64,000 nucleotides of DNA from Cucumis sativus (taxonomy: Eukaryota; Streptophyta; Magnoliopsida; Cucurbitales; Cucurbitaceae), in contig NC_026661.2 in NCBI RefSeq assembly GCF_000004075.3, forward strand, positions 2,108,001-2,172,000. Direction: 5' to 3'. A program made the position numbers and the translations under genes. Shown in pieces: positions 1 through 64,000 of the stretch. The notes under the pieces are model-generated. The model saw only the letters and a list, made by a program, of their open reading frames with translations, ran no database searches and had not been told where the DNA came from. Positions within the stretch are counted from its first letter, which is position 1; each line of letters starts with the position of its first letter.

Positions 1-393
1 CTCATCCTTGATTTTTGTTTCTAATATAATCTAAATTTTGACTCACTCATCCTTGATTATCAACGAGAATTTAATATCACATAATTGTTATGTCGTAGAT
101 TTTTATATTGTCGATTGAAACATATATAGATCTATTTTTGTTCAACTTGTTTTAAGCCACCTGTGTTGCACACTGTCACGTTTGAACATGTGTGATCTCA
201 AACACGAATTTAAGGAATGGATTTTATTGGGATTTAGAGAATTTAGAAGTACTTCAAAATTTCAAGGGATTATAACTAATTTTTGACAAATATAAACCAT
301 GGTTATTTAACTTCAACCATTCATCGATCTTTGCCAAATATAGTAAATAAAATTTGGAGGAGAATTTTTCAAACACTATTGATCTTCTTCTCC

Positions 394-401
394 TATATAA
401 A
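394..401 (+). promoter_or_regulatory. TATA box of PG-1
   Basis: TATATAAA lies 100 bases upstream of the PG-1 start codon. The surrounding sequence is conserved almost base for base ahead of PG-2 to PG-6, so all copies share one core promoter. The window starts inside this upstream region, so distal elements are cut off. Confidence 0.75.
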
Positions 402-500
402 GAGGGCTGAATGAAAGTGCATATTCAAACCCATTCTTTTCAAGTTAGCCATTAGGACAATATATAAGTAAATAAATAAAGTATAGAAGGCGTAGTAGTG

Positions 501-1098
501 ATGGGATTGGCATTACTACCTTTCTTTTTATTGTTGGCATCTACTATTGAAGCCCAATCCCTTTTTGATGTTACAAGATATGGTGCCAAACCTAATACAG
601 ATATTACTCAGGCAAGTATATATGCAAAACTGATGATTTTTTTTTTTTTAATTTATTAGGAAGAAGACTTTAATTTGATGATAGAACTAAACTTTTGCAG
701 GCCTTAGCAAATGCATGGAAGGAAGCATGTATGTCCACAACTCCTAGTAAATTGTTGATTCCAAAAGGAGTATACCAATTAAGTCAATCTTATCTTAAAG
801 GACCTTGCAAGAGTGTTCCTATTCAAGTCCAAGTCGACGGAACACTAAAAGCTCCTCTCCATCCAAATGGAGATGGGTTGGTTCTTTTTGCATACATTGA
901 TCAACTAATGTTATCAGGCACGGGAGTTTTTGATGGTCAAGGAAAAGCAGGTTGGGATAAGAATGATTGCCACAAAAAGAAGATATGTACCAAACTTCCC
1001 ATGGTAAATTGTTTATATATTATTTCAAACCTTTTGCCTCATTTTATATACAATTTAAATCTACATAATTTCAATTACATATGCGTCGTTTTTAAATT

Positions 1099-1141
<43 letters not shown>

Positions 1142-2043
1142 CTGATCCCTTATTTGTTTAAATCCATCAGAATTTGAAGTTCAGTTTCATCACCAATTCA
1201 ATTGTGAAGGACATAACTTCCTTGGACAGTAAAAATTTCCACATCAATCTTTTGGGTTGCAAGAATGTTACTTTTCAACACGTGACAATCAGTGCACCAG
1301 AGAATAGTCCCAACACGGATGGAATTCACATAAGTAGCTCTGAACAGATAAACATTCTCGATTCAAAAATCTCAACTGGAGATGATTGTGTGTCTGTTGG
1401 AGATAGCAACAAGCAAGTAACTATTACTAATGTAACTTGCGGACCAGGACATGGCATTAGCGTAGGAAGCTTGGGCAAGTACACCAAGGAAAAGGACGTG
1501 GTAGGAGTTACTGTGAAAGCATGCAAATTAATCAATACTACCAACGGTGTCTAGAATCAAAACATGGCCAGATTCTGCCGGTGCATTCATAGCCTCTGAC
1601 ATGCACTTTGAAGATATTGAGATGCAAAACGTGAGCAACCCTGTCATTATAGACCAAGAATACTGTCCGTGGAATCAATGCAACAGAAAGGTATATATTG
1701 TATTGAAATTATACTTTATTTTGTTTATTAGTTAAACTTCATGAACTAAACAAATACACTTTTGGGACCATTAATATTTCAGGTTCCATCCAAGATTAAG
1801 ATCAGCAAAGTGAGTTTCAAAAATATTAGAGGCACTTCTGCTACTCCTATCGCAGTGAAGCTTGTTTGCAGCAAAAGTATACCATGTGAAGGTGTAGAAG
1901 TCGCTGATATTAACCTCACTTATAGTGGAATACGAGGACCGATTTTGTCTGAATGTGCAAACGTGCAGCCTCTCATTACTGGAAAGCAAAGCCCTCAAAT
2001 ATGTGCTAAGCCTGCTCCTGCTGGTGCTCCATCAACAGACTAA
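501..2043 (+). pseudogene. PG-1: polygalacturonase copy 1, frameshifted
   Basis: Four-exon GH28 polygalacturonase gene with exons 501-611, 701-1003, 1171-1690 and 1783-2043. It is nearly identical to intact PG-2, introns included. Exon 3 is 520 bases instead of 519: an extra base in the Gly-Val codons (about 1546-1552) puts a TAG at 1552-1554. The product would stop after residue 265, keeping NTDG, GDDC and GHG but losing the RIK substrate-binding motif and the C-terminal third, so it should not be an active enzyme. The promoter, splice sites and exon 4 are still intact, so the break looks very recent, or it could be an assembly error. The intron 2 poly-T tract is 33 T (1104-1136), the longest of the six copies. 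A poly(A) signal AATAAA is at 2243-2248. Confidence 0.88.
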
Positions 2044-2734
2044 TCTTTTCAACCAATGCCACACAAAGTCTGCAAAACCATATGTGAAAGTTTATCACAT
2101 ATCTATATTTAATTCACAACATTATTCTGTATTCATTTTTAACATTCCATAGGTTTGATCCATTCTTTGATGATTCATGAAGCTGATCATGTACCTTTTT
2201 TCTTCCTTCCATTTTCTTCTGGGGAATGAAATATATAATGAAAATAAATCATACAATTTTAACTATTCTATCCCTTTAGACGTAGACCTACATGAGTCGT
2301 GTTATAACATTCAATTCTACGAATGTTTTTATAACTCTTAACAACCTGAAATGTGTTATCAAACGTTGTTGAGTTTTGGAATTTTTAAAATTAATTTCTT
2401 ATGTATTTAGCAAAAGCACTGATATAATTAATTTTTACATAGTTGAAATTAATATTCAATCAATCAAAAATCATAATTTAATTAATCAAGCTAGTACTAT
2501 AATAAAATCTCTAAGCATCCAATAATATCATCGGAATGTATTAAAACATAATTGAATGATCATCGTTAAGTTCAAAATCTCAAAAATATGTTGAAGTAGG
2601 TAAAATAATCCTTCGTACCCAAGCTAGAGTATAATCAAATTTGAAATGTAAAAAAAATCACAAAATGATATTGCTTATTGAATTAATTAATTGTTTTTGT
2701 CAACTTTTGTAGTTTTGTTACTTGTGAAACATAG
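2044..2734 (+). other. 3' flank of PG-1, part of the repeat unit
   Basis: AT-rich noncoding spacer between PG-1 and relic D1. It is repeated almost unchanged after PG-2 to PG-5, and in part after PG-6. It contains the likely 3' UTR and poly(A) signal. I see no gene in it. Confidence 0.7.
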
Positions 2735-5700
2735 GCTTTGAAATATGCATGGATCAATGACGCATGTGCATCTGTTCGTCCAAGTGCGGTGGTTCTTCTA
2801 AGGAGAATATTTAAAGTAAGAGAAGGAGAATTTAAGGCCCTTGTAATAGCCTATTGAATTGCGATGGAACATTGTCGGCTCCAAAACACTTTCATGAAGA
2901 TAGTTGAATTACTTTGCATATGTTGATAGAATGAGACTATCAAATGGAGTTTTTGATGGCCAAGGAAAGGCATGTTCGGAAAAGAATGATTGCCATTAAC
3001 GTATAAATTTTTCTAACCTCCGTATTGTAAGTTCTATACCTTTTGTTTTCTCTTCCATTAACCCCATTCGTCTTTTTTGATTCTGGAAGGGTTCGTTAGA
3101 TTTTATTCTCTATTATTTTCATTTTTACAATTTGGTAAATGTGTTGTTAGTACCATATGATGATTAAGAAATAAAATATTGAACTAAATTTAACCATATA
3201 AAATTGAGGCAAAAGAGCTAACTTATTTTAAAAATATATATATCAAGACTAATATTTAGAGAAAACTCATATTTTCATCCCTCCCTAAAAGTTTGTGTGC
3301 ATTATTGCTTTCTCACCGTATCTCTTACACGACTTATTGATCATATAAAATGATCAAAGTTTAAGATTTGATTTCATTACCAATTCAATTGTGAGGAGAA
3401 TAACATCATTCGATAGCAAAAACTTCCATGTCAACATCCTAGGGTGAAAGAACCTCACATTCCAAGGTGTTAACATAATTGCACCAGAAGATCGTCCGAA
3501 CACAGATGGAATACACATTGATCGATCAATTGGGATCTCAATCTTAAAATCTCGAATAACAACAAGAGACAATTGCATCTCACTTGGAGATGGAAGTAAA
3601 CAAATAAAAGTCACTAACGTGATATGTGGGCCAGGTCATGGAATAAATATAGGAAAGTCTTGAAAAATACACAAATGAAGAACCTATATCGAAAGTGTCA
3701 TAGTAAAGAACTGCACAATAATGAACATCACTAATGGTGTTAGGATCAAAACATGGTCAACCTCTCATGTTGCTGGTATTGCCATCAACAAGAATTTTTC
3801 AGACATTACAATGGTCAATGTTAGCAACCCAATTCTCATAGACCAAGAGTATTGTCCATAGAACGATAGAAATCGTTAGGCATTGATCACATTCTTAAAA
3901 TTTTGATTTGAAAAATTTTCATGCATGTCAACTTCATGGATAAACTTTAATTTTCACTCTCATTTTTTTCAGATTTCGTCAAAGATTAAGATTAATAAAG
4001 TGAGTGTCGCCACGTGCCCGAGACGATGTGAAACGGCCGACATCCTCAAAAGAGTTTGTTTAAAAAGAAAATAAAAGTCGTCACCAATTTTTTTTACGGT
4101 GTTATTGGACACCGAAATAAAGTAAACGATTTAAAAAAAATAGTCTGCAAAAAATAGAGTTGAGTTCGAGAGCCATTTGTGTGTGAGGAAGGTATTAGCA
4201 CCCCACAACACCCATTTAGAAAAGCGGTGGTCAAATTTCAAATTTTGAATTGAAAATATTTTAAATTTATTTTAAAACTAATGTCTTATTTTAACCCTCA
4301 TTACTCCAATATTTGAAGCAATGATCTCATAAAATAAGTGGAACAATATTTCATTAATTAGACTTATATATTGAAGAAAAGTTTCTCACCTTAGGAAAAT
4401 GAAATTTTATTAAAACTTCTCAAAATCTATCATAGGCTAGTATTGGAATAAAGTTTTTTTTTAAAACATCGATTAAATTCATTTTTTCTTGTGATCACAT
4501 CTTTGACTTCGAAAGATGTGATCCCTCACCTTAAGAATTCTAGAAAATCGGATTCCCAAATTTTATAGATTCCATCATAGGATTTTATTTAAGAAAAAAC
4601 GATATAAGTTTTTTTAGAAAAGACTGATTTAGAAAACCTTATGAAATCTTGGGTTAATTTTGAAGGTTTTGAAAGAAATGAAACATTTATAATTAAAGAC
4701 AAATTTGGTAAATGATTAATTTTTTTTTTATTTTAAAACCTAAAGAATTTTAAATTAGAAGGATTTTAAAACATTAAACCATTTTAATAGAAAGAGATAC
4801 ATTTAAATTCATATAAACAATCATTATGATAGTGACCTGAATAAGTGAAGCATAATAACAATATATAAGATAAGGAAAGAAACGAAAAAAGGAATGAATA
4901 AAGAAAGAAAAATGGTTGATAGGTGGCGACCCATCAAATAAATAAAAATAATAATCATAATAAAAATGATAATGGTAATGATAAGAAGTGAAGCAGAACA
5001 AGAAGAAGAACAAGTAAATAGAAAAAGAAAACCATAATAGTAATAAAATATAATATAATAATAAAAAACGATAATAATAATAATGGTAATAGTCGCTGTG
5101 CCCGAGACGACGCGGAGCGGCCGTAATAACGATGATAATGATAAAATTTTCTCTATCCTCATTCTTTCCCTATATATTTTAGAGAAAAGAAAATAAAGGT
5201 TAAAAGTTTGGATTTTTTTGAAAGAATAACGAAATACGGATAAATAAAAAAAAGAACATTTTTCTTATGTCCTTTTCTTTCTTCCTATTTTTTTTAGAGA
5301 GAAGAAAATGACTAAATAATTTTTTTTAAGTGATGATAAAAGAAAAAAAAAGTAATAAAAAAATACTAAAATTGTCCTACATTTTCTTTTCTTTCTCTTT
5401 CTCTTTTAGAAAGAGAAGAAAAGAAAAATAAGGATTCGAATCCCAAAGAAATTACTTCTTGTATGAGGTGTGCATGCTTGAAATTAAATCCGTACCAAAT
5501 GTAACATTCAATTAAGTTTATTTTAACGTGCGATTTGATTTGGTTAAGATAAAGTAAAAAAAAAAAAATAGAGATAATAAAGTAACAAAAAGAAATAAGA
5601 AAAAAATACTCACATTTTTCCGAATTTTTTTTGGAGAGATTTGCTCTAAATAATAAATTTTTTTTTCTAAGCACTCTATCTAAAGAATTATTTTTCTAAG

Positions 5701-6300
5701 CAATTTTCTTCCCCTTCTGCAAATGACAAAGGTCTTTATTTATTTATAGATTGGGAGTGTACCACATATTAGGAAAAAATAATAACAATAAAATCAAAAT
5801 TTGATATTATGTGAATAAAAATAAATTTTTATTTTTCTAAAGTAAATTAAATGAGATATTTTGAGATTTTGTAAAAATAAATCAATAAATCAAATAAATA
5901 TTATTTTTTTTTCCTAAAATGATAAAAGTGATATTAGAAGATTTAATTTAAAAGAAATTCATTTCTTTTTTCCTAAAATAGTAAAAATGTGATATGAAAA
6001 GATTTTTTAAAATAAATTGATTTATTTTTGTTTCCTAAAAGGATAAAAATGAAATATTATAAGATATTATTTTATTACTAATTTTTTACCTTTAAACATA
6101 AATAAGTAGTCATTACTAATATTATTATTATTATTTTTAAAACATGTGTAGAATAAAAATAGGTGGCTACAGTGAGCTTCAAGAATATATGAGGAAGTTC
6201 TGGAACTCGAGTGGCAGTCAAACTTATTTTTAGTAGCAACCTACCATGTGAAGAAGTAAAAGTAGCCAGCATTGACTTCGTTTAGAATGAACGCCACTAA
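2735..6300 (+). pseudogene. D1: decayed second polygalacturonase, split by a solo-LTR-like element
   Basis: Relic of a divergent PG paralog. An exon 2-like start (2735 on) reads ALKYAWINDACAS, matching the ALANAWKEACMS of PG-2. An exon 3-like block (about 3364-3885) shows FITNSIV, an NTDGIHI-type motif, a DNC in place of the catalytic DDC, GPGHG and RIKTW. An exon 4-like block (from 3973) is interrupted at 4005 and resumes at 6177 until about 6300. There are several in-frame stops (for example TGA after ILG near 3445 and after GKS near 3661), no exon 1 and no signal peptide. The same relic follows PG-2 to PG-5, so it was already broken when the unit was amplified. Confidence 0.8.
4005..6171 (-). 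mobile_element. Solo-LTR-like element 1 (about 2.2 kb), possibly Ty3/gypsy Tat/Ogre-like
   Basis: A 2167-bp insert in relic D1. Flanking five-base repeats GTGAG (4000-4004 and 6172-6176) are target duplications, and the uninterrupted relic D2 shows the empty site. Read on the minus strand it begins TGTAGCCACC and ends GGGCACGTGGCGACA, the TG...CA termini of an LTR. It holds no protein-coding domain, only AT-rich and purine/pyrimidine-biased simple sequence. A related copy lies at 34459-36721 in the opposite orientation. The family call is an inference from the terminal style. It could instead be a complete short nonautonomous element. The two copies differ visibly, so they are not very young. 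Confidence 0.7.
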
Positions 6301-6624
6301 TCATTTTAAATACAAATTCTTCCAATTTGCTCTTCAATCTTACACTACCACTTCAAAATTATATGGACAAACTTAATTAGACTATGTAAGACAACTCCTT
6401 TGTCTCTTTTATTTTTCTTTTGTTTTTTACTTTTCCAAATAAATTACAAAGAAGTTGGAATGTTTGAGGGAAGCTTGGTAACCCTAGGTTTATTAATGAA
6501 AATTCTTGGGTAATTAATATAAATAGTAGTCCTAAATTTATATTCCTTTTGTCCCTTTCAATAAAATGCCAATATTTGTTCAAACAATTTTATCAAAAAT
6601 TATGAAACATTTTCTTTTACATAT

Positions 6625-7985
6625 ATATATACCTGCGATGCACGTGCAAATCACACACGAAAAAATTATAATTTTAACTTAACTTTTAAAATTGGAAGAG
6701 TCATTTCAATATTTTCATATTTATATTCTTTTTATATTCACATAAAGAGACAACGTTGTCATCTTTCGAATGTATCTTTGAATTTAATTTGTTTTCACAA
6801 TTCAAAATTCATTTCTTATTATCTTGAACTTTCATGTTACAAACTTAACCATCTAATCTATGTATATCCAAATAAAGTGGAAGATAGAAAAGTTGTTAGT
6901 TGTGTAATAATATATAGCATTATGTAATGTGAGTTACGTGGAATATGGAAAAGTTACATTATGACCCTAATGATATAGAACATTAACTAATACGAGTTAT
7001 GAGATCAAAACTTTTTTCTTGTTTAAATAAGAAGATGAAAAGTTAACAACGCGTATAACTTCTATCTTGTTGAATGTGAAAATGACCACACACATTAAAT
7101 GGATGTGAATATAAAATTGCCACTAAAGCAAACTAAAAAAAACTTATAATGAAAGAATAAAACATCCACCAAAACTAAATCATATTTCTTTTGAATTTAT
7201 GAAATCATAATTTTTTTTTTAATGATTTTGTAGGTAAAAAAATTTAAGGAAAGACTAATATTTCTTGCTTTACACCTAATATTATTTTTATTTATACTTA
7301 ATAAATTCCAACAATATTTACATTGTTTTAAAAGAATTAAAGTATAAGCCACTCAACCGTCATTAATATACTAGCTTTAATAAAAAATATTAAATGAAAA
7401 AAAACATGAGCAATATTTAATGGTTACATTAGAAACAAATTCTCAATATTACATGATTTAAACATTAAAGAGCATAGACACATGTACATGTCAACCACGA
7501 AGTTGGTGGTTCAAGTTTCCCCAACTTATTTTGTGTACTAAAAAGAAACCTATAAATGAAGAAATAAAAGCATACTTCTATATAAAAAAATACACAACAA
7601 AATTTAAAGAAAGAAAAAGGAAAAAAGTAGAAAAGAATACAAAAGCATGATTTAATTTCTTCTTCATCTTTAGCCTTTTGTTTTGACTCGTGAACATGAA
7701 TGAAAAAAAATAATAAGATATTTATAACCAAGATTTGAAGAGAAGAATTTAAAAGGTTGAAAGAGATATGGAATGTGAATAGTTAGGAGATAGAAGATTA
7801 AGAGGGAGAGAGAAATGTGAATGGATTTGGATAAATTTAAATGACATAATTAATTGGAGTGAAAGTGACACAAACATTAAATATATGAAAATGACAAAAT
7901 TGTTCCTAAAGCAAAACTAAAAAAAGTTATAATGAAATGGTAAAATGGGGCTAAAAATTTTCTCTACTTTTATATATACTATAGA
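6625..7985 (-). mobile_element. Helitron-like nonautonomous element, copy 1
   Basis: On the minus strand the block starts TCTATAGTATATATAAAAG (5' TC end at 7985), a common opening of plant Helitrons. It ends near 6625-6650 with a degraded form of the hairpin seen in the copy at 13021-14422. There is no target duplication, as expected for Helitrons. I see no Rep/helicase coding. It is part of the long repeat unit, so it was present before PG-1 and PG-2 separated. The left edge is approximate. Confidence 0.45.
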
Positions 7986-8520
7986 TAGATATACACATGA
8001 AATCGTAATGGACTTAAAATATAATAATTCTTTACAAGCTTTACTTGGACTATGCTTTCATAATCAATATCTCATGATGATCTCTATTCATTCGTGTATA
8101 CCCTCGTATAAATTCAAGTGTTATAAACAAAAAAAAAAAAAATCAAATAAATATAAAGTAAAATCTTGTACCTTTCATATTAGAGAGAATGTGAGTTAAT
8201 TTAAAATATTTTTATTTTAGAAAATGATACAATATGATGGATTAGTAGGTACACCCGAATATCTTCATTAGGTAGACACCTCCTTTAGCACATTCATCAT
8301 CCTCACTTCATTAATATATAAAACTAAATACACGAGAAGCAAAGGGATCAACCCAAACAAAATACAAAAGGCTAGAGAGACAAGCCTCAAGCAAGTACAA
8401 ACTAGTAGAAACATTGAAGATTGAAGCAACAAAGCTAGAGCTATAGTTGGTAAATAAAGGAAATCTACTAGCTAATTTATTTTATATCCATAAAAGATAT
8501 ACTAATCCTTGATTTTTGTT
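7986..8520. other. Spacer between the Helitron-like element and the PG-2 promoter
   Basis: Noncoding, AT-rich. It matches 14423-14904 in the next unit, including a short less AT-rich block at about 8226-8320. No gene seen. Confidence 0.55.
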
Positions 8521-8906
8521 TCATCATTTTTGTTTTTAATATAATCTAAATTTTGACTCACTCATCCTTCATTATCAACGAGAATTTAATATCACATAAT
8601 TGTTATGTCGTAGATTTTTATATTGTCGATTGAAACATATATAGATCTATTTTTGTTCAACTTGTTAAGCCACCTGTGTTGCACACTGTCACGTTTGAAC
8701 ATGTGTGATCTCAAACAGGAATTTAAGGAATGAATTTTATTGGGATTTAGAGAATTTAGAAGTACTTCAAAATTTCAAGGGATTATAACTAATTTTTGAC
8801 AAATATAAACCATGGTTATTTAACTTCAACCATTCATCGATCTTTGCCAAATATAGTAAATAAAATTTGGAGGAGAATTTTTCAAACACTATTGATCTTC
8901 TTCTCC

Positions 8907-8914
8907 TATATAAA
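8907..8914 (+). promoter_or_regulatory. TATA box of PG-2
   Basis: TATATAAA 107 to 100 bases before the PG-2 ATG, in the same context as for PG-1. Confidence 0.75.
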
Positions 8915-9013
8915 GAGGGCTGAATGAAAGTGCATATTCAAACCCATTCTTTTCAAGTTAGCCATTAGGACAATATATAAGTAAATAAATAAAGTATAGA
9001 AGGCGTAGTAGTG

Positions 9014-10538
9014 ATGGGATTGGCATTACTACCTTTCTTTTTATTGTTGGCATCTACTATTGAAGCCCAATCCCTTTTTGATGTTACAAGATATGGTGCC
9101 AAACCTAATACAGATATTACTCAGGCAAGTATATATGCAAAACTGATGAATTTTTTTTTTAATTTATTAGGAAGAAGACTTTAATTTGATGATAGAACTA
9201 AACTTTTGCAGGCCTTAGCAAATGCATGGAAGGAAGCATGTATGTCCACAACTCCTAGTAAATTGTTGATTCCAAAAGGAGTATACCAATTAAGTCAATC
9301 TTATCTTAAAGGACCTTGCAAGAGTGTTCCTATTCAAGTCCAAGTCGACGGAACACTAAAAGCTCCTCTCCATCCAAATGGAGATGGGTTGGTTCTTTTT
9401 GCATACATTGATCAACTAATGTTATCAGGCACGGGAGTTTTTGATGGTCAAGGAAAAGCAGGTTGGGATAAGAATGATTGCCACAAAAAGAAGATATGTA
9501 CCAAACTTCCCATGGTAAATTGTTTATATATTATTTCAAACCTTTTGCCTCATTTTATATACAATTTAAATCTACATAATTTCAATTACATATGCGTCGT
9601 TTTAAATTGAGAGTTTTTTTTTTTTTTTTTTTTAATTCTGATCCCTTATTTGTTTAAATCCATCAGAATTTGAAGTTCAGTTTCATCACCAATTCAATTG
9701 TGAAGGACATAACTTCCTTGGACAGTAAAAATTTCCACATCAATCTTTTGGGTTGCAAGAATGTTACTTTTCAACACGTGACAATCAGTGCACCAGAGAA
9801 TAGTCCCAACACGGATGGAATTCACATAAGTAGCTCTGAACAGATAAACATTCTCGATTCAAAAATCTCAACTGGAGATGATTGTGTGTCTGTTGGAGAT
9901 AGCAACAAGCAAGTAACTATTACTAATGTAACTTGCGGACCAGGACATGGCATTAGCGTAGGAAGCTTGGGCAAGTACACCAAGGAAAAGGACGTGGTAG
10001 GAGTTAGTGTGAAAGCATGCAAATTAATCAATACTACCAACGGTGTTAGAATCAAAACATGGCCAGATTCTGCCGGTGCATTCATAGCCTCTGACATGCA
10101 CTTTGAAGATATTGAGATGCAAAACGTGAGCAACCCTGTCATTATAGACCAAGAATACTGTCCGTGGAATCAATGCAACAGAAAGGTATATATTGTATTG
10201 AAATTATACTTTATTTTGTTTATTAGTTAAACTTCATGAACTAAACAAATACACTTTTGGGACCATTAATATTTCAGGTTCCATCCAAGATTAAGATCAG
10301 CAAAGTGAGTTTCAAAAATATTAGAGGCACTTCTGCTACTCCTATCGCAGTGAAGCTTGTTTGCAGCAAAAGTATACCATGTGAAGGTGTAGAAGTCGCT
10401 GATATTAACCTCACTTATAGTGGAATACGAGGACCGATTTTGTCTGAATGTGCAAACGTGCAGCCTCTCATTACTGGAAAGCAAAGCCCTCAAATATGTG
10501 CTAAGCCTGCTCCTGCTGGTGCTCCATCAACAGACTAA
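9014..10538 (+). CDS. PG-2: polygalacturonase (GH28), intact reference copy
   Basis: Exons 9014-9124, 9212-9514, 9667-10185 and 10278-10538 give 397 aa, all introns in phase 0. GH28 enzymes hydrolyse alpha-1,4 bonds of demethylated pectin in the cell wall. The sequence resembles plant exo-PGs of the pollen type (inference). Residues 1-18 form a hydrophobic signal peptide ending ASTIEA, with cleavage likely before Gln19. Family motifs are all present: NTDG 186-189, GDDC with Asp209/Asp210, GHG with His232, and RIK 266-268. There is no long propeptide before the catalytic domain. The start codon follows a TATA box by about 100 bases and is the only ATG giving a signal peptide. Intron 1 uses a GC donor (9125-9126), as in all six array copies. 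This copy differs from the others by Ser252 instead of Thr. The poly-T tract in intron 2 is 20 T. Confidence 0.95.
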
Positions 10539-11228
10539 TCTTTTCAACCAATGCCACACAAAGTCTGCAAAACCATATGTGAAAGTTTATCACATATCTA
10601 TATTTAATTCACAACATTATTCTGTATTCATTTTTAACATTCCATAGGTTTGATCCATTCTTTGATGATTCATGAAGCTGATCATGTACCTTTTTTCTTC
10701 CTTCCATTTTCTTGTGGGGAATGAAATATATAATGAAAATAAATCATACAATTTTAACTATTCTATCCCTTTAGACGTAGACCTACGTGAGTCGTGTTAT
10801 AACATTCAATTCTACGAATGTTTTTATAACTTTTAACAACCTGAAATGTGTTATCTAACGTTGTTGAGTTTTGGAATTTTTAAAATTAATTTCTTATGTA
10901 TTTAGCAAAAGCACTGATATAATTAATTTTTACATAGTTGAAATTAATATCAATCAATCAAAAATCATAATTTAATTAATCAAGCTAGTACTATAATAAA
11001 ATCTCTAAGCATCCAATAATATCATCGGAATGTATTAAAACATAATTGAATGATCATCGTTAATTTCAAAATCTCACAAATATGTTGAAATAGGTAAAAT
11101 AATCCTTGGTACCCAAGCTAGAGTATAAACAAATTTGAAATGTAAAAAAATTCATAAAATGATACTGCTTATTGAATTAATTAATTGTTTTTGTCAACTT
11201 TTGTAGTTTTGTTATTTGTGAAACATAG
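10539..11228 (+). other. 3' flank of PG-2
   Basis: Counterpart of the PG-1 3' flank with scattered substitutions. It holds an AATAAA-type poly(A) signal near 10738 and no gene. Confidence 0.65.
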
Positions 11229-12705
11229 GCTTCGAAAGATGCATGGATCAATGACGCATGTGCATCTGTTCCTCTAAGTGCAGTGGTTAGTCTAATAAGA
11301 ATATTTAAAGTAAGAGAAGGAACATTTAAAGGCCTTTAGAAGGAAAATTCAAAGGCCCTTGTAAGAGCCGTATTGAAATGCGATGGAATATTGCCGGCTC
11401 CAAATTGAAACACCTTCATGAAGATAGTTGAATTACTTTTGCATATTTTGATAGAATGAGACTATGAGATGAAGTTTTTGATGGTCAAGGAAAGACATGC
11501 TGGGAAAAGAACGATTGCCAAAAACGTATAAATTGTGCTAACTTCCTATTGTAAGTTCTATACCTTTTGTTTTCTTTTCCATTAACCCCATTTGTCTTTG
11601 TTGATTCTCAAGGGTTCGTTAGATTTTGCTCTCTATTATTTTTATTTTTACAATTTGGTAAATGCGTTCTTAATACCATATGATAATGATTAAGAAATAA
11701 AATATTGAACTAAATTTAACCATATAAAAATTAGGCAAAAGAACTACCTTCTTTTTAAAAATATATATATCAAGACTAAATATAAAGAGAAAACTCATTT
11801 TTTCGTCCCTCCCTAAAAGTTTGTGTGCATTATTGCTTTCTCATCGTATCTCTGACACGACTTATTGATCATATAAAATGAGCAGAGCTTAAGATTTGAC
11901 TTCATTACCAATTCAATTGTGAGGAGAATAACATCATTCAATAGCAAAAACTTTCATGTCAACATCCTAGGATAAAACAACCTCTCACATTCCAAGGTGT
12001 TAACATAATTGCACAGAAGATAGTCCCAACACAGATGGAATACATATTGGTCGATCAATTGGGATCTCAATCTTGAAATCTCAAATAGCAACAAGAGACA
12101 ATTGCATCTCACTTGGAGATGGAAGTAAATGAATAAAAGTCACTAATGTAATATGTGAGCCAGGTCATGGAATAAGCATAGGAAAGTTTTGAAAAATACT
12201 CTAACAAAGAACCTTTTGAAGGTGTCATAGTAAACAACTGCACAATAATGAACACCATTAATGGTGTTAGGATCACAACATGGGCAACCTCTTCTGTTGC
12301 TGGTATTTCCATCAACAAGAATTTTTGAGACATTACAATGGTCAACGTTAGCAACCCAATTCTCATAGACCAAGAGTATTGTTCTTGGAATCATAGCAAT
12401 CATCAGGCATTGATCACATTCTTAAAATTTTGATTTAAAAAATTTTCATGCATATTGTCAACTTCATGGATAAACTTTAATTTTTACTCTCATTTTTCAG
12501 ATTTCGTCAAAGATTAAGATTAATAAAGTGAGCTTCAAGAATATTAGAGGAAGTTCTGCAACTCCAGTGGTAATCAAACTTATTTATAGTAGCAACCTAC
12601 CATGTGAAGAAGTAAAAGTAGCCAACATTGACTTCGTTTATAATGGAATAAAAGGTTCTATTACATCTTAATGCATAAATGTGAAACTAATATCATTTTG
12701 GAAAT
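11229..12705 (+). pseudogene. D2: decayed second polygalacturonase
   Basis: The most complete relic of the D family, uninterrupted. The exon 2-like start is at 11229, the exon 3-like block at about 11890-12418 and the exon 4-like block at about 12501-12700. Exon 4 keeps the reading KISSIKNIRGSS-like core (KIKINKVSFKNIRGSS) and ends near a TAA after GSITS. Several stops and small indels break it, including an internal frameshift around GKF (about 12185). The motif after NTDG is DNC rather than DDC, so one catalytic Asp was lost. It shows the empty site for solo-LTR-like element 1 (KVSF junction at 12527-12535). Confidence 0.8.
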
Positions 12706-13020
12706 ACAAAATCTTCCCATTTGCTATTCGATCTTACACTACCACTTGAAAATGATGGACAATCTTAATTAGAATATGTAAGACAACTCCTTTGTCTCTT
12801 TTATTTTTGTTTTGTTTTTTACTTTTCCAAATAAATTACAAAGAGGTTGGAACATTTGAGGGAAGCTTGGTAACCTAGATTTATTAATGAAAATTCTTGG
12901 GTAATTAATATAAGTAGTAGTCCAAATTTAGATTCCTTTTGTCCAATGTCAATATTTGTTCAAACAATTTTATAAAAAATTATGAAACATTTTCTTTTAC
13001 ATGTACATATACATATATAC
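12706..13020. other. Spacer after D2
   Basis: AT-rich noncoding sequence that matches 6300-6625 in the first unit. No gene or RNA seen. Confidence 0.55.
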
Positions 13021-14422
13021 AGTAGTAAACAACATGTGCGATGCACATGAAAATCACACACGAAAAAATTATAATTTTAACTTAACTCTATAAAATTGGA
13101 ACAATCATTTCAATATTTTTATATTTATATCCTTTTTATATTCACATCATGAATAAAAAATGAACTTATTCAGTGAAGAGACAATGTTGCCATATTTCGA
13201 ATGTATCTTTGAATTTGATTTGTTTGCACAATTTAAAATTTATTTCTTAATATTTGAGCTTTCAAGTAGCAAAACTTAACCATCTAATCTATTTATATCT
13301 AAATAAAATGAAAGATAGAAATGTTGTTAGTTGTTTAATAACATATAGCATTATGTAATATCATAATATGGAAAAGTTACATTATGACCCTAATAACATA
13401 GAACATTAACTATCGGTTATTGGATCAATACTCTTTTTTTTAAAAAAAATAAGGAGATGAAAAGTTAAAAAAGTATAACTTCTATCTTGTTGAATTTGAA
13501 AATGACCACAAACATTAAATCAATGTGAATATAAAGTTACCACTAAAGCAGAGTAAAAAAAACTTATAATGAAAGGATAAAACATTCACCAAAATCATAT
13601 TTGTTGTGAGATTATGAAATCATAATTTTCTTTAATGATTTTGTAGGTAAAAAATTAAAGAAAAGACTAATATTATTCTTGCTTAATTTACACGTTTTAT
13701 TATTTTTATTTATACTTAAATAAATTCCAACAATATTTACATTGTTTTTACAAAATTAAAGTATAAGTAACTCAACCATGTCATTAATATAATAACTTTA
13801 ATAAAAAAAATTAAATGAAAAAAAAAACATGAGGAATATTTCATGGTTACATTAAAAAAAATTCTCAATACTACATGATTTAAACATTAAAGAGCATAGA
13901 CATATGTACATGTCAACCACGAAGTTGGTGGTTCAAGTTTCCCCAACTTATTTTGTGTACTAAAAAGAAACCTATAAATGAAGGAATAAACACAAGCATA
14001 CTTTTATATAAAAAAATAGACAACAAAATTGAAAAAAATAAAAAGAGAAGAATTAGAAGAGAATACAAAAGCATGATTTGATTTCTTCTTCACCTTTAGC
14101 ATTTTGTTTTGACTTATGAACATAAATGAAAAGAAAATAATGAGATATTTATAACCAAGATTTGAAAAGAAAAGAATTTGAAAGGTTGAAAGAGATAGAG
14201 AATGTGAATAGTTGAGAGTTAGAAGATTAAGGAGGGAAGAGAAATGTGAATGGATTTGGATAAATTTAAATGACATAATCAATTGGAGTGAAAATGATAC
14301 AAACATTACATCAATCGGAATGACAAAATTGTTACTAAAGCAAAACTAAAAAAAGTTATAATAAAAAGGTAAAATGGGGCTAAAAAATTTCTCTTCTTCC
14401 ATCCATTTATATATACTATAGA
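13021..14422 (-). mobile_element. Helitron-like nonautonomous element, copy 2
   Basis: On the minus strand the 5' end reads TCTATAGTATATATAAATGG (from 14422). The 3' end has a perfect 7-bp stem, CATGTGC/GCACATG with a 3-base loop (13033-13049), then an AT-rich stretch and CTACT at 13021, one base away from the CTRRT consensus. A hairpin about 10 bases inside the 3' end plus a TC start is the Helitron signature. No coding capacity is visible. It pairs with 6625-7985. Confidence 0.5.
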
Positions 14423-14904
14423 TAGATATACACATGAAATCATAATGGACTTAAAATATAATAATTCTTTTCAAGCTTTACTTGGACTATGCATTTATAA
14501 TCAATATCTCATGATGATATCTATTCATTCATGTATACCCTCGTATGAATTCAAGTGTTATAAACAAACAAAAAAAAAAATCAAAAAAAAATAAAGTAAA
14601 ATCCATATACCTTTCGTACTAGAGAGAATGTGAGTTAATTTAAAATATTTTTTTTTTTGAAAAGGATACGATACGATGGATCAGTAGGTACACCCGGACA
14701 TCTTCACTAGGTGGACACCTCCTTTGGCACACTCATCATCCCCACTGCATTAATATATAAAATAAATACACGAGAACTAAGTGATCAACCCAAACAAAAT
14801 ACAAAGGGCTAGAGACAAGCCTCAAGCAAGTATAAACTATTAAAAAACATTGAAGATTGATAGCAATAAAGCTAGCGATATAATTGGTAAATAAATGGAA
14901 TATG
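14423..14904. other. Spacer before the SINE
   Basis: Noncoding counterpart of 7986-8480. The match with the first unit stops at about 14904, where new DNA was inserted. Confidence 0.55.
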
Positions 14905-15013
14905 CCAACATGAGTTTAGTTTAACTGACACCTCTATGTTCCTATGGACAAGAGGTTCCAGGTTCAAATCATCACCCCCAGCATTTATTACAATACCTTT
15001 GGAGAAAAAAAAA
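14905..15013 (+). mobile_element. tRNA-derived SINE-like element
   Basis: A short block with an A-box-like GTTTAGTTTAACTGACA (about 14913-14932) and a B-box-like GGTTCAAATCA (about 14971-14981), the internal RNA polymerase III promoter layout of plant SINEs. A run of A ends at 15014. It has no coding capacity. Target repeats are not clear, so the edges are approximate. The 3' A-run directly abuts CACTA element C. Confidence 0.5.
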
Positions 15014-15189
15014 ATCCTCACAGAACAATTTTGGTATTGAATTTAATGATGTCTTTTTTAACTTGTTTAACGTTTTTGGCGAGATAACACTTTCCGCGAC
15101 AGTTATTTGATATCATAGAAAAATCATAAAATAATTTTTTATTTTTATTAAAATAAAAAATTTAATTAAAATTACAAATTTATAAAATC

Positions 15190-15453
15190 TTTTCCCCAAA
15201 TCTAAAACCCTTCATCTTCCCAAATCCTCCCACAAAGAAGGCCATCTCCAATCCAACCATCTTCCGACCCCATCACCACCACCGCCCCCTCGTGGCCCGT
15301 CTGTTCAATCGGGCGCTGCCACAACCTTCTTCTTTTTCTTCCTCTTTTTCTTCTTCAGACTTCAATTCTTTCTCGGAAACCCCAATTTCTCATCCCCTTC
15401 ATTTCTCAATCCTTCGATCTGTTTATTCTTGCTTCCAGCACTTGTTTTCCTCC
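15190..15453 (+). other. C-rich leader exon-like segment inside CACTA C
   Basis: A pyrimidine- and C-rich block, unlike its AT-rich surroundings, ending in CTCCAG followed by GTATTGATC, a usable splice donor. It looks like the 5' UTR or first exon of a captured host gene. It has no clear ORF and no homology with the equivalent segments of elements A and B, though it sits at the same place in the element. Confidence 0.4.
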
Positions 15454-15925
15454 AGGTATTGATCACCCTTCTCTTTACTCTCTCAATTACTTTCATATTT
15501 TCTTTTCAATTCATTCAAAACCTTCTTCACTCTTGGATTCTTTCTGTGTTGGCTTCATTTTCTTTTCTGGCTTCTATTTTTCTTGTTGGATGTTGAGATG
15601 GAGATGGGGTTTATTTTATTTGTTTTGTGATTGTAGCGATTTGATGCTTGGTTTTATGTAGATGAGTGCACATGAAATGTGCTAGTGATAGAGTGTTATG
15701 AATCTTTCAAAAATGTCCTGAATGTTCTGGTGGTTGGAGAAAATGAGAAAAGGTTCCAAGCTACCGTCCTACTTATTGAACCAAACATCATCAAATAATC
15801 ATAGTTTTCCTTTCCTGCCCATAGAAAACTTGAAAAATCTTAACCTTTTGTTCTTTATCATTTGTAAAACCAAGAACCTACGTCAACTGTTTTCATGAAT
15901 TCTTATTCCACTTTGAATTTTACAG

Positions 15926-16049
15926 GATTATTGGGACCATTATTAAAGAAGTTGAAAATAATATTGGAAAGAACACACTTCTTACAAACTTCAAAATGGA
16001 TCCATTACTCATTTTGTGCAAGAAATTTGTGGAACTCGTGGAGATCTTG
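15926..16049 (+). pseudogene. Exon-like fragment of unidentified host gene in CACTA C
   Basis: A 124-base open stretch bounded by a TTTTACAG acceptor and a GTAAGT donor. One frame reads IIGTIIKEVENNIGK and continues through LLILCKKFVELVEIL. I do not recognise the family with confidence. It probably represents a captured internal exon. No matching neighbouring exons were found. Confidence 0.4.
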
Positions 16050-19000
16050 GTAAGTTGTGATGCAATTCTGAAGTATTTTGTTGGTGTGGAATAGTTTATC
16101 TTGCATGTACCTAACACAATGATTATGTTTGCTTGATTGTATTTCTATTTTTCATTTTCTTTTGCTTTTCTTAAAGGTTTTGAGTGAACTCAAGTTTATG
16201 GTAGATTGGGGTACATTAAAGTTTATTAACTTATTCATCATTGTCCCATTGCATAATGTCCTATATAAGATTATGAATTTCTCAGTGGATTAGTTTAAAT
16301 CATTCCTCACATTTTATATTTGATACTTTAATTGTGATCTTGTCACTTTAATACTTTGCTTTAGCAGTTTTTAGTCCCACCTTATTTTGTCAAAGGTGTG
16401 TATATATATATTGTTATATTTTTTAATTTTTCTTAAAGTTTATAAAGCATGGAAAGTAAGTTGAAAAGTAGTTTCTCGTTAGCTTTTGTTTCTAGAAACA
16501 TGTCTTTTATGTACATAGTTCTCTTTAGGGTTTGTTGAAATTGGTTTGTTGTGAATATCTATAGATCGTATGAAAGTCACAAAAAAGAAAAAAAAATTGG
16601 TTTGTTTGTCTTTGAATATCTTTGAAATTTTTATTTCAATGTTTGTTTGTTTATTGATTTTAGGTATATGTTAATTCTTCTTTGACTTATTATGCCTAGC
16701 TAATTATGAAGAACAATTTAAGTTAGGAACTTATTGGATGCGTTCAAGGTTATATTTAAGTATCTACGACCTTTAAACCATAGTTTAATGTTTATGGTTC
16801 AAGTATATGTTAAAGGTTGGAATGAGACTTAAGTGTCCAAAATCTTAAAAGGTTGCTTATGTTAATTTTGACTACAAATTAAAAGCCTTCAAACCATAAG
16901 TTTGAACCTCTGGGTACGTATTGTCTGATGTTCATCTTTTAAGGACTAGAACTACGAATCAGTACAACTTTTACACTGTTACCAACACATTTGTTTTGAT
17001 AAGTCTTCTGTCTAGCTAATTTAATTTTGTAGGTGATACAGGTTATAATGGTTGATTTTGTCTTGTAAAATATTAAAAGTGCAGTTATCCCACATTGTTC
17101 TTGTAGTGTACCCTTTTGATAAATTATGTTAATAACGTGTTTCGAAATTGGAGCTTTTGCATTTTGTTATGTCGCTTGTTTATTGATTAATGGTAATTTG
17201 TTGTATAAAGTCTACCCTAATCTATTTGTTTATTGGAGGAGATTGTTGATTTTTCTTCCCCGTATTTTATTTCTTCAAGTTAAACTAAATGAATAATGAA
17301 CCCCATTTTATTCATTTTTGCTATTTGGTATCTCATTGTATTTTTTTTTTATTAAAATGAAGTTTGTTTAATGATCAATAGTAGATTAAGATATTATGAA
17401 TTGTTTGTATCTGTAAAGAAGAGTGAAGGGAAGGGATTTGAAAAGATTCAGAATTAGCCCCCATTATAACCATATCGTTTTTAGTCTGCGACATTTAATT
17501 TAGGTTAGGTTTATCATCATTTCTTTAGTATTGTCTTCACCTTCAAGAAGAAAGGGTTGAATTAACAAGTTTTTGAACATTAGAAACTAGTTTTCGTGTT
17601 TTAAATTTAGCTACAAATTCGAACCTTTGTCTAACGAAGATGAAAAATATTGTACAGAAAATGTGAGAAAACAATTACACTTTTAAATAATTAAAAATCA
17701 AATGATCATTAAACTGAAACTTTAATCTTTATTTTCCGGATGAAAATTGTACTTTTATCCATTTGCTGGGCAAATATTTGCTTTTGGGCTTTTCCTGTCA
17801 CCTTTGTAAGTTCTAGTTATCTGCTCTACTAGACTTTCTAGATAAGTAATGGTGGTAGACTTTATATGCTCACCTTTGTAAGTTTTATGAAAATGTAACA
17901 TTGAAAAGGTATTACTTATGGGTATTTATGTTCAATCTTATTTTGTTGTGAGTAATTGAGATGCATAATATACACTAGAAATTTGTTAAAGTGTTAGACT
18001 TATCTGTTTTTTTTTTTTATTAGGGTTAGAAGGACTTCAAAGTACGTTTTGTTAAAGCAAATTTGATCTTTATATGGCTAGGTTGATGAGTTTCCAATTT
18101 CAAAAGTCTACCTAAAGCTCTATTGTTTTTTTAACTCAAAGGTAAAAAAGAGTAAAGTCTATGGACTTGCACCGAATAGAGTCATAGTAAGTTTCCAATT
18201 TCAAAAGTTTACCGAAAGCTCTATTGTTTGTTGATGAGTTTCCATAGAATTTTGAAGGTTTTAGAAGAGTTGTGGAAATTTGGGACAATACCACCCTCCT
18301 TACTTGTATTTATTCTCATCCTTATTAAGTTTTTCTAACTACGTTTCTGTGAAATTACCAACTAGTGTAACTATGTTTTTTTTAGCTTGTGGTCATATGT
18401 CGATTTCTCAATGTCAATAATATTTGCAAACTTACAATTGGTTGTTATCCAAGAAGAAGAAAACTCAAACCTTTTATTTGATTATTTTGTTTGGTTTCTA
18501 GCATTTAGTACTACTTTACTTTTTGGTTGATGGTTGTGATTTTTTTATGTCAGTTTGTCCTAGTATGAAAGATTTAACCATGGTTCAAGCAACAAAGAAT
18601 ATTTTCAGAGGTGAATGATTACTGGTTGGTTGTTTATGCTTGTACAGAAAATCATGTTTTATGTATTATGATGGTTCTTACACTAGTTTTGATTAAGGAC
18701 TGTAATTTCATACTTGTAAATCGTTCAAACTTGATTGGAAATGTACGAATATTGCAAAGTGTATTATAGTGTATATATATTAAAATGTTGACCATTTGTT
18801 TCTATATGAGCGTTATATATTTTAACATTATTGTCGTTCAAATGGTTCGTGTAATGGCGGAGCGACAAGAAGAACAAGGAAAAACGGTAGTCATTGAAGA
18901 ATTTGCAACAGGAAATAAATGTCATAATATATAAATTCGTTACACTCCATAATTGTCGTCAATATTAAAACAATAACATTTTTTATAAGAAAAACTGTCA

Positions 19001-19387
19001 CGATTGCCCTATATTTGACAGAAAAAAATGTCGTCAATAGCAAAACAATGTCATTTAATTTCTAAAAAAACTGTCACAATTGACATATACATGACATTTA
19101 AAAAATGTCATAATAAACGAATTCACGACATTTTTAAACTGTCGTTAATATGCAAATGATGACAGTTATTTGTTGTCATAATATAAAATATGACAGTTAT
19201 TTGTTGTTATAAAGTAATAATTAACGAATTTATTTTCTGTCATGAAAAAACTTATTGTGTCAGTTTTCAAAAAATTTTATGGAATGACTTTTCATAACTC
19301 CCGCTTCTATGACTGTAAATAATTGTCACAGATTTTATTCGCGAAAGAAAATAATTATCATCGTAGACCACTTTTCTTGTACTGATC

Positions 19388-19640
19388 GAACATTTGTTGA
19401 ACCATCACTTGATCGCTAATCTTTTCTAGAATGACACACACATGTCATCACACAAACACATTTGTGAAATCCATATATCTTACAACAACAATATTGCTAT
19501 ACGTTTGAAAATAACATAGGTTTAATTTGCTCCATTTATTTAAGAATGAATGCAATGGATGATCATGCACATTCTTTCAATAATAGTATATACATTCTTC
19601 AAAGTGATATTACAACTCTAGCTAATTTATTTTATATCCA
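19388..19640. other. Spacer between CACTA C and the PG-3 upstream region
   Basis: AT-rich, noncoding, with no counterpart in the other units. It may be original unit sequence lost elsewhere, or part of an older insertion. Confidence 0.4.
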
Positions 19641-20040
19641 TGTAAGATACACTCATCCATGATTTTTGTTTCATCATTTTTGTTTCTAATATAATCTAAA
19701 TTTTGACTCACTCATCCTTGATTATCAACGAGAATTTAATATCACATAATTGTTATGTCGTAGATTAAACATATATAGATCTATTTTTGTTCAACTTGTT
19801 TTAAGCCACTTGTATTGCACAATGTGAGGTTTGAACATGCGTGGTTTAAAGAGGAATTTAAGGAATGAATTTTATTGGGATTTAGAGAATTAGAAGTACT
19901 TCAAAATTTCAAGGGATTATAACTAATTTTTGACAAATATAAACCATGGTTATTTAACTTCAACCATTCATCGATCTTTGCCAAATATAGTAAATAAAAT
20001 TTGGAAGAGAATTTTTCAAACACTATTGATCTTCTTCTCC

Positions 20041-20048
20041 TATATAAA
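20041..20048 (+). promoter_or_regulatory. TATA box of PG-3
   Basis: TATATAAA 107 to 100 bases before the PG-3 ATG. Confidence 0.75.
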
Positions 20049-20147
20049 GAGGGCTGAATGAAAGTGCATATTCAAACCCATTCTTTTCAAGTTAGCCATT
20101 AGGACAATATATAAGTAAATAAATAAAGTATAGAAGGCGTAGTAGTG

Positions 20148-21670
20148 ATGGGATTGGCATTACTACCTTTCTTTTTATTGTTGGCATCTACTATTGAAGC
20201 CCAATCCCTTTTTGATGTTACAAGATATGGTGCCAAACCTAATACAGATATTACTCAGGCAAGTATATATGCAAAACTGATGAATTTTTTTTTTTAATTT
20301 ATTAGGAAGAAGACTTTAATTTGATGATAGAACTAAACTTTTGCAGGCCTTAGCAAATGCATGGAAGGAAGCATGTATGTCCACAACTCCTAGTAAATTG
20401 TTGATTCCAAAAGGAGTATACCAATTAAGTCAATCTTATCTTAAAGGACCTTGCAAGAGTGTTCCTATTCAAGTCCAAGTCGACGGAACACTAAAAGCTC
20501 CTCTCCATCCAAATGGAGATGGGTTGGTTCTTTTTGCATACATTGATCAACTAATGTTATCAGGCACGGGAGTTTTTGATGGTCAAGGAAAAGCAGGTTG
20601 GGATAAGAATGATTGCCACAAAAAGAAGATATGTACCAAACTTCCCATGGTAAATTGTTTATATATTATTTCAAACCTTTTGCCTCATTTTATATACAAT
20701 TTAAATCTACATAATTTCAATTACATATGGGTCGTTTTAAATTGAGAGTTTTTTTTTTTTTTTTAAATTCTGATCCCTTATTTGTTTAAATCCATCAGAA
20801 TTTGAAGTTCAGTTTCATCACCAATTCAATTGTGAAGGACATAACTTCCTTGGACAGTAAAAATTTCCACATCAATCTTTTGGGTTGCAAGAATGTTACT
20901 TTTCAACACGTGACAATCAGTGCACCAGAGAATAGTCCCAACACGGATGGAATTCACATAAGTAGCTCTGAACAGATAAACATTCTCGATTCAAAAATCT
21001 CAACTGGAGATGATTGTGTGTCTGTTGGAGATAGCAACAAGCAAGTAACTATTACTAATGTAACTTGCGGACCAGGACATGGCATTAGCGTAGGAAGCTT
21101 GGGCAAGTACACCAAGGAAAAAGACGTGGTAGGAGTTACTGTGAAAGCATGCAAATTAATCAATACTACCAACGGTGTCAGAATCAAAACATGGCCAGAT
21201 TCTGCCGGTGCATTCATAGCCTCTGACATGCACTTTGAAGATATTGAGATGCAAAACGTGAGCAACCCTGTCATTATAGACCAAGAATACTGTCCGTGGA
21301 ATCAATGCAACAGAAAGGTATATATTGTATTGAAATTATACTTTATTTTGTTTATTAGTTAAACTTCATGAACTAAACAAATACACTTTTGGGACCATTA
21401 ATATTTCAGGTTCCATCCAAGATTAAGATCAGCAAAGTGAGTTTCAAAAATATTAGAGGCACTTCTGCTACTCCTATCGCAGTGAAGCTTGTTTGCAGCA
21501 AAAGTATACCATGTGAAGGTGTAGAAGTCGCTGATATTAACCTCACTTATAGTGGAATACGAGGACCGATTTTGTCTGAATGTGCAAACGTGCAGCCTCT
21601 CATTACTGGAAAGCAAAGCCCTCAAATATGTGCTAAGCCTGCTCCTGCTGGTGCTCCATCAACAGACTAA
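20148..21670 (+). CDS. PG-3: polygalacturonase (GH28), intact
   Basis: Exons 20148-20258, 20347-20649, 20799-21317 and 21410-21670 give 397 aa. The protein equals PG-2 except Thr252. All GH28 motifs (NTDG, GDDC, GHG, RIK) and the signal peptide are intact. The GC donor of intron 1 is at 20259-20260. The intron 2 poly-T tract is 16 T. It opens the first short-type unit, with PG-4 only 4076 bases downstream. Introns and flanks are almost identical to those of PG-4 and PG-5, so this is a recent duplicate or one kept uniform by gene conversion. Confidence 0.95.
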
Positions 21671-22362
21671 TCTTTTCAACCAATGCCACACAAAGTCTGC
21701 AAAACCATATGTGAAAGTTTATCACATATCTATATTTAATTCACAACATTATTTTGTATTCATTTTTAACATTCCATAGGTTTGATCCATTCTTTGATGA
21801 TTCATGAAGCTGATCATGTACCTTTTTTCTTCCTTCCATTTTCTTCTGGGGAATGAAATATATAATGAAAATAATTCATACAATTTTAACTATTCTATCC
21901 CTTTAGACGTAGACCTACGTGAGTCGTGTTATAACATTCAATTCTACGAATGTTTTGATAACTCTTAACAACCTCAAATGTGTTATCAAACGTTGTTGAG
22001 TTTTGGAATTTTTAAAATTAATTTCTTATGTATTTAGCAAAAGCACTGATATAATTAATTTTTACATAGTTGAAATTAATATTCAATCAATCAAAAATCA
22101 TAATTTAATTAATCAAGCTAGTACTATAATAAAATCTCTAAGCATCCAATAATATCATCGGAATGTATTAAAACATAATTGAATGATCATCGTTAAGTTC
22201 AAAATCTCAAAAATATGTTGAAATAGGTAAAATAATCCTTCGTACCCAAGCTAGAGTATAATCAAATTTGAAATGTAAAAAAAAATCACAAAATGATATT
22301 GCTTATTGAATTAATTAATTGTTTTTGTCAACTTTTGTAGTTTTGTTACTTGTGAAACATAG
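21671..22362 (+). other. 3' flank of PG-3
   Basis: Same noncoding spacer as after PG-1 with minor substitutions. No gene. Confidence 0.65.
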
Positions 22363-23724
22363 GCTTTGAAATATGCATGGATCAATGACGCATGTGCATC
22401 TGTTCGTCCAAGTGCGATGGTTCTTCTAAGGAGAATATTTAAAGTAAGAGAAGGAGAATTTAAGGCCCTTGTAATAGCCTATTGAATTGCGATGGAACAT
22501 TGTCGGCTCCGAAACACTTTCATGAAGATAGTTGAATTACTTTGCATATGTTGATAGAATGAGACTATCAAATGGAGTTTTTGATGGCCAAGGAAAGGCA
22601 TGTTCGGAAAAGAATGATTGCCATTAACGTATAAATTTTTCTAACCTCCGTATTGTAAGTTCTATACCTTTTGTTTTCTCTTCCATTAACCCCATTCGTC
22701 TTTGTTGATTCTGAAAGGGTTCGTTAGATTGTATTCTCTATTATTTTCATTTTTACAATTTGGTAAATGTGTTGTTAGTACCATATGATGATTAAGAAAT
22801 AAAATATTGAACTAAATTTAACCATATAAAATTGAGGCAAAAGAGCTAACTTATTTTTAAAAAATATATATCAAGACTAAATATTTAGAGAAAACTCATA
22901 TTTTCATCCCTCCCTAAAAGTTTGTGTGCATTATTGCTTTCTCACCGTATCTCTTACACGACTTATTGATCATATAAAATGATCAAAGTTTAAGATTTGA
23001 CTTCATTACCAATTCAATTGTGAGGAGAATAACATCATTCGATAGCAAAAACTTCCATGTCAACATCCTAGGGTGAAAGAACCTCACATTCCAAGGTGTT
23101 AACATAATTGCACCAGAAGATCGTCCGAACACAGATGGAATACACATTGATCGATCAATTGGGATCTCAATCTTAAAATCTCGAATAACAACAAGAGTCA
23201 ATTGCATCTCACTTGGAGATGGAAGCAAACAAATAAAAGTCACAAATGTGATATGTGGGCCATGTCATGGAATAAGCATAGGAAAGTCTTGAAAAATAAA
23301 CAAATGAAGAACCTATATATCGAAAGTGTCATAGTAAAGAACTGCACAATAATGAACATCACTAATGGTGTTAGGATCAAAACATGGTACACCTCTCATG
23401 TTGCTGGTATTGCCATCAACAAGAATTTTTCAGACATTACAATGGTCAATGTTAGCAACCAAATTCTCATAGACCAAGAGTATTGTCCTTGGAATCATAG
23501 CAATCATCAGGCATTGATCACATTCTTGAAATTTTGATTTTAAAAGTTTTCATGCATATTGTCAACTTCATGGATAAACTTTAATTTTCACTCTCATTTT
23601 TCAGATTTTGTCAAAGATTAAGTTTAATAAAGTGAGCTTCGAGAATATTAGAGGAAGTTCTGCAACTCCAGTGGAAATCAAACTTATTTGTAGTAGCAAC
23701 CTACCATGTGAAGAAGTAAAACTT
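22363..23724 (+). pseudogene. D3: decayed second polygalacturonase, 3' truncated
   Basis: Relic of the D family, close to D1 in sequence. The exon 2-like start is at 22363 and the exon 3-like block at about 22990-23535. An open stretch at 23283-23537 covers the RIKTW region and DQEYCPWN. The exon 4-like block stops abruptly at about 23720 (EEVK) and runs straight into PG-4 upstream sequence (TTTCATGC...). That is a recombination junction, and it explains why the short unit lacks the Helitron-containing spacer. The catalytic-site motif is SNC here instead of DNC or DDC. Confidence 0.8.
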
Positions 23725-24116
23725 ATGTTTCATGCTTTTTTTTTCTAATATAATCTAAATTTCGACTCACTCATCCTTGATTATCAACGAGAATTTAATA
23801 TCACATAATTGTTATGTTGTAGATTTTTATATTGTCGATTGAAACATATATAGATCTATTTTTGTTCAACTTGTTTTAAGCCACTTGTGTTGCACACTGT
23901 GAGGTTTGAACATGCGTGGTCTCAAAGAGGAATTTAAGGAATGAATTTTATTGGGATTTAGAGAATTAGAAGTACTTCAAAATTTCAAGGGATTATAACT
24001 AATTTTTGACAAATATAAACCATGGTTATTTAACTTCAACCATTCATCGATCTTTGCCAAATATAGTAAATAAAATTTGGAAGAGAATTTTTCAAACACT
24101 ATTGATCTTCTTCTCC

Positions 24117-24124
24117 TATATAAA
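24117..24124 (+). promoter_or_regulatory. TATA box of PG-4
   Basis: TATATAAA 107 to 100 bases before the PG-4 ATG. The shared upstream block is only about 480 bases here because of the D3 junction, so the distal promoter differs from PG-1 and PG-2. Confidence 0.75.
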
Positions 24125-24223
24125 GAGGGCTGAATGAAAGTGCATATTCAAACCCATTCTTTTCAAGTTAGCCATTAGGACAATATATAAGTAAATAAAT
24201 AAAGTATAGAAGGCGTAGTAGTG

Positions 24224-25747
24224 ATGGGATTGGCATTACTACCTTTCTTTTTATTGTTGGCATCTACTATTGAAGCCCAATCCCTTTTTGATGTTACAAG
24301 ATATGGTGCCAAACCTAATACAGATATTACTCAGGCAAGTATATATGCAAAACTGATGAACTTTTTTTTTTAATTTATTAGGAAGAAGACTTTAATTTGA
24401 TGATAGAACTAAACTTTTGCAGGCCTTAGCAAATGCATGGAAGGAAGCATGTATGTCCACAACTCCTAGTAAATTGTTGATTCCAAAAGGAGTATACCAA
24501 TTAAGTCAATCTTATCTTAAAGGACCTTGCAAGAGTGTTCCTATTCAAGTCCAAGTCGACGGAACACTAAAAGCTCCTCTCCATCCAAATGGAGATGGGT
24601 TGGTTCTTTTTGCATACATTGATCAACTAATGTTATCAGGCACGGGAGTTTTTGATGGTCAAGGAAAAGCAGGTTGGGATAAGAATGATTGCCACAAAAA
24701 GAAGATATGTACCAAACTTCCCATGGTAAATTGTTTATATATTATTTCAAACCTTTTGCCTCATTTTATATACAATTTAAATCTACATAATTTCAATTAC
24801 ATATGCGTCGTTTTAAATTGAGAGTTTTTTTTTTTTTTTTTTTATTCTGATCCCTTATTTGTTTAAATCCATCAGAATTTGAAGTTCAGTTTCATCACCA
24901 ATTCAATTGTGAAGGACATAACTTCCTTGGACAGTAAAAATTTCCACATCAATCTTTTGGGTTGCAAGAATGTTACTTTTCAACACGTGACAATCAGTGC
25001 ACCAGAGAATAGTCCCAACACGGATGGAATTCACATAAGTAGCTCTGAACAGATAAACATTCTCGATTCAAAAATCTCAACTGGAGATGATTGTGTGTCT
25101 GTTGGAGATAGCAACAAGCAAGTAACTATTACTAATGTAACTTGCGGACCAGGACATGGCATTAGCGTAGGAAGCTTGGGCAAGTACACCAAGGAAAAAG
25201 ACGTGGTAGGAGTTACTGTGAAAGCATGCAAATTAATCAATACTACCAACGGTGTCAGAATCAAAACATGGCCAGATTCTGCCGGTGCATTCATAGCCTC
25301 TGACATGCACTTTGAAGATATTGAGATGCAAAACGTGAGCAACCCTGTCATTATAGACCAAGAATACTGTCCGTGGAATCAATGCAACAGAAAGGTATAT
25401 ATTGTATTGAAATTATACTTTATTTTGTTTATTAGTTAAACTTCATGAACTAAACAAATACACTTTTGGGACCATTAATATTTCAGGTTCCATCCAAGAT
25501 TAAGATCAGCAAAGTGAGTTTCAAAAATATTAGAGGCACTTCTGCTACTCCTATCGCAGTGAAGCTTGTTTGCAGCAAAAGTATACCATGTGAAGGTGTA
25601 GAAGTCGCTGATATTAACCTCACTTATAGTGGAATACGAGGACCGATTTTGTCTGAATGTGCAAACGTGCAGCCTCTCATTACTGGAAAGCAAAGCCCTC
25701 AAATATGTGCTAAGCCTGCTCCTGCTGGTGCTCCATCAACAGACTAA
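24224..25747 (+). CDS. PG-4: polygalacturonase (GH28), intact
   Basis: Exons 24224-24334, 24423-24725, 24876-25394 and 25487-25747 give 397 aa, with the same protein as PG-3 and PG-5. The signal peptide and catalytic residues are intact and intron 1 has the GC donor (24335-24336). The intron 2 poly-T tract is 19 T. The next PG gene downstream is 19.4 kb away, because CACTA elements A and B landed in the intervening spacer and relic D4. Confidence 0.95.
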
Positions 25748-26272
25748 TCTTTTCAACCAATGCCACACAAAGTCTGCAAAACCATATGTGAAAGTTTATC
25801 ACATATCTATATTTAATTCACAACTTTATTCTGTATTCATTTTTAACATTCCATAGGTTTGATCCATTCTTTGATGATTCATGAAGCTGATCATGTACCT
25901 TTTTTCTTCCTTCCATTTTCTTCTAGGGAATGAAATATATAATGAAAATAAATCATACAATTTGAACTATTCTATCCCTTTAGATGTAGACCTTCGTGAG
26001 TCGTGTTATAACATTCAATTCTACGAATGTTTTTATACTCTTAACAACCTGAAATGTGTTATCAGATTCTCTTGAGTTTTGGAATGTTTACATAGTTGAA
26101 ATTAATATACAATCAATGAAAAATCATAATTTAAGTAATCAAACTAGTACTATTATAGAATCCCTAAACATCCAATAATATCAGCGAAATCTATTTAAAC
26201 ATAATTGAATGATCATCGTTAAGTTCAAAATCTCATAGATATGTTGAAATAGGGAAAATAATCCTTCATACC
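25748..26272 (+). other. 3' flank of PG-4, up to CACTA A
   Basis: Noncoding unit spacer with an AATAAA near 25943, cut at ACC (26270-26272), the target triplet of element A. It is more diverged from its counterparts than the gene is. No gene. Confidence 0.65.
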
Positions 26273-26489
26273 CACTAGAAGAAAAACTAGCTTCTATGAT
26301 AGTTCAATGCAACCCAAATTAAAGAGAGGGAAGAAAAAACTGTCGTAGAATGTCAAAACACGCGTTTTTGGCAGAAAAAAACGCTGTTTTCGGGTTCTAC
26401 CTTTTTGTGACAGTTATTTGATGTCATTAAAGTAATTGATTTATTTAAATTTATTAAAATATAACTTAATTTTATATTCCAAAAAAGAC

Positions 26490-26687
26490 AAAACTCACAC
26501 GCCCTTCTCCAAATCGTCTTCCTCTTCGACCCTCACTCCGCCGACCAGACCATCAGACGAACAACCACCGTCGATCTCTGAAAATGTCGTTGACCGTCTC
26601 CCAATGTTGTCTGTCACTGCCAATCGTCGCCCACTATCCATCTTTGGAACCAAACGCCCACCGTCGACGTTGGAGACATTTACTAAG
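26490..26687 (+). other. C-rich leader exon-like segment inside CACTA A
   Basis: A GC-richer block following the left subterminal repeats, ending in ACTAAG followed by a GTTAGG donor. It could supply a promoter/first exon for the helicase fragment 400 bases downstream. Short ORFs here (for example 26584-26802) are low complexity and not convincing. Confidence 0.4.
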
Positions 26688-27090
26688 GTTAGGTTTTGTT
26701 ACTGTCTCTGATTCTTCTTCTTCTTCCTTTCCATTTCTTTCTTTTTGTTTTTTTTGTCTCTGTATTAAAACTTATTTGTTGAGGAACACTAGTTTTGATT
26801 GAATTTTTTTAGGGTAGATTTTGTTTTACCAAAGAGATGAACACCAGTCCATATTAAGCCATGGAATTCTTTGATTGTAAAATCTTCACCAAAATTTTCA
26901 TAATTATTTTTTATGGTGTCATTCCAATTGTTTGTTAGTGTCGATTTCTTTGCAATCTTCAGAATTCTTTTCTTTGTTTTCAAGAATTTGTGTAGGTTGG
27001 TAGAGATTTGCACTTGTGAAACAACACAAGATTTTGTTATAGTTTAAATCTATAAAAATTAGAGAATCTAAGAAGTGTGATTAACGATAA

Positions 27091-29279
27091 CAATCTGAGG
27101 AGCTTGAGAGGGTAATTGCATCCAATGTGTGTGGATCATTATTTAACAAATATGAGGAGCTTTTGATGAGAAGAAATAATTGCATTGCAGTTATGAAATC
27201 TGTTCAACAATCCATGAATTTGCTTGGTCTTCCACAAACTACAAATAAAAGAACCATTGTGAATTTCTGTTTTCAGAATGCTTCATTGTTCTTTTGCACG
27301 GTTTCGGGTACGTTTAAGTTGTATTTGAAGTCATTAGAGCCATTGAAGGCTTTGGTGATTGATGAAACAGCACAGTTGAAAGAGTGTGAGTGTGTTATTC
27401 CAATGCAACTGGCTGACATAAAGCATGCAATCCTCATAGGTGATGAGTGTCAATTGCCAGCATTGGTTCAGAGCAATGTAAGAAAGTTTCTCCCTTTATT
27501 TAATCACATTTGTTTTAACATATATTGACACTTCGATACACACTTGTTAAACATGATAAATACCTTTTGAACACTCACGTACACATATGGATAACCTAAA
27601 CATTTCATAGACTTAAAATTCCCATACCCTATTTGAGAGGCTAAGCTCATTGGGGCATCCAAAACATCTTCTCAATGTGCAATACAGAATGCATCCATCC
27701 ATAAGCCTTTTCCCAAACTCAAAATTCTACTCAAGTCAGATCTCAGATGGTCCTAATGTCAAAGCTAAAGCCTATGAAAAGACGTTTCTTCCGCGACCGA
27801 TGTTCGGTTCGTATTCTTTCATAAACATAAATGGTGCACGAGAAGAAAAGGATGAAATTGGACACAGTTTGAAAAACATGGTAGAGGTTGATGTTATGCT
27901 CAAAATTGTTCATTCTTTGTCTCAAGGTATAATATTTTCTCTATTTGATCTTTGTTTTCGGCTTGGTTACTTCTGTGTCAGATGAAATTTTCTCAAATTG
28001 TTATATACATTATTATTTTGCTATTTTTATGTAAATCTCTTTCGTTTTCTTAGGAGCATGAAAGCATTTCAACTTGGTTAGTGTGTCTTTCACATGTATG
28101 TACCATACATATCGAATAGTTTAGTTTGCCTACTGCGTTTGACCCTAAGATACTAAAGCCTAAATGTATAAGACCCTTGTTGGTAGAAAAGATTTTATCT
28201 CACAGTAGTTGTAGGAAATCAAAATAGCACTAAAATATGTTAGACATATATTTAATGCTTATTTCGTACTAAATAGACCGTAGATAAAATAGCAAAACTA
28301 GAGAGTGAAATACATGGTGTGTCAAAGTAAAATTTGAAATATATTGTTAAATTGCAGAACTCATAGACTATAATTTTTCATTTGTAAAACAGTATGTCTT
28401 CTAAAAACATTCATGTCCATGTTGTGCCCATGGCGTGTCATCTTGTTTCATGTCGAATCTTTAATACATATATATTTTTTAATATAATATATGTTTGTAG
28501 CATGTGTTGACTCAAAAGGAAAGATGAGCATTGGTGTAGTGTCCCCATATTCAGCTCAAGTCGTTACCATTCAACACAAAATTGGGAAGAAGTACAATTG
28601 TAATGGATTTAATGTGAAGGTGAGTTCAGTTGATGGCTTTCAGGGAGGGGAGGAAGATATCATTATTATTTCCACTGTTTGGTGTAATACAGGATCGTCC
28701 ATCGGGTTTTTGTCGAGTAATCAAAGAACAAATGTCGCACTTACAAGAGCTAGGTAGCTGCTTTCTAGTTTCTCTATGCTTACTCTCTTTTTGTTCCTTT
28801 ACTTCAACATGTATAATTCAAATTAAATTAAACGCAGGGTGACTTTCAAGTTGTTTATTTGGAGTGAAAGGAGCTTTTAGCTCATTAACTAAATGAAAAC
28901 AATTTTCAAAATTAATCATCATATGATGTTTTTTTTATTTATGATTTTTTCCTTCCGATTGACCATTATAATGTATTTGAAAACTAGTCCTTTTCTTTGA
29001 CTTAAGAGTAGGTACTGTTTGTAGATATTGGGAAACTTCAAAACACTGTCAAAGAGTAACTCGGTTTGGGAAGAGTTGGTTATGGATGCCAAGAATCGTG
29101 GCTGTTTCTTCAATGCTAATGCCAATGCCATAACCAAAGACATCCAACAGATAGTTCCACTACTGGATTATTTCAACTCCAATGATGAAGGAAGAAGCTT
29201 GGAGATAATGGAGGGAAAGAACGTAGAAGATCATGAATCCAAGGCCAAGAGGCTGCTGCAGTTGTTGTGGCAAGATTAA
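27091..29279 (+). pseudogene. Captured fragment of SEN1/UPF1-type (MAGATAMA 3-like) superfamily 1 helicase
   Basis: C-terminal half of a plant SEN1-like RNA/DNA helicase, in four exon blocks: 27091-27477, about 27620-27926, 28501-28753 and 29012-29279. Block 1 carries motif II (VIDETAQLKECE) and GDECQLPA. Block 2 carries LFERLSSLGHPKHLL and QYRMHPS. Block 3 has [23 protein letters not shown] and the motif VI-like NVALTRAR. Block 4 has ILGNFKTLSKSNSVWEELV and ends at TAA 29277-29279. The N-terminal half with the Walker A motif is absent, so it cannot be an active ATPase. Damage includes a stop near the start of block 2 (27614-27616) and a TAG (29022-29024) where the family has Trp (HCLW). The intervening introns keep plausible GT/AG borders. 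It lies wholly inside CACTA A and was most likely transduplicated from a host gene elsewhere. Confidence 0.82.
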
Positions 29280-31620
29280 CTTCATAAAAAATGGAGATGG
29301 AGGTATTCTTAAATGCTTATAACCCTAAAAATGACTTCAACACTTCTATTTATGAATTTCATGAAGCCACTGGGCTGATTTTAAATTGCTAGGATGATCA
29401 ACCTGTTGAGGAAGGTAACATTAATCTTGTTTTGTTTACATTTGAACTACTCAAATTTCTATCACATAAAAATTATCATTCATGAACATAATAAAGTGGA
29501 TCTTAAAGATGTAGAAAATGACTTTTGTTTAGTGTTTAATTGAACGGAAAATTTTGGGTAAAGTTCTTTCTTGTAATATTTTTTTTACTTTGGTTTTAAT
29601 TTTTTTTCTGTGAAGAATGCTCCTCCTTCCTTGTTCTCAATTTTTATCTACAACATATTTTTGTTTTTCTTAGTATTTGAACATTTTTGTATTCGTAGCA
29701 ACCTAACTTTGTTGTTTCTCTTAGTTTGGTTGTGATTTGAGTATTTTATATTTGGGGTTCAGGAAGGGCAGTATTTGTTGAAGGAATTCCCCGTGAACTG
29801 GTTTCTTGTAAGAAGTATTGTAAAGTTTTAGAAGTATTGTAAAGTTTTGAAGGTTGGGTTGTGGTAATGGAAGCACCGTTATTCCAATCTTGTTGTAACC
29901 TCCAATGTATTCTATTTTCCCTCTACTTTACTTCTTAGTCATGTTCCTCAATTTTGTTTGTTTTTTTTTTTTTTAGAAATTTAGTTGATAAATACTGTTT
30001 GTGTTTGCTTTGTGCTTGCTTATATGAGATATTATTAAAAAAATCTTATCGTTGAAATTAATTCGAAAGTAGAGAAAAATCAGTGTCAACTGGAGGAGTC
30101 TTTTAGAACAGAAGAATAAAAAGGCAAATGTTATTGAATGGGCTCTTAAAGCTTCCACATTTTCTATCTTGCTCTTTACATTTTACTGTTTAGGTTAGCT
30201 TTCATATTCTATAAAAAAAAAAAAATAGAAATAATATGAACGTATTCAACCAAAGTTTCATTATTTCTATTGTTTGTAGTTGTATAGTAATATGTGGTTG
30301 TGACATTGCTTTCTTTTTTTTCCTGTTTCTTTTGTATTACTCTATTTTACAGCAAGCTAATTTTAAAGGTGTGAAGTGTATTTTGATGTATTTTGATTTT
30401 GGGGAAGAATTCAGATGACAAAAGCATCAAGAAGTCGATCGTCGGTCTGAAAAGTTAGTGATAAACATCTAGGTTGATTGTTACAATATAAATCTCTTAT
30501 TTGTTAATGTCTTTTCCTTATCTTATCCATCCTCTTTCAACATATCTTGCTAATTTCATAAGCTAACATTGGTTGCGATAGACTATAATGCTAGTGATTC
30601 TGATTCAGATGAATTGACTCGTGATTCTTAACCACACCAGTGTTGTTGATTTCTCTATGTCATGTCAAAACAACCACTTGTATCTCCTCCACGACATGTC
30701 GTTTTAGAAATTTAATTAACTTGTAATTCTTTGAATTTATGTGTGGCATCAATTATTCTTTCTTGTACATGTGAGAGTAAAGCATGCATAGTTTATTGTT
30801 TGTAGTCATTCCTTCTGTCATCAATATTTTTGCTTATGCTGATTTTTTTTTTTTTTTTTGCAGTAATTTATGTGTTCTTTGGGTTTTATGATTTAATTGT
30901 TATGTTGTTTTCCTGAATTTATAGGTTGGATATGCTTCAGCTAAGTTAAAGTTAGATGGTCGTATCAGGTACGATTTTCTCAAATAATCCCCAGATTTTT
31001 GTTTTTCGCTCATTAACTTGTCTAGTTTGTTACTGAATTCTACCTTCCAATTCTACCAATAATATTCAACAAGGTATTTATTTGGATTAAACTTGCTCTG
31101 AGATAAAATTTCTATGGCTGGGCTGGGATGCAGGGGAAGGAATTCATTAGGTTGTTATTAGCAAATACCACTATTTGTTGGGCTGTGATGCATATTGTTG
31201 CTTAAAAACTCTTTCTTAACGCAACAAATTTTATCAATGCTTTTAACTCATTCCTCCATTTGTTCATGGAATTATGTAATGATGATTTGATGTAAATCCT
31301 TACTAATTAAGAATCTTGGCTACAATCTTCTTCGCTTGACATTCAGCTAAGTTAAAGTTAATTGTGAAATCTTCATTTCTTTCATTTAGAGTTCTCTTGG
31401 CCTATCGTTAGTTTAGTTGATATGTTTGTTTGCTACCATTCATTATTGTAGTTTTTCACCATTCTTCACTTATGGATTATTTGGTATGAAGTTTTATGAG
31501 ATAATCCTTTGTGGAATGACTAGGTGATTGTTAGGACAGTTCTTATGCAATTTTTGTATGCATAAGCAACCTTCTTCTCCCCTTCCCCATGATTCTTTTC
31601 AATTCTGAAAACGTAGGTAG
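29280..31620. other. CACTA A interior, 3' of the helicase fragment
   Basis: AT-rich sequence with no recognised gene. Two small exon-like blocks may be further captured pieces. One is about 30584-30632, reading DYNASDSDSDELTRDS then stop. The other is about 30926-30968, reading VGYASAKLKLDGRI, bounded by a TATAG acceptor and a GTACG donor. I cannot assign either to a family. Confidence 0.35.
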
Positions 31621-31621
31621 C

Positions 31622-31785
31622 TTCTATGTTTTCTTTCCTCTTCCCATGATTACTCTTTTATGTTTTCTTTCATCATCGTCCCATGTTTACTCTTCTATGT
31701 TTTCTTTCCACTTTCCATGTATACTCTTGTGTTTTACTCTTCTATGTTTTCTTTCCTCTTTCCATGTATACTCTTGTGTCTTCTC
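31622..31785 (+). repeat. Minisatellite in CACTA A
   Basis: About four imperfect copies of a 40-50-base pyrimidine-rich unit containing TTCTATGTTTTCTTTCC and CCATGTATACTCTTGTG. The overlapping ORFs here are products of the repeat. Confidence 0.65.
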
Positions 31786-32815
31786 GTAACTATATTTCTA
31801 TATCTATACCTTTTGTTCTTCTTTTATCACAACTTTTTGGTGCACTTTTCACCTTCCTTGAAAACACATTTGAATCCTAAGTCATATTTTAAAAAAAATA
31901 TGAAGCGAGTTGTACTCTCTTGTCCTATGATGGATGCTTATATTCATGTTGTCTTTGTAGGTTCAACTGGAGTCGACAACTTCATGAGTTTACTTTCAAA
32001 GAACATTTTCAGAGACGAATGTTCTCGGTTGGTCGTTTATGTTTTAGCAGAAAATCTTGTTATATGTATTCTGATGCTATTTAAAATATTTTTTGATTAA
32101 GGGCTAGAATTCCGTACTTGTAAATTGTTGGAAGTTGATTGGAAATGTATGAATATTATAAATTGTATTATAGCGTATATATATTAAAGTGTCGGCTATT
32201 TTTTACTATATGGGTGTCAATATTATAAATTCAAAATTGTCATTGTCGGCTACATTATTGTCATTCAAATGGTTCGTGTAATGGCGGAGTGGCAAAGAGA
32301 ATAGAAAAAAATTGTAGTAATCGAGTAATTTGCAACAGGAAAAACATGTCGTAATATATGAATTTGTGACAGTTATTAATTGTTGTGAATACCAAAACAA
32401 TGACAGTTTTTTTTTACAAAATCAATTGTCACGATTGCCCTATCTTTGACAGAAAAAAAATGTCGTCAATAGCAAAATAATGACATTTCTTTAAAAAAAA
32501 CTGTCGCGATTGACATATCTGTGACATTTAAAACATATCACAATAAACGAATTCGCGACATTTATTTAACTGTCGTTAATACATAAATGATGTAGTTATT
32601 CATTGTCATAAAATAAAATATGACAGTTATTTGATGTCGTAGAATTCTAACTAACGACATTTATTTTATGTCATGAAATAAGTTATTGCGACAGTTTTTG
32701 AAAACTGTCATGGAAGGACTTTTCATGACTCCCGCTTCTATAACTGAAAATAACTGTCATGGATTTTGTTCGCAACAGTAAATAACTGTCGTCGTAGACC
32801 ATTTTTCTACTAGTG

Positions 32816-33041
32816 ACCCAAGCTAGAATATAATCAAATTGAAATGTAAAAACAATCACAAAATGATATTGCTTATTGAATTAATTAATTGTTTTTTCTA
32901 ACTTTTTTAGTTTTGTTACTGGTGAAACATAGGCTTTGAAAGATGCATGGATCAATGACGCATGTGCATCTGTCCGTCCAAGTGCGGTGGTTACTCTAAG
33001 GAGAATATTTAAAGTAAGAGAAGGAGAATTTAAAGCCCCTT
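32816..33041 (+). other. Remnant of the array unit between CACTA A and CACTA B, with start of relic D4
   Basis: A 226-base island of original unit DNA (3' flank plus the exon 2-like start of D4 at 32933, reading ALKDAWINDACAS) trapped between two transposons. It begins with the ACC target duplicate of A and ends with CTT, the target triplet of B. Confidence 0.8.
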
Positions 33042-33329
33042 CACTACGAGAAAAATGACAATTTCTATACAATCCAAATTAAAAGAAGAAAAAAAAAAAC
33101 TGTCACAAATTGTCAAAATGCGCATTTTTGGCGTGAAAAGACGAAAATTTTCGGATTGACCAAATTTATGACAGTTTTTTAATGTCATAAATCTATGACA
33201 TTTTTTAACTATCATTAAATATTAATAATAAAATAATATTTATTTGTTTCAAGTTAAAAGAAAGGAAATAAAGAAAATAAAGGAAAGAAAGAAAAGAAAG
33301 GAAAGCCTCTAAATTTCAAAAACGCTCTC

Positions 33330-33547
33330 CCCCTCTCTTTGCGAAAATCACAGCTGCACTTCCCTCACTGCAATCTTTCTCAATCTCTCCACTGCCTACG
33401 TCGGTGGCTTCTGCGACTGAGCGCTGACCATCCAAACGCACCGCTACCACCTATCGCCGGCGTCTTCTCCCTCACTCTCAGGTTTTCTTTTCCCGTCACG
33501 CGTCCGTGGCTCCATTTCGACTTCATCCTATTTTTACATTAGATTCA
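33330..33547 (+). other. C-rich leader exon-like segment inside CACTA B
   Basis: A GC-richer 5' UTR-like block after the left subterminal repeats, ending in AGATTCAG followed by GTTTTGG. It holds the same relative position as the leaders in A and C but an unrelated sequence. The 67-aa ORF here (33339-33542) has no recognisable domain. Confidence 0.35.
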
Positions 33548-34323
33548 GGTTTTGGAGGAGTTTATCGTGTTGTCCAGCAAATGTTAATTACATTTTGGGG
33601 AATTTCCAGTAAGTATCGAAATTTTTTTTCTGTCCTTTCGAAATTCACTGCAAATTGCTGAAAATTGGGTTTTAATATTTGAAATTTCATTATGCCTAGG
33701 TTTGAATTGTGTTAAATTAAAGGTTTTAGAGAAGTTTTGAATAAAAAATAGGTTGGGCAAATTTTTTAATGTTTGATGGGAATTCTCATTACCCAAATCC
33801 CAAATTGCAAAATGGATGAAATTTTGATTTCCAATTCCACTTTGTCTTTGGTTGTTTATGTGAATGCAATTTACTCTCCAATCGCTTCAGAACTCATCTC
33901 CTATATGTTGGATTCCATGCGAATGAGTCAATGTGATATGTTGATGGTTCTTTTTATGAAAAACATCCCTCATAGTTTTGATTTGATTTTATAGGAGATA
34001 TGTGTTTGTTTTGTCTATCATCATATTCATCATATTCAATATTGTTGTTTACGATCATTTTTCTAATGTGAATCACATTTTTTCTTTATGGTTGACTATG
34101 TGATGAAGCATTTTGGTAGCTTACAATATGTTTGATTACAATGTGTTTGATGAAATGTCTCAATGAAGCATTTGATTGATTTTTAATTGATTTTTGTTCA
34201 TTTGAATTAGGAAAATTCTAAGAAACGTTTTATTTTGTTGAGAATACAAAGGGAAAAAGGAGATTGTGTTTGCTTTTGTTCTCTAAAAGTTGATCAACTT
34301 CTTCATCCATATGTATTTTGCAG

Positions 34324-34401
34324 GTCAGACGACCTACGGGGATTATTTGTGCAGTTTGGTCCTCTTAAGGACACTTACTTGCCACAAGATTATTATTTTG
34401 G
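34324..34401 (+). pseudogene. Captured RRM exon of an SC35-like (SCL) SR splicing factor
   Basis: One exon-like block between a TTGCAG acceptor and a GTAGGG donor reads SDDLRGLFVQFGPLKD and then TYLPQDYYFG. This matches the RRM core of plant SCL30/SCL33 proteins, where DDLR..F..(F/Y)GPLKD.YLP.DYY is typical. No other RRM exon or RS domain was seen nearby. It is an orphan exon in CACTA B. The length is short, so the call rests on the motif pattern. Confidence 0.7.
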
Positions 34402-34458
34402 GTAGGGTACTTTGGAAGATTGTTATATTGATTTTGTATGCATTTGGTGTGTATATGC

Positions 34459-36721
34459 GGTAGCCACCTATTTTTATCCTATACATTATATCTTTTTTAA
34501 AATACTAATATTAGTAATAATGACTAAATTATTTATTTATCTATTTACTTTAAAAAAAGCTAAAAAAAATAATAACATAATATTTTATAATATTTCATTT
34601 TTATGAAACAAAAATAAATCAATTTATTTTTAAAAAATATTTTAATATCATATTTGTACTATTTTAGGAAAAAAGAAATGAATTTGTTCTAAATAAAATC
34701 TTCTAATATCAATTTTGACTTACTTAAATCATTTTAGGAAAAAAGAAAATCAATTTTAAATAAAAGTATTTTAATATTCATTAATTTATTTTTCACAAAA
34801 TCTCAAAATATCTCATTTAATTTATTTTAGGAAAATGAAAATTTGTACGGTCTATTAATAGGGACCATTGTCATTTCAAAGAAATGAGAAAGAGTTTTTT
34901 TAAACAAATAATTCTTTGGATGAAAATTTTCTTACAAAAAGTCTTTAAGAAAATTTTGTTAGAGAATCTCTGCGAATTGGAAAAAAAAAAAATTCTGCAA
35001 ACGTAAGTATTTTATTATTTATTTATTTGTTTATTCTTACTTTCTTTTACTTTGGTTGTTATTATTTTTATTTTCTTAAAAAAAAAAACCTTAGTCTTTT
35101 CTTCTCCCTAAAAAATAGAGAAAAAGAACATAAGACTTTTTTTTTTAATCTTTACTTTATTCTCTTTAAAAACACACACATATATAAAGAAAATTTCATT
35201 TACTTATTATTATTAATATAATTTTATTTGTTATTAACTTTTTTTTATTACTGTTTTTCTTAACTTTATTTATTTTAACTTCTGTTTTTCTTCTTTTTAA
35301 CTTTATTATTATAACTATGGCTTTCTATGTATTTAAAACTTATTATTATTGATTTATTTATATAATTACTATTTATTTATATAATTACTATTTATTTATA
35401 TAATTACTATTTATTTAATTATTTATTTGTTATAATAATAATTATTATTATTATTTGGCCTTGCGGCCACACTTCTTGTTTTTTTAAAAAAATGTTTTTC
35501 TTTCTCTTCTAATTCCTTTTATTTCTTTTGTTTCCTTATTTCTTCTTTCCTTTTTCCTTATTTATTTATTTCTTTCTTCTTTATTTTTATTTATTTATCT
35601 ATTCATTTTCGTTATCTGCATTTTCTATTTTCTTTTTATTTATTTTAAATTATTTTTATTGCATGCATAATAATTATTGTTATGTAGTTTTAAACTTATC
35701 AATATTTTTTTCACTTTGCAATGTTACCATGATATTTTATAACAATTATTTTTCTTCTTCTTATATCGTATTTATCTTTACATTTTATCATTCTAAAAAA
35801 ATCCGACAATGGAATTAGAAATATCTGGGAGTCCGTTATTTCTAAATTTTTGAGGTGAGGGAATCTGTTCTTTGGGAGTCCAAGATCGATTCCCAATATT
35901 TTTTTAAAAAAATAAAATCTTATCTTACTTGCTTAATCTGTCGTGTGATATATTTGATTCCATTGTGCATTTCCTATTGACCTAATTTTGAAATCTTTCT
36001 TAAATTTCCCTTTTTAACCGTTTAGAAATTTTTACTTTAAAACTATTCCTTTTAATTTTTTAAAAAAATGTTCAAAATATAAATCTATATTTCATATGTT
36101 TTCCTTAATCAACTTTTTTAATAACTCACTTCTATTTCGCTAAAATTATTCCTATGATGGAATCTATAAAATTTAGGAGTCCGATTTCCTAGAATTCTTA
36201 AGGTGAGAGATCACATCTTTGGAAGTCCGAAATTTGATCCCAAGAAAAAATGAATTTAATCAATGTTTTAAAAAAAAATCAAAGACTAGCCTATGATAAA
36301 TTTTGAGAAATTGTAATAATTTCTCATTTTCTTAAGGTGAGAAACTTTCTTTCAATATATAGTCTAATTAATGGAATATAATTCCACTTATTTTATGAGA
36401 TCATTGCTTCAAATATTGAAGTAATGAGGGATGAAATAAAACATTAGTTTTAAAATAAATTTAAAAATATTTTCAATTGAAGATTTTAAATTTGGCCACC
36501 GTTTTTCTAAATGGGTGTTGTGGGGTGCTAATACCTTCTCCACACACAAATTACACCCGAACTCAAATTCTATTTTTCGTAGACCATTTTTTCAAAATTG
36601 TTTATTTTATTTGGTGTCCAATCACACCGTAAAAAATATTGGTGGCGACTCCTATTTTATTTTAAAACTAGCTCTTTTGAGGACGTCGGCCGCTCCGCGT
36701 CGTCTCGGGCACGTGGCGACA
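34459..36721 (+). mobile_element. Solo-LTR-like element 2, nested in CACTA B; possibly Ty3/gypsy Tat/Ogre-like
   Basis: A 2263-bp block flanked by TATGC on both sides (34454-34458 and 36722-36726), a 5-bp target duplication. It starts with TAGCCACCTATTTTTAT-like sequence and ends CGTCTCGGGCACGTGGCGACA, the reverse orientation of element 1 at 4005-6171. It is noncoding and AT-rich, with short tandem repeats of a TATAATTACTATTTATT-type unit at about 35345-35430. It carries a GGTGGCGACTCC motif near its 3' end, seen in Tat/Ogre-type LTR junctions. The family assignment is tentative. It is younger than CACTA B, since it lies inside it. Confidence 0.7.
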
Positions 36722-38717
36722 TATGCATGTCTGAATTTTTTTTTTTTTCTGGATGTTAACTCATTTAGTCCTTTAGTTTTGGACGTATCCGATCTACTTT
36801 ACATATTTGTAAATATGTTTTTATTGATGGTTGGTCCTATAGTGATTGCTTAATGGTTTGGAAATGGTCCTATGTTTTCAATTATTTGGTTTTCCAATAA
36901 TAACATACAATCTGTTTATGGACTTTGGTTGTTTTTATTGAAAGTGATAATGTTTGAAGACACCCAATGAAGTAATAAGAGTATCTTGTGGAATACAAGA
37001 AGCATGAATTTTTTTTTGTGTGTTGATGACATTCAAGTTCTGATGACTTAATGTTTACGTGTAGATTTGGTCGAAGTTGGGTTACAGTACATTGAGAAGT
37101 TCAAGTCTTGAAGAATTTCATCTCAGTTTTTTCTTAGCCACTCAGAAGGTTAGCATGGTGATGTTAATATTCTCTTGTTAGAGCTCTCTGTCGATGTTTC
37201 TGCCACTCCCAATCGATAGATTAATGATCAATGATATCACTGGTTTAAGTGACATTTTGGAAAAATATGCTAAGTTCTTTTTTTTTTTTTAATTTTTTAT
37301 TAAGATTCTCTGTAAATATTAAATATTAGAGGTGGGTGTGGAAATGGATGGAGAGCTTGGAAAATGAAATCTGTCTTCTTTTTTTTTTTTTTCTAGAGGG
37401 GGGATTTTCAAGATGAGCGTATATCAAAAGACGAATGAGATATTTAAAAAAAGAGTAAAAGATAAAAAATAAAAAAAAAGGAGATGAGTATCTTTTCTTT
37501 TTTTGTTTGTATAGGGTTTTAGCAAATTCACATATTTTAATCGTTAGCTGTATTTTGTGGAGTTGTAAACTCTTTAGGATTGTATCAAGGAAAGAAAAAG
37601 ATAAACGATATATTATTATTTATGAATGTATTGAAATGCTAATGATGTTGTGTGATTGTGTTTGTCCCGATATAGGATATTTGAGTCACACAACAAGCCT
37701 TGAATTATGTTATTTAATACTTCTTCTGTGCTCATCACTAATTTTTAAGATTATATGACAACAAGTTTTCTTTATTATTTTCGTAAAAATATCATTACCT
37801 ATTCATTGATTTCTGAATTTTTTATGGTTAATTTGCATTATTTAGTAGATTTTATGGCAAGGAATTGGAAATGGTTTTCTTTTGAAATAACACTTGATTT
37901 GTTCCTTGAATGTTGTTGAGCTATTTCCTTGAGTGACCTCGTTTTTTCTCATTATTGGTGTTTTTGAGTGAGTGGGTAAATTACAAATATATAGACTTAG
38001 TGGGGTGGAGTAGAGAAAGGGGAGAGTGAATTTGTCTTTTATTTATATTATTTTAATGTAGATACGGTTCATTAATGTTAACTTGTTTGTAGTTTGTTAC
38101 TCCTTTGAACTAATCGATTTCATTGGTTCAAGGAAGTAGATTTTTAAATTGAAAATTGTGGGTTCCAATCTACATAAGTAATTTCCATGTTTGCACAGTA
38201 AGTTTACATTACAAACATGTTTGCACAGTAGGATAATTATTGGTGTTCATTGGAATTATAAGTTATGCTATTATTCAGGATCTAGTTGCAAATTCTTATT
38301 TTTTTAGGATCTAGTTGTGGGTAATGATGTGCTTAATCTTCATGAGATTTTGTTTATTGCATGTTCCTAACTTCATGTTATGTTACTCTCTGTCCAAAAT
38401 TCTATCTACTTTGTTGATGTTAGTTCTTTTCTCCATATTTGCAGTGGGGAATCTATGTTACTGGTTTGTGAGAAGAGATTGTTGCTTCTTTTGAGAAAGT
38501 TAATTTCAAAAGAATACAGTCTTTTGCTTCCTCCTTAAAGAGCTCATTGGAATTTTCTTTTGTTTCAAAATTTATTTTATATTTCTCAACCCTTGGGTTA
38601 ATAATTCTAAAATTCTGATTGAGACTGAAGAGTTGAATAGGGAGCTCAATGGAATTTAACCCCTTTGATGCTATTATTTGCTTTATATATGTGTTTTTCT
38701 GAATGGAACACATTGGG
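36722..38717. other. CACTA B interior before the remorin fragment
   Basis: AT-rich noncoding sequence with several poly-T runs. It may include intron or 5' sequence of the captured remorin gene, but I recognise no coding block. Confidence 0.35.
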
Positions 38718-39214
38718 TCATGGGAGAACAACAGGAAAGCAGCTCTTGAGGCTGAACTAAAACAAATTGAGGTAATTAGAAAATAAAATATATGTAATGT
38801 GTTTAAGTTTTATTTGTATAGTATGTAGATGCTATTTACGATTTTAGTTCTAGAATTTTAGAAAAATTCATTAAATATAAACTCACAACCTCAGTGAAGA
38901 TTCCAAAATCTGTAATTCGATATTTCTCTTCATTGACGGAACTGCTCTTTACAACTATGTTTTTTTTTTTTTTTTGTCGATTTCATTTGGATTGATTTTG
39001 TAATGAGAGCATGAAAAATTTGAGAAGAAGAAGGGTGAGTATATAGAGAAAATGAAGAACAAAATAGCATTGATACACAAAACAACATAAGAAAATAAGG
39101 TTGTTAATTGAAGCAAAGCATAGAGAAGAAAGGCTGAAGGCAAAGGCAGAGGAAATTGCTGCCAAACACAGAGCTACTGGAACTGCTCCTAAGAAGATTT
39201 TCAATTGTTTCTAA
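38718..39214 (+). pseudogene. Captured C-terminal fragment of a remorin gene
   Basis: Two exons of the Remorin_C coiled-coil domain. The first (38718-38771) reads SWENNRKAALEAELKQIE and ends at a GTAATT donor. The second (39010-39214) begins HEKFEKKKGEYIEKMKNK and ends AAKHRATGTAPKKIFNCF then TAA at 39212-39214. The exon junction is in phase 0. Remorins are plant plasma-membrane nanodomain proteins anchored by a C-terminal motif, and the final Cys-Phe is kept here. The N-terminal half is missing. In exon 2 there is an in-frame TAA (39088-39090) followed by a frameshift before LLIEAKHREERLKAKAEE. It lies inside CACTA B, so it is a transduplicated, decayed host gene piece. Confidence 0.88.
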
Positions 39215-40072
39215 TTTTAAATTAAACCATATATGTTTACAATAATTTTAAAGCTGAAATGTGCTTGATTTTCTGTAATGGTATGCTCTTGTTTCCATTT
39301 CTTATTGACTTGTTAAAAGTTAAGATGTTCAAAAAGCTAACCACAAAAGTTCTTATATTAGATATTTTTTATCTCTGACAGACTATCGGTTCCAATTTGT
39401 AGGAACGGTGTATTTAGGTACTTTAGAACCTCAACTACCTTCAAGTAGATTGTACATTGTAAGGAAATCATAGTAAGGTATCCATAAACAATATTCATCT
39501 CTATACATTGAATCTAGGAGAAGAATTTGTGCATGTCATCATACTCGGGTGTATAAAGATTCAGAATTCATTTAGAAGTTTTAGTTTTCTTATTGTAAAC
39601 ATATTACGTTGCATATCTACATTTGTGCTTATTATTTTGCATGATCTTAAACGTCCAAATCCAATCACTAAAGTTTGATTACATGATGAAAATGTGATTC
39701 AGCCTTCAGATGTATGATCATAGAGAATTGGGAAGCATCCAATAGAAATGGAGCACGTCAGACAATAAAGGTATATATCTTATGAAGGCTAACAACTCAA
39801 GAGGATACCTCTAATGTTAACATGTAAAGAAGATAAGAACAATCTAACGATATAGTTAACAGGTAATATTTATTTCAAAGTATATACTCTTACAACTTTA
39901 GTTTGTTGAAGTTATTGGCTTTCCATTTTTCACTCTTTGATGATTTGTCATTATTCAATTTTAGTGGTTATATATGCTAAAACAAACTATTGAACTGTTG
40001 CTTTACGAAACAAGATAAATACTTGAAAACAATCGATCGATACCAACAATATACCTGCTAGGATGCTACAAT
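39215..40072. other. CACTA B interior after the remorin fragment
   Basis: Noncoding AT-rich sequence. The beginning is probably captured remorin 3' UTR. No gene. Confidence 0.35.
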
Positions 40073-40396
40073 TTTTTTTTTATCATGGATAGTATGCTTA
40101 TACCGGTTGACTATTGCTACTTGTGTAAATTGCCATGGGTGTTATGTCTATACTTATTGCTATTGCTAAATTGCTACTTGTGTAAATTCTCATGGATTTT
40201 ATGTTTGTACTCATTGGTAGAGCTTTTTTTAAAACAATCCATAACATTTTTTTTTTAATCATGGATAGTATGTTTATACCGGTTGACTATTGCTACTTGT
40301 GTAAATTGTAATGGGTGTTATGTCTATACTTATTGCTATTGCTAAATTGCTACTTGTGTAAATTGTTATGGATTTTATGTTTGTAAAAATTTTTAT
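40073..40396 (+). repeat. 176-bp tandem duplication in CACTA B
   Basis: Two adjacent copies of a 176-base unit starting ATCATGGATAGTATG (40082 and 40258), each also containing two internal TTGCTACTTGTGTAAATT blocks. They differ at a few bases. Confidence 0.75.
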
Positions 40397-40844
40397 AAGA
40401 AACTAGGAGACCTTTAATTTTTGTCAAGCCATAAATGATACAAGTTGTTCTAGTTTCATTTTCCTAGTACCTTAATATTTCTTGGCTTCATTAACTGAAG
40501 TGGATTGCAAATGAAAACTGTCTTCTTTCTGATATTTGTAGATTTGAAAGTGTTTGACTCCTTAAGATGGAAACTTTTCGGTTCTTGTTGGATAACGTTT
40601 CTTCCAACCTTAGTTTCATTCATCTTGATTATTACTTATGATTACTTATTCAATAATTTTCTTGTTGCTTACTTATTTATATCCAGCTAAATTTTCTAAA
40701 GAGTAATGATACAAGAGCTGTAATTTGTAAAAAGTTCCAATACTGTAGACCAAGTGGATGTTAAGGTGATGCTGTTATTCTACATGTGTGCTATGCTATG
40801 TAGTTGTTTCTCTTATCGACGTATGTGGTGATAGATAATGCTCA

Positions 40845-41746
40845 ATGTTGAAATTTTCTATAAGAGTTGTACTCTCTTGTTCTATGATGAATGCTAATAT
40901 TCATATTGTCTTTGTAGGTTCAACTGGAGTCGACAACTTCATGGGTTTACTTTCAAAGTACATTTTCAGAGACGAACATTCTCGATTGGTCGTTTATGCT
41001 TTAGCAGAAAATCTTTTTATATGTATTTTGATGTTGTTTAATATATTTTTTTATTAAGGGCTGAAATTCCGTACTTGTAAATTGTTGGAACTTGATTGGA
41101 AATGTACGAATATTATAAATTGTATTATAGCGTATATATATTAAAGTGTCGGCTATTTTTTTCTATATGGGTGTCAATATTATAAATTCAAAATTATCAT
41201 TGTCGGCTATATTATTGTCTTTCAAATGGTTCGTGTAATGACGGAGTGGCAAGGAGAACAGGAAAAACTGTAGTAATCGAGTAATTTGCAACATGAAAAA
41301 CATGTCGTAATATATGAATTTGTGACAGTTATTAATTGTTGTGAATACGAAAACAATGACAGTTTTTTTTACAAAATTAATTGTCACGATTGCACTATCT
41401 TTGACAGAAAAAAAATGTCGTCAATAGCAAAACAATGACATTTAAAAAAAAAATGTCACGATTGACATATTCGTGACATTTAAAACATGTCACAATAAAC
41501 GAATTCACGACATTTATTTAACTGTCGTTAATACATAAATGATGATAGTTATTTATTTTTATTTGATGTCGTAGAATGCTAACTAACGACATTTATTTTA
41601 TGTCATGACATAAGTTATTGCGACAGTTTTTGAAAACTGTCATGGAAGACTTTCCATGACTCCCGCTTCTATGACTGAAAATAACTGTTATGGATTTTGT
41701 TCGCGACAGTAAATAACTATCGTCGTAGACCTTTTTTCTTGTAGGG
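40845..41746 (+). repeat. Conserved 3' module of the CACTA elements (copy in B)
   Basis: This stretch matches 31905-32815 in A and, more weakly, 18550-19384 in C. It contains a GTTCAACTGGAGTCGACAAC block after a TTTGTAG acceptor-like site, then the dense subterminal repeats leading to the right terminus. It marks the three elements as one family. Confidence 0.7.
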
Positions 41747-41749
41747 CTT

Positions 41750-43110
41750 GTAAGAGCCCTATTGAAATGCAATGGAACATTGCCGACTCCAAATTAAAAC
41801 ACCTTCATGAAGATAGTTGAATTACTTTTGCATATTTTGATAAAATGAGACTATCAGATGGAGTTTTTGATGTTCAAGGAAAGGCATGCTGGGAAAAGAA
41901 TGATTGCCAAAAACGTATAACTTGTTCTAACCTACCTATTGCAAGTTTTATACCTTTTGTTTTCTTTTCCATTAACCCCATTCGTCTATGTTGATTCTGA
42001 AGGGTTCGTTAGATTTTGTTCTCTATTATTTTCATTTTTACAATTTGGTGAATTCGTTCTTAATATCGTATGATAATGATTAAGAAATAAAATATTGAAC
42101 TAAATTTAACCATATAAAATTGAGGCAAAAGAGCTAACTTATTTTTAAAAAATATATATCAAGACTAAATATTTAGAGAAAACTCATATTTTCATCCCTC
42201 CCTAAAAGTTTGTGTGCATTATTGCTTTCTCACCGTATCTCTTACACAACTTATTGATCATATAAAATTATCAAAGTTTAAGATTTGACTTCATTACCAA
42301 TTCAATTATGAGGAGAATAACATCATTCGATAGCAAAAACTTTCATGTCAACATCCTACGGTGAAAGAACCTCACATTCCAAGGTGTTAACATAATTGCA
42401 CCAGAAGATCGTCCGAACACAGATGGAATACACATTGATCGATCAATTGGGATCTCAATCTTAAAATCTCGAATAACAACAAGAGACAATTGCATCTCAC
42501 TTGGAGATGGAAGCAAACAAATAAAAGTCACTAATGTGATATGTGGGCCAGGTCATGGAATAAGCATAGGAAAGTCTTGAAAAATACACTAACAAAGAAC
42601 CTATTGGAGGTGTCATTGTAAATAACTCCACAATAATGTACATCATTGATGGTGTTAGGATCACAACATGACCAACCTCTCATGTTGCTGGTATTGCCAT
42701 CAACAAGAATTTTTCAGACATTACAATGGTCAACGTTAGCAACCAAATTTTCATACACCAAGAGTATTGTCCTTGGAATCATAGCAATCATCAGGCATTG
42801 ATCACATTCTTGAAATTTTGATTTTAAAAGTTTTCATGCATATTGTCAACTTCATGGATAAACTTTAATTTTCACTCTCATTTTTCAGATTTTGTCAAAG
42901 ATTAAGTTTAATAAAGTGAGCTTCAAGAATATTAGAGGAAGTTCTGCAACTCCAGTGGAAATCAAACTTATTTGTAGTAGCAACCTACCAAGTGAAGAAA
43001 TAAAAGTAGCCAACATTTACTTCGTTTAGAATGGAATAAAAGATTCTATTATCTGAACGCGCGTAAGTGTGAAACTTATTTGTAGTAGCAACCTACCATG
43101 TGAAGAAGTA
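41750..43110 (+). pseudogene. D4: decayed second polygalacturonase, main part
   Basis: Continuation of relic D4 after CACTA B; its first exon-like piece is at 32933-33038. The exon 3-like block is at about 42285-42815 and keeps NTDGIHI, DNC, GPGHG and a broken RI(K/T)T region with a TGA in place of Trp (42668-42670). The exon 4-like block is at about 42888-43060. Its 3' end is duplicated: AAACTTATTTGTAGTAGCAA occurs at 42964 and again at 43072, after which the sequence jumps into PG-5 upstream DNA. Confidence 0.8.
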
Positions 43111-43509
43111 AAACTTATGTTTCATGATTTTTTTTTTCTAATATAATCTAAATTTCAACTCACTCATCCTTGATTATTAACGTGCATTTAATATCGCATA
43201 ATTGTTATGTTGTAGATTTTTATATTGTCGATTGAAACATATATAGATCTATTTTGTTCAACTTGTTTTAAGCCACTTGTGTTGCACACTGTCAGGTTTG
43301 AACATGTGTGGTCTCAAACACGAATTTAAGGAATGAATTTGATTGGGATTTAGAGAATTTAGAAGTACTTCAAAATTTCAAGGGATTATAACTAATTTTT
43401 GACAAATATAAACCATGGTTATTTAACTTCAACCATTCATCGATCTTTGCCAAATATAGTAAATAAAATTTGGAAGAGAATTTTTCAAACACTATTGATC
43501 TTCTTCTCC

Positions 43510-43517
43510 TATATAAA
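43510..43517 (+). promoter_or_regulatory. TATA box of PG-5
   Basis: TATATAAA 107 to 100 bases before the PG-5 ATG. Confidence 0.75.
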
Positions 43518-43616
43518 GAGGGCTGAATGAAAGTGCATATTCAAACCCATTCTTTTCGAGTTAGCCATTAGGACAATATATAAGTAAATAAATAAAGTAT
43601 AGAAGGCGTAGTAGTG

Positions 43617-45141
43617 ATGGGATTGGCATTACTACCTTTCTTTTTATTGTTGGCATCTACTATTGAAGCCCAATCCCTTTTTGATGTTACAAGATATGGT
43701 GCCAAACCTAATACAGATATTACTCAGGCAAGTATATATGCAAAACTGATGAATTTTTTTTTTTAATTTATTAGGAAGAAGACTTTAATTTGATGATAGA
43801 ACTAAACTTTTGCAGGCCTTAGCAAATGCATGGAAGGAAGCATGTATGTCCACAACTCCTAGTAAATTGTTGATTCCAAAAGGAGTATACCAATTAAGTC
43901 AATCTTATCTTAAAGGACCTTGCAAGAGTGTTCCTATTCAAGTCCAAGTCGACGGAACACTAAAAGCTCCTCTCCATCCAAATGGAGATGGGTTGGTTCT
44001 TTTTGCATACATTGATCAACTAATGTTATCAGGCACGGGAGTTTTTGATGGTCAAGGAAAAGCAGGTTGGGATAAGAATGATTGCCACAAAAAGAAGATA
44101 TGTACCAAACTTCCCATGGTAAATTGTTTATATATTATTTCAAACCTTTTGCCTCATTTTATATACAATTTAAATCTACATAATTTCAATTACATATGCG
44201 TCGTTTTAAATTGAGAGTTTTTTTTTTTTTTTTTTTAATTCTGATCCCTTATTTGTTTAAATCCATCAGAATTTGAAGTTCAGTTTCATCACCAATTCAA
44301 TTGTGAAGGACATAACTTCCTTGGACAGTAAAAATTTCCACATCAATCTTTTGGGTTGCAAGAATGTTACTTTTCAACACGTGACAATCAGTGCACCAGA
44401 GAATAGTCCCAACACGGATGGAATTCACATAAGTAGCTCTGAACAGATAAACATTCTCGATTCAAAAATCTCAACTGGAGATGATTGTGTGTCTGTTGGA
44501 GATAGCAACAAGCAAGTAACTATTACTAATGTAACTTGCGGACCAGGACATGGCATTAGCGTAGGAAGCTTGGGCAAGTACACCAAGGAAAAAGACGTGG
44601 TAGGAGTTACTGTGAAAGCATGCAAATTAATCAATACTACCAATGGTGTCAGAATCAAAACATGGCCAGATTCTGCCGGTGCATTCATAGCCTCTGACAT
44701 GCACTTTGAAGATATTGAGATGCAAAACGTGAGCAACCCTGTCATTATAGACCAAGAATACTGTCCGTGGAATCAATGCAACAGAAAGGTATATATTGTA
44801 TTGAAATTATACTTTATTTTGTTTATTAGTTAAACTTCATGAACTAAACAAATACACTTTTGGGACCATTAATATTTCAGGTTCCATCCAAGATTAAGAT
44901 CAGCAAAGTGAGTTTCAAAAATATTAGAGGCACTTCTGCTACTCCTATCGCAGTGAAGCTTGTTTGCAGCAAAAGTATACCATGTGAAGGTGTAGAAGTC
45001 GCTGATATTAACCTCACTTATAGTGGAATACGAGGACCGATTTTGTCTGAATGTGCAAACGTGCAGCCTCTCATTACTGGAAAGCAAAGCCCTCAAATAT
45101 GTGCTAAGCCTGCTCCTGCTGGTGCTCCATCAACAGACTAA
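43617..45141 (+). CDS. PG-5: polygalacturonase (GH28), intact
   Basis: Exons 43617-43727, 43816-44118, 44270-44788 and 44881-45141 give 397 aa, with the same protein as PG-3 and PG-4. All GH28 motifs are present, with the GC donor at 43728-43729 and 19 T in intron 2. The only coding difference I noticed from PG-4 is silent (AAC to AAT before GV, about 44643). It forms a 4195-base unit with D5, and the following unit (PG-6) repeats its promoter almost exactly. Confidence 0.95.
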
Positions 45142-45845
45142 TCTTTTCAACCAATGCCACACAAAGTCTGCAAAACCATATGTGAAAGTTTATCACATAT
45201 CTATATTTAATTCACAACATTATTCTGTATTCATTTTTAACATTCCATAGGTTTGATCCATTCTTTGATGATTCATGAAGCTGATCATGTACCTTTTTTC
45301 TTCCTTCCATTTTCTTCTGGGGAATGAAATATATAATGAAAATAAATCATACAATTTTAACTATTCTATCCCTACTATTCTATCCCTTTAGACGTAGACC
45401 TACGTGAGTCGTGTTATAACATTCAATTCTACGAATGTTTTTATACTCTTAACAACCTGAAATGTGTTATCAAACGTTGTTGAGTTTTGGAATTTTTAAA
45501 ATTAATTTCTTATGTATTTAGCAAAAGCACTGATATAATTAATTTTTACATAGTTGAAATTAATATTCAATCAATCAAAAATCATAATTTAATTAATCAA
45601 GCTAGTACTATAATAAAATCTCTAAGCATCCAATAATATCATCGAAATGTATTAAAACATAATTGAATGATCATCGTTAAGTTCAAAATCTCAAAAATAT
45701 GTTGAAATAGGTAAAATAATCCTTCGTACCCAAGCTAGAGTATAATCAAATTTGAAATGTAAAAAAAATCACAAAATGATATTGCTTATTGAATTAATTA
45801 ATTGTTTTTGTCATCTTTTGTAGTTTTGTTACTTGTGAAACATAG
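45142..45845 (+). other. 3' flank of PG-5
   Basis: Unit spacer. It has a private 15-base tandem duplication (ACTATTCTATCCCT twice, about 45360-45388). No gene. Confidence 0.65.
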
Positions 45846-47305
45846 GCTTTAAAATATGCATGGATCAATGACACATGTCCATCTGTTCGCCCAAGTGAGG
45901 TGGTTCTTATAAGGAGAATATTTAAAGTAAGAGAAGGAGAATTTAAGGCCCTTGTAATAGCCTATTGAATTGCGATGGAACATTGTCGGCTCCAAAACAC
46001 TTTCATGAAGATAGTTGAATTACTTTGCATATGTTGATAGAATGAGACTATCAAATGGAGTTTTTGATGGCCAAGGAAAGGCATGTTCGGAAAAGAATGA
46101 TTGCCATTAACGTATAAATTTTTCTAACCTCCGTATTGTAAGTTCTATACCTTTTGTTTTCTCTTCCATTAACCCCATTCGTCTTTGTTGATTCTGAAAG
46201 GGTTCGTTGGATTTTATTCTCTATTATTTTCATTTTTACAATTTGGTAAATGTGTTGTTAGTACCATATGATGATTAAGAAATAAAATATTGAACTAAAT
46301 TTAACCATATAAAATTGAGGCAAAAGAGCTAACTTATTTTTAAAAAATATATATCAAGACTAAATATTTAGAGAAAACTCATATTTTCATCCCTCCCTAA
46401 AAGTTTGTGTGCATTATTGCTTTCTCACCGTATCTCTTACACAACTTATTGATCATATAAAATTATCAAAGTTTAAGATTTGACTTCATTACCAATTCAA
46501 TTATGAGGAGAATAACATCATTCGATAGCAAAAACTTTCATGTCAACATCCTACGGTGAAAGAACCTCACATTCCAAGGTGTTAACATAATTGCACCAGA
46601 AGATCGTCCGAACACAGATGGAATACACATTGATCGATCAATTGGGATCTCAATCTTAAAATCTCGAATAACAACAAGAGACAATTGCATCTCACTTGGA
46701 GATGGAAGCAAACAAATAAAAGTCACTAATGTGATATGTGGGCCAGGTCATGGAATAAGCATAGGAAAGTCTTGAAAAATACACTAACAAAGAACCTATT
46801 GGAGGTGTCATTGTAAATAACTCCACAATAATGTACATCATTGATGGTGTTAGGATCACAACATGACCAACCTCTCATGTTGCTGGTATTGCCATCAACA
46901 AGAATTTTTCAGACATTACAATGGTCAACGTTAGCAACCAAATTTTCATACACCAAGAGTATTGTCCTTGGAATCATAGCAATCATCAGGCATTGATCAC
47001 ATTCTTGAAATTTTGATTTTAAAAGTTTTCATGCATATTGTCAACTTCATGGATAAACTTTAATTTTCACTCTCATTTTTCAGATTTTGTCAAAGATTAA
47101 GTTTAATAAAGTGAGCTTCAAGAATATTAGAGGAAGTTCTGCAACTCCAGTGGAAATCAAACTTATTTGTAGTAGCAACCTACCAAGTGAAGAAATAAAA
47201 GTAGCCAACATTTACTTCGTTTAGAATGGAATAAAAGATTCTATTATCTGAACGCGTGTAAGTGTGAAACTTATTTGTAGTAGCAACCTACCATGTGAAG
47301 AAGTA
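45846..47305 (+). pseudogene. D5: decayed second polygalacturonase, mosaic
   Basis: D-family relic. The 5' part (45846 to about 46275) resembles D3 (for example the ATTAACGTATAAATTTTTC and GTAAATGTGTTG variants). From about 46440 it is virtually identical to D4, including the TGA in place of Trp and the duplicated 3' end. The switch indicates unequal crossing-over or gene conversion between units. It is broken by the same stops as D4. Confidence 0.8.
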
Positions 47306-47704
47306 AAACTTATGTTTCATGATTTTTTTTTTCTAATATAATCTAAATTTCAACTCACTCATCCTTGATTATTAACGTGCATTTAATATCGCATAATTGT
47401 TATGTTGTAGATTTTTATATTGTCGATTGAAACATATATAGATCTATTTTGTTCAACTTGTTTTAAGCCACTTGTGTTGCACACTGTCAGGTTTGAACAT
47501 GTGTGGTCTCAAACACGAATTTAAGGAATGAATTTGATTGGGATTTAGAGAATTTAGAAGTACTTCAAAATTTCAAGGGATTATAACTAATTTTTGACAA
47601 ATATAAACCATGGTTATTTAACTTCAACCATTCATCGATCTTTGCCAAATATAGTAAATAAAATTTGGAAGAGAATTTTTCAAACACTATTGATCTTCTT
47701 CTCC

Positions 47705-47712
47705 TATATAAA
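47705..47712 (+). promoter_or_regulatory. TATA box of PG-6
   Basis: TATATAAA 107 to 100 bases before the PG-6 ATG. Confidence 0.75.
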
Positions 47713-47811
47713 GAGGGCTGAATGAAAGTGCATATTCAAACCCATTCTTTTCGAGTTAGCCATTAGGACAATATATAAGTAAATAAATAAAGTATAGAAG
47801 GCGTAGTAGTG

Positions 47812-49332
47812 ATGGGATTGGCATTACTACCTTTCTTTTTATTGTTGGCATCTACTATTGAAGCCCAATCCCTTTTTGATGTTACAAGATATGGTGCCAA
47901 ACCTAATACAGATATTACTCAGGCAAGTATATATGCAAAACTGATGAATTTTTTTTTTAATTTATTAGGAAGAAGACTTTAATTTGATGATAGAACTAAA
48001 CTTTTGCAGGCCTTAGCAAATGCATGGAAGGAAGCATGTATGTCCACAACTCCTAGTAAATTGTTGATTCCAAAAGGAGTATACCAATTAAGTCAATCTT
48101 ATCTTAAAGGACCTTGCAAGAGTGTTCCTATTCAAGTCCAAGTCGACGGAACACTAAAAGCTCCTCTCCATCCAAATGGAGATGGGTTGGTTCTTTTTGC
48201 ATACATTGATCAACTAATGTTATCAGGCACGGGAGTTTTTGATGGTCAAGGAAAAGCAGGTTGGGATAAGAATGATTGCCACAAAAAGAAGATATGTACC
48301 AAACTTCCCATGGTAAATTGTTTATATATTATTTCAAACCTTTTGCCTCATTTTATATACAATTTAAATCTACATAATTTCAATTACATATGCGTCGTTT
48401 TAAATTGAGAGTTTTTTTTTTTTTTTTATTCTGATCCCTTATTCGTTTAAATCCATCAGAATTTGAAGTTCAGTTTCATCACCAATTCAATTGTGAAGGA
48501 CATAACTTCCTTGGACAGTAAAAATTTCCACATCAATCTTTTGGGTTGCAAGAATGTTACTTTTCAACATGTGACAATCAGTGCACCAGAGAATAGTCCC
48601 AACACTGATGGAATTCACATAAGTAGCTCTGAACAGATAAACATTCTCGATTCAAAAATCTCAACTGGAGATGATTGTGTGTCTGTTGGAGATAGCAACA
48701 AGCAAGTAACTATTACTAATGTAACTTGCGGACCAGGACATGGCATTAGCGTAGGAAGCTTGGGCAAGTACACCAAGGAAAAAGACGTGGTAGGAGTTAC
48801 TGTGAAAGCATGCAAATTAATCAATACTACCAACGCGTGTCAGAATCAAAACCTGGCCAGATTCTGCCGGTGCATTCATAGCCTCTGACATGCACTTTGA
48901 AGATATTGAGATGCAAAACGTGAGCAACCCTGTCATTATAGACCAAGAATACTGTCCGTGGAATCAATGCAACAGAAAGGTATATATTGTATTGAAATTA
49001 TACTTTATTTTGTTTATTAGTTAAACTTCATGAACTAAACAAATACACTTTTGGGACCATTAATATTTCAGGTTCCATCCAAGATTAAGATCAGCAAAGT
49101 GAGTTTCAAAAATATTAGAGGCACTTCTGCTACTCCTATCGCAGTGAAGCTTGTTTGCAGCAAAAGTATACCATGTGAAGGTGTAGAAGTCGCTGATATT
49201 AACCTCACTTATAGTGGAATACGAGGACCGATTTTGTCTGAATGTGCAAACGTGCAGCCTCTCATTACTGGAAAGCAAAGCCCTCAAATATGTGCTAAGC
49301 CTGCTCCTGCTGGTGCTCCATCAACAGACTAA
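47812..49332 (+). pseudogene. PG-6: polygalacturonase copy 6, frameshifted
   Basis: Exons 47812-47922, 48010-48312, 48460-48979 and 49072-49332. Exon 3 has one extra base: AACGCGTGTC replaces AACGGTGTC at about 48834-48842. The frame is lost right before RIK, giving 17 foreign residues and a stop after residue 280. Everything else (promoter, splice sites, GC donor, exon 4) is intact. A nearby ACATGG to ACCTGG change affects the Thr codon of RIKTW. Intron 2 has 16 T. It is the last copy of the homogeneous array. Confidence 0.88.
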
Positions 49333-49942
49333 TCTTTTCAACCAATGCCACACAAAGTCTGCAAAACCATATGTGAAAGTTTATCACATATCTATATTTA
49401 ATTCACAACATTATTCTGTATTCATTTTTAACATTCCATAGGTTTTATCCATTCTTTGATGATTCATGAAGCTGATCATGTACCTTTTTTCTTCCTTCCA
49501 TTTTCTTCTGGGGAATGAAATATATAATGAAAATAAATCATACAATTTTAACTATTCTATCCCTTTAAACACTTTAGTGTAGACCTACGTGGGTCGTGTT
49601 AGAAAATTCAATTCTACAACGGATGTTTTTATACTCTTAACAACCTGGAATGTGTTATCAAACTCTCTTGAGTTTTGAAATTTTTAAAATTAATTTCTTA
49701 TGTATTTAGCACGGATATAATTAATGTTTACATAGTTGAAATTAACCTACAATCAATTAAGTCAATTTAATCAAAGTTGTATTATCATAAAATCCGTGAG
49801 CATCTAATAATATCATTAAAAAAATCTATTAAAACATAAGTTTAAAATCTCAAAAATATGTTGAAATAGGGAAAATACTCCTTCATACTCAACCTTGACA
49901 ATAATCAAATTGAAATGTAAAAAAAATCACAAAATGATCCAA
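49333..49942 (+). other. 3' flank of PG-6 and end of the repeat array
   Basis: Unit spacer homology continues with increasing divergence to about 49942 (AATCACAAAATGATC) and then stops. No D relic follows, so this is the right-hand edge of the amplified array. Confidence 0.65.
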
Positions 49943-51408
49943 AATTAAGCAACATTAGGTAGTACATTCTTGGTGTTATCAAACACCACCAACAATTAAT
50001 CCGGCCTTCATCCTTCTGAGCAAGGTAGAATAAAGCATACACAGTCACATTAAACCTCGATTAAGTAAGTCACTTTCTCATGCCTTAACAGTCAACAAGA
50101 ACCCAACAAACACTCAATCTTTAATAATATACAAATCCAAGAACAAGCAATATGCACATTAAAATTCCTAACAAAGGCATGGCCCTTCTACTTAAGTCCT
50201 AACAAAATTAAATTTGGAATAGATTTAAAGGACCCTCAATTCACTTTTCTCCTACACAAAGTGGCAAATGCATGCAAATTTTGAACAAACCGACTTCATT
50301 TCTTTCTTATCAATATTTTTCTGTATTTTTCTAATTTTTATTCATTAGCTACAATAATTCGTCCTGGTCGAGGATTATCATACCACAGTAACATTGAGCA
50401 ACCCTAACTGATCATGAGGGAGATTTGTTTTTAAACAAGCAAAAAAGTTCGGTTGGTTGTGTCCTAGTCATGAATACATTGCTAAATTGATATGGAGCCG
50501 GAAAAACGCTACTTAGCCTAGGATATAGCCAGGTGAAGGACTCAAGTGTGCATGAGAGATGGAAGAGAAATTTTTTAAAATATGCTTAATTAAAATCATA
50601 CTTAGTATTTTCTCTTCACAATGCTTCAGTACACATACATGACTCAAAAAGTGTATCATAGGCAAGTCATAGAAAAGCACAAGATAACAAATTAGCAAGC
50701 AACAAAGAAGCACATACAATAGTCCAAGCACAAATGCTCAAAGGCTCTAGCCAGAACATTGACGGTATCCCATCCCAAACTCAAAATCTAACATTGTCTC
50801 CATCCTAATAGAAAGGATATCGAATCGGTCTATATCGCGATGGCATTGTGACTGATCTTCTCCTAAGAATACGAATATATGATAAGTAAATAAGTAAATT
50901 TTGGCACATATTTTTAACCTCTTACAAAGAAAGTGATTTAAGATATGTCAAAAGTGGTTTTATTTTCAGTACATGGGAAGCAGATTTAAATTAATACACC
51001 TCATGGTTACTAATAATCTTGTCTGCCAGATGAATTTTTGCTCCATTTGACATATCAAAAGTGACTTTAATCATTGACAAATTACTCTCCTACATACCCT
51101 TTAACTAACTATAGAAATATTTGAGCCACTTCATATAATAATAGAGACGAGGTTATAAATTTTTTTCAATTTCTCAGAGGTTGTTTTTCAATCAAATACA
51201 ATCCTAATTATGTCATATGTTTTTTCACTAAAATTATCCGTTCTTCCTTTTTTCAGTTGGTCTCAAACATAAATTTTATTGAGGTGAGGAAATGATTAGT
51301 AAATTCCATTTGTTATGAAATGGCTATTTTTATGACGGACAGCCTAATGGTTTAGCTTCAATCTTTCAACGATCTTTTTCCAAATTTAGCAACCAAGATT
51401 TTTTGGAA
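49943..51408. other. Gene-free interval between the array and PG-7
   Basis: No convincing ORF. The part at about 49980-50880 is less AT-rich than its surroundings and may be an old unclassified repeat, judged only by style. The last 200 bases resemble the PG promoters (AAATTTAGCAACCAAGATT against the array's ATATAGTAAATAAAATT). Confidence 0.4.
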
Positions 51409-51416
51409 TATATAAA
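51409..51416 (+). promoter_or_regulatory. TATA box of PG-7
   Basis: TATATAAA followed by GAGGGG, 115 bases before the first ATG. The TATATAAAGAGG core and the downstream TGCATATT are shared with the array promoters, so PG-7 has a diverged form of the same promoter. Confidence 0.75.
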
Positions 51417-51523
51417 GAGGGGTTGGATGACTGCATATTTGAATCATTCATTCCCATTTTCATAGTTAATTAAATTAGAATAAAGAGAAAATCATAAGCA
51501 AAAAGTAGAAGACATACATAAAA

Positions 51524-53094
51524 ATGATGGGATTGAAGTCAAACATTATGGCATTACTATTACATCTGTTGTTAATGTTGGCATCAACCGCAAAAGGTCA
51601 ATCCATTTTTGATATCACTACGTATGGTGCCAAACCTAATACTGATATTACTCAGGTAAATATATATTAGCTTGATAAATTTTGCATTTTATGTAATTTT
51701 TTTATCTAATGAAATAATTCAATTTATAGGCTTTGGCAAATGCATGGAAGGATGCATGTGCATCGACCAATTCTAGTATATTGTTGATTCCAATAGGAGT
51801 TTACCAACTAAACCAATCCATTCTCGATGGTCCTTGCAAGAGTACTATTGACTTTCGGTTGGAAGGAACATTACAAGCTCATCCCAATCCAATAGGAAAT
51901 ATGATGGTTCTTTTTGAACATATCGATCAATTGACAGTGTCAGGCACTGGTGCTTTTGATGGCCAACGAAAAAAGGGTGGAGACAAAAATGATTGTCGCT
52001 TGGAAAAAACATGCGCTAAATTTCCCCGGGTAAATTCTCTAGTTATATTATCTTCTTTCTCTTTATTCTTGAAGAATACATAATTTTTCAATTAATATAT
52101 GCATTTTTTTCTAACTCGGATACCTTATCTTTTGGGCGGGCCGACATTAAATTTGTAAGAATGTGAAGTTCAATTCCATAAACAATTCAATAGTGAAGGA
52201 CATAACTTCCTTGGATAGTCAGAATTTTCACATCAATCTTTTCGATTGCAAGAATGTTACTCTCCAAAATGTGACAATTATTTCACCAGAGAGTAACCCC
52301 AACTCTGATGGAATTCATGTGAGCAGTTCAGAAGAGATTAACATTCTCAATACACAAATCTCAAACGGAGCTGATTGTGTATCTGTTGGAGACAGCAGCA
52401 AGCAAATAACTATTACTAATGTAACTTGCGGACCAGGAGATGGCATTAGTATAGGAAGTTTAGGCAGGTACGCTAATAGAACAGAGGTGACAGGAGTTAC
52501 AGTGAAATCATGTAAATTAATCAATACTTGGAATGGTGTTAGAATCAAGTCGTGGCCAGATTCTGCATCTGCATACACAGCCTCTGACTTACATTTTGAA
52601 GATATTGAAATGGTTAATGTTAGCAATCCTGTCGTTATTAACCAAGAATATTGTCCATTTGATCAATGCGACAAAAAGGTACATATGTATTGAAATTGCT
52701 CCTTATTCATAATTTGCAACTAATTAATTTACTTCAAGTAATATTTTTCTTATATATAACGAATGCAAAACTAACATGATTTAATTTTTGGTTTCTTATG
52801 TATACGTTTGTTCAGATTCCATCAAAAATTAAGATCAGCAACGTTAGTTTCAAGAATATCAGAGGCACTTCTGCTACTTCGGTTGCTATTCAACTTATTT
52901 GTAGCAAAGATTTACCGTGCGAAGATGTGGAAGTTGCTGATATTGACCTAACTTACACCGGAACTCAAGGACGGATTACGTCTCAGTGTAGAAACGTGAT
53001 TCCCATCATTACTGGAAAGCAAAATCCTCGTGCGTGTGTCGAAGCTGCTCCTATTAATGCTACATCCACATCCACGTCAATGGCAGAACTCTAA
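51524..53094 (+). CDS. PG-7: divergent polygalacturonase-like protein, probably catalytically dead
   Basis: Exons 51524-51655, 51730-52029, 52160-52678 and 52816-53094 give 409 aa, with the same intron positions and phases as the array genes. Here intron 1 has a standard GT donor (51656-51657). Two ATGs stand in tandem (51524, 51527). A signal peptide ends near residue 25 (ASTAKG). It is full length with no stop. However, the GDDC motif reads GADC (Ala215), GHG reads GDG (Asp238 for the catalytic His) and NTDG reads NSDG, while RIK (272-274) is kept. In GH28 the first Asp of the pair is the general acid, so hydrolysis should be lost or very low. It may be a pectin-binding pseudoenzyme or a gene under relaxed selection. 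Poly(A) signal AATAAA at 53118-53123. Confidence 0.93.
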
Positions 53095-53690
53095 ACCCTA
53101 AATTTGCCGTTAGCTATAATAAAACTTGAAATTTATAGCCATTTTGTTTTAGATTGAAAAACACATTTTTCAAACTGTTTTGTATTCTGAAAACAAATAT
53201 CATCTGTGTCTATCTCTGTATGTTTTGTATTGCTTAATTGTATCTTTATATGTTTTTTTATTACTTAATTGTTGATTTTGTAACTTCTTTTTCAACCTTT
53301 CTATTTTAAATCTTTTATTTATGAAAAATTGTATCAAATGACAAAAAAACATTTAGAAAAAAATAGTCTATGGCATCAATTTTTCTTGCATATTGGAAAT
53401 ATAGGATATCGACTATTAGAGGGTCATCCAGCTGTAATCATAGAGCTATCAGATAGTCATCAATTTTAAATTTGCTATTGAGCTCTATTATCATAAAACT
53501 CTTTACTATTCTTGCAAAAGCTCATTTATTAATTTTCTTTCTTTAAATCTATAACTAAGTTTTTTTAGAAGGGGTGCATCAAGGTAGGTCACAAGTTAGT
53601 ACTGCATCCAAGCACGCTTAAATTAATTAAACTTAGTACTACTCTACTCTTGCCCAAGCACATATAGTGGAGTTCTAACCGACTTGGTAC
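53095..53690. other. Intergenic, 3' of PG-7
   Basis: 3' UTR with AATAAA at 53118-53123, then AT-rich DNA. No gene seen. Confidence 0.5.
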
Positions 53691-53692
53691 TG

Positions 53693-54298
53693 TTGAGTGG
53701 CGGATCCATAAATTTTATATAGGGCACTGGACATTATATAATAAATACACAATATCTCGACATTTCACTAATGCTCCAATAACATTCATTAGCAATAAAG
53801 AATAACATTCATTAGCAATAAAGAAAGAAAGACTAACAATTTTCACATGATTTTTTGTAATGTAAATATGTATATTTAAAAATTGCATAAAAAAATAGTA
53901 CATTTTTCATAGAATATTGTCGAGAGTGAAAGTTTGGACCACCAACTTTGCATTTTTTTTCTAAATATTGGTTAGATAACAAATGTGAGCTAGAAAATAA
54001 GGTATCTTAGATAGGTTTTTTACTCTTTTTAAAAAATTATATTCTTTTAGGAAATTAAATTATCTTCCATTTAGAAAATCATTAAAATTTAGAAAGAAAA
54101 ATCAAATTATCTCATTTTAGAAAAATCAATCCTCGTGATTTTATAGGGGCACAGCCACTATACCAAAACTAAAATTTAGCTAAATTAGAATATTATTTAA
54201 TGTATATTGTAATCTGACATTTTAATACAAAAATTGAGAATGTGGAGGTAGAAGGAGCACGTGCCTCTAATCCCTTAATAAATTCGTCCATCTCTGTA
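53693..54298. mobile_element. Old MITE-like/nonautonomous DNA element
   Basis: The left edge AGTGGCGGATCCATAAATTT and the right edge AATAAATTCGTCCATCTCT are imperfect inverted repeats. Internal GGGCAC (53722-53729) and GGGGCACAGCC (54147-54157) are typical of a widespread plant element group that opens GTGGCGGATCCA. It is noncoding, without clear target repeats, and decayed. A direct 25-base repeat (AACATTCATTAGCAATAAAG) lies at about 53781-53823. Confidence 0.5.
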
Positions 54299-55403
54299 GA
54301 AGTTGTGATGGGATCTGGTGTACTGGTAGAGTTGTGCATGTCACCATTTTTAAATTAGAGCTTTCTTAGCTTGTTGAGATGTTTTTGTTATATTTATTTA
54401 ATTTCTTTGCTCTTGTAATGAAAATGTCAATCAATGTTGTGTTTACAGAGATATGAATCCTTACCTAAATCCAAACTTCCTCCAAACCATAGAGACGTAT
54501 TTTGTAGGTAATTACTCCACGAGTCACTAGTTTTCAGTTGTCTAAAATAAGAATTATATTCCTTTTCTAAATCTGCTACCGAAATCACGTATCTGCATGG
54601 TAAAGATAACATGCATCAAAATTGTTGAGTTATTAAGGTCAAATGACAGAACAGAAGTCCCTAAACCCTGAACCCTGAAACGATCTTCCAAAAATTTGGG
54701 GATAAGTGTTTGATCGAGATCTTGTTGGTACTTTGATCTGTTTGATTTTGGAGTGATTTTAGATTCAATTTCTGGTAGATTTCCCCTTAATTTTAGTGAT
54801 CTGTTACGTATTAAAATAGAATGGTTTGAAAAAAAAAATGGTCATTAATTGAACTTCTAACATTAAAACTAACGTCATATAGCCCCACACTGAAAGATTG
54901 AATTATAGTTTTTCTTTTTTTCCAATTTCTATACTAAAAGTTCTAATCACATTTATTTCAAATCTTCACTGTCAAATTTCGTTAAACTTACAAATTGGAA
55001 TCTCTGTTGAAAATGTTAGGGAACTCTTATTTTATGTAAAAAATAAGTTTTTTTTTTCTTGGGAAGACAGAAACAGGGTACCAAGGAGTAATCCTATCTA
55101 ACTACTTGTATGTATAAAGGTATATTAAACTTTTTTTTTTAAGTCTATGTATATGCATTGAAACCTAGTTGAGATAATAAGGTACATTTTTTATGACTTG
55201 TTAAAAAAAAAAGGGTGAACTAGTGATAATTGAAATTTAGTACTCTTAGGGTCAAAAATCCAAATTCTGCTACTCCGATTTGATATAATAAACAAAAATT
55301 ATGCATGCTTATTCTAAACAGCTAGGGTTAGATGATATTTTGAGAACCATTCAACTAAAGAAAAGCTTCATATTTCACCCTTCATCTTCAATCTCTAAGA
55401 ACA
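54299..55403. other. Intergenic, upstream of the UGT gene
   Basis: AT-rich; short ORFs here look random. A TATA-like GATATAATAAAC at about 55281-55292 is 115-120 bases before the UGT ATG and is the best promoter candidate. Confidence 0.45.
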
Positions 55404-56837
55404 ATGGCTGCCGAAGCAGCAGCGACGGCCACCGCCCGCCATACTTCCCTCCACATTGCGATGTACCCTTGGTTTGCTCTTGGCCATCTCACTCCATTTC
55501 TCCATCTCTCCAATAAACTAGCCAAAAAAGGCCACAAAATCTCTTTCTTCATCCCCACCAAAACCCTTCCCAAATTTGAGCCCTTAAATCTCTTCCCTAA
55601 TCTCATTACATTCATTCCTGTCATTGTTCCTCATGTCCATGGCCTCCCACATGGTGCAGAGACCACTTGTGATGTCCCTTACCCTCTCCATAACCTCATC
55701 ATGACCTCCATGGATCTCACTCAACCTCAAATCACTCTCCTCCTTCAAACTCTAAAACCCCATCTCATCCTCTTTGATTTCACTCATTGGTTGCCAAAAT
55801 TAGCTAGCCAATTAGGTATCAAATCAATCCATTATTGTGTTACTAGTGCAGCCATGATTGCTTATACTCTAACCCCTTCAAGGCAATTTTATAAAAATGA
55901 GTTAACTGAGGAAGATCTCATGAAACCCCCAGTTGGTTATCCCAGTTCCACCATAAACCTTCATCCCCATGAAGCAAGAGTTTTTGCTTCAAAAAGAAAA
56001 TGGAAGTTTGGGAGTGATGTACTTTTTTATGATCGCCAATTTGTAAGTTTTAGTGATTGTGATGCAATAGGGTTTAGAACATGTCATGAGATTGAGGGAG
56101 ATTTTGTGAATTATCTTCAATTTGAGTTCAGAAAACCTGTTTTGCTTACTGGGTCTGTTTTGCCTGAAACACTAAACCCTGAAGCTTTGGAGGAGAAATG
56201 GGAAAGTTGGCTTTTAGGTTTTAAGGAGGGCTCAGTGGTATATTGTGCATTTGGGAGCGAGTGCACGTTACAAATGGAGCAATTTCAAGAACTTTTGATG
56301 GGGTTTGAGCTTTTAGACATGCCATTCCTTGCTGCACTCAAACCGCCTTTCGGGGCAGAAACAGTTGAGGCTGCGTTGCCGGAGGGGTTTGCAAAAAGAG
56401 TCGGGGGACGAGGGGTGGTTTACGGTGGGTGGATTCAACAAGAGAGGATTTTGGAGCATCCATCCGTGGGATGCTTTGTTACACACTGTGGTTCTAATTC
56501 TTTAAAAGAGGCATTGGTGAATAAGTGTCAATTGGTGCTGTTGCCTCAAGTTGGGGATCAAATTATCAATGCAAGGATGATGGGGAACAATCTTAGGGTT
56601 GGGGTGGAGGTGGAAAAAAGACAAGAAGATGGATGGTTTACAAAGGAAAGTGTTTGTAAAGCTGTGAAGATTGTAATGGATGAAGATAATGAAATTGGAA
56701 AAGAAGTTAGAACAAATCATTCTAAAATAAGGGATCTTTTGTTGAAAAAAGATTTGGAAGAGTCTTATATTGATAGTTTTAGCTACAATATTTGTGATTT
56801 GGTGGCATCTATGGAAGTAACATCCAAAAACATGTAG
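55404..56837 (+). CDS. UDP-glycosyltransferase, UGT79/UGT91-like (group A)
   Basis: Intronless 477-aa family 1 glycosyltransferase; group A enzymes usually run 440-470 aa. It should transfer a sugar from a UDP-sugar to an acceptor in the cytosol. Many group A members add a sugar to an existing sugar of a flavonoid or terpenoid glycoside, but the acceptor here cannot be read from sequence. The N-terminal [13 protein letters not shown] holds the catalytic His28, with its partner Asp125 in LILFDF. The 44-residue PSPG donor box spans Trp343 to Gln386: it starts [16 protein letters not shown], has HCGSNS where many families have HCGWNS, and ends DQ, common in UDP-glucose users. The start at 55404 gives an Ala/Thr-rich leader of 15 residues; Met20 (55461) is a less likely alternative because it would cut the first beta strand. 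No signal peptide. It is unrelated to its PG neighbours. Confidence 0.93.
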
Positions 56838-57835
56838 AAAAAACAGGTAAAAGCCACAACTTTTATTTTTCGTATGAGTTGTTGAGAATGACGAATATGC
56901 TTAAGCCTATTGTGCTTCCAAGACTTGAATCTTGGCTTTAGTTCTGTTGTGTTTTCTTTTCCTAAAATGTTCTGATTCTGGCACTTCAATGAAAATCTAG
57001 GGTATAAAATTTTTTATCTTTTGGAACAATTTTTAAATGTTGTTAATCTTCTTTTACCATTATTTACATACATTTGTTTACATCCAACCATTTGATTATT
57101 ATTAACCATGAAATTAGTGTGGATATCCTAAATGGTGCTCTGATAACACACCATATAGGAGGAACCCCTTGTACTTTTGATAATTAATATGAGATTTCTT
57201 GTCTGTGTGGGTTCATATACTCCTAACTTATTGATTATTAATTTATTCATAATAATTTATTGTTATTGATTGATAGCTAATGGTGGATTATGCAATTTCG
57301 TGTTTAATTTATAATAAGTGTAATGTAATTATTTGTTAATCACCTCTAGAAAGTAATATGTTAGATAGACTTGTAATTTGTTAGATAGACTTGTAATTTG
57401 ATCGACAACAACGATAACATATTCTTCTATCGATCTTGCATAAATCATATTTAATTTTTTATTAAACATTTCCTATTAAAAATTTATCCCCAGCCCAATT
57501 CCCAAAGTATAGGAATTAAATTAAATTGATTAGGATGTGATTCCATTCCTCTGGACTAGAATTTGATTGCATTTAATTAATATATTCTACATTTACTGCT
57601 TTGATGCATGTTTTTACTTTCATTACACATTTCAATCTCAAACCACATAAAACACCCCATTTATCCCCTTAACTAAATAATTTACTTCCAAAAACTAGTC
57701 TTTATGCTTTCTCGTGGATCTACCTAATGATCCTTTTTTTGAAGTACTTAGTAGTATAGATAGAATTGAGCGGTATATTATAAATTTTATTTGATTGGTC
57801 ATTTACATACGATAGGAAAAGGCTAGCTACACCGT
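56838..57835. other. Intergenic, 3' of the UGT gene
   Basis: Noncoding AT-rich sequence. A 20-base perfect tandem duplication (TTAGATAGACTTGTAATTTG) lies at 57361-57400. No gene seen. Confidence 0.5.
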
Positions 57836-58175
57836 GGATTTTAGAATCAAAACATGGTTAGCCTCTCCTATTTCTGGTATTGTCACCGACATATACATTT
57901 TTCAGACATTATAACGGTGAATGTTAGACCAAGTACTTTCATGGAGTCTGTGTAATAATTATTAAAAAGGTATAGATTGTTCTCAAAACTTTGGTTTTGA
58001 AATACTTCAAGACAACTTTACAAATAAACATAAATAGAAGTTTCAGATTGGGTAAAAGTTTAAATAAATTTGATTAAAGTGAGCTTCAACAACATTAGAA
58101 AAACTCTTCTGCAGCAGTAGAACTTATTTTGCCAACCACAACTTGCCATGTGACGAGAAAAGGTAACCAACGGGA
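57836..58175 (+). pseudogene. Relic of a polygalacturonase gene outside the array
   Basis: Decayed PG exon 3-end and exon 4-like sequence. At about 57840 it reads RIKTWLASPISGIVTD, matching the D-family RIKTWSTSHVAGIAIN, then TFFRHY-like and NV remnants. An intron-like gap follows. From about 58070 the sequence AAAGTGAGCTTCAACAACATTAG matches the KVSFKNIRG segment of exon 4, up to CCATGTGACGAG (about 58160). It is much more diverged than D1 to D5. There is no open frame. Confidence 0.72.
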
Positions 58176-61100
58176 AACCCATCATTTGAGCCTGCTCTTC
58201 CCATATCTCTTCCCCATGATTTGTTCATTACCTTACTACTTCAAAATCATGGCCAACCTTAATTAATTTAAAATATATGTCTCCCTTTATCTTTTCTCTC
58301 TTTTGTTTTCCTTTCTCAATGTTTGGGGGAAGCTTGTAACATTGGTATCCATCCTATACTTTTCTTATATATATAAATATATTGAAGTCTTGTGTGTCTT
58401 GAAACATGTAATTATTCTAATAATACCACACTTGTTTGACTCTACTTTTTGCCAACAATTATAAACCAAACATTTTATCAATATCATTCTCTACTTCCCA
58501 AATTTATTAAATCAACACAAAAAAATATTGATTGAATCATTTAAATTTGTATTCCTTATCTAGCAAGTGTTAGTCCTTATCAAGACAATAATTGTCACTT
58601 GATAACATACTCTATTCCTCTCTCTCTCTATTATGTCATTTTCAAACTTATATTTATGTTTGTAAAAGCTTGAAAAATAGATGTGGTTGGAATTGAAGCC
58701 GACCACTTACTTGGGAAATCGTATTCCTTAAGCAAGAGATAAGATTTTTAAAGCCCATTTTTCTAAATATAATTTTAGTAAAAAGCTACTTTTTCCCACC
58801 ATAAATATGTTACTTTATTTATAGTGTGGTTTGGCTTAATTATATTGATCAATAATAATGTTCTTAAAGAAATCAATTTTTCATGATTCTTCTTAGTTTC
58901 ATAAATCCAGCAATAAAAATTATTTTAGTTGATGTTAGATTGAAATATCTACTAATATTATCGACTAATCGAACCCTTCGATATCTTTTAAATATATTTA
59001 TGTAAGCATCTCTATTAATTCCAAATATGAAGATGTGATTTATACTAGAAGAAAAACAACTTAATTATTAGTTTAAATAAATTTTGTTATTCTATTTATA
59101 AAAATATGTATTGATATCAATATTTAATATTCAACCACTATAGTGAGAATTATTTTGAATCCTTTCATTTGCATAATTTTTCATTGAAGGGAAATATTGG
59201 ACATTTTTCTTAGGCGAAGATGTAAAGTTTTACCAATTAGGTTTATATTAAATATATATAAATACTTCAAATTTGAAATTTAACGTACAAGGGAAAGATG
59301 GAAGGTTGGAAATCTTGATGTTTATAATATATATAATTTTCTTAACATAAGACAAGGGTGAGTGGGGAAATTATGTGTTAGATAACCTAATAAAAAAACC
59401 ATAGTTGGAGTTGTATGTTGCTTAGAGGTTTATAAACTTTGTTATGAGTGGTTTTTGAGTTAAATAATTGAAATGATACAATGGAAAAAAATAACGTAAG
59501 AGAACTATCATACTAAGAAAATGATGATAAGCATATAAGTAAAAATGGATCAAGAAGAGATGAGCTTAAGGAAAATGGCTAATTTAATTTGACTTTGAGT
59601 CAAAATGATCCACTCAGCCTCGACCTTCATTTGCTAAATTAAGCATGCACAGTACAACTTGATTGGGTCTTGAGAAGAAGATAATTTGGGCCAAAAGTAA
59701 AAATTGATCTACATGGCTTCGGTCTCAATCAAGGATGAGATTGTGAGTACTTAGCCTCCAAACTTAACAAGCAAAACATAGATATTCATTTGGCTCAATA
59801 CTTAACCTAATGTTACTAAAGAATATTACTCGAACATGGATGTCAGTAGATCAAGATTTTACTATATAATCATTATGACTACATAGAAAGTTATAAACTT
59901 ATTCTAAATAATACTCAATCAATATACTCTTCATGCTACACATAATTACACTTTTTGACTTTAAGTATTGAAGTCTATGTCGTCACAAGCACCATACCGG
60001 TGTGTAGATTTTACATCCTACATATCACATTCTTCACCAAATTACATATTTAACGTTATTGTTGTATAAACATGAGGAACTTTTTTTTTTCAAAAAAAAT
60101 CTTAATTTAAAAAGAAGAGATGGAATCTTAAATAAAAAAAAGAGGAATTAAAAGAAAATGGGAAGTAAAACCCTTATGCACAAAACCACCCTTATAATAT
60201 ATATATATATACATTTGTTTGTTCCTTCAAAGGTTAAGGCTTTCAATCATTTTCTTGGTCTCCCATTCCACTGTTTTCCCACTTATCCCTTTTAACTTTT
60301 CTCCAAAGGTTTGATTGCTGAGAAAAAAAAAAAAGAAAAGAAAAGAATGAAAAGACAAGAAAGTAATAGTGGAAGCAAGATAGAAAAAAAAATCATTTTA
60401 TATTTGGGAACATCCAATGGCCATTTCTATCATAATTTTCATATGTTTATACTTATAAATTAATGCAATATGCACATAAAACAAAGTGCTATTCACAAAA
60501 CCACTATAATTATATAAATCCCATTTGCAATTAGAAATTTAAAGAGGAAAAAATTGAAGCATAGTAAAAGAAATTAGAGCACTTGTAAGCAATTATAAGC
60601 AAATATAGCTAACGATACATATTTTTATAGAGTTTATGTCAAGGATCATCAAAAACGTAAATAGATCAAAATCTCACCATAACGAAAATTTCATACTTGA
60701 TCATTTAATATTATACAACAAATTATTCTAACCTATATAATGATTATTACAAAGAAGTCATTTTTTTACTCAATTCAAAATTTAATAAATTAATTGACCA
60801 TTTATTTTTCGATATTATTAACTTTTATATTAATGATAAACAAATTGTTACGGACCATATTGTCCTTTTCTTTTCTAAAGTAAATCACTAATTCACATCA
60901 CGACAATGAATGTTTTTAAAAAAATGTGATATTTTTATAAATAATTAATTCAATTACTTTTTTGGAAGAGAAAAAGTATAAAGTTTGTGTCTTCATATAA
61001 TTTTTAAATACTTAAATCTACTTCTTTGCTATAGCTATATAGCTAGCCTTTATCTTAAGCATGCTTTTAATAAATTAATAATTATCTTACTAAAATTCCA

Positions 61101-62593
61101 TCCTTGATGTGATGTTCATAAGTACATAGTACAATTTGGTAAAATTTTCTCCAAAGTTTAGGGTTTGTTTTGGTATCTATTTTTATTTTGTGTCATAATC
61201 TCTGAAAAAATTAAAAACATAAAAAGGTGAAAGAAGCTATAAATACATGTAGCTAACTTATTTTAACGTGACATTAATTCATTAATTTTCTTAATAATTA
61301 CAACTTAAAGACAAATTTTAAACTTCAAAACAAGAACTCAAACTAGTCAAATTTTTTTTATAACCCAAATAGAGAACCAAAGATTCCCTTATGGAAATCT
61401 TTAGATATGATTTGTTGGCCAGAGAATTAGCATAAGAGAAACTACCACCAAAGAAGGGGTTTGGTTTAATAATAAATAAGTGTTCTCTATTTGTGGAGCA
61501 TGAATAAAAAATTTAGAGCAAAACCAAAAGAAATCAAAAGAAATCCTTCCCCACAACACATGAATATAGTGAAGAATATATTGAGAGGTTGAGAGAATAA
61601 TAATAATAAGATTCAATTTTTAAAGAAAAAAACAGAGAAAGAGAGATGGATAGTTACATTTGTATAAGAGAAGAGTGGTAGTCACTACCACTACTCCCAC
61701 CACTACACAAGTGCACATTAGTCCCCATTAAAACCAAAGTTGGAGGCTGTTGACTCTCTTTTTAATTTATTTTGTTATTCTTCCCACCTAATTATTATGC
61801 ACCCAATAACCCCTAAAAAGAAAACTTTCCCCATTTACCTCTTCAACTTATCATCACTTTGGATCTACATTCAATTTTGACCTCTCATCCAACTCCCAAA
61901 TACATTTGTTTTTTCGCCTATTGTTATTGCGTTTTGTAAAAAAAAGAATACTTCCAGAAAACTTCAATTAATAGTTTAACCATCGTAATTTAATAGAAGC
62001 AACCAAAGTGACGATAATCGCTTTTTTTTGTTGTCTTTTATTGAAGAGATTCTGTTGATTCGCTCAAAGCAAATGAATCATATCATTACACTCAAATAAA
62101 TTTACTTTTTCTTTTTTAACTTCTCTTTTGATTCATTTTTTTTCATGAGCTGAGACAAATTAGAATGTTATTGTCATTTCATTCAAGCTTTTAGTAGGCA
62201 CATGGTTTTTGAATCCCTATGTGCTTCTAATTCAAATTAAAAACAAAATATACAAAAGTTATTACATTCAAACTCTTTTGTGTAACTTTTGAACTAATAC
62301 ATTATTGTATACAAGAACATATACGTACATATAAGATCACTAAATTTCAAAATTCAAGTCAATTTTAAACCGTCAATTCAAGCATAACTGACTGTAACGT
62401 TACACACCCACAATTTGTTATACAATATTCTAACACAAAAAGGAAACAAAAAAGAAAAAAGAAAAAGTAAAACCGATCAAAGTATATGATACCAATTAAT
62501 AATTCTATAGCATTCGATTTGTGACTCTTTTTGAAAACCAGATCCAATCGAAATTACTACAGAGGAGGAAGAAACCCCATTTATTTATTTTAT
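58176..62593. other. Long gene-poor interval
   Basis: About 4.4 kb of AT-rich DNA on both strands with no ORF resembling a known family and no splice-connected blocks that I can recognise. It holds a short TA microsatellite at about 60195-60212 and several A/T runs. Part of the right end may be 3' UTR and downstream region of the minus-strand gene at 62594. Confidence 0.5.
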
Positions 62594-62959
62594 TTACATT
62601 AATATTGCATATCTCATGCTGTCGCTTACCATAAGATGATTAACTTCCGAGATTCTTGGAAACTCGCCGGAGACCCACATCCCGTCGACCCCATTAACGT
62701 GTGGTTGAGAAAAGCAAGACAGAATCGAAAATGGGGTTCGAAGAAGGCTGTAAATCATAGAAAACCCATATGAATTACCTTCTCTTCGGTCACCGTCCAC
62801 CACCGCCCCCACCCTTCCGCCACCGTCAACTCCGCCGCCGTACATGCTTTCATCTGCCACTCGTGGGCTCTTCCTTATGTTGTGGAGGTTTCTTCTAACT
62901 GCCGCCGCCAACCGCCACATCGGTTTAATTATTTTTCTTCTTGAGAATTTGTAATACAA
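62594..62959 (-). CDS. Small conserved plant protein of unknown function
   Basis: An intronless 121-aa ORF on the minus strand in a GC-richer pocket. It contains MWRLAAAVRRNLHNIRKS followed by PRVADESMYGGG, a variable Gly/Asp-rich stretch, then GFSMIYSLLRTPFSILSCF and SQPHVNGVDGMWVSGEF, ending EVNHLMVSDSMRYAILM. I recognise this layout, with its basic N-terminal segment and invariant-looking C-terminal end, from uncharacterised short proteins across flowering plants; the function is unknown. Met14 (62920) is the more likely start, since the homologous region begins MWRLAA there (108 aa), and the 13 residues before it look like translated leader. The mid-protein hydrophobic stretch is too short and mixed to call a membrane span. 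No signal peptide. Confidence 0.75.
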   Translation of the reverse strand: MYYKFSRRKIIKPMWRLAAAVRRNLHNIRKSPRVADESMYGGGVDGGGRVGAVVDGDRREGNSYGFSMIYSLLRTPFSILSCFSQPHVNGVDGMWVSGEFPRISEVNHLMVSDSMRYAILM

Positions 62960-63233
62960 AAAAGAAGAGGATTTTTGGAGAAGAAAGTTTAATAAGGAGA
63001 GATTTTTGAAGATTGTGAAGTTGGTGTGTGTTTATCATGAAGGTTTATGGTCACCTTTTTAAGGACCTTTGATTTTTTTTTTTTTTTTTTTTTTTTGGTG
63101 TATCAATTTGTTTGGGGTCCATTCATATCCAACCCAATATGCCGACAATGTTACCTAATTTATTCACAAATCCAAAGCTTTTGTTTTATGTATTTATTTA
63201 TTTATGTGGGTTTTGGTATATGTAAACAAGAAA

Positions 63234-63234
<1 letters not shown>
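62960..63234. other. Upstream region of the small minus-strand gene
   Basis: Probable 5' UTR and promoter for the gene ending at 62594, with a T-run at 63073-63096 (A-run in gene sense). No clear TATA box could be chosen. Confidence 0.4.

Positions 63235-63276
<42 letters not shown>
63235..63276. repeat. (TA)n microsatellite
   Basis: An uninterrupted 42-base run of alternating TA. ORFs overlapping it on either strand are products of the repeat. Confidence 0.95.
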
Positions 63277-63278
<2 letters not shown>

Positions 63279-64000
63279 ATGATGGATTGAAATAATGTGA
63301 CTGATATCGTTAGTCGTTCTACAAAATAGTTTTTTGGGAATGTTATATTGATGAATGAAGGTTAGGGTTGTCATATTCATGATATCGGTATCTTTGATAT
63401 ATCTTTACTAATGCTCATGTAGAGAATATAGAATTGGTTAACAAGATTTATAACTTAGTTTCATAGAGTAAAAATATAATTACTTGGGTCATTAATTTAA
63501 TTTTGTTAATAAGATTTTCATTTAAAGAAACATCCATTTATGTCAAATAAGTATGTTATTACGTGTAGATAGTGTTTAAATCTTTTGACTTTAAAAAGGG
63601 ATTTGTATGTCAACTATTGGGTTGAATTTGCTAAAATTTTCAAGTATATATTGTATGAATTATGATTTTTGACTTTTAACAAATTTCCTTGCTATACAAA
63701 ATTTATTTCCTTAAAAGTATATAATATATCTTTATATGATTATCTATAATAATATTGTAAAGGATAATGGTAATAGGTAGCAATTTTAAGAGATAATAAT
63801 TAAGTGTATAACAAAGCTAACGATATACTAAGAGAGATATATATATTCTAATATTGTAATTCGGATAGCTATACATGTAATTATATTATTGCAGGTAGAG
63901 AACCATTTAGATTTGATTAAAGAGACTTCTCCTACCCTCCCAAATTGCTTTTAAATTTTGTGAAAGTCTTACTATACTAAAGGTCTAGTAGTCTTTATGC
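63277..64000. other. Gene-free right edge
   Basis: AT-rich noncoding DNA up to the window end. Nothing recognised. Confidence 0.5.

Follow-up and report, generated by a model that had tools for sequence, protein, structure and literature searches.

The window analysed here is a stretch of 64,000 nucleotides from Cucumis sativus (C7:2108001-2172000). It carries at 51524-53094, on the plus strand, the gene PG-7, which has four exons and encodes 409 amino acids. Exon 1 (51524..51655, residues 1-44) encodes an N-terminus that, judged by eye, looks like a signal peptide. It is followed by exon 2 (51730..52029, residues 45-144), exon 3 (52160..52678, residues 145-317), inside which the four polygalacturonase (PG) motifs lie, and exon 4 (52816..53094), which supplies residues 318-409 and a new stop codon. 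All exons are in phase 0, the introns run from GT to AG, and once joined the exons give 409 residues and a stop. The acceptor of exon 3 was picked by homology (intron ending at 52159); alternative acceptors, with introns ending at 52168 and 52198, also give an open frame, and the motif calls are unaffected by the choice. The protein belongs to the GH28 family, matching Pfam PF00295 over profile positions 1-318 of 324 (E 1e-89). No premature stop or frameshift of the kind expected in a pseudogene is found across the four exons. A sequence-only reading had described a 409-residue frame with no stop and perfect intron structure; the open frame and the GT..AG introns hold, but the 3' end is altered and the ancestral stop is gone. 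Short dispersed repeats lie on both sides of the gene, at about 50513-50803 and 53288-53529, the left one matching 12 other places and the right one giving about 40 match rows. Just downstream, at 55359-56837 of the window, is an intact open frame of 492 amino acids that by eye looks glycosyltransferase-like.

The nearest paralog of PG-7 is S2232, which lies about 70 kb away on the minus strand (C7:2231392-2232982, locus L046). It is the same four-exon gene, and the two have in common an upstream stretch of about 300 bp (51220..51523 on the plus strand of PG-7, 87%), likely to be the promoter region. Identical bases number 127 of 132 in exon 1, 263 of 300 in exon 2 and 465 of 519 in exon 3, the last two being gap-free, and amino-acid identity over exons 1 to 4 is 95, 76, 79 and 77%. 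The paralogs are sisters in both the nucleotide and the protein tree, with 100% support in each, and their branches are unequal: 0.089 for PG-7 versus 0.037 for S2232 in nucleotides, and 0.199 versus 0.074 in protein. Unlike PG-7, S2232 has all four motifs (NTDG, GDDC, GHG and RIK) as well as the ancestral stop, and its branch omega is 0.42.

Six near-identical genes, W1-W6, precede PG-7 in the window, with broken remnants of further copies between them. By similarity, the array would consist of clade-C polygalacturonases of the pollen/exo type. W2-W5 are open, while two of the six copies, W1 and W6, are frameshifted. These two carry different one-base insertions in exon 3 (window 1171-1690 and 48460-48979), a few bases before RIK, and are otherwise 1 and 3 substitutions away from W3 over exons 2-4; either these are genuine frameshifts, or polishing went wrong where the tandem copies are nearly identical. 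The W gene bodies are almost identical, introns included, and the outer flanks diverge sharply, as would result if a short unit was duplicated recently or the copies were homogenised. Unit-wide counts for the W copies include these diverging flanks and were left out of any calibration. Intron 1 of the W genes starts with GC rather than GT (CAG/GCAAGT; window 540-611 and the corresponding exons in W2-W6), unlike that of PG-7 and S2232, which starts with GT. Elsewhere in the genome, C6:22546555-22574212 holds six copies of one GH28 gene as three inverted pairs with identical scores, through either palindromic amplification in the recent past or an effect of the assembly. On C5, a Bet v 1-family gene and a GH28 gene lie in a stretch that is present in two places 753 kb from each other, with equal scores (C5:7954183-7959090 and C5:8707553-8712460).

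The active-site motifs of PG-7 are altered. GDDC is GADC, through Ala215 (codon GCT, 52370..52372); GHG is GDG, through Asp238 (codon GAT, 52439..52441); and NTDG is NSDG, through Ser193 (52304..52306), all on the plus strand. At the positions of Ala215 and Asp238, S2232 has GAT and CAT. The motif calls of the sequence-only reading are thus confirmed, as is its count of replaced catalytic residues, which is two and not three because NSDG keeps its Asp. Within the catalytic Asp trio of NTD and GDD, Asp194 and Asp216 are kept and Asp215 has become Ala, and the His of GHG is missing. The RIK motif of active polygalacturonases is present, and the alignment shows Arg272, Lys274 and Tyr308 to be retained. 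In a set of 20 distinct translations of exon 3, each 150 amino acids or longer and drawn from loci L001-L058, GADC or GDG occurs only in PG-7. GDDC is found in 18 of the 20, the exceptions being PG-7 and one copy with four stops, and GHG in 19, PG-7 being the sole exception. The other copies are not all perfect, since two of the 20 do not show the PNTDG pattern and one does not show R[IV]K.

By motif, Ala215 corresponds to Asp201 and Asp238 to His223 of Aspergillus niger endoPGII, in which Asp201 is the general acid. Asp180, Asp201 and Asp202 are described as required and a His223 mutant as almost inactive, and a direct role of the His in catalysis itself is doubted (PMC8952511). The alignment of the two changed residues with Asp201 and His223 gives good support to the prediction that PG-7 is without the normal catalytic mechanism. 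The standard polygalacturonase mechanism has very likely been lost, and hydrolase activity would have been lost with it.

The 3' end of the gene has also been rebuilt. The match to S2232 breaks off after 53069 and resumes at 53118. The 48 bp in between (53070..53117, plus strand) have no BLAST match to S2232, supply the new tail and stop, and replace 238 bp that in S2232 contain the ancestral stop codon and the first part of the 3' UTR. S2232 and W3 have the stop region in common, and PG-7 falls short of S2232 by about 190 bp here. An AATAAA follows shortly after the new stop.

To assess selection, a branch codon model was fitted to exons 2-4 of 12 genes, all paralogs, taken from an alignment of 16. 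The near copies W2, W4, W5 and C7d are in the alignment but outside the codon model. C5b, which encodes the same protein as C5a, and C5c, whose exon 2 as boxed is out of frame, stand outside the alignment, and the gene models exclude further fragments or copies in L039, L051, L054 and the C5:16995- and C5:20099-kb genes. Freeing the PG-7 branch alone rejects the one-ratio model (2dlnL 37.5, p 9e-10). With both sister branches free, omega is 0.192 for the background, 1.063 for PG-7 and 0.424 for S2232. For PG-7, omega = 1 is not rejected (p 0.55, or 0.86 with S2232 free), and the profile supports about 0.58-2.3 by interpolation. S2232 may be relaxed too, since a model giving both branches one omega, 0.77, is acceptable as well (2dlnL 2.2, a loss of only 1.1 log units against separate values). 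Relative-rate tests against W3 count 45 amino-acid changes in PG-7 only versus 16 in S2232 only (p 0.0002), and 66 versus 36 nucleotide changes (p 0.003). Exon by exon (2, 3 and 4), omega is 0.95, 1.54 and 0.46 for PG-7 and 0.26, 0.27 and 1.29 for S2232. Exon 4 (C7:2231392-2231667 in S2232) therefore reverses the trend of exons 2 and 3, being fast in S2232 and constrained-looking in PG-7. The sequence-only reading had proposed dN/dS as a means of telling a kept role from simple decay. On paralogs it gives an omega of about 1, close to what decay predicts, while the open frame speaks for that reading.

The position of the changes was compared with a neutral simulation (2,000 runs, each starting from present-day S2232 and ending once 34 unambiguous changes had accumulated). 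Columns invariant in the 10 other paralogs number 154 of the 347 scored, and PG-7 differs at 21 of these and S2232 at 8. PG-7 has 34 unambiguous changes and S2232 has 9. Half of those in PG-7 (17 of 34) fall on invariant columns, versus 18.3 in the simulation (sd 2.7), and no sparing of hydrophobic columns is seen (9 observed, 11.0 simulated). Relative to the same simulation, no enrichment at catalytic positions beyond drift was found. Since invariant positions changed about as often as under drift, the catalytic residues are not singled out, and since invariant and hydrophobic columns are hit as in the simulation, the catalytic losses are part of a general loss. With omega not different from 1 as well, the substitution pattern is the neutral one of a pseudogene, with the exception that the replacements are milder than neutral: their mean BLOSUM62 score is 0.09 versus -0.60, and 1% of simulations are as mild. 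All 14 invariant Cys and 12 invariant Pro are retained; the absence of Cys losses, and of gains of Pro or Cys, is not significant (p about 0.14 each).

The open frame sets a limit on how long PG-7 can have been free of constraint. Exons 1-3 align with S2232 without gaps, whereas the three introns show 9 gap runs, two of them at intron ends and possibly alignment artefacts, and 48 substitutions over 339 aligned bases. About 4% of neutral substitutions make a stop, and a wholly neutral PG-7 branch implies about 99 neutral substitutions in the 409 codons. In the neutral simulation at the divergence of exons 2-4, the chance of having no stop is 0.073 on stops alone. Over the full length, neutrality would cost about 4 log units if only stops are counted, and adding indels at 0.05-0.2 per substitution raises this to 8 to 19 (the indel-to-substitution ratio was assumed, from 0 to 0.2). 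If PG-7 was at first relaxed in the manner of S2232 and turned neutral just for the final tenth to quarter of its branch, the costs add up to 1.5 to 6.8. Because of the open frame, neutrality along the entire branch was rejected as all there is to PG-7. Full neutrality makes such a frame improbable, so selection that is weak, or was lifted recently, must be assumed, and because the costs are 1.5-6.8 versus 4-19, recent loss after weak constraint is comfortable and a long-dead gene is not. Either the full loss of function is recent and followed weak constraint, or some selection at the protein level persists.

The frame held open against expectation is what gives weight to the idea of a retained pseudoenzyme, a secreted protein of beta-helix fold that selection keeps for something other than hydrolysis, such as pectin binding, occupation of inhibitors or partnership with active PGs. 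The omega near 1 would then combine positive selection in the cleft with purifying selection elsewhere. The exon-3 omega of 1.54 speaks for this idea, as do the mild replacements with their invariant Cys and Pro kept, the survival of Arg272, Lys274, Tyr308 and two of the three Asp, and the very replacement of catalytic residues within an open frame. The lack of clustering at catalytic positions beyond drift argues against it, however, as do the failure to avoid invariant and hydrophobic columns and an omega not significantly above 1, and we consider this explanation rather unlikely. The best-known retained GH28 pseudoenzymes are those of leaf beetles (Phaedon cochleariae GH28-3 and others). 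Like PG-7 they have replaced catalytic residues beside active paralogs, but they are described as expressed and under strong purifying selection, whereas the omega of PG-7 is near 1 (PMC6549527, PMC8213348). Silencing them is reported to have slowed larval development, and they matter for larval growth (PMC6549527). The purifying signature is absent from PG-7, which for that reason is not grouped with them. The one beetle pseudoenzyme whose binding was assayed did not attach to pectin or to classical PGIPs, although it did bind PGIP-like proteins, which weakens the decoy and pectin-binding ideas (PMC8213348). A literature search of partial coverage found no plant GH28 pseudoenzyme with a shown function, and no published expression record attributable to PG-7. 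It is a little less likely again that PG-7 is kept as a protein whose frame is held by selection while the cleft is freed from constraint or reshaped; the product would be a secreted pectin-fold protein that does not hydrolyse, made alongside the active PGs of an array. If the frame is kept in this way, PG-7 would be to plants what the GH28 pseudoenzymes are to beetles, and would offer a ready means of testing what a dead pectinase does there.

That PG-7 is still an enzyme, with weak or altered activity, is improbable. Asp194 and Asp216, the equivalents of Asp180 and Asp202, are present together with RIK, and rhamnogalacturonases are also described as being without the His, but the same source has Asp201 as necessary for catalysis by endoPGII (PMC8952511). 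Moreover, Thr268Trp and Asp305Asn fall at positions that, going by motif offset, would match Glu252 and Gln288 of subsite +2. ADPG2 is presumably an endo-PG of another clade than PG-7. It is the closest solved structure by sequence (PDB 7b8b) and is GH28 like PG-7, over residues 27-362 (E 1.8e-65), but unlike PG-7 it has both GDDC and GHG. Annotated plant PGs with incomplete motifs have been reported: maize ZmPG25, ZmPG55 and ZmPG7 are, like PG-7, without one or more of the four, but there whole motifs are missing (PMC8509529). Brassica oleracea likewise has members listed with only one or two of the four motifs (PMC7461206). Near-identical tandem copies in a long-read assembly invite errors, yet an assembly or sequencing artefact is very hard to credit here, as many dispersed in-frame substitutions set PG-7 apart from every other copy, exons 1-3 are free of indels, and the flanks of PG-7 are unique at this place.

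We therefore regard PG-7 as probably a catalytically dead duplicate, already far along in decay, in a birth-and-death array of polygalacturonases. A duplication would have yielded PG-7 and S2232, after which constraint on PG-7 would have dropped to near nothing. Drift would then have replaced residues throughout the protein, hitting the active site twice, and the former stop codon may have gone in a deletion together with the beginning of the 3' UTR. That the frame is still open would be due either to recent full loss of function or to weak remaining selection. The suggestion that an intact frame points to a kept non-enzymatic role is not supported in that form, given an omega of about 1, invariant positions hit as under neutrality, and the disappearance of the ancestral stop and 3' UTR start. 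PG-7 appears to be without function, and nothing supports a specific non-enzymatic role for it. If it is indeed decaying, PG-7 would be a routine example of birth and death among tandem enzyme genes, and would warn against scoring every full-length GH28 model as an active pectinase.
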